NCBI GenBank assembly: GCA_026126345.1
Contig: JAHCJH010000015.1
Span: 1 to 33,247 of the forward strand
Direction: 5' to 3'
Length of the DNA stretch: 33,247 bases
From: Phycisphaeraceae bacterium
GTDB lineage: Bacteria; Planctomycetota; Phycisphaerae; Phycisphaerales; UBA1924
The notes beneath the pieces are model-generated. The model was not told the DNA's origin and searched no databases. It saw only the letters and a program-made list of their open reading frames with translations. Below are positions 1 to 33,247 of the stretch, piece by piece; positions within the stretch are counted from its first letter, which is position 1, and the number at the start of each line of letters is the position of its first letter. The position numbers and the translations under genes were made by a program.

Positions 1-2768
1 TGGTTGACCTTCAGGTCGCCGTTGAGGTCGCAGGACAGATCGCCGCCGACGGCCTCGGCGAGATTGTCCCAGTTCAACTCGCCGTCGGTGACGCGGGCGT
101 TGCGCTTGAACTGCTGGTAGATGTAGTCGATGTCGAACGCGTCGATGACGTTGCGCTGGGCCGCGGGGATGTCGCTCTTGGCGACGGTGCTGTTGGCGCC
201 GACGGACCAGAAGAACACGCCGCCGTCGGCGCCGGTGGGTGCGAAGCCGGGGGTGACGCGCCCGGCTCCGTTGGCGACGTCGGCGCGGCTGGAGCCGGGG
301 GTGTAGGGCGCGCCGGTGGCCAGCGTGGTGGCGAAGAAATTGGCGCCGCCGGTGAGCGTCTGCCACGCGGCGTCCACGGCGATGAAGCCGGCCTTGCGGT
401 CGAGCTTGCCGGAAACCGGGTCGAGGTACAGCCCGTCGGCGAAGTAGCGCACGTCGGCCGCGGTGAAGCCGCCGTCACCGTCGAAGTCGCCGAGGATCTC
501 GATGCACGTCAGCCCGGGATCCACGCTCTGACCGGTGCTCACCGAGAGGCTCGCCAGATCGCCCGAAGCCGCCGGCGGGTTCCACGCCTGGCCCTGGTAG
601 CGCTTGCGGTAGGCGCGGAGCATCTCGATCACGTCTCCGGGGTCGCGCCTGCCGTTGGCGTTGAAATCACCGGCGATGAGGTTGCGCAGCGGCAGGTTGG
701 AGCCGTAGGTGAGCGTGCCCGGTTCGATCTCGGACTCGTGCACCAGCGCCGGGTTCTCCAGAACGTACTTGTCGCCCGCCGGACGCAGGGGTGCATCGCT
801 GTAGGGGTTCGAAGCGATGGGCGGCGTGAGCGAGCCCAGCTGGGCGAGCGTGCTCCGGAAGGGCACCTTGCCGGCTCGACTGTTGACGGTGAACGGCGCG
901 ACGGAGCGGCCGAACTCGGTGAACGCCACGTTGGTGTAGACGCTGTTGGCCTGGGTGCGCGTGAAGTCCTGGAGCGCCTGGTTGAACTGCGGGTTGGGAA
1001 CCAGCGAGCCGGGGTCGATTGCCGGCGCGGTGCGCTTGAGGTTGTCGAGCGCGCCGACGAGCACGTACTGGGTCGCGGCGTACTCGCCGGGGGTGAAGAC
1101 GGTCAAGTCGGAACCGGGGAGGCTGACGAACGCGTCGATGCTGCGCGTGATGTTGTTGATGTAGGCGGCGGCCGAGGGGTTGCGCATGGCGGGGTTGAGG
1201 CTGGCCGGGCGTGGCTCGACGGCGTCGCGCAGGCCGTTGCCGTTGAAATCGTTGAACGCCTCACCGAGCTGGTAGCCGGGGGTGCCGTTGGAATCCTGGA
1301 AAGGCTCCATCCACCCGAGGCCGCCGATGTTCGCCGGGGCGGACTTGGGGTCGCCGAAGGTCGCCAGAACGGAGGGGCCGAAGATCACGTATCCGTTGGC
1401 GTCGTTGTCGAGGATGCGGTCGATGGTGGGCCGGACGAACTGGGTGCCGCCGTAGGTGTCGTTCCGGACGTCGCAGATCTCCATCTGTCCGGAGGTGAGC
1501 CAGCCCTGCTGGACCCCCCGCTCGGGGCCGACGTAGCCGATGGCCAGCCGGTGGTTGATGACGGCGGGCTCGACGCGGTTGTTGCCCTGCTTGTTGGAAG
1601 GGAGGTAGGTGGGGCCGAGGCGGTCGAACTGGGGGCCGTTGTTGCGCGGCCCGGTGTTGTCACCGACGCCGAAGGACGGGTCGTAGCCGAGGGAGTTGTC
1701 GAAGGCGTTCCGGGTTCCGGATCCCGAATCGCGGTTGACGACCATGAGATTCTCGCCGCTGGGAAGCCTGCCGGCGGTGAAGAGGTGGCGCAGTTCGGAG
1801 AGGGTGATCTGCGAACGGCCAACGCCGAAGTTGACGACCGGCGCGACGTGGGCGACCAGCACGGCGGTGTCGAAGATGGTGCCGGAGGTCGCGGCGGGAT
1901 TGAAGACGCCGGGGACCGTCGTCGACAGGTTCGCGCCGCCGGTCAGCGTCGCGAGCTTGTTGGACCGCGTTCCGTTGGCGGTGCGCCGGCCGTCCTTGTC
2001 GACCGGCTGCGTGTCGTTGTTCCCGTACCCGGGCTGGAGAGGGCGGAGCGCGAAGCCGGCGGCGCCGGTCTGCAGAGTGGCCCATGTGGTCGGGACGTCG
2101 AGCGGGGCGATGTCAACCGAGAGGCCGCCGGCGTCGGCCAGGCCCTGGTTGGGGGCGGTGCTGGGAAGCGTGCGGTCGGAGGTGTACAGCGCCAGGAACG
2201 AACCGTCGATGGTGGATCGGACGGGGGCGCCGGCGGGGTTGTTCTCGTTGAAGATCTGCCCGAAGCCCACCGGCACCTCGGGGTTGAGGCCGCCCGAGTC
2301 GTCGTTGGCGGCGCCGGCGTTGATGAACTTGTAGCGGTTGTAGTAGGCCGCGGTGCGAGCGCTGATGCGCAGCGACTGGGCGGCGTTGGTGTTGGTGCCC
2401 GGGTTCGTGACGTACGAGCGGCCGTGGTCGATCAGTTCCTGGTACCCGTTGGTCGATCCGACGGCGCTGTAGACGACCACCCACTTGACGCTGGGCGACC
2501 ACACCTGGTTCGACGGGAAGGGGTTGGGCAGGAAGAACGGCGCCAGCTGCTGGTTGGTCGAGACCGGGAACGACCGAGCGACGCCGTTGCCGTCCGCGTC
2601 GATGAAGTCCACGGTGCTCGCGCGGGCGGAGAAGAAGTTCTCGAGCAGCGTGGCGCCCGAGATGTGCACCACGGTGGGCTGGGCGACCGCGGCGCGGCCC
2701 AGACCCAGTGCCGTGCCGCAGACCGACGCGATGATCGCGGCGTTGACGATTCGAGGCTTCCGCTTCAT
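1..2768 (-). CDS. Secreted PstS-like substrate-binding protein with dockerin repeats (3' end outside window)
   Basis: This minus-strand frame is open from the ATG at 2768 to the window edge, giving at least 922 codons with no stop. A GGGAG site lies 7 bases before the ATG. Residues 1-29 form a signal peptide with a likely cut at AVA|QP. Around residues 32-46 there is a VVHISGATLLENFF stretch, and around 340-350 an NRDSGSGTRN motif, the anion-binding signature of PstS-type phosphate-binding proteins. Later come three EF-hand/dockerin-like segments: GDFNANGRRDPGD near 700, GDFDGDGGFTAAD near 760, and the start of DLNGDLKVN at the edge. The family link is inferred from these motifs. The ligand is unknown and may not be phosphate. 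The dockerin repeats are of the ordinary short-loop kind, unlike the GC tails of the neighbours. The pilin-like gene lies 137 bp upstream on the same strand. Confidence 0.8.
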   Translation of the reverse strand, partial: MKRKPRIVNAAIIASVCGTALGLGRAAVAQPTVVHISGATLLENFFSARASTVDFIDADGNGVARSFPVSTNQQLAPFFLPNPFPSNQVWSPSVKWVVVYSAVGSTNGYQELIDHGRSYVTNPGTNTNAAQSLRISARTAAYYNRYKFINAGAANDDSGGLNPEVPVGFGQIFNENNPAGAPVRSTIDGSFLALYTSDRTLPSTAPNQGLADAGGLSVDIAPLDVPTTWATLQTGAAGFALRPLQPGYGNNDTQPVDKDGRRTANGTRSNKLATLTGGANLSTTVPGVFNPAATSGTIFDTAVLVAHVAPVVNFGVGRSQITLSELRHLFTAGRLPSGENLMVVNRDSGSGTRNAFDNSLGYDPSFGVGDNTGPRNNGPQFDRLGPTYLPSNKQGNNRVEPAVINHRLAIGYVGPERGVQQGWLTSGQMEICDVRNDTYGGTQFVRPTIDRILDNDANGYVIFGPSVLATFGDPKSAPANIGGLGWMEPFQDSNGTPGYQLGEAFNDFNGNGLRDAVEPRPASLNPAMRNPSAAAYINNITRSIDAFVSLPGSDLTVFTPGEYAATQYVLVGALDNLKRTAPAIDPGSLVPNPQFNQALQDFTRTQANSVYTNVAFTEFGRSVAPFTVNSRAGKVPFRSTLAQLGSLTPPIASNPYSDAPLRPAGDKYVLENPALVHESEIEPGTLTYGSNLPLRNLIAGDFNANGRRDPGDVIEMLRAYRKRYQGQAWNPPAASGDLASLSVSTGQSVDPGLTCIEILGDFDGDGGFTAADVRYFADGLYLDPVSGKLDRKAGFIAVDAAWQTLTGGANFFATTLATGAPYTPGSSRADVANGAGRVTPGFAPTGADGGVFFWSVGANSTVAKSDIPAAQRNVIDAFDIDYIYQQFKRNARVTDGELNWDNLAEAVGGDLSCDLNGDLKVN

Positions 2769-2868
2769 GGTCCGCTCCCTTCAACGGCGGCGACACGACC
2801 GCGCCCCGCGGCCGACGCGGCACGCGGACGGTTGCGGCGAGAGGCCCGCCATCTCCTTGTGAACGCGC

Positions 2869-2900
2869 CGGCCCGCCGTTGGGCGTGGCCGGGCGGGCCG
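2869..2900 (-). terminator. Hairpin after the pilin-like gene
   Basis: A perfect 9-bp inverted repeat, CGGCCCGCC with GGCGGGCCG and a 14-base loop, sits 5 bases past the stop of the upstream minus-strand gene. It lacks a T-tract, so it may be a weak terminator or a processing/stability hairpin between two co-transcribed genes. Confidence 0.4.
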
Positions 2901-2905
2901 AGTGA

Positions 2906-3949
2906 TCAGTTGCCTCCGAACGAGCCCTGGAGATCGACGCCGTTGCCGCGCCCGGTGAGGGAGTAGAAACGGTCGCCCCACAGCCGCTTGCGGACAGAAT
3001 CGACGACGTTCAGGCGCTCGACGTGCCCGTCGAGGAACGCGAAGTTGACCGTGCCGCCGTACTGCTTGCCGGCGGAGCTGACGCCGGGGTGATGGCGGCC
3101 GACGGCGTTGAGCGTGGAGTTGGCGTCGGTGATCATGCCGGGGCCGAGCTGGTCGTCGCGGTAGATCTCGCTTTCGGCGGGGTAGAAGAACCGCGGGCCG
3201 CTGCCCAGCGTGGGCTCGGCGTACACGTTGCTGCCCGAGCCGCCGGTGAACGGCGTGACGGGCCGGTGGCTCTTGCTCGTCGGCCCGTTGAAGATCGTGT
3301 CCCAGTTGCCGTTGCGGTGCAGCAGCTCCGTGATGAGCGTGGTGCGGCCGGGAAACGTCACCTCCGTGACCTTGGGCTGGCGGTTGAGCCGGACAGTGGA
3401 TCCGGAGAACTTGTTCCTGCAGAACAGCGCGGCGTTGCCGGTGTAGGCCAGTCGCGGCGCCTGGCGGTCCCAGGCCGAGGCGTTGGCCGCAACCTGGCCG
3501 GGCTCGTAGTTCGCCGTGTCGGGACCGGGGTTGGTCGGGGTCACGCCGCCGCGGGGCACGTCGGGGCACTGGAACGCCTCAACTGGGATTCCGCCGCTGC
3601 CCTGGCCGGAGCCGGCCGAGCCGGTGTCGAAGAGGAAACCGGTCCAGTGGACGTAGCCCTCGGGGCGCGTGGAGTCCTCGCCCTGCTGGTCGGCGATGGT
3701 CCAGCGCGTGCCGGTGAGATCGGCCCCGTACACGTAGGCGGGGGGCATGGTGTCGCGGTAGTCGGCGGTGTAGACGGTGATCGCCTGCACCACCGAGCGC
3801 GTGTTGGCGGCGCACTTGACGGCGCGGGCCTCGCGCCGCGCGCCCGCCAGGCTGGGCAGCAGGATGCCCACCAGCAGCGCGATGATCGCGATGACCACCA
3901 GCAATTCGATGAGCGTGAAGGCCCGCGTGCGATGGTGAGTTGGCCGCAT
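2906..3949 (-). CDS. Prepilin-like protein with N-methylation motif and H-X9-DG type C-terminus
   Basis: The 347-residue protein begins with a short basic leader, then RAFTLIELLVVIAIIALL, the class III prepilin cleavage and transmembrane helix. The residue before the cut is Ala rather than the usual Gly, a variation that I recall as common in this phylum. The C-terminus contains NFAFLDGHVERL, the hallmark of the very large DUF1559/H-X9-DG pseudopilin-like family of planctomycetes. The mature protein should be processed by a PilD-type peptidase and sit in the inner membrane or a pilus-like fibre; individual functions in this family are mostly unknown. The ATG at 3949 is preceded by GGAG at 9 bases. 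It may be co-transcribed with the downstream binding-protein gene. Confidence 0.85.
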   Translation of the reverse strand: MRPTHHRTRAFTLIELLVVIAIIALLVGILLPSLAGARREARAVKCAANTRSVVQAITVYTADYRDTMPPAYVYGADLTGTRWTIADQQGEDSTRPEGYVHWTGFLFDTGSAGSGQGSGGIPVEAFQCPDVPRGGVTPTNPGPDTANYEPGQVAANASAWDRQAPRLAYTGNAALFCRNKFSGSTVRLNRQPKVTEVTFPGRTTLITELLHRNGNWDTIFNGPTSKSHRPVTPFTGGSGSNVYAEPTLGSGPRFFYPAESEIYRDDQLGPGMITDANSTLNAVGRHHPGVSSAGKQYGGTVNFAFLDGHVERLNVVDSVRKRLWGDRFYSLTGRGNGVDLQGSFGGN

Positions 3950-4030
3950 GTCCGTGCGCTCCGGCGATCGACGCGACCACGCGGCGTGCGCGGTCCGATC
4001 ATCGACGCCGAGACGTTAGCGTTCACGCTT

Positions 4031-4126
4031 CTTCACAAGGTCAAGGCGGCGCGCAGATCGCGCGAAGGTCTGGCGCTGTGCGCGCGAACACGCCGCGCCG
4101 ACATCTTCACAATGTCAGCGCGGCGC
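4031..4126 (-). promoter_or_regulatory. Imperfect direct repeat and 13-bp hairpin upstream of the pilin-like gene
   Basis: Positions 4031-4053 and 4104-4126 match at 20 of 23 bases (both begin CTTCACAA and end GCGGCGCG). The second copy is also one arm of a hairpin at 4091-4126: CGCCGCGC, one mismatch, GACAT, a 7-base loop, then ATGTC, mismatch, GCGCGGCG. On the minus strand a TTGACC (-35-like) lies at 4042-4037 inside the first copy. The region could combine a terminator for the peroxidase gene, which ends at 4152, with an operator/promoter for the pilin-like gene. Only the repeats are seen; the role is inferred. Confidence 0.4.
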
Positions 4127-4151
4127 GATGATGGCGCAAAGACTCGGAGGT

Positions 4152-6077
4152 CTAGCAGCCCTTGAAGAAGGCCTGGATGAACACGTCGAAGTCGGCGCCG
4201 GTGACGAAGCCGTCGGAGCCGATGTCGCCCGCGTCGTTGGCCACGTCGGCGATCAGCGTCTGGTCGGCACGCCGGGCGTCGGTGAAGAACGCGACGATGA
4301 ACACGTCGAAGTCGCTGCCGGTGACGGCGCCGTCTCCGCCGGACGCGGGGTCGCCGCTGCCGTCGGTGGCCAGGTCGGCGGCGCACGGCGTCGGGCAGCC
4401 GACCGAGCCGCAGAACGCGCGGAGGCGAACGACGTCGGACCGCGCCTGCCCGCCCGGGGCGGCCGGGTCCGCGACGACCCACTGCACGTACAGCTCGTCG
4501 CCGGGTCTGGTGTTGATCGGCAGCACCGGCCAGTGGAACGTCGCGACGCCCTGGCCGTTGCCTCCGGCGCTCACGGCGAACGGGCCGGCGGTGCGCTGAG
4601 CGGTGATGCGCCCGTTGACCGGCGGCAGCGTGCTGATGGCCAGCGTCGCGGTGACGCCGCCGCGGGCGTTGCGCAGGCCGAGCTTGAAATCGGCGTTGCC
4701 GATGAACCACGGCGCGTTGGCGATGACGCCCGGCACGATGCCCCCCGAGCCCGACACGCCGCCGCCCAGGGAGGTCGGCCGGTCGCCGGGCCGCTCGCTG
4801 TAGAGCGTGGGGCTGTCGAACGGGAACGTGCCGTTGGCGACGCGGGCGTCGGTCAGCCCGGTGCGGATGAACACGTCGATGACCTGGGCGGCCTGCGGGG
4901 GCACGTTGACCGTCGCCATCACCGGGTCGATGTTGTCCTGGAACTGCGGCGGCGCGCCCGGGGCCCGGGCGTAGAACCCGATCACTGCCGGGATGGTCGT
5001 GAACACGCCGTTGTGCATGAAGCTCTGGCGCAGACCGACGTTCCGCAGCGAGGGCACCTTGAAGCGGCCGCGGTCGGCGGCGTTGCCCGTGACGATCTGC
5101 CGGCCCAGGTCCTCGCCCGGGGGCCGCAGGCCGATGTTGCGGAACGACTGGTTGCTGAACATCGGCGGCGTGTGGCAGACGGCGCAGTTGGACGCCTGGA
5201 ACGCCTGCAGCCCCTGCTGCTGCTGCGGGGTCAGCGCCGTGGTCTGGCCGGCGTTGAACCGGTCCCAGGGGGTGTCGTTGGCGATCAGCGTGCGCTCGTA
5301 CGTCGCGATCGCCATGGCGATCCGCGCCGCGGTGATGGCGCTGTCGCCGAACGCCCGCGCGAACAGCGTCGGGTAGTCGGGCTGGTCGGCCAGTCCGGCC
5401 GCGACGTCCGCCGGCAGACCCGTCGCGATCGCCAGCGGACGGGCGGTGCGCAGCTTCTCGGCCACCTGGTTCCAGTTGCGCGAGGCGTGCGCCATCTCCA
5501 CGTCGCTCAGCGGCGGACCGACCACCTGGCTCTCCAGCCCGCCGCCGGTGGGGATGACCGCCTGGCCGGTCTGAGGATCAGTGAACGTCGTGCGCGCCCG
5601 CCCATCCCAGAACAGGTCGGTCGCGAACGCCGCGTCGATCACGCCCATGGAGTTGCGCCCCGTCACCTGGGGGGCCGTGCCGAACACGGCGTGCCGCACG
5701 TAGTCGTTGAGCGCATCGCTGGCGATGACGCCCGGGGAGCCGAAGACGTCGTCGGCGTTGTTCAGGATGCCGTCCGGGCCCGCCGTGCGGGCGCGGCGCC
5801 GGTCCGAGCCGCCGGCGGTCATGCTGTGGCACGTGCCGCACGACATGGTGTTGTCGGTCGAGAGTTGCTCATCCCAGAACAGCACCTTGCCCAGCAGCCG
5901 CTTGGCCTCGGTGATGGGGTTCTGCGGCGGCACCGCCGGAGCCGGAAGCGGCGGCACAGGCGGCGGCGGCGGCTGCGCCGTCGCTCGACCCGCGCTGGCC
6001 AGCACCGCCAACGCCACCGACAGAACCACGCCCGCCCCCCGGATCCACGACTTCAGCACGCCGCTCGCTGCACGCAT
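4152..6077 (-). CDS. Di-heme cytochrome c peroxidase (MauG/CcpA family) with GC-type dockerin tail
   Basis: The 641-residue exported protein has a signal peptide (1-35, cut near ATA|QP) and a proline-rich linker. Two c-type heme sites follow, CGTCH at 80-84 and CAVCH at 298-302. The family signature VPSLRNVGL...MHNGVF comes next. Bacterial di-heme peroxidases reduce H2O2 to water with electrons from small cytochromes, while MauG relatives oxidise protein residues; the sequence alone does not choose between them. After the catalytic part comes a beta-rich stretch (about 450-560), then a two-repeat EF-hand-like tail (565-641) ending FFKGC. The ATG at 6077 is chosen because GGAG lies 8 bases upstream and the signal peptide follows at once, although the frame is open to 6713. 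The gene is 85 bp downstream of the anti-sigma gene and is probably in its operon. Confidence 0.88.
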   Translation of the reverse strand: MRAASGVLKSWIRGAGVVLSVALAVLASAGRATAQPPPPPVPPLPAPAVPPQNPITEAKRLLGKVLFWDEQLSTDNTMSCGTCHSMTAGGSDRRRARTAGPDGILNNADDVFGSPGVIASDALNDYVRHAVFGTAPQVTGRNSMGVIDAAFATDLFWDGRARTTFTDPQTGQAVIPTGGGLESQVVGPPLSDVEMAHASRNWNQVAEKLRTARPLAIATGLPADVAAGLADQPDYPTLFARAFGDSAITAARIAMAIATYERTLIANDTPWDRFNAGQTTALTPQQQQGLQAFQASNCAVCHTPPMFSNQSFRNIGLRPPGEDLGRQIVTGNAADRGRFKVPSLRNVGLRQSFMHNGVFTTIPAVIGFYARAPGAPPQFQDNIDPVMATVNVPPQAAQVIDVFIRTGLTDARVANGTFPFDSPTLYSERPGDRPTSLGGGVSGSGGIVPGVIANAPWFIGNADFKLGLRNARGGVTATLAISTLPPVNGRITAQRTAGPFAVSAGGNGQGVATFHWPVLPINTRPGDELYVQWVVADPAAPGGQARSDVVRLRAFCGSVGCPTPCAADLATDGSGDPASGGDGAVTGSDFDVFIVAFFTDARRADQTLIADVANDAGDIGSDGFVTGADFDVFIQAFFKGC

Positions 6078-6162
6078 GTGTCCGCTCCAGACCCCACCGC
6101 TTCGACCACCTCTGTTGTGCCGCACGCACCCGACGGGGACATCCCGCACCGACATTCCGCGC

Positions 6163-7446
6163 TCAGTCGCCGGCGCCCTCGCGCCCCGCCCCCGACGGAA
6201 CGTGCGCCTCCGGGCTGAACCACGTTTCGGCCATCGCCTCGGCCGGCACACGCTCGAACACCAGCAGCCGGGGCGGCGGCGGTTGCCGACCTCCCCCAAA
6301 CTCCGGCGGCCGGTCCAGGAATCGCGGCGGAGGACGATCACCCCGTGGCCCGTCGCGCTGGCCGTCGCCCCGTCGCTCGCCGCCGTCAGGCGGTGGCATC
6401 TTGCCCTTGCCCGGCCCAGCGGGACCACCCGGTCCGCCCGGCCCGCCGGGCCCCGGCGGCGGGAACCCCTTGGGGCCCTCGCCCATCGGAGGCGGCGGCA
6501 TGCCTTCGGGCCCGCGCTCGCCGGCGCGGGGCGGACGACCCGGCCCCTTGCCGCCGAGCCCGCCGGGACCACCCGGCCCCTGGCCCATGGGCATCGGGTC
6601 CGTCCAGTGCAACTCCATCCGCCGCACCAGCCGCGTGTCGCGCTCGATCCACAGCTCGATCCGGTTGGGCTGCGGACCGCGCGCCGCCGTGCGCACCGCC
6701 GTGATCCGGTCACACTCCGGCCCGCCCGCCGGCGATGCGCCCGCGTCGGCCTTGTTCAACGCGTAGTCGCCCGCCAGTTCGTCCAGCACGCCCTCCACCG
6801 AGTCCAGGAACATCGTGCTCTCGCCCGCGTCCAGCCAGCGCGGCCGGACGTGCCGCGGCGGGAACCTGTCCACCGACCCGTCGGGCCGCACGGCCCACAC
6901 GCCCTGCGCATCGCGCCCCAGCCACACCGTGTCGCCGAACGGCGTCCGCGAGCGGATCACGTAGCGGTCGCCCGAGCGAACGTCCACCACGCCGATCGGC
7001 TCGTCGCCCGGTCGGCTCTGCCCACCCATCATGGCGCGGATCTCGTACCGCCGATCGCCGGCCCGCTTCGACGCATCGATCGCGCTGCGCACCATCGCCG
7101 TCGCCGACGGGGGCGCCGACAGCGGGATCACGATCGCCGCGATCAGCGCCACCGCCGCCGCCGCCGACGCAAACCGCACCCACATCGCCCGCCCGGCCCG
7201 CACCGTCGCGGGGCCGATGCGACCCACCACGGTCGGCTGATCAGCGGCCCGCAGCGCGTCCATCACCCGCCGCACACGCCGCTCCTGAGCCGCGCGATCG
7301 TCCCGGAGCAGGAACGACAGCAGTCCGTGCGCGTACTGCTCGGCCGCGGCCTGGTCGTGCGTGCCGCCGGGCTCCGGGGCCAGGGGTGGATCGACGTCGG
7401 GGCGTGGACCGGGATCGGCCGGTCGGGTCGCGTCGGGGCTGTTCAC
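6163..7446 (-). CDS. Membrane anti-sigma factor with LolA/RseB-like outer domain and Gly/Pro-rich region
   Basis: The 427-residue protein starts at a GTG that overlaps the sigma-factor stop (GTGA), with GGAGGT 6 bases upstream, so translation is probably coupled. Residues 1-86 are cytoplasmic and helical at 33-68 but lack the HxxxCxxC zinc motif. One transmembrane helix spans about 88-110. Residues 113-280 look periplasmic, with a pattern (RSGDRYVIR..., PNRIELWIERDTRLVRRMEL) typical of the LolA/RseB fold. Residues 286-385 are an almost pure Gly/Pro/Lys/Arg low-complexity stretch, and a short ordered end follows. The anti-sigma role is inferred from coupling and topology. The outer domain may sense lipoproteins or envelope damage, as RseB does. 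Confidence 0.7.
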   Translation of the reverse strand: MNSPDATRPADPGPRPDVDPPLAPEPGGTHDQAAAEQYAHGLLSFLLRDDRAAQERRVRRVMDALRAADQPTVVGRIGPATVRAGRAMWVRFASAAAAVALIAAIVIPLSAPPSATAMVRSAIDASKRAGDRRYEIRAMMGGQSRPGDEPIGVVDVRSGDRYVIRSRTPFGDTVWLGRDAQGVWAVRPDGSVDRFPPRHVRPRWLDAGESTMFLDSVEGVLDELAGDYALNKADAGASPAGGPECDRITAVRTAARGPQPNRIELWIERDTRLVRRMELHWTDPMPMGQGPGGPGGLGGKGPGRPPRAGERGPEGMPPPPMGEGPKGFPPPGPGGPGGPGGPAGPGKGKMPPPDGGERRGDGQRDGPRGDRPPPRFLDRPPEFGGGRQPPPPRLLVFERVPAEAMAETWFSPEAHVPSGAGREGAGD

Positions 7447-7976
7447 GAATCACCTCCCACGGTCTGCAGACACTGTTCCAGGGCCAGCCGGGCCCGCTGG
7501 ACGCGCTTCTTCACCGCTTCTTCCTCCGCCCCCAGAGACTCGGCAACCTCGCGCAGTAGCAGCCCGCGGCTGTAGACCAGTTCCACGACCTCACGCAGCC
7601 GCTCGGGCAGACGCCCCATGCAGATGCGCAGCCGTTCGACCCGGTCGCGGAAGCTGTCGCCCGGAGCACGGGCCAGCGACTCGAATCGCCGGTCGAGCCC
7701 CTCGAGCACGCCGGGATCGCACGCCAGAGCGGCGCGGGCGTTCTTGCGGCGGTGTTCCAGCACCAGGTTCGCCGCGATCCCCCGCAGCCACGGCCCGAAG
7801 GGGCGCGAGCGGTCGTAGTCATCGAGCCGGCGCCAGGCGACGAGCATCGTCTCCTGGAACACATCATCCACCGACGAAGTGCGCAGCAGCAGCGACCGCA
7901 GGAACGCCGTGAGCATGTCGGCGTGCTCGCGCACCAGAATCTCGAACACCTGCTTGGCGGATGGTTCGTGGGGCAA
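7443..7976 (-). CDS. ECF-family RNA polymerase sigma factor
   Basis: This is a 177-residue sigma-70-like protein with region 2 (about 10-80, including VDDVFQETMLVAWRRL and FGPWLRGIAANLVLEHRRK) and region 4 (about 115-170, ending AVKKRVQRARLALEQCL), and no regions 1 or 3, as usual for ECF factors. It resembles the Rhodopirellula/Verrucomicrobium ECF family. The start is taken as TTG at 7976 because AGGAG lies 6 bases upstream and the conserved domain begins soon after; no ATG fits. It overlaps the anti-sigma gene by 4 bases. The target promoters are unknown; the linked peroxidase gene is an obvious candidate. Confidence 0.88.
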   Translation of the reverse strand: MPHEPSAKQVFEILVREHADMLTAFLRSLLLRTSSVDDVFQETMLVAWRRLDDYDRSRPFGPWLRGIAANLVLEHRRKNARAALACDPGVLEGLDRRFESLARAPGDSFRDRVERLRICMGRLPERLREVVELVYSRGLLLREVAESLGAEEEAVKKRVQRARLALEQCLQTVGGDS

Positions 7977-8050
7977 GGCCGGCTCCTGGTGGGATTGTCG
8001 CCGCCCGGCGACGGGGGGACATCCGACCCGGGTCCCACGTGGCGGGATGC

Positions 8051-8065
8051 GGATCGGCCCGATCC
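8051..8065. promoter_or_regulatory. 15-bp near-perfect palindrome upstream of the sigma gene
   Basis: GGATCGG, one centre base, CCGATCC: 7-bp arms lying 75 bases before the sigma-factor start and just past the T-tract of the upstream terminator. The size and symmetry suit a dimeric repressor or activator site, but no binding protein is known. Confidence 0.35.
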
Positions 8066-8071
8066 TGGCGC

Positions 8072-8105
8072 AAAAAGAAACCGAACGCCGGGCGGAACCC
8101 GGCGT
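8072..8105 (-). terminator. Intrinsic terminator of the glycine-rich protein gene
   Basis: On the minus strand a perfect 8-bp stem (ACGCCGGG/CCCGGCGT) with a 5-base loop is followed by TTCGGTTTCTTTTT. It lies 57 bases past the gene's stop and insulates the sigma-factor operon from upstream transcription. Confidence 0.85.
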
Positions 8106-8161
8106 CCGGTGAAGATGCACGACCGTGCGATGCCTGCGGGGCGTCCGGGCCAGCCGGTGTG

Positions 8162-8410
8162 CTATGGGCATCCGGCGAAGAACGCGCCGATGAAGAAGTC
8201 GAAGTCCGCCCCGGTGAGGAAGCCGTCGGCGCCGGGCTGACCCTGGTCGTTGCACAGGTCGGCGATGTAGGGGCCCGTCGGCTCGGGCCGGCGCGTCTCC
8301 TGGAAGAACGCCTGCACGAAGACGTCGAAGTCCGTGCCGGTGATGAACCCGTCCGGGCCGTCGATGAAGGGCTGAGCGCTGCCCTCGGTGGCGACGTCCG
8401 CCGGGCTGCA
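8162..8410 (-). repeat. GC-type dockerin tail module, copy A
   Basis: The last 82 codons of the gene, from the Cys before SPADVATEG to the end. At DNA level this stretch is very similar to those at 10563-10811 and 11552-11803, with long runs such as the coding for GTDFDVFVQAFFQE nearly unchanged. This points to recent duplication or gene conversion of the module. Confidence 0.8.
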
Positions 8411-10477
8411 GGCCACGGGGAGCACGCCGGTGATGTAGCCGACCGACGCTCCGTCGACGACCGGCGGCGCCAGCAGGACGGTCTGCTCGACGGTGCCGAA
8501 ACGGATCGTGATCGGCGTGGGCACGAACGACTCGGGCCCGAGCACGGCCCAGGCGGTATTCGAGGTCAGGGGCACCGCCGTCGCGGCCCCGGCCCCACCG
8601 AACTCGGCGCGGGACGCGAACGGAAGCGAAGCGATCGCCTGCCCGTTGAACCGCACGCCGGCGACGTCGGGCGTGACGTTGTAGACCAGGAACATGTCCA
8701 GCGTGTCGGCGAACTGGATGACCGAACTCGTGTTGTACTTGAGCGAGAAACCCGTCGGACCGGCGTCGTACCGCATCACGATCGCCAGCGTGTTGGCGGG
8801 CTTGGACGCGATGGCGGCGACCAGCAGCGCATCGGACTGGATGTTGGGCAGCACGCCGAACGGCGCGGGCCCGCCCAGCACGCCCGGGCCGCCGGCGGCG
8901 TCGGGCACGATGTTCGGCGATGCGTACGGCGTCGTGAAGTACGCGTGGGTGAACAGCGGCACGAAGTCCAGTGATCGGCCGAGCGGCGCGGGGTTGATCG
9001 GGTGGTTCAGCGTGGGCGCATCGCCGGCAACGGCGTCGCCGTACAGCACGCGCCCCGGCTGTCCGCCGGGCGAGCCGACATCCGCCGAGCCCGAGGCATC
9101 GATTCGGGTGGCGGCGATGAAAATCGCGCCCCCCGCGCCCGGTGCGGAGGAGCCGCCGTCGCCGCCCAGTCCACCCTGGCCGCCCTGCCCACCGGCCCCC
9201 CCGTCTCCTCCGCCACCGCCTGATTGCGCATTGCAGCCGGAGCCGTTGGCCCCCGCGCCGCCCTGCCCGCCGACAGCGCCGGGCAAGCCGGGGCTGCCGT
9301 TGGAACCCATGGCCGGACCCGGCCCGACCGCGCCGCGCGCCGACAACGCGATCGCGCCGTCAACACGCCCCATGACGATGAACTGCAGCCCCCCGCCGCC
9401 GCCACCACCCTTGGCGCCTTTGCCGCCCGAACCACCGTCCCCGCCCCGGCCGCCGCCACCACCGGCCCCGCCGCCGCCACCGCCGCCGCCGGTGCCGATA
9501 CAGGGGGGCGTGGGCGAGCCACCGCCGCCGCCACCGCCACCGCCACTCGACCCGGACATACCACCCCCGCCGCCGCCGGCGCCGCCGCCGCCGCCGGCGC
9601 CCGAGCCGCCGTTGCCGCCGTTGAGCACCGGGATCAGGATGGTCGCCGGGGAATAGCCGCCCGCGGCAAAGCCGTTGCCGCCGCGCCCGCCGGAGAAACC
9701 GATGTTCCCGGCGCTCCCGATCGAGCCGGACCCGCCCGCGCCGCCCGGGGGCCCTCCTGCGCCACCGCCGACGGGTGTGCTGCCGCCCGACCCACCCGTG
9801 CCGGGTCCGCCAGCCAGACCGCCCTGTGGAGGCTGCGCGAGGTTGTTGACGCCGATGCCGCCAGGGCTCCCGACGCTGCCGGGGTCGCCGCTGGTTCCGT
9901 TGTTGCCGATGCCCGCCGAGAAGCCAGCGCCGCCGCCCTCGCCGAAGAGCATGTTGCCGGTGCCCGCCAGGCCTCCCTGGCGCGGCACCAGGCCCGGCGC
10001 TCCGGGCGCTGCGCCGCTGGCGGGCTGGCCGTCCTGCCCGGTGAGGGGATTGCCCTGGTTGTCGGCGCCGAAGCCCGTGCCGCCGGGACCGCCGTTGCCG
10101 CCGTCGCCACCGTCGCCGCCGTCACCGCCGCCCGGGCCGCCCTCTTCGTTCAAGGCGTCCGCGGAGATCGTGGCGGCGCCGACGGCGCGCAGGTCCCCGC
10201 CGACGAGCACCTTGGCGAGATTGTCACCCTTGAATTTCACGCTGACCGACGCGGGCAGGACCATGTCGCCGGCGATCAGCCACGTGCGGACGCCGCCGGA
10301 CACGCCGCCGGCCCAGATCGGAACGCCCTCGAAGTCGAACACCACGACCTGGTTCTTCTTGACCTGGCCGCTCGAAGTATCGAATTCGTACTCGTCCGGA
10401 AAGGCGTGAACCGTCCCGCTCACCAGGAGCAGGGCCGCGGCGGCAGACAGACACGACGCAACGAAATGTCGGCGCAC
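8162..10477 (-). CDS. Exported glycine-rich protein with GC-type dockerin tail
   Basis: This is a 771-residue protein. The GTG start at 10477 has GGGAG 8 bases upstream and is followed at once by a signal peptide (cut near VHA|FP); the frame stays open to 10582, but that extension overlaps the promoter area and has no export signal. Residues about 25-110 are beta-rich and end in DLRAVGAATISADAL. Residues 113-450 are extremely Gly-rich (GGDGG, GGAGG, GGGGG runs), with a GGAIFIAATRIDASGS strand at the exit; this resembles large Gly-rich beta-helix or coat proteins of planctomycetes and myxobacteria. A further beta domain (about 470-680) precedes the tail (690-771, ending FFAGCP). The function is unknown; a surface or matrix role is likely. 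Confidence 0.82.
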   Translation of the reverse strand: MRRHFVASCLSAAAALLLVSGTVHAFPDEYEFDTSSGQVKKNQVVVFDFEGVPIWAGGVSGGVRTWLIAGDMVLPASVSVKFKGDNLAKVLVGGDLRAVGAATISADALNEEGGPGGGDGGDGGDGGNGGPGGTGFGADNQGNPLTGQDGQPASGAAPGAPGLVPRQGGLAGTGNMLFGEGGGAGFSAGIGNNGTSGDPGSVGSPGGIGVNNLAQPPQGGLAGGPGTGGSGGSTPVGGGAGGPPGGAGGSGSIGSAGNIGFSGGRGGNGFAAGGYSPATILIPVLNGGNGGSGAGGGGGAGGGGGGMSGSSGGGGGGGGGSPTPPCIGTGGGGGGGGAGGGGGRGGDGGSGGKGAKGGGGGGGLQFIVMGRVDGAIALSARGAVGPGPAMGSNGSPGLPGAVGGQGGAGANGSGCNAQSGGGGGDGGAGGQGGQGGLGGDGGSSAPGAGGAIFIAATRIDASGSADVGSPGGQPGRVLYGDAVAGDAPTLNHPINPAPLGRSLDFVPLFTHAYFTTPYASPNIVPDAAGGPGVLGGPAPFGVLPNIQSDALLVAAIASKPANTLAIVMRYDAGPTGFSLKYNTSSVIQFADTLDMFLVYNVTPDVAGVRFNGQAIASLPFASRAEFGGAGAATAVPLTSNTAWAVLGPESFVPTPITIRFGTVEQTVLLAPPVVDGASVGYITGVLPVACSPADVATEGSAQPFIDGPDGFITGTDFDVFVQAFFQETRRPEPTGPYIADLCNDQGQPGADGFLTGADFDFFIGAFFAGCP
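9115..10140 (-). repeat. Low-complexity GGN/CCG tract encoding the Gly-rich region
   Basis: About 1 kb dominated by GGC/GGT/GGG glycine codons on the minus strand (GCC/CCG on plus). The opposite strand therefore shows a spurious proline-rich open frame. Such a tract is prone to slippage and to assembly error. Confidence 0.85.
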
Positions 10478-10562
10478 GATCAGATCTCCCACGGCGCGGC
10501 GAGTGGTCGCCGCATCGAAGGTCAGAATACACGCAAACCCTGCAAAATCCAGCCCGGCGTCC

Positions 10563-10811
10563 TCAGCCGGCACACCCCTCAAAGAACCGCAGCACGAAGA
10601 AATCGAAGTCGCTGCCGGTGATGAACCCGTCGGGTCCGCCCGTGCCGTCTCCGTTGGTCAGGTCGGCGATGTAAGGGCCGGCCGGTGCCGGACGGCGTGA
10701 TTCCTGAAAGAACGCCTGCACGAAGACGTCGAAGTCCGTGCCGGTCACGAACCCGTCCGGACCGTCGATCAGCGGCTGCACGCTGCCCTCGGTGGCGATA
10801 TCGGCCATGCA
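10563..10811 (-). repeat. GC-type dockerin tail module, copy B
   Basis: The last 83 codons, from the Cys before MADIATEG. It is closely similar to copies A (8162-8410) and C (11552-11803); the second EF-hand part, including TNGDGTGGPDGFITGSDFDFF, is the same in protein as copy C. Confidence 0.8.
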
Positions 10812-11396
10812 CGGCAGGTTCAGCCGCACGTTGTCGAACGCCTGCTGGCCCGACGTGAAGTCGTACAGCCCGATGCGCCCGATGTGGTGGCCGGCGGTCG
10901 TGAGCGTGGTCGCGGGCGTGGCCGCGCCGTTGAGATACACCGAGTACACATCGCCGCGAACGGTGAGCCGCAGGTGCAGCGTGTCGCCCTGCGAGAACAG
11001 ACTTGCCGAGGGCGACTGGATGCCCCCGTATCCCCCGTTGACCACCTCGTGCCAGTAGAAGCCCGTGCCGGTGTGCGACTGACCGCCGGTCACCAGCAGC
11101 ACGCCGTTCTGGCCCTCGGCGTCGGCGTGCAGCCAGACGCCGCCGTCGTTCACCGCGACGACGTCCAGCTCAAGGTCCAGGTCCGCCAACACGTACGGCA
11201 GCGATGAATACGTCGGCGGCGTGTTGTCCGGGATCGTCGCGAAGTAGACCCCGCCCTGCGCCAACCACCCGCCGCGCTGGTTCTCCCACAGCGGCGATGG
11301 GCCGTTGTTGAAGTCGTCGAAGAAGTAGGTCTGGCCCAGTGCGGCCGCCGGCCCCGCCAGAAACAACGCCGCCGCCCCGATCGCCGTGAGTTTCAT
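10563..11396 (-). CDS. Exported concanavalin/laminin-G-like protein with GC-type dockerin tail
   Basis: The 277-residue protein has a signal peptide (1-21, cut near ALG|QT) and a single beta-sandwich-like domain (about 22-195) with FFDDFNNG at its start, GGVWLHADAEGQNG, HLRLTVRGDVYSVYLNG and FDNVRL at its end. This order is typical of LamG or DUF1080-type jelly-roll domains, which bind or cleave carbohydrate. No catalytic residues could be assigned. The tail (196-277) ends FFEGCAG. AAGGAG lies 9 bases before the ATG. It is separated from the upstream gene by a strong terminator, so it probably has its own promoter. Confidence 0.82.
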   Translation of the reverse strand: MKLTAIGAAALFLAGPAAALGQTYFFDDFNNGPSPLWENQRGGWLAQGGVYFATIPDNTPPTYSSLPYVLADLDLELDVVAVNDGGVWLHADAEGQNGVLLVTGGQSHTGTGFYWHEVVNGGYGGIQSPSASLFSQGDTLHLRLTVRGDVYSVYLNGAATPATTLTTAGHHIGRIGLYDFTSGQQAFDNVRLNLPCMADIATEGSVQPLIDGPDGFVTGTDFDVFVQAFFQESRRPAPAGPYIADLTNGDGTGGPDGFITGSDFDFFVLRFFEGCAG

Positions 11397-11490
11397 GCGT
11401 CCATCTCCTTGCCGACCATGCTACCGCGCCACGCTGCACCGGCAAGTCGCTGTGTCGCCGCACCGGCGGGAATCTCCTCCCGCCATAGAC

Positions 11491-11517
11491 AAAGGGCCCG
11501 GGGAAACCCCGGGCCCT
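11491..11517 (-). terminator. Intrinsic terminator of the beta-propeller protein gene
   Basis: A perfect 11-bp stem (AGGGCCCGGGG/CCCCGGGCCCT) with a 3-base loop is followed on the minus strand by TTTGTCT. It sits about 35 bases past the stop codon. Confidence 0.85.
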
Positions 11518-11551
11518 GCGGAAGAAATCTCGATGACCCCACGACGCTCTG

Positions 11552-11803
11552 TCAGATGGGGCAGCCCTCAAAGAACTTCTCGATGAAGAAGTCGAAGTCG
11601 CTGCCGGTGATGAAGCCGTCGGGTCCGCCCGTGCCGTCGCCGTTGGTCAGGTCGGCGATGTAGGGACCGTTGGGCTCGGGCCGGCGGACCTCCTGGAAGA
11701 ACGCCTGCACGAAGACATCGAAGTCCGTTCCGGTGATGAAGCCGTCCGGGCCGTCGATGAACGGTTGAGTGCTGCCCTCGGTGGCGATGTCGGCCGCGTT
11801 GCA
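11552..11803 (-). repeat. GC-type dockerin tail module, copy C
   Basis: The last 84 codons, from the Cys before NAADIATEG. It is the closest match in the window to copy B. Copies in the peroxidase gene (4152-4385), the Ig-domain gene (14550-14786) and the InlB-repeat gene (16355-16603) are clearly related but more diverged. Confidence 0.8.
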
Positions 11804-12574
11804 GCCGGTCGAGCCGCCGCACCCGGGCGTCGCCGGGATGTACACAAGGCCCAGGAGGTTGTTCCCGGACGCTCCCGCCGTGCTGCCGACGATGGTCGCC
11901 TGGCCGGTCTGCCGGTTGATCGTGTACAGATTGTCGGTGTTGTTGTCCACCATGTAGATCGTGTCGTTGTCGCGGTTGTACGCCAGGCCGTTGGGGTTGG
12001 TCGGGCCCGTCAGGGGGCCGATCAGCGTCGCGGCCCCGGTGGCGCGGTCGATCTGGTAGAAGCTGTCCGTTCCGCTGCTGGTGCCGTACATCACGTTGTT
12101 CCGCGAGTCGTACACCAGATTGGGAAACGACGTCAGGCCGGACGTGCCGATGAGCGTCGCAGCGCCCGTCGTGGTGTTCACCGAGTACAGGCCGTTGTTG
12201 TGGCTGGAAGCGGTGTAGAGCGTGCCGGTGCTGCTGTCCCACTCGATGCCGTGCATGACGATGTTCGGAACCGCCGGGTCGTAGGCCCCGACGAGCGTCG
12301 CGGCGCCCGTCGCGAGGTCGAGTGTGTAGAGCGAGTCCGTGCTCGTCGACGTCAGGTAGACCGTGCCGGTCGAACAGTCATACGCCAGGCCCGCCGTGGT
12401 TCCCGCGTTGGAGCTCACCGTCCCGATCTGGACCTTCGAACCCGTGCTTATATTGATCTCCCAGAGCGAGCGGCTGCTGTCAACGGCGATCAGGCGGCCG
12501 GCCGGCGCCCCTTCGGGCTGGGCCAGGGCGGACGAAGCGGCGGCGAGCAGGGCGACGACGGTCAACATGCGCAT
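11552..12574 (-). CDS. Exported beta-propeller-like repeat protein with GC-type dockerin tail
   Basis: The 340-residue protein has a signal peptide (1-18, ALA|QP). About five repeats of roughly 45 residues follow (25-250), each built on the pattern LYxxDxxTGxATLIG, with AGLAYD/NGLAYN strands. This is a beta-propeller of the kind seen in DUF4394/NHL-like proteins, whose usual role is ligand or protein binding rather than catalysis. The tail (258-340) ends FFEGCPI. The first ATG is chosen because GGAGGAG sits 6 bases upstream; a second ATG two codons later is further from the site. Terminators bound it on both sides (11491-11517 and 12694-12720), so it is a single-gene unit. Confidence 0.84.
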   Translation of the reverse strand: MRMLTVVALLAAASSALAQPEGAPAGRLIAVDSSRSLWEINISTGSKVQIGTVSSNAGTTAGLAYDCSTGTVYLTSTSTDSLYTLDLATGAATLVGAYDPAVPNIVMHGIEWDSSTGTLYTASSHNNGLYSVNTTTGAATLIGTSGLTSFPNLVYDSRNNVMYGTSSGTDSFYQIDRATGAATLIGPLTGPTNPNGLAYNRDNDTIYMVDNNTDNLYTINRQTGQATIVGSTAGASGNNLLGLVYIPATPGCGGSTGCNAADIATEGSTQPFIDGPDGFITGTDFDVFVQAFFQEVRRPEPNGPYIADLTNGDGTGGPDGFITGSDFDFFIEKFFEGCPI

Positions 12575-12605
12575 GCGAATCTCCTCCGGGTGAATTGGGT
12601 TTCTG

Positions 12606-12611
12606 AATGTA
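12606..12611 (-). promoter_or_regulatory. Possible -10 box for the beta-propeller gene
   Basis: TACATT on the minus strand, 31 bases before the ATG and downstream of the atpA terminator. No convincing -35 box is seen at 16-18 bases. Confidence 0.35.
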
Positions 12612-12693
12612 GGTGAATCCCTTCGACGCGCCTACCCCCACAATCGCGTGTTGAACTGGGCAATCGGCGGAGACCGGCCGTCGCCCGGGAACG

Positions 12694-12720
12694 AAAACGC
12701 CCCCGGTCGGACCGGGGGCG
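12694..12720 (-). terminator. Intrinsic terminator of atpA
   Basis: A 10-bp stem (CGCCCCCGGT/ACCGGGGGCG) with a 3-base loop is followed on the minus strand by TTTTCGTT, 31 bases past the atpA stop. It shows that transcription ends here and does not continue into other ATP synthase genes. Confidence 0.88.
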
Positions 12721-12751
12721 GCTGGGCCGTCGGGGCGCACGTCGGCCGGGT

Positions 12752-16247
<3,496 letters not shown>

Positions 16248-16354
16248 GGTGATTTCCTTTCTGAGTGCGGCCCGCCGATCCGGAGCGAGCCTCGGTTCCC
16301 GTCGAGCGCCCCGGCGCGCTCACGTCGAATCCCACCGCCCGTCTGCGCCCGGCG

Positions 16355-18487
16355 TCAGGCCGGGCACCCCTGGAAGAACAACTGGATGAACAGGTCGAAG
16401 TCCTCGCCCGTGAGGAACCCGTCGGGCCACGGGTCGCCGGTCCCGGCGGTCGCGACGTCGGCCAGGTACTGGCCTGTCACCGGCATCTGGTAACCGGTGA
16501 AGAACGCCAGGATGAACGAGTCGAAATCGGCCCCGGTCAGGAACCCGTCCGGACCGGTCGAAAGGTCCGGTGCGCCCTCGGTGGCGACGTCGGCGGGGGA
16601 GCACGCACAGGCCGCGAACACGACCAGTTCCGCGGGCTGACTGGCCTCGGTCCCGCAACCGTTGGCCACCACGCAGCGGAAGCGGGCGGCGTCGGCCGGC
16701 GACGGGCCGATCACCTGCAGGCCCGGGGTATCGGCGCCGAAGTACGTGGCGCCGTTGCCGCTCGGTCCATCGGCGATCGGGAGGAACAGCCCCGAGCCCG
16801 GCGCCGTCTCGCGCTGCCACTGGAACGTCGGCGCGCCCGAGCCGGAAGCCGTCACGTCGAAGTACGCCACGCCCGTCGGGCATCCCCAAGTCGGCGAGGG
16901 CTGCTGCGCCACGCTCGCCGGCGAACAGGCTCGGATCACGGTCATGTTGTCGGCCAGGAAGATCGGGCCCCAGTCCTGGCACGTCGCCGGCCTGGCGTCG
17001 TAATGCACCACCACGCGGTTGAACGGCGTGGCGGTGGTGATCGCCAGCGTGCCCGTCGGCCACGTGCCCGGCTGCGGGGCGAAGGCGACCGCCGTGCCCA
17101 CCTGGGTCGCGTCCAGAAACGCCGTGACGCGCATGCGCGCCGACGTGTCGCACCCCAGTTCCTGCGGGCTGTACACGATCGAGAAGTACGTCAGCCCCTG
17201 GTCGAACGCGACCGTCAGGTCCGACGCGAACACGCTGTTGGGGTAGACGCACAGCCCGCCGAAGCCCGCCGGCGTGAAGCCCAGCGAGTTGGCCGGTTGG
17301 ATCGACATGCCCGAACCCGACGCCGAGAGCGAAGCGGTCAGCCCGTCCACCGTCACCGCCACCGGCAGCGATGTGTGCACCGGCGCGTTGTCAAAGTCGA
17401 ACCGGACCAGCTGCGGGTCGGGCACGAACACCGCCGTCAGATCGTGCGGACCGTCGGCCGTGAACGAGTAGGTCGGCGTGGTGCTCACGGTTCCGCCGAA
17501 CTCCGTCCACTCGCTGAAGACGTAGCCGGGCTGGGGCGTTGCGCTGACCGTAACGCCGGAGCCCGAGGTGTACGTCCCGCCGCCCGTCACCGTGCCCCCG
17601 AACGCCGGCTGCGCCGCGGCGGTCACCACGAACGTCTGCAGGAAGTTGGCGACGAGCGATCGGTTTGACGTCGCCAGGAACGAATAGGCGGCATTGGTGC
17701 TCACGACGCTGCCGCCCTGGGTCCACGAGCCGAACGCCCAACCGGTGTTGGACGTCGCCTGGAGCGTCGCTGTGCTGTTGAGCGGGTACGCCCCAGCGCC
17801 GGTGATCGAACCCGCGCCCGCGGGCGACACGGTCGCGTCGATGCTCACCGTCGCGGCCCCGGTCGATCGCATCTTGACGGCGTGGCCCTCGGAGAGGTTG
17901 TGGAAGTTGCCGCCGCGGATCCACCAATACGACCGGGTACTTCCGCCGGTGCCCTGGGCCCAGTTCCAGGTCGCGTACGGCTGGGCGGTCAGCCCGATGA
18001 TGGCGATGAACCAGCGCGGGTTGGTTGCGTCGTTGGCCGGCAGGACGACGGGGCTCGACAGGTCCAGCGTGTGATGGAACACGCCCGCGTCGGCGACGGT
18101 GGTGTGCGTGGTGCTGGTGATGCGGCGCGTCGGCTGCACGCTCTCGTTGCCGCCCTGATAGTGGAACACGCCGTACGGCTGGTAGGCGATCGTGCCCGGG
18201 TCCTGCTTCCAGAACTCGATGCGGAAGCCCAGCTCGCACGCGCCGGTCCCCCACCACTCGATCCGGTCGATCGTCGCAGGTGCGGTCAGGACGAAGTCCT
18301 GCCATACCACCGCATCCCCGTCGAGGTTGTTCCCGTTCGGCCCAGGGTCCTGCCACAACTGCGATGACCGCGCGATCCCCCCACCGGTCACGGGCACCTG
18401 ATTCACGATCACGGTCTGCCCGAACGCCCCCGACGCGCCGACAACCAGCGCCGCGGCCAAACGCAACGCCCGGAACGCGAGTTTCAT
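16355..18487 (-). CDS. Exported InlB-repeat/Ig-like protein with GC-type dockerin tail
   Basis: The 710-residue protein has a signal peptide (1-23, AFG|QT). Residues 25-210 form a beta-rich domain with many Trp (RIEWWGTGACELGFRIEFW), possibly a jelly-roll fold. Two divergent InlB-B/Flg_new-type repeats follow at about 215-285 and 287-355 (GSITGAG...GWAFGSWTQGG and GGTVTGGG...GYVFSEWTEFGG). A further beta domain (360-540), an Ig-like domain (about 545-625, FQWQRE...DAARFRCVV) and the tail (629-710, ending FFQGCPA) complete it. Such repeats are common in surface proteins. GGAGG lies 6 bases before the ATG. It may be transcribed from a TATAAT far upstream (18738-18743). Confidence 0.84.
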   Translation of the reverse strand: MKLAFRALRLAAALVVGASGAFGQTVIVNQVPVTGGGIARSSQLWQDPGPNGNNLDGDAVVWQDFVLTAPATIDRIEWWGTGACELGFRIEFWKQDPGTIAYQPYGVFHYQGGNESVQPTRRITSTTHTTVADAGVFHHTLDLSSPVVLPANDATNPRWFIAIIGLTAQPYATWNWAQGTGGSTRSYWWIRGGNFHNLSEGHAVKMRSTGAATVSIDATVSPAGAGSITGAGAYPLNSTATLQATSNTGWAFGSWTQGGSVVSTNAAYSFLATSNRSLVANFLQTFVVTAAAQPAFGGTVTGGGTYTSGSGVTVSATPQPGYVFSEWTEFGGTVSTTPTYSFTADGPHDLTAVFVPDPQLVRFDFDNAPVHTSLPVAVTVDGLTASLSASGSGMSIQPANSLGFTPAGFGGLCVYPNSVFASDLTVAFDQGLTYFSIVYSPQELGCDTSARMRVTAFLDATQVGTAVAFAPQPGTWPTGTLAITTATPFNRVVVHYDARPATCQDWGPIFLADNMTVIRACSPASVAQQPSPTWGCPTGVAYFDVTASGSGAPTFQWQRETAPGSGLFLPIADGPSGNGATYFGADTPGLQVIGPSPADAARFRCVVANGCGTEASQPAELVVFAACACSPADVATEGAPDLSTGPDGFLTGADFDSFILAFFTGYQMPVTGQYLADVATAGTGDPWPDGFLTGEDFDLFIQLFFQGCPA

Positions 18488-18791
18488 CGTGTGCCTCCAC
18501 CGCTCGACTCAGTCCGAGAGACGCCTTCGCTGGCCTCCTACTTCTGACTCTTGAGTCATCTTATGCGGGGAAACCCTAGGTCGATCGCCCGAACATGACG
18601 TCCTCGCCAAAAAACGCAAATGACACCGAGTCTCACGTGAAGTTCCACCATATTGAGCGATAAGTCTCGCATCGCCGTCAACGATGATCACCCCGTTTGG
18701 GTTGCTCCATAACTGCTTCTGGCCCCTGTACTAATGGATTATAGAGTCCTCTATTCGCAGGGGACTGTTCCGCAGATCCAGTCCAAAGTGC
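18488..18791. other. AT-richer intergenic region between the InlB-repeat gene and cdaR
   Basis: About 300 bases without a convincing gene and visibly poorer in G+C than its surroundings. On the minus strand it contains a perfect TATAAT, a T-run (GCGTTTTTTGG near 18610), a TCACGTGA palindrome, and GACTCAAGAGTC just before the gene. A 7-bp stem with one wobble (AGTCCTC/GGGGACT, 18745-18766) lies close to the cdaR end. A 60-codon minus-strand frame is present (18509-18691) but has no family resemblance. It may be a long 5' leader or a small-RNA locus. Confidence 0.45.
18738..18743 (-). promoter_or_regulatory. Consensus -10 box (TATAAT)
   Basis: A perfect TATAAT on the minus strand, striking in such GC-rich DNA. 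If used, it would give the InlB-repeat gene a leader of roughly 240 bases. The hexamer 17 bases upstream (AGTCCC) is a poor -35. Confidence 0.4.
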
Positions 18792-19784
18792 TCACGGTTT
18801 CTGCGTGATCCGCAGCCGCACCCGCAATTCCCCGCCCTCGAACCGCACCCCGGCCGGCCCGCCCACGACCGCCGCCGCCACGCTCTCGATCCCCTTGGCC
18901 AGATCCTCAGACGTCAGCGTCACCACGGCCCGCGCCACCCCCGGGTTCTGCCGCAGCACGTCGATCGCCTCCCGCGGCCCGCTGGCCACCACGTTCCGGA
19001 TCACCGGCGTCTCCGCCTCCACCGTCCATCGCCCCCCCGCCCCCGGCGGCAGCGCCACGTACACCGGCACCTCGCTCAGGATGATCGTCTCCCGGCGCGC
19101 CCGGAGCTTCAGCGTCACCTGCACCGTCTCGGGGTTCATCGTCACCGGCGTCACGCCGACCAGCGACTCCGGCGGGCTGATCCGCGCCTGCACCACCTGC
19201 GCCGTCTCATCCGACAGCCGCGACAGCACCTCGGTGCTCACCACCGCCGGCGCGAACGTCCCCTCGGTGATCCGCCCCGCCGCGGCCGCGGGCAACTGCA
19301 CCTCCACCGAAGTCACCAGGAACGTCGGCTCGCCTTCCAGGGCCGCCCCCGGGGCCTGCAGGCGCAGCGGCACCGTCCGCTTGACCAGTTCCTCCACCAC
19401 GATGCGGCACGACGGCGGCTCCACGCCCGCGATGGTCACGCCCAGCCGGCGCAAGTCCGGGTGGTCCCGCAACGCCTCGCGCAGGTCCACCACGTGCTCG
19501 CCGCTGGTCCCCGGCACGCCGCCGATCCCCGGCGTCAGCCGAAGGGTCGACGACAGCACGCGCGACGCCGCGTCGATCGACGCGTTCGACCCACGCAGGT
19601 TCACCCGCACCGACCCCTTCCACTGCGGCTCGACCACGCGGGTGGTCAGGTCCGCCTTCTCGCCCGTGGCCACGTCGATGCGGGCGTCCACGGTGCTGGC
19701 CGTCAGGCTCTCGCGCTCGGCCCACGTCCAGATCAGGACCGTGATCAGCGACACCAGCCCGTAGGTCTTGAACTTCTGCCACAT
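18792..19784 (-). CDS. cdaR: CdaR-like YbbR-domain regulator of diadenylate cyclase
   Basis: The 330-residue protein has one N-terminal membrane helix (about 7-24) and an exported part built of repeated YbbR-like beta domains (VDARIDVATGEKADL..., VPLRLQAPGA..., VQVTLKLRARRETI...). In Firmicutes CdaR sits next to CdaA in the membrane and tunes its cyclic di-AMP output. Family assignment rests on topology, length and position: the start lies 19 bp after the cdaA stop, the classic cdaA-cdaR order. No glmM follows, unlike the usual three-gene operon. Confidence 0.78.
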   Translation of the reverse strand: MWQKFKTYGLVSLITVLIWTWAERESLTASTVDARIDVATGEKADLTTRVVEPQWKGSVRVNLRGSNASIDAASRVLSSTLRLTPGIGGVPGTSGEHVVDLREALRDHPDLRRLGVTIAGVEPPSCRIVVEELVKRTVPLRLQAPGAALEGEPTFLVTSVEVQLPAAAAGRITEGTFAPAVVSTEVLSRLSDETAQVVQARISPPESLVGVTPVTMNPETVQVTLKLRARRETIILSEVPVYVALPPGAGGRWTVEAETPVIRNVVASGPREAIDVLRQNPGVARAVVTLTSEDLAKGIESVAAAVVGGPAGVRFEGGELRVRLRITQKP

Positions 19785-19803
19785 CGCAGGCTCCGCGCGC
19801 CGT

Positions 19804-20721
19804 TCAGGCGTGCCCCATGTCGGCGTGGTCGGGCGCGGGCGTGCCCGCCTCGGGCTCGCGCGCCGCTTCGCCGCCCACCAGTTTCCGCACCAGGCCGGGG
19901 TTCAACTTGAGCACCAGCAGGCCGCGCAGCTCCTCGCTGTTGAGACCGCGCGTCAGCCGCCCCCGCTCGGCCAGCGAGATGGTGCCGGTTTCTTCGCTCA
20001 CGACGACGACGATGGCGTCGCTCTCCTTGGTCACGCCCACCGCCGCGCGGTGGCGCGAGCCCAGCGTGGCGTCGGGCATGTCCTCGGCGTCGGCCAGCGG
20101 CAGCTGAGCCCCGGCCACCTTGATCAGGTCATGCTTGATCACGACCGCCAGGTCGTGCAGCGCGCTGCCGGGGAAGAAGATCGTCTGCAGCAGACGCGAC
20201 GTGACCCGTGCATCCATCGGCGTGCCCCCTTCGGCCAGGTCCTTCAGCGGGGTCTGCCGCTCCACGACGATCAGCGCGCCGAACTTGGCCTTGCTCAGGT
20301 ACCCCGCCGCGTCAACCAGCGCGTCGACGACCTCCGTCTCCGGGCGCACCGCGCGCCGGAACAGGCTCCCCTCGCCGATGCGCGTCAGCCCCCGGCGCAG
20401 CTCCGGCTGGAAGATCACCACCAGCGCGATCGCCACGATCCCCAGCAGATTGTCGTACAGGAACGACAGCCGCTGGAAGTTCTCCCGCTGGCCCAGGATC
20501 CGGATCAGCAGCGTGCCGACCACCAGCACGATCAGCAGGCCCTTGAGGCCCCCGGCGGCGCGCGTGCCCTCCACGAACCGGAAGATCACCAGCACCACCA
20601 CCCAGATCACCGTCAGTTCGATCAGCACCTGCCAGACGGGGTACGCCGCCATCCGGTCGATCAGCTGCGTGATGCGGGGCAGGAATTCCAACAGCGCGTC
20701 CTTCGCTTGTCTCGCCCCCAC
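19804..20721 (-). CDS. cdaA: Membrane diadenylate cyclase, CdaA type, with altered DGA motif
   Basis: The 305-residue protein has three membrane helices (about 32-50, 59-77, 90-105), then IFQPELRRGL and a DisA_N (DAC) domain. CdaA makes cyclic di-AMP from two ATP. The RHR motif is intact (GSRHRAAVG, RHR at 223-225), as is VSEETGTIS. At the DGA motif, however, the sequence reads HDLAVVI (190-192 D-L-A), with Leu replacing the Gly that is normally near-invariant. The Asp is kept. Whether the enzyme is fully active is open. The GTG start at 20721 is the first in frame; the upstream G-rich run gives no clear Shine-Dalgarno. A -35/-10 pair lies 63-91 bases upstream. Confidence 0.85.
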   Translation of the reverse strand: MGARQAKDALLEFLPRITQLIDRMAAYPVWQVLIELTVIWVVVLVIFRFVEGTRAAGGLKGLLIVLVVGTLLIRILGQRENFQRLSFLYDNLLGIVAIALVVIFQPELRRGLTRIGEGSLFRRAVRPETEVVDALVDAAGYLSKAKFGALIVVERQTPLKDLAEGGTPMDARVTSRLLQTIFFPGSALHDLAVVIKHDLIKVAGAQLPLADAEDMPDATLGSRHRAAVGVTKESDAIVVVVSEETGTISLAERGRLTRGLNSEELRGLLVLKLNPGLVRKLVGGEAAREPEAGTPAPDHADMGHA

Positions 20722-20783
20722 CGCCCCCCCGGACCCCGCCCGCCCGTCCCCATCGCCCGCGCCCGCGGCGGACGCCCGACCCC

Positions 20784-20812
20784 ATTATCGGCGTTTCGGC
20801 GCCCCGTGTCTC
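20784..20812 (-). promoter_or_regulatory. Promoter candidate for cdaA-cdaR
   Basis: On the minus strand GAGACA, then exactly 17 bases, then GATAAT, ending 63 bases before the cdaA start. This is a good match to a housekeeping sigma-70 promoter. Confidence 0.5.
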
Positions 20813-20840
20813 GCGGATGCGTCGTCCAGAGCCGTTCATA

Positions 20841-20846
20841 TACCAT
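20841..20846 (+). promoter_or_regulatory. -10-like TACCAT 8 bases before ATG (leaderless candidate)
   Basis: TACCAT, then 8 bases, then the ATG of the Nfu-domain gene; no Shine-Dalgarno is present. A start site 7 bases past the hexamer would fall at or next to the ATG. Confidence 0.5.
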
Positions 20847-20854
20847 CGCCCACC

Positions 20855-21130
20855 ATGCACCCGCGCATCACCGCCTGGCTCGACACCCCCAACCCCAACG
20901 CGCTCAAGGCCGAGCTCTCCGCCGCCGTCCCAGTCACCATCCGGTCCTTCCGCTCCGCCGAGGCCGCCGGGGCGGAGCCGCTGGCCGCGGCCATCTTCGC
21001 CGTCCCCGGCGTCACCGGATTGCTCTTCGGCGACCGGTGGCTGACGGTAAACAAGTCCCCCGACGCCGCCTGGAAGGACGTCAAGGCCGCCGTGCAAAGG
21101 GCCCTGGAATCGCACGCCGCGAACGCCTGA
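20855..21130 (+). CDS. Stand-alone Nfu/NifU N-terminal-domain protein
   Basis: The 91-residue protein matches the Nfu_N pattern throughout: TPNPNALK at 10-17, SAEAAGAEPLAAAIFAVPGVTG in the middle, FGDRWLTVNKSPDAAW near the end. In Fe-S scaffold proteins of the Nfu family this domain precedes a CxxC cluster-binding domain, which is absent here, so the protein cannot bind a cluster by that route. Many bacteria keep such single-domain versions, and their role is not settled. It is divergent from cdaA. The start is set by the near-adjacent TACCAT and the conserved N-terminus. Confidence 0.8.
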   Translation: MHPRITAWLDTPNPNALKAELSAAVPVTIRSFRSAEAAGAEPLAAAIFAVPGVTGLLFGDRWLTVNKSPDAAWKDVKAAVQRALESHAANA

Positions 21131-21154
21131 CGCCGCCGCGTCCGGCCGCGCCCG

Positions 21155-21919
21155 CTATCGCCCCACGATCGGCACCTTGACCTTGCGATCCCCCAGGTGC
21201 ACCACCAGGTCCGGCCACCGATCCTCCAGCCGGAACTGCGCCCCGGCTTCGAACACGCTGACGACCTGCGTCGCCGGTCCTTCCGGAGGGCTGTTCACCA
21301 GCACGAACTGCGGCGGCAGGATCTTCATCGGAGCCTGCGCCAGATACGTCGTGTAACCCCCCGTGGGGTTCGAGCCGCGCGCCCGCAGCGTCACCCACCC
21401 CCCGCTCCGTTCGGCGGTCAGCCGCAGGTCCATCGGCTCGCCGAAGGGCCGATCGCCCGGCATCACCACGGGGATCGGCCCGGGCGCCGGCGGTCCACCC
21501 GCGCCGGGGTTGTTCAGCATCGCGTCCACCACCTTCTTGCTGTCGCTCGAGAACAACCCAGCCCGCGGCAGCCGGTCGGACAGGTGCGTCCGCGCCCCGG
21601 GCGTCAGCGCCGGGTTCGACGCGATCGCCACCAGCACCTCCGTCGCGTCCGACGAGAACAGCGACCGGTCGGTCGAGGCGTCGATGACGCAGTACTGCTC
21701 GGGCTCGGCGAGGCCGGGCATCGAGGCGATCCGCTTGAGGGCCTCGGCCCGGTCCGAAGAGAATGAGATCGACCGCGCCGCCCTGACGTTCGGGCAGTCG
21801 CCCACGGGCGGGGTGGGAGGATGGTCGCACGATTCGTCAACGATCACGCACCCGCCCAGGGCCGACGCCACCACCGCCGCCCCCAGCACGCCCCACCGCC
21901 GCACCAATCCCGTTCGCAT
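21155..21919 (-). CDS. Lipoprotein with three FSSD repeats
   Basis: The 254-residue protein starts with a lipoprotein signal ending in the lipobox ALGGC (Cys near 24). Residues about 48-140 hold three copies of a 35-40 residue unit: SFSSDRAEALKRIASMPGL, LFSSDATEVLVAIASNPAL and LFSSDSKKVVDAMLNNPG. After a Pro-rich linker comes a beta-rich end (about 160-254) with GGWVTLRARGSN. I do not recognise the family; the repeat looks like a small helical unit. GGAGCGGAAC lies just before the ATG. It is 69 bp downstream of gnd on the same strand. Confidence 0.75.
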   Translation of the reverse strand: MRTGLVRRWGVLGAAVVASALGGCVIVDESCDHPPTPPVGDCPNVRAARSISFSSDRAEALKRIASMPGLAEPEQYCVIDASTDRSLFSSDATEVLVAIASNPALTPGARTHLSDRLPRAGLFSSDSKKVVDAMLNNPGAGGPPAPGPIPVVMPGDRPFGEPMDLRLTAERSGGWVTLRARGSNPTGGYTTYLAQAPMKILPPQFVLVNSPPEGPATQVVSVFEAGAQFRLEDRWPDLVVHLGDRKVKVPIVGR

Positions 21920-21988
21920 CGTTCCGCTCCTTGCCCGCCCCCGGTCCGACACCCTTCGCGGCGCGACGGTCGACCGATGCACCGCGGC

Positions 21989-23527
21989 TCAGACCCGGGC
22001 CTGCGGGCGCTTGGGGTCGGGCCAGTCCACGTGATAGAACTCGCCCCTCGGACGATCAACCCGCTCATACGTGTGCGCCCCGAAGTAGTCGCGCTGGGCC
22101 TGCAGCAGGTTCGCCGGCAACCGGGCCGAGCGGTAGGAATCGAAGTACGACAGCGCGCTGGCGAACGCCGGCACGGGCACGCCGTCCACCGCGGAGCGCG
22201 CCACCACCGCCCGCCAGTTGTGCTGGTTCCGCTCGATCACCCCAGCGAAGTACGGATCCAGCAGGAGGTTGGACAGGTCCGCCGACCGCTGGTACGCCTC
22301 GAAGATCTTCTGCAGGAACCGCGCGCGGATGATGCACCCGCCCCGGAAGATCATCGCGATCTCGCCCAGTTTCAGGCCCCAGTTGTTGGCCCGGCTGGCC
22401 GCCCCCATCAGCGCAAAGCCCTGGGCGTACGAGCAGATCTTGGAGCAGTACAAGGCGTCGCGCACGCACTCGACCCAGTTCCTCTGCGTCTGCCCGTGGT
22501 CGTGGTGATGCCGCGCCGGCGCCGCCAGCACCTTCGACGCCGCGACCCGCTCGGCCTTCATCGCGCTGATGTTCCGCGCGAACACCGCCTCGGCCATCGT
22601 CGGCGCCGGCACGCCCAGGTCCAGGGCGCTGTTGATGGTCCACTTGCCGGTGCCCTTCTGGCCCGCGGCGTCGAGCACCGCGTCCACGAAGTCGCCGCCG
22701 CCTGCCGGGTCCTTCTGACCCAGGATGTCCGCCGTGATCTCCACCAGGAACGAATCGAGGTCGCCCGTGTTCCATTCCCGGAACACGGCGCTCATCTGCG
22801 CGTTGCTCATCTCCAGCGAGTCGCGCATGAAGTGGTACGCCTCGCAGATCAACTGCATGTCGCCGTACTCGATGCCGTTGTGCACCATCTTCACGTAGTG
22901 CCCGGCGCCGCCGGGGCCGATGTACGTCGTGCACGGCACGCCCCCCTTGACGGGCTTGCCCGGGGCCGCGCCCTCCAGAGGCCGGCCGGTCTTCTCGTCC
23001 ACCTTCGCCGCGATCGCCCGCCACACCGGCTCGAGCAGTTTCCACGACTCGGGCCTGCCGCCCGGCATCAGCGACGGGCCGAACCGCGCCCCCGTCTCGC
23101 CGCCCGAAACGCCCGAGCCGACGAACAGGATCCCCTTCTCGCCCAGCGCCTTCTCCCGGCGCACCGTGTCGTTCCACTCGGCGTTGCCGCCGTCGATGAC
23201 CACGTCGCCCTTGTCAAGCAGCGGCGCCAGCCCATCGATCGTCGCGTCCGTCGGCCCGCCCGCCTTGACGAGCAGCACGATCCGGCGCGGCGCCCGGATG
23301 GACCGGACGAAGTCCTTGAGCTCCGCCGCGGGGATCAGCGCCCCCCCCGGCCCGATCACCCCCGGGGGGTTCTCGGCGATGAACGCTTCGGTCTTGGCCG
23401 TGGTGCGGTTGTACACCGCCACCTTGAACCCGTGGTCGGCCATGTTCAGGGCCAGGTTCTTGCCCATGACCTCCAGGCCGATGAGTCCGATGTCTGCGCT
23501 GTTCGGTTCGGGGCGGGCGATGGGCAT
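21989..23527 (-). CDS. gnd: 6-phosphogluconate dehydrogenase, decarboxylating
   Basis: The 512-residue enzyme oxidises 6-phosphogluconate to ribulose 5-phosphate with NAD(P)+ in the pentose phosphate pathway. It shows the cofactor-binding start [16 protein letters not shown], the VIDGGNAEW strand, [21 protein letters not shown], and the catalytic stretch [19 protein letters not shown]. The C-terminal [24 protein letters not shown] and RGEFYHVDW are also present. It is some 35-40 residues longer than typical, mainly from an insert ([18 protein letters not shown]) before CTTYIGPGG and a short N-terminal extension. The ATG at 23527 has GGAG 5 bases upstream; the Met 8 codons earlier is less well supported. 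Confidence 0.95.
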
Positions 23528-23603
23528 GTGAACTCCGTCGGCGCGATTCAACCAGGGTGCCGGCGCAGCGCCGGGCCGAAACGGTCCGCCGCGCCGCTCC
23601 AGC

Positions 23604-24143
23604 CTAGCCGGCGTTCACCGGGCGCGTCGGCCCCTGGTAGGCGTTGATGCAGTGCAGGTACAGCAGGAACGACCGGACGATGCACATCATGTCCGCCCCG
23701 CAGGCCTGCAGATTCGTCTGCAGGTCCAGCAAGCAGTTGATCTCGTGCTGGCGCTCGTTGGGGTCGGTCGCCTTCTCCAGCGACTTGATCGCTTCCTCCG
23801 CCGCCTGCGCCACCAGCGACGCCACCGCCGCCGGGTCGGTCTTGTACACCGCCGCGGCCTGGTTCAGCAGGTCCAGTGCCCGCTGCACGGCCGCCTTGTC
23901 GGCGCCATTGAGGGTCAGCCCGGCCACGTGCTGCATGATCCGCGTCAGGTGCTCGCGCGCCCCGAGCCACATCACCTCGCCGCTGCGAACGCCCCCTTCC
24001 CGGGGCGGCGTCCCGGGCTGCGGCGCCGGGCCCGGCTTGGGCGACGCATCCACCCCGTCGGTCCTGTCGCTCTGGCACCCGCCGGCCAGGCCCATCACCC
24101 CCGCAACCCCGCACACCGCCGCAACGCGCATCATCCGTCGCAT
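23604..24143 (-). CDS. Small lipoprotein with C-terminal twin CX10C motif
   Basis: The 179-residue protein has a lipoprotein signal (LAGGC, Cys near 23), a short Pro-rich linker and an otherwise helical body (about 55-165). The last 45 residues hold four cysteines, C137, C148, C154 and C165, spaced CX10C-X5-CX10C around amphipathic helices ([13 protein letters not shown] and [12 protein letters not shown]). This spacing would allow a disulfide-stapled helical hairpin like the eukaryotic twin CX9C fold; that comparison is structural inference, not homology. I recognise no family. GGGGAG lies 7 bases before the ATG. It lies 76 bp upstream of gnd. Confidence 0.75.
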
Positions 24144-24263
24144 GGCTTGCTCCCCGAGTTCGAACCGCCCCAAGCGTACCAATCGATGCCCCCGCCCGGC
24201 GAACCTCGCCCGTGCCCGGTCGCGAGCCGGATTCGGCCTTATCCCATACCCCTGCATTCCTCG

Positions 24264-24269
24264 CACTAT
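24264..24269 (+). promoter_or_regulatory. -10-like CACTAT 5 bases before ATG
   Basis: CACTAT, then 5 bases, then the ATG of the next gene; no Shine-Dalgarno. It is weaker than the other members of this set because the first base differs. Confidence 0.35.
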
Positions 24270-24274
24270 GGGGC

Positions 24275-24898
24275 ATGCCACCGCCATCGAATCCCGGCGC
24301 CATCGACCCGGCCCGCCCCACCGACCGCACCTACCGCGACTACGCCCTCTCGGCCGACGCCGGCGCCACCGACCCCGAACACCCGCTCAACGCCAACCTC
24401 CGCGACAACGGCGTCGGCCTCACGCCCCGTGCCGCCGGCAGCGACGCCGAACGCCGCTGCACCACGGTCGCCTGCGGCTCGATCATGTCCTTCGTCACCA
24501 TCCCGTTCGGCTGGCACGTCTTCGACGACGGCCGCAGGGCCCTGGTGTTCACGCCCGACTCGGCCGTGCACATCGAGTTCCGCCTGCTGCGCCGCGATGG
24601 GCGCGACGACGCCGCCATGATCGAGCGCTTCATCGCCGACCTGAGCGCCCACCCCGGCGTGCAGTGGCTCAAGCTCGACCTGGGGGGCATGGCCTCGCTG
24701 GCGCTGCGCCAGGTGCCCATCGGCAACGACATGGCCGAACAGGTCCACATGCTCAAGGCCTGCCCGTTCGATCCCGACCTCGTGCTGTGCATCAGCACCA
24801 CGACCGCGATGGGCCGGATGTCCGACACGCTCGACCTCGTCGAGATCATGCTCCGCGACTTCCGCTTCGCGTCCGAGTCCGCCCCCCCCGGCGCCTGA
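24275..24898 (+). CDS. Hypothetical cytosolic protein
   Basis: This is a 207-residue protein without signal or membrane segment. After a polar, probably disordered N-terminus (1-65) comes TTVACGSIMSFVTIPFGWHVFDDGRRALVFTP and alternating strands and helices ending DTLDLVEIMLRDFRF. The IPFGW...PDSAVHIEFRL pattern is reminiscent of PsbP/DUF1795-like folds, but I would not assign it. The ATG at 24275 is chosen over the in-frame Met at 24212 because the promoter-like CACTAT lies between them. Its end is 10 bp from the convergent methyltransferase gene. Confidence 0.65.
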   Translation: MPPPSNPGAIDPARPTDRTYRDYALSADAGATDPEHPLNANLRDNGVGLTPRAAGSDAERRCTTVACGSIMSFVTIPFGWHVFDDGRRALVFTPDSAVHIEFRLLRRDGRDDAAMIERFIADLSAHPGVQWLKLDLGGMASLALRQVPIGNDMAEQVHMLKACPFDPDLVLCISTTTAMGRMSDTLDLVEIMLRDFRFASESAPPGA

Positions 24899-24908
24899 CG
24901 CACGCCGC

Positions 24909-25592
24909 TCACCGCGCGCCCGCCGCCGGAAGCACCACGGCCGCCACGAACCCGTCGTGCCCCTTGGACCCCACCGTCTGCAGCGCTGTCGCCGCCACCC
25001 TCGGATCTCCCGCCAGCGCGTCGAGCAGCCGGCGCATGCCCGCGGCCGACGCATCGCCCGTCGGCGGGGCCGCCACCGACCCGCCCCGCACCGCGTTGTC
25101 CACGATCACCAGGGCCCCGGGGCGCGACAGCAGGACCGCCAGGTCGAAATACTCCAGGGCCAGCGCCTTGTCGGCGTCGATGAACACCAGGTCGAACGGC
25201 GCTTCGACCCCCGGCATCGCCCGCAGCGACTCCAGCGCCGGCCCCTGCCGCAGGTCGATCACGCCCCGCAGCCCCGCCCGCTCGAACACGCCCCGCGCCA
25301 CCGCCGCGTGCCGCGCCTCCAGTTCCAGCGTCACCACCCGCCCGCCCGGGGCCAGGCCGCGGGCGAGCCAGAGCGTGCTGTAGCCGGCGAGCGTGCCGAC
25401 CTCCAGCACGCGTCGGGCGCTGATCGCCATGGCGGCGATCATCAGCAACTTGCCCTGGTTGGGCGCGACGTTGATGGCGGGCATGCCGGCCTCGGCGGCG
25501 CTGCGCAGGGCGTCGTCGAGCGCCGCATCGCTCGGCGCCAGCCGCTCGCACAGGAACGCATCGATCCGTGCCGGGTCCGCTCCGCTGATCAT
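24909..25592 (-). CDS. Class I SAM-dependent O-methyltransferase (COMT/Methyltransf_3 type)
   Basis: The 227-residue protein is the normal family length. It has the SAM site VLEVGTLAGYSTLWLA (63-77), the acidic motif at the end of strand 2 (TLELEARHAAVA), and the metal ligands of the catechol-type family, D139 and D141 in FIDADKA plus D165-N166 in VDNAVRGG. Members methylate catechol-like or other small hydroxylated substrates with Mg2+; the substrate is unknown. A GGAGCGCGAC sequence precedes the ATG. It is divergent from glnS with a 95-bp gap. Confidence 0.9.
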   Translation of the reverse strand: MISGADPARIDAFLCERLAPSDAALDDALRSAAEAGMPAINVAPNQGKLLMIAAMAISARRVLEVGTLAGYSTLWLARGLAPGGRVVTLELEARHAAVARGVFERAGLRGVIDLRQGPALESLRAMPGVEAPFDLVFIDADKALALEYFDLAVLLSRPGALVIVDNAVRGGSVAAPPTGDASAAGMRRLLDALAGDPRVAATALQTVGSKGHDGFVAAVVLPAAGAR

Positions 25593-25672
25593 GTCGCGCT
25601 CCGCTGCCGACGCATCCCCGCGCTGCCGACCGGCCCGGCCACACGCCGGACCGGCTCGAGGGATGCCGCATC

Positions 25673-25678
25673 TACTAT
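25673..25678 (+). promoter_or_regulatory. -10-like TACTAT 9 bases before the glnS ATG
   Basis: TACTAT, then TTGGCCCGCC with no Shine-Dalgarno, then ATG. This fits a leaderless or near-leaderless glnS transcript. Confidence 0.5.
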
Positions 25679-25687
25679 TGGCCCGCC

Positions 25688-27643
<1,956 letters not shown>

Positions 27644-27652
27644 CCGTGCCGC

Positions 27653-27748
27653 GTGAGCATCGGGGCCGCCACTGCCGTCGCCGACGCCGATGTGTTCGAC
27701 GTGCTGCCGATGGCCCGGGTGGCGGGCGAATTGGAGACCGGTGCATGA
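27653..27748 (+). other. 31-codon open frame between glnS and the next gene
   Basis: A GTG-started frame (VSIGAATAVADADVFDVL...) ends in a TGA that overlaps the next gene's ATG (ATGA). It lies in the same frame as glnS, three codons past its stop. It could be a small leader peptide coupled to the next gene, a remnant C-terminus of a lost gene, or chance. There is no Shine-Dalgarno before the GTG. Confidence 0.25.
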
Positions 27749-28773
27749 AACTCCCGTCGGTCTCGCTTCTGCCAGCGCTGCGCCGCATGGTGGCCAAGAG
27801 CTGCTGGTCAGAGGCGCAGGATGAACTGTTCGAGGAGATATTTGAAGCGTGGAGCGGAGCGTTTGGTTTGGAGTCGCCGCGGAATGCGAGCCTCTCCGAG
27901 GCGCAGCAGGTCTTTGCTGCTGCGATGCGAGTGATCGACGCCGGTCAGGATGGGAACGTGATCGAAGGGCTCCTGATCAAGCGACCGCACTTGATCGGGC
28001 CGGGCTTGGCCGCGGCACAGCGGCTGGGGCTCGGCAAGATTGCGAAGATGCTCGCCAAACTCCAGCCGCTTCTGCCGCCGCCGGGGCATGCGGCATCACC
28101 CGCCAAGCGAACGGCCTGGTATAACTCGCGCGGGGGGGCGCGTGCGGCAGAAAGTGCGGATCGGATGTTCATGCCCTTTCTGCGCGAGACCGAGGGCGCG
28201 TGGCGGGTTCTCCTGAAGTGGACGCTGGCTCACCCCGCGGAGTTTTTCGCGGGCGAGGCGGGCGCGGGCAGAAGGCAGGCGCCAACGCCGAAGCCGAAAT
28301 GGAAACCGCTGCCGGGATCGGTGCGCGAGGCGATTGCCGGCGCGACGAAGAGCGGTCGCGTGCTGCCGACGCGCGGCCCGGCCGACGTTCAGCTCACCGA
28401 GGCACTCATTGCGCTCGATGTAGCCCTTTGCGACGATGAGCCCGACCGGCGGGTGCCGCTGTTGCGGCGAGAGGCCGCAGCGCTGCTTTCGATCGCCAAT
28501 GCAATCACATCCGATGGCCTGTACGTCGGGGTGCTCGTGAATCAGCCGGGGGCGATCGGCGTGGCGCGTGCTGCGGCGAAGAAGTTGCGACTGAAGACCG
28601 TGTCACGCTCGCTCGACGAGATCTCGCGGCTGGTGAAACTGGACCCCGATGATCTGGAGGATCGGTTGTCCAAGGTTGAACGTGCAATCAACCGATGTGG
28701 ATTCTCACGCGAGGCGTACCTTGGTGTGGTCCGGATCATGCTGAAGCACCCGAAGCACTTCTTTGGGGTGTGA
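27745..28773 (+). CDS. Internally duplicated hypothetical protein
   Basis: This is a 342-residue helical, cytosolic protein that I do not recognise. Two halves repeat one plan. The first has LLIKRPHLIGPGLAAAQRLGLGKIAK and later LKWTLAHPAEFFAG; the second has VLVNQPGAIGVARAAAKKLRLKTVSR and later VRIMLKHPKHFFGV. The linker between them (about 175-205) is Pro/Lys-rich. GGAG lies 8 bases before the ATG. Codon use differs from the neighbours, with more T/A in third position (TTT, GAT, GTT, TTG), which suggests recent arrival by transfer. The acetyltransferase gene starts 7 bases after its stop. Confidence 0.75.
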   Translation: MKLPSVSLLPALRRMVAKSCWSEAQDELFEEIFEAWSGAFGLESPRNASLSEAQQVFAAAMRVIDAGQDGNVIEGLLIKRPHLIGPGLAAAQRLGLGKIAKMLAKLQPLLPPPGHAASPAKRTAWYNSRGGARAAESADRMFMPFLRETEGAWRVLLKWTLAHPAEFFAGEAGAGRRQAPTPKPKWKPLPGSVREAIAGATKSGRVLPTRGPADVQLTEALIALDVALCDDEPDRRVPLLRREAAALLSIANAITSDGLYVGVLVNQPGAIGVARAAAKKLRLKTVSRSLDEISRLVKLDPDDLEDRLSKVERAINRCGFSREAYLGVVRIMLKHPKHFFGV

Positions 28774-28780
28774 CGGAAGC

Positions 28781-29296
28781 ATGAATGACGGAATTCCAAT
28801 CCGCCCAGCCACCGCCGCCGACGTGCCCGCGATCCTCCCCATGGTCCGCGCCGTCTGCGACCTGCACGAGCGGCTCGACACGCGCCGCTACGACACCCTG
28901 GCCGACGTGCTCGACCGCTACGCCCGCTGGCTGCCGCAGCGCGCCGCCGACCCGCGTAGCGTGCTGCTCGTCGCCGACGCCGAATCGTCGGCGTCGATCG
29001 ACGGGTTCCTCGTCGCCACCATCGAGCCCAACATCCCGATCTATCGCCGGCGCGAGTTCGGGTTCATCCACGATCTGTGGGTCGAGCCCGCCGCCCGCCG
29101 GCGCGGCGTCGCCCGCGCGCTGGTGCACAACTGCCTCCACCGTTTCGCCGCCCTCGGCGTCGATCAGGTCCGGCTCGAAACCGCCGCGTTGAACGAACCC
29201 GCCCAGCGCCTGTTCGCGTCGCTCGGCTTCCGCGCGGGAACCATCGGCATGCTCCGCGACCTCTCCGCCGGCGATCAGCCGCCCGCGGGGGCTTGA
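28781..29296 (+). CDS. GNAT-family N-acetyltransferase
   Basis: The 171-residue protein has the GNAT order: IRPATAADVPAILPMV at the start, a central LLVADAE strand, and IHDLWVEPAARRRGVARALV with the acetyl-CoA pyrophosphate loop R-R-G-V-A-R. It continues with RLETAALNEPAQRLFASLGFR. The substrate amine is unknown. The ATG at 28781 is chosen over an in-frame GTG at 28763 that overlaps the upstream gene; GGAAG lies close upstream. Its last 22 bases overlap the convergent lipoprotein gene. Confidence 0.88.
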   Translation: MNDGIPIRPATAADVPAILPMVRAVCDLHERLDTRRYDTLADVLDRYARWLPQRAADPRSVLLVADAESSASIDGFLVATIEPNIPIYRRREFGFIHDLWVEPAARRRGVARALVHNCLHRFAALGVDQVRLETAALNEPAQRLFASLGFRAGTIGMLRDLSAGDQPPAGA

Positions 29297-30006
29297 GCCT
29301 GGGCCATCTCACGCAGGATCGACGCCCGCAGCATCTGGTATTCGTCGTCGGTGATCAGCCCTTCGGCCAGCATGGTGCGGATGTGCCGCAACCGCGCCTG
29401 CGGCGCCCGAGGATCGTCCTCGGCCCATGCGGTCGCCTCCGCCGGCTCCGCGTTCCTGGGCGGCGTGTTCGCCGGAACGATCCGCTCCCGTGACGAAGGG
29501 ATCAGCCCGGCGCGCACCTTCGGAGTCTTCGGCTGCGGAGCCGCTTCCGACACCACCGGCGCCGCCGGCACTTCCAGAGTCGCTGCCACCGCGCCCCCGG
29601 CAACCCCTCCGGGCAGCGGCTTGAGCGTCAGTTCGATCTTGTCCGGCGTCAGCCGGTACGCAGCGCCGCTGGCCAGGTCGATCGCCGCCCCCACCACCGC
29701 GCCCGAGGCGATCGTCTGCCCCAGGCTGCCGTTGGCCAGGGTGCTGGTGACCGTCACCGTCTGCGGCTCGTAGCCCGCCTTGGTAATCGTGATCACCGCG
29801 TCGGTCCCGCGCGGCAACCGCACCACCGCCGGGGTCATCTGCACCGGGAACCCCTCGACCTGCACCAGCGCCCCCGGCGGGCTCGTCGTCACCGCGATCG
29901 GCTGGGTGAACCCGTTGACCACCGTCTGGCATCCCGTCAGCAGCACGGCCACCGGCGCCACCACCAACGCCGCCGCCAGCCGTCCGATCTTCCGCATCGT
30001 GAGCAT
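29275..30006 (-). CDS. Lipoprotein with PEGA domain and SHOCT-like C-terminus
   Basis: The 243-residue protein begins with a lipoprotein signal (LLTGC, Cys near 26). A PEGA-type domain follows at about 33-85 (TTSPPGALVQVEGFPVQMTP...GYEPQTVTVTS), a small surface beta domain. Next come a Gly/Ala segment that could be a membrane-inserting hairpin (ASGAVVGAAIDLASGAAYRL), a Pro/Ala-rich linker, and a C-terminal helical pair (RLRHIRTMLAEGLITDDEYQ) typical of the SHOCT motif. GGAGGG lies 7 bases before the chosen ATG; a second Met three codons on is less well placed. It overlaps the acetyltransferase gene tail to tail by 22 bp. Confidence 0.82.
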   Translation of the reverse strand: MLTMRKIGRLAAALVVAPVAVLLTGCQTVVNGFTQPIAVTTSPPGALVQVEGFPVQMTPAVVRLPRGTDAVITITKAGYEPQTVTVTSTLANGSLGQTIASGAVVGAAIDLASGAAYRLTPDKIELTLKPLPGGVAGGAVAATLEVPAAPVVSEAAPQPKTPKVRAGLIPSSRERIVPANTPPRNAEPAEATAWAEDDPRAPQARLRHIRTMLAEGLITDDEYQMLRASILREMAQAQAPAGG

Positions 30007-30107
30007 CGCGCTTCCCTCCAGAGAGTCGCCGTACTCATCGGCCCGTTCGGACCGTCGGATAACCTCCGCGCACAGTCCGGCCGGGAATAACCGCATTCGG
30101 CCCCGCC

Positions 30108-30113
30108 TACCCT
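30108..30113 (+). promoter_or_regulatory. -10-like TACCCT 8 bases before ATG (leaderless candidate)
   Basis: TACCCT, then 8 bases, then the ATG of the sugar kinase gene; no Shine-Dalgarno is seen. Confidence 0.45.
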
Positions 30114-30121
30114 CCGGCCCT

Positions 30122-31066
30122 ATGCCGCTCATCGTCACCGGAACCGTTGGAATCGACTCGGTCTACACCCCCCACGGCCACGCCGAAAAGGTCCTCGGCG
30201 GCTCGTGCACCTACTTCGCCGCCGCCGCGAGCTTCTACGGCCCAGTCCGCCTGGTCGCCGCCGTGGGCGGAGACTTCGACCAGCAGTACCGCGACGTGTT
30301 CAAGGCCTTCCCCAACATCGATACCGCCGGCCTGGAAGTGCGCCCCCGCAGCAAGACCTTCGCCTGGGGCGGCAAGTACCACGCCAACATGAACTCCCGC
30401 GAGACCCTGTACACCGAACTGGGCGTGCTCACCGAGCCGCCCCCGGCGATCCCCGCGGCGTACAAAGGTTCCGAATTCGTCTTCCTGGCCAACACCCACC
30501 CGGGCGTGCAGCTCGACCTGCTCGGGCAGTTCCCCCAGCGCCGCCTGGCCGTCGCCGACACCATGGACCTCTGGATCAACTCCGCCCGCGCCGAGCTGGT
30601 CGCGCTGCTGAAGAAAGTCGACGGCGTGGTGCTCAACTACGACGAAGCCGAGCTCTTCACCAGGAAGAACAACCCCGTCACCGCCGCGCGCCACATGCTC
30701 GCCGATCACGGCGGGACGAACGGCGCGCTGAAGTTCGTCGTTGTCAAGAAAGGCGAGCACGGCTGCCTGTTCGTGCACAAGGACGGCGTGGCGGCGCTGC
30801 CGGCGTACCCCGCGGAGCAGGTGGTGGATCCCACCGGGGCCGGCGACACCTTCGCCGGCGGCATGATGGGCTACATCGCCCAGCAGGGCGCCGAGGGGCG
30901 CCTCAAGAACCCCGCCTCGTTCGAAATCGTCCAGCAGGCCCTGGCCCACGGCACCGTCGTGGCCTCGTTCAACATCGAGTCGTTCACCCTCAGCCGCCTG
31001 CAGACGCTCAAGAAGGGCGAACTCGACGCCCGCCTGCGCGAGTTCTCCAAGATGGTCCGCGTCTGA
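30122..31066 (+). CDS. PfkB-family carbohydrate kinase
   Basis: The 314-residue protein has the family's N-terminal GGSCTYFAAAASFYG, the internal VVLNYDEAELF, and the C-terminal signature DPTGAGDTFAGG (236-247) with the catalytic base D242. PfkB enzymes transfer phosphate from ATP to sugars or nucleosides; the substrate is not evident. The start codon is the ATG right after the TACCCT box; the frame extends upstream, but that part is antisense to the divergent lipoprotein gene. Confidence 0.92.
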   Translation: MPLIVTGTVGIDSVYTPHGHAEKVLGGSCTYFAAAASFYGPVRLVAAVGGDFDQQYRDVFKAFPNIDTAGLEVRPRSKTFAWGGKYHANMNSRETLYTELGVLTEPPPAIPAAYKGSEFVFLANTHPGVQLDLLGQFPQRRLAVADTMDLWINSARAELVALLKKVDGVVLNYDEAELFTRKNNPVTAARHMLADHGGTNGALKFVVVKKGEHGCLFVHKDGVAALPAYPAEQVVDPTGAGDTFAGGMMGYIAQQGAEGRLKNPASFEIVQQALAHGTVVASFNIESFTLSRLQTLKKGELDARLREFSKMVRV

Positions 31067-31091
31067 CCGGCCGGCCCGCCGCCGCTACCCT
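31063..31091 (+). promoter_or_regulatory. Promoter with -35 CTGACC and -10 TACCCT abutting an ATG
   Basis: CTGACC, exactly 17 bases, then TACCCT, then 6 bases to the amidotransferase ATG. Transcription 7 bases after the -10 would begin at the A of the ATG. The -35 overlaps the stop codon of the upstream kinase gene. This is the clearest member of the leaderless set. Confidence 0.6.
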
Positions 31092-31097
31092 CGCGCC

Positions 31098-31838
31098 ATG
31101 TCCATCGTCATCTTCCAGCACGCATCTTCCGACGGCCTCGGACGCCTCGCCCCCGCGCTGCGCGACCACGGCCACCGCCTGGACATCCGCCGGCTCGATC
31201 TGGCCCCCGCCGCGGGCGGACGCTCCATCCCCCCCGACCTCGACGGCGTCAGCGCCGTCATCAGCCTCGGCGGCCCGCAGAACGTCGGCGAGGACCACCC
31301 CTGGATGCGCGCCGAACTCGACTTCCTCCGCGCCGCGCACGAGCGCCAGCTTCCGGTCATCGGAATCTGCCTGGGCGCCCAGATGATCGCCGCAGCCCTC
31401 GGCGGCGAGGTGGGCCCCATGCCCACGCCCGAGTTCGGCTTCTGCCGCGTCACGCAGACGCCCGCCGGCAACACCGATGTCATGCTCGCCGGGATCCCCT
31501 GGGGCACGCACCAGTTCCAGGCGCACGCACAGGAGATCCGCAAACTCCCCCCCGACTCGGCGCTGCTGGCCTCGAGCCCCGGCTGCAAGGTCCAGTGCTT
31601 CCGCGCCGGGCTGCGCACCTACGGCTTCCAGTACCACTTCGAGTCGCTGCGCGATGACATCGACGGCTTCGCCCGCGATGCATGGGGCCGCTCGGTCATG
31701 CAGGCGTTGGGGCTGTCCGAGACGGACCTCAAGTCCCAGTGCGAACAGCACTTCGACACGTTCGCCCGCCTGGGCGACCGCCTCTGCGGAAACCTGGTCG
31801 GCCTGATGTTCCCCGCCGTCACGCGGACACGCGCCTGA
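31098..31838 (+). CDS. Class I glutamine amidotransferase (GMP synthase-like)
   Basis: The 246-residue protein has the nucleophile elbow GICLGAQ with Cys91, the oxyanion-strand SLGGPQNVGED, and the His/Glu of the triad at about 180 and 182 in QYHFES (the common form is QFHPE). The family removes ammonia from glutamine or hydrolyses gamma-glutamyl bonds; stand-alone members have varied roles. Its stop overlaps the start of the glycosylase gene (TGATG), so the two are probably co-translated. Confidence 0.9.
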   Translation: MSIVIFQHASSDGLGRLAPALRDHGHRLDIRRLDLAPAAGGRSIPPDLDGVSAVISLGGPQNVGEDHPWMRAELDFLRAAHERQLPVIGICLGAQMIAAALGGEVGPMPTPEFGFCRVTQTPAGNTDVMLAGIPWGTHQFQAHAQEIRKLPPDSALLASSPGCKVQCFRAGLRTYGFQYHFESLRDDIDGFARDAWGRSVMQALGLSETDLKSQCEQHFDTFARLGDRLCGNLVGLMFPAVTRTRA

Positions 31839-32794
31839 TGCCCCGCGCCGCCGGCTCGCGCCTGACCATCCGCCCCCCGCGGGACTACCTGCTCCGGCGC
31901 GACCTGTGCTCCTACGGCTACTTCCTGCTCGAGCCCAATCACTGGGATCCGGCCACACGCCAGTTCCGCCGCGTCCTGGACACCGGCCGCCGCTCCGTCA
32001 GCGTCAGCATCGAGCAGCCCTCCGGCGTCCGCGGCGGCACGCTGGTCGTCCGAGCCGCCGGCGCGCTCTCCGAGCCCGAACGCGCCGCCGTCCGGCGCGA
32101 CGTGGCCCGCATGCTCAACCTGCACGAGCCGGCCGAGACCATCGCCGAGTTCCACCGCCTGGACCCGCGCTGGCGACGCGCCGGGCGCGGCCGGCTGTTC
32201 CGATCGCCCACGCTGTTCGAGGACGTCATCAAGACCGTCACCAGTTGCAACGTCGCCTGGCCCAGCACCATCAACATGAACCGCCGGCTCTGCGAAGTCG
32301 TCGGCCGCGGCGGCGCGTTCCCCACCGCCGAACGACTGGCCGACTGCCGGCCGCAGCTGCTCCGCGCCCGCTGCGGCGTCGGCTACCGCGACGCAAGGAT
32401 CGTCGGGCTCGCGCGCATGTTCGCCGACGGCCGCATCGTCCCCGAGGCGATCGAGGACCCCGCCCTGCCCGACGACCGCCTCCGCGAGATCCTCATCGAG
32501 TGGCCCGGCATCGGCCCCTACGCCGCGGCCAACATCATGCAGCTGCTCGGCCGCTACGCGCACCTGCCCCTGGACACCGAGAGCGTCCGGCACGGGCGGA
32601 CGGTGCTCGGGTTCCGCGGCGGCAGCCGGGCGGTGATGCGCCGCATCGAGCGCCATTTCGCGCCGTTCGCCCACCACAAGTTCCGCTCGTATTGGTTCGA
32701 GCTGTGGGATTTCTACGAGCGGCGCCGCGGCAAGTCGTGGACGTGGGAGAAGCGCACCACGGGCTCGACGTTCACCGCGTCGCAGTTGAAGTGA
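31838..32794 (+). CDS. HhH-GPD DNA glycosylase (AlkA/OGG-like)
   Basis: The 318-residue protein carries LFRSPTLFEDVIKTVTSCNVAW, a typical start of the helical core, and a helix-hairpin-helix at about 220-235 (LIEWPGIGPYAAANIMQLL). The catalytic Asp follows in LPLDTESVR near 248. The hairpin lacks the Lys of bifunctional OGG/Nth enzymes, so it should be a monofunctional base-excision glycosylase of the AlkA kind. The first 100 residues resemble the AlkA/OGG N-terminal beta domain. The start codon overlaps the amidotransferase stop. Confidence 0.88.
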   Translation: MPRAAGSRLTIRPPRDYLLRRDLCSYGYFLLEPNHWDPATRQFRRVLDTGRRSVSVSIEQPSGVRGGTLVVRAAGALSEPERAAVRRDVARMLNLHEPAETIAEFHRLDPRWRRAGRGRLFRSPTLFEDVIKTVTSCNVAWPSTINMNRRLCEVVGRGGAFPTAERLADCRPQLLRARCGVGYRDARIVGLARMFADGRIVPEAIEDPALPDDRLREILIEWPGIGPYAAANIMQLLGRYAHLPLDTESVRHGRTVLGFRGGSRAVMRRIERHFAPFAHHKFRSYWFELWDFYERRRGKSWTWEKRTTGSTFTASQLK

Positions 32795-32806
32795 CGCCCT
32801 CGCCGC

Positions 32807-32812
32807 TACCAT
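32807..32812 (+). promoter_or_regulatory. -10-like TACCAT 5 bases before the queD ATG
   Basis: TACCAT, then CGGGC, then ATG. A TTGAAG lies 15 bases upstream of the hexamer, across the end of the glycosylase gene. Confidence 0.45.
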
Positions 32813-32817
32813 CGGGC

Positions 32818-33174
32818 ATGGACGTGTTCCGCGAGTTCCGCTTCGAGGCGGCCCACTGGCTGCCGCACGTGCCCGAGGGGCACAAGTGCCGCCGCATGCA
32901 CGGGCACGGCTACCGCGTCGTCGTGCACGTCACCGGCTCACCCGACCCGCACACCGGCTGGGTGATCGACTTCGCGGACATCAAGCGCGCGGTGGACCCG
33001 GTGATCGACAGCCTCGACCACCGCACGCTCAACGACATCCCCGGGCTGGAAAACTCCACCTGCGAAAACCTGACGCGCTGGCTCTGGGCCCGCATCAAGC
33101 CGGCCCTGCCCGGGCTCAGCCGCATCGTGGTCTGGGAAACGGCGCACGCCGGCTGCGAGTACCGGGGCGACTGA
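32818..33174 (+). CDS. queD: 6-carboxytetrahydropterin synthase (QueD/PTPS family)
   Basis: The 118-residue protein has all key sites: zinc ligands H13, H28 and H30 (FEAAH and MHGHGY), the catalytic Cys24 in KCRRMHGH with the QueD spacing CxxxHGH, DHRTLND, and the closing VVWETAHAGCEY. QueD turns dihydroneopterin triphosphate into 6-carboxytetrahydropterin on the way to queuosine/preQ0. No queC or queE is visible in the window. The start is fixed by the conserved N-terminus. Confidence 0.95.
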   Translation: MDVFREFRFEAAHWLPHVPEGHKCRRMHGHGYRVVVHVTGSPDPHTGWVIDFADIKRAVDPVIDSLDHRTLNDIPGLENSTCENLTRWLWARIKPALPGLSRIVVWETAHAGCEYRGD

Positions 33175-33204
33175 CGCCCCGGCGCGCACGCAACCGACGC
33201 CCGC

Positions 33205-33247
33205 TCACGACGCCGCCTGAACGATCTGCTCGGCCTTGGCGGCGACC
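33205..33247 (-). CDS. C-terminal end of a minus-strand gene (cut by window edge)
   Basis: Reading inward from the right edge on the minus strand gives VAAKAEQIVQAAS and a TGA at 33207-33205. It is too short to identify. The frame is convergent with queD across a 30-base gap. Confidence 0.4.
   Translation of the reverse strand, partial: VAAKAEQIVQAAS

Follow-up and report, generated by a model that had tools for sequence, protein, structure and literature searches.

The window, that is, the whole 33,247-nucleotide stretch of DNA that was analyzed, carries on its minus strand a cdaA gene (19804..20721) encoding a 305-aa, membrane-anchored CdaA-type diadenylate cyclase, with a hydrophobic N-terminal part at approximately residues 29 to 104 and a diadenylate cyclase (DAC) domain at approximately residues 137 to 256. 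Directly downstream of cdaA on the same strand (18792..19784) lies the gene for a 330-aa protein with an N-terminal membrane helix, the probable CdaR-like partner. This product had no Pfam, NCBIfam, or PDB sequence match and no tie to YbbR; the protein that follows cdaA at another locus, L031, is 27% identical to it (E value of 1e-20). Based on its position beside cdaA and on this counterpart, we infer that it is a CdaR/YbbR-type partner, apparently a fast-evolving one. Also nearby are the genes for a large protein that looks secreted and carries divergent InlB B-repeats (PF18998; 16355-18487, minus strand) and for a small protein with a stand-alone Nfu/NifU N-terminal domain (PF08712; 20855-21130, plus strand), the divergent neighbor of cdaA.

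A variant CdaA

The family assignment of the cdaA product is consistent across sequence and fold. The Pfam DAC model (PF02457) matches residues 137 to 255 at 131 bits against a cut-off of 27, and the NCBIfam CdaA equivalog model (TIGR00159) matches at 202.2 bits against a cut-off of 188.8. The TIGR00159 match spans residues 29 to 272 and includes the hydrophobic N-terminal stretch, so the predicted order is that of CdaA, with the putative membrane part on the N-terminal side of the DAC domain. The protein falls under the cut-offs for CdaS (136.1 versus 225), CdaM (96.3 versus 225), DisA (45.8 versus 201), and DacZ (23.3 versus 430). A domain-only AlphaFold (AF2) model of residues 113 to 273, built from a three-sequence alignment, reached a pLDDT of 81.3, and its predicted fold is that of a DAC domain: the best PDB match is Bacillus subtilis CdaA (8ogk; TM score of 0.87), and all 50 PDB matches listed are CdaA, DacA, or DacM structures. 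This model served for fold and strand limits. A full-length model, also from three sequences, was poor (pLDDT of 52) and was set aside. The input for structure prediction was limited to the window protein and loci from the related-locus search. This CdaA is the sole DAC protein detected in the window's genome, a fragmented draft of 253 contigs that is 86.5% complete.

What distinguishes the protein is its active-site motif. On the minus strand, reading down from 20152, the codons GAC CTG GCG (20144..20152) specify Asp190-Leu191-Ala192 where Asp-Gly-Ala (DGA) is expected, with the Asp retained; LHDGAV stands at this position in the solved CdaA chains of the alignment. Leu191 corresponds to Gly172 of Listeria CdaA and Gly177 of Staphylococcus aureus DacA. 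The GxRHRxA motif is present as GSRHRAA (residues 221 to 227) and the His that precedes DGA as H189, and S242, E243, and E244 are likewise kept. The initial annotation, which had described a CdaA-type DAC with a replaced Gly and an intact RHR, is thus upheld by the Pfam and NCBIfam matches and by the codon reading. Its statement that this Gly lies close to the bound nucleotide also agrees with published work on S. aureus DacA, where Gly177 is in contact with the ribose (PMC6368335). Two features go beyond that annotation. The residue before RHR is Ser rather than the usual Thr (Listeria Thr202) in Ser222-Arg223-His224-Arg225 (20047..20058, minus strand), and the adenine-stacking position, Tyr187 in Listeria and Tyr192 in S. 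aureus (PMC10167629, PMC6368335), is occupied by Gln206 (20104..20106, minus strand). Because the curated CdaA model, TIGR00159, recognizes the protein without the DGA glycine, we file it as a variant CdaA, one that departs from the family at DGA and agrees with it in the GxRHRxA motif, the His before DGA, the predicted domain order, and the modeled fold.

Leu or Met across the class

The DLA motif had been presented as a peculiarity of one protein, and an alignment of CdaA from other Phycisphaerae had been proposed as a check. That alignment shows no such peculiarity: at the DGA glycine, every class ortholog compared has Leu (64 of 124) or Met (60 of 124), and the next residue is Ala, Gly, or in a single case Ser, for a class motif of D-[LM]-[AGS]. 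Outside the class but within the phylum, all 69 CdaAs compared have Gly (DGA in 60, DGG in 9). In the same family and order, 58 of the 60 genomes searched had a DAC protein, and every main CdaA among them has Leu or Met. Class sampling comprised 150 genomes searched and more than 60 further loci read, from approximately 25 families. A contig search with the window protein found only two loci, each 50% identical and from a Phycisphaerales metagenome-assembled genome (MAG), and the wider survey was made by genome search instead. Since these two named relatives are Phycisphaerales MAGs, the class is taken to be Phycisphaerae.

A sequencing or assembly error at this codon, which the draft state of the genome (253 contigs) might invite one to suspect, has a negligible probability and can be dismissed, given that independent genomes across the class carry Leu or Met at the same codon. 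The few extra DAC proteins of class genomes keep DGA wherever the motif is readable, which places the change in the CdaA ortholog rather than in the codon use of these genomes.

Pattern scans drew the same boundary. The Gly-type pattern F-x-P-x3-L-H-D-G-[AG] gave 7 matches in 397 class genomes, none of them CdaA by hidden Markov model (HMM), and the reversed-pattern control matched in 3 genomes. Conversely, a Leu/Met/Ile/Phe-type pattern scanned over 392 genomes of the phylum gave, among the matches tested by HMM, CdaA proteins inside the class only. Outside the class, the matches L211 to L221 were not CdaA by HMM, and in the rest the matched letters were unlike the CdaA context. Beyond Planctomycetota, the coverage was that of PDB sequences and, by overall identity, of plasmid matches; the plasmid matches were less than 60% identical, and those listed come from other phyla. 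Viral contigs held no relative.

Three positions of the nucleotide pocket

In a CdaA tree built with columns 191, 206, and 222 masked, the Leu/Met proteins form one side of a single branch (SH-aLRT of 100). When the Leu/Met and Gly groups were compared over 241 usable columns, the most diagnostic column was 191, followed by 206 and then 222, which correspond to Gly172, Tyr187, and Thr202 in Listeria and to Gly177, Tyr192, and Thr207 in S. aureus. In the structure of S. aureus DacA with ApCpp, Asp176 and Gly177 touch the ribose, Thr207 touches the phosphates, and Tyr192 stacks on the adenine (PMC6368335). The top three diagnostic columns thus coincide with three of these four contacts. For columns drawn at random, all three would fall within those four residues with a probability of about 2e-6, or of about 2e-4 if the pocket is defined generously as 15 residues; these figures are a rough guide, since three founder changes on one stem branch amount to few independent events and column 191 was itself used to define both groups.

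Position 206 is Gln in 115, Glu in 6, and Pro in 3 of the 124 class orthologs, and in the Gly-type relatives it is mostly Leu, Ile, Phe, or Val. The Thr before RHR has mostly become Ser. Around these changes the catalytic apparatus is preserved: among the published CdaA active-site residues used for comparison (PMC7288161), D171, G201, R203, H204, and E223 are invariant in all 124 class CdaAs, S222 and E224 are nearly so (123/124 and 120/124, respectively), the L131 site is Leu or Ile, and the L188 site has either Leu or Phe, as it does in the outgroup.

The comparison with known enzymes follows the same lines. Firmicutes CdaA/DacA proteins (Listeria 4RV7 and 8C4O, B. subtilis 8OGK, and S. aureus 6GYX) share the domain order, the DAC fold, approximately 40% identity in the aligned domain, and D171, G201, R203, H204, S222, E223, and E224, but where they have Gly172, Tyr187, and Thr202 the class has Leu or Met, Gln, and mostly Ser. 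The CdaAs of other Planctomycetota classes, the nearest sampled relatives outside the class, have the same architecture, but they keep the Gly and have mostly Leu, Ile, Phe, or Val at the stacking position.

Within the class, Leu and Met have exchanged at least 10 times, and a third residue (Gly, Ala, Ile, or Val) was never seen. Because the exchanges are this frequent and lead to no other residue, site 191 looks selected for a long, flexible aliphatic side chain. Might the substitution instead be a neutral founder event, with the enzyme active and Leu or Met merely tolerated? Such an account would agree with an active enzyme and would compete with the packing mechanism proposed below. It draws on the single origin of the Leu/Met clade and on DacA of Mycobacterium tuberculosis, in which a G73A change of the DGA glycine leaves ATP binding and c-di-AMP synthesis in place and an RHR-to-AAA change does not (PMC3328451), although G73A is a laboratory Ala mutant of a DisA-type enzyme and the class change is a natural Leu or Met in CdaA. 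Neutrality sits poorly with a site that toggles only between Leu and Met across the diversity of the class and with a position 206 that is nearly fixed as Gln here and variable elsewhere; we consider it unlikely, if still deserving some weight.

Signs of c-di-AMP synthesis and a proposed mechanism

Genomic context indicates that the Leu/Met-type CdaA very probably still makes c-di-AMP. The c-di-AMP riboswitch RF00379 scored above the gathering threshold in 14 of 61 class genomes, each with one listed DAC protein of the Leu/Met type. The window's own family added 5 of 41 genomes, again with a single DAC apiece (DLA in four, DMG in one). The two lists do not overlap, giving 19 genomes in which the only detected DAC is of the Leu/Met type, some of them drafts from which a second DAC could be missing. 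K+ uptake is a classic output of c-di-AMP. Downstream of the riboswitch we found TrkH (L258, L271, L272, and L273, with three DLA genomes among the TrkH cases), Kup (L260), and APC-type permeases (L255, L256, L259, L264, L266, and L270); L257 is the one exception among the loci inspected, with no K+ transporter or related permease identified behind the riboswitch. Of 37 genomes from the family and order, 35 encode a PgpH-type phosphodiesterase, which also exceeds the Pfam cut-off in 37 of 61 class genomes. The active G73A mutant of M. tuberculosis DacA points the same way, although this published tolerance of a replaced Gly concerns Ala in a DisA-type enzyme and not Leu in CdaA. Neither riboswitch nor PgpH was detected in the window's own genome, which may reflect its incompleteness. 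The papers searched included none on cyclic di-AMP in Phycisphaera and no assay of a Leu/Met-type enzyme.

These observations bear on whether the enzyme could be catalytically dead or very weak and retained for a structural or sensing role. In favor of this, it has lost a contact glycine considered invariant, and the stacking Tyr, which in Listeria (Tyr187) has been called crucial for catalysis (PMC10167629), is absent. Yet in many Gly-type relatives this position, Gln in the class, is Leu, Ile, or Val, and DisA and CdaS are also without this Tyr. Moreover, the 124 proteins show little or no variation at the catalytic residues, this CdaA is the only DAC in most genomes, and riboswitches and PgpH phosphodiesterases are retained, all of which makes a dead or very weak enzyme very improbable. 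The initial annotation had proposed that Leu could change activity. Loss of activity is unlikely, given the conserved catalytic residues and the presence of riboswitches where no second DAC was detected; kinetics, affinity, or regulation may have shifted, which the co-fixed change at the adenine-stacking position makes more plausible. That annotation had also named many active homologs with the same Leu as counterevidence; the homologs exist, and their activity is what the genomic context leads us to predict.

Could the pocket have changed its choice of nucleotide or its product, for example, to another nucleotide or a hybrid cyclic dinucleotide? All three of the top diagnostic positions are in contact with the nucleotide, and at the base-stacking position Gln brings in a hydrogen-bonding side chain. 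Adenine, however, is recognized via the main chain of Leu188 (PMC11066881, PMC10167629), which the substitutions need not disturb, and for that reason we think base choice is unchanged. An altered product is further opposed by the c-di-AMP-class riboswitches that precede K+ transporters where a Leu/Met CdaA is the one DAC detected, and we regard a change of nucleotide or product as quite improbable.

In total, the evidence favors, with a probability of roughly 0.85, a functional, lineage-specific form of the CdaA diadenylate cyclase whose ATP pocket was rebuilt once on the stem of the class. We propose that on the stem of this Phycisphaerae-like class of Planctomycetota the DGA glycine would have been replaced, one time, by Leu or Met; on the same stem, Gln would have come to occupy the adenine-stacking position, and Ser, in most cases, the place of the Thr before RHR. 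The acid residues and those that bind phosphate and metal would have been retained throughout, and the enzyme would still condense two ATP molecules into c-di-AMP, which would in turn control K+ uptake. The domain model has strands at 192 to 196 and 199 to 206 with a two-residue turn between them, and in this geometry residue 191 would face 204, and residues 191 and 206 would be placed diagonally on one face of the hairpin. A register with Listeria 172 opposite 187 was ruled out by the model strands and the turn. We speculate, at somewhat less than even odds, that the aliphatic side chain of Leu/Met191 takes over from residue 206 the packing on ribose or adenine. Such packing would keep ATP binding and change affinity or product release. 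That the Leu/Met-Gln-Ser pocket defines a distinct functional subtype, one that prefers other nucleotides, needs other metals, or releases its product differently, seems doubtful.

The family itself is already known; this lineage has an apparently remodeled nucleotide pocket of its own, in an enzyme predicted to synthesize c-di-AMP. A whole bacterial class has replaced both the DGA glycine and the adenine-stacking residue. Reviews describe DGA as common to all DAC classes, and the motif serves to recognize these enzymes; annotation based on it would wrongly label the class CdaAs inactive. CdaA inhibitor design depends on the adenine-stacking residue (PMC11066881, PMC10167629). The class also offers a natural experiment that separates what is essential (Asp, Arg-His, Ser, and Glu) from the parts of the pocket that can be rebuilt, and a compact set of substitutions for probing how CdaA holds ATP and releases its product.

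The survey also turned up other DAC variants. Some class genomes also encode DAC proteins of other types that retain DGA (L062, L063, L064, L065, and L121 to L124); in L062 and L063, RHR is replaced by RHT or RHA, and the C-terminal end of the DAC domain is joined to an apparent CdaR-like extension. A single CdaA copy from a different class of the phylum (L184, genome G307), additional to the 69 compared above, has DQA for DGA and Thr at the stacking position. Finally, three class CdaAs, all of group f22 (L116, L117, and L129), have RHL for RHR.
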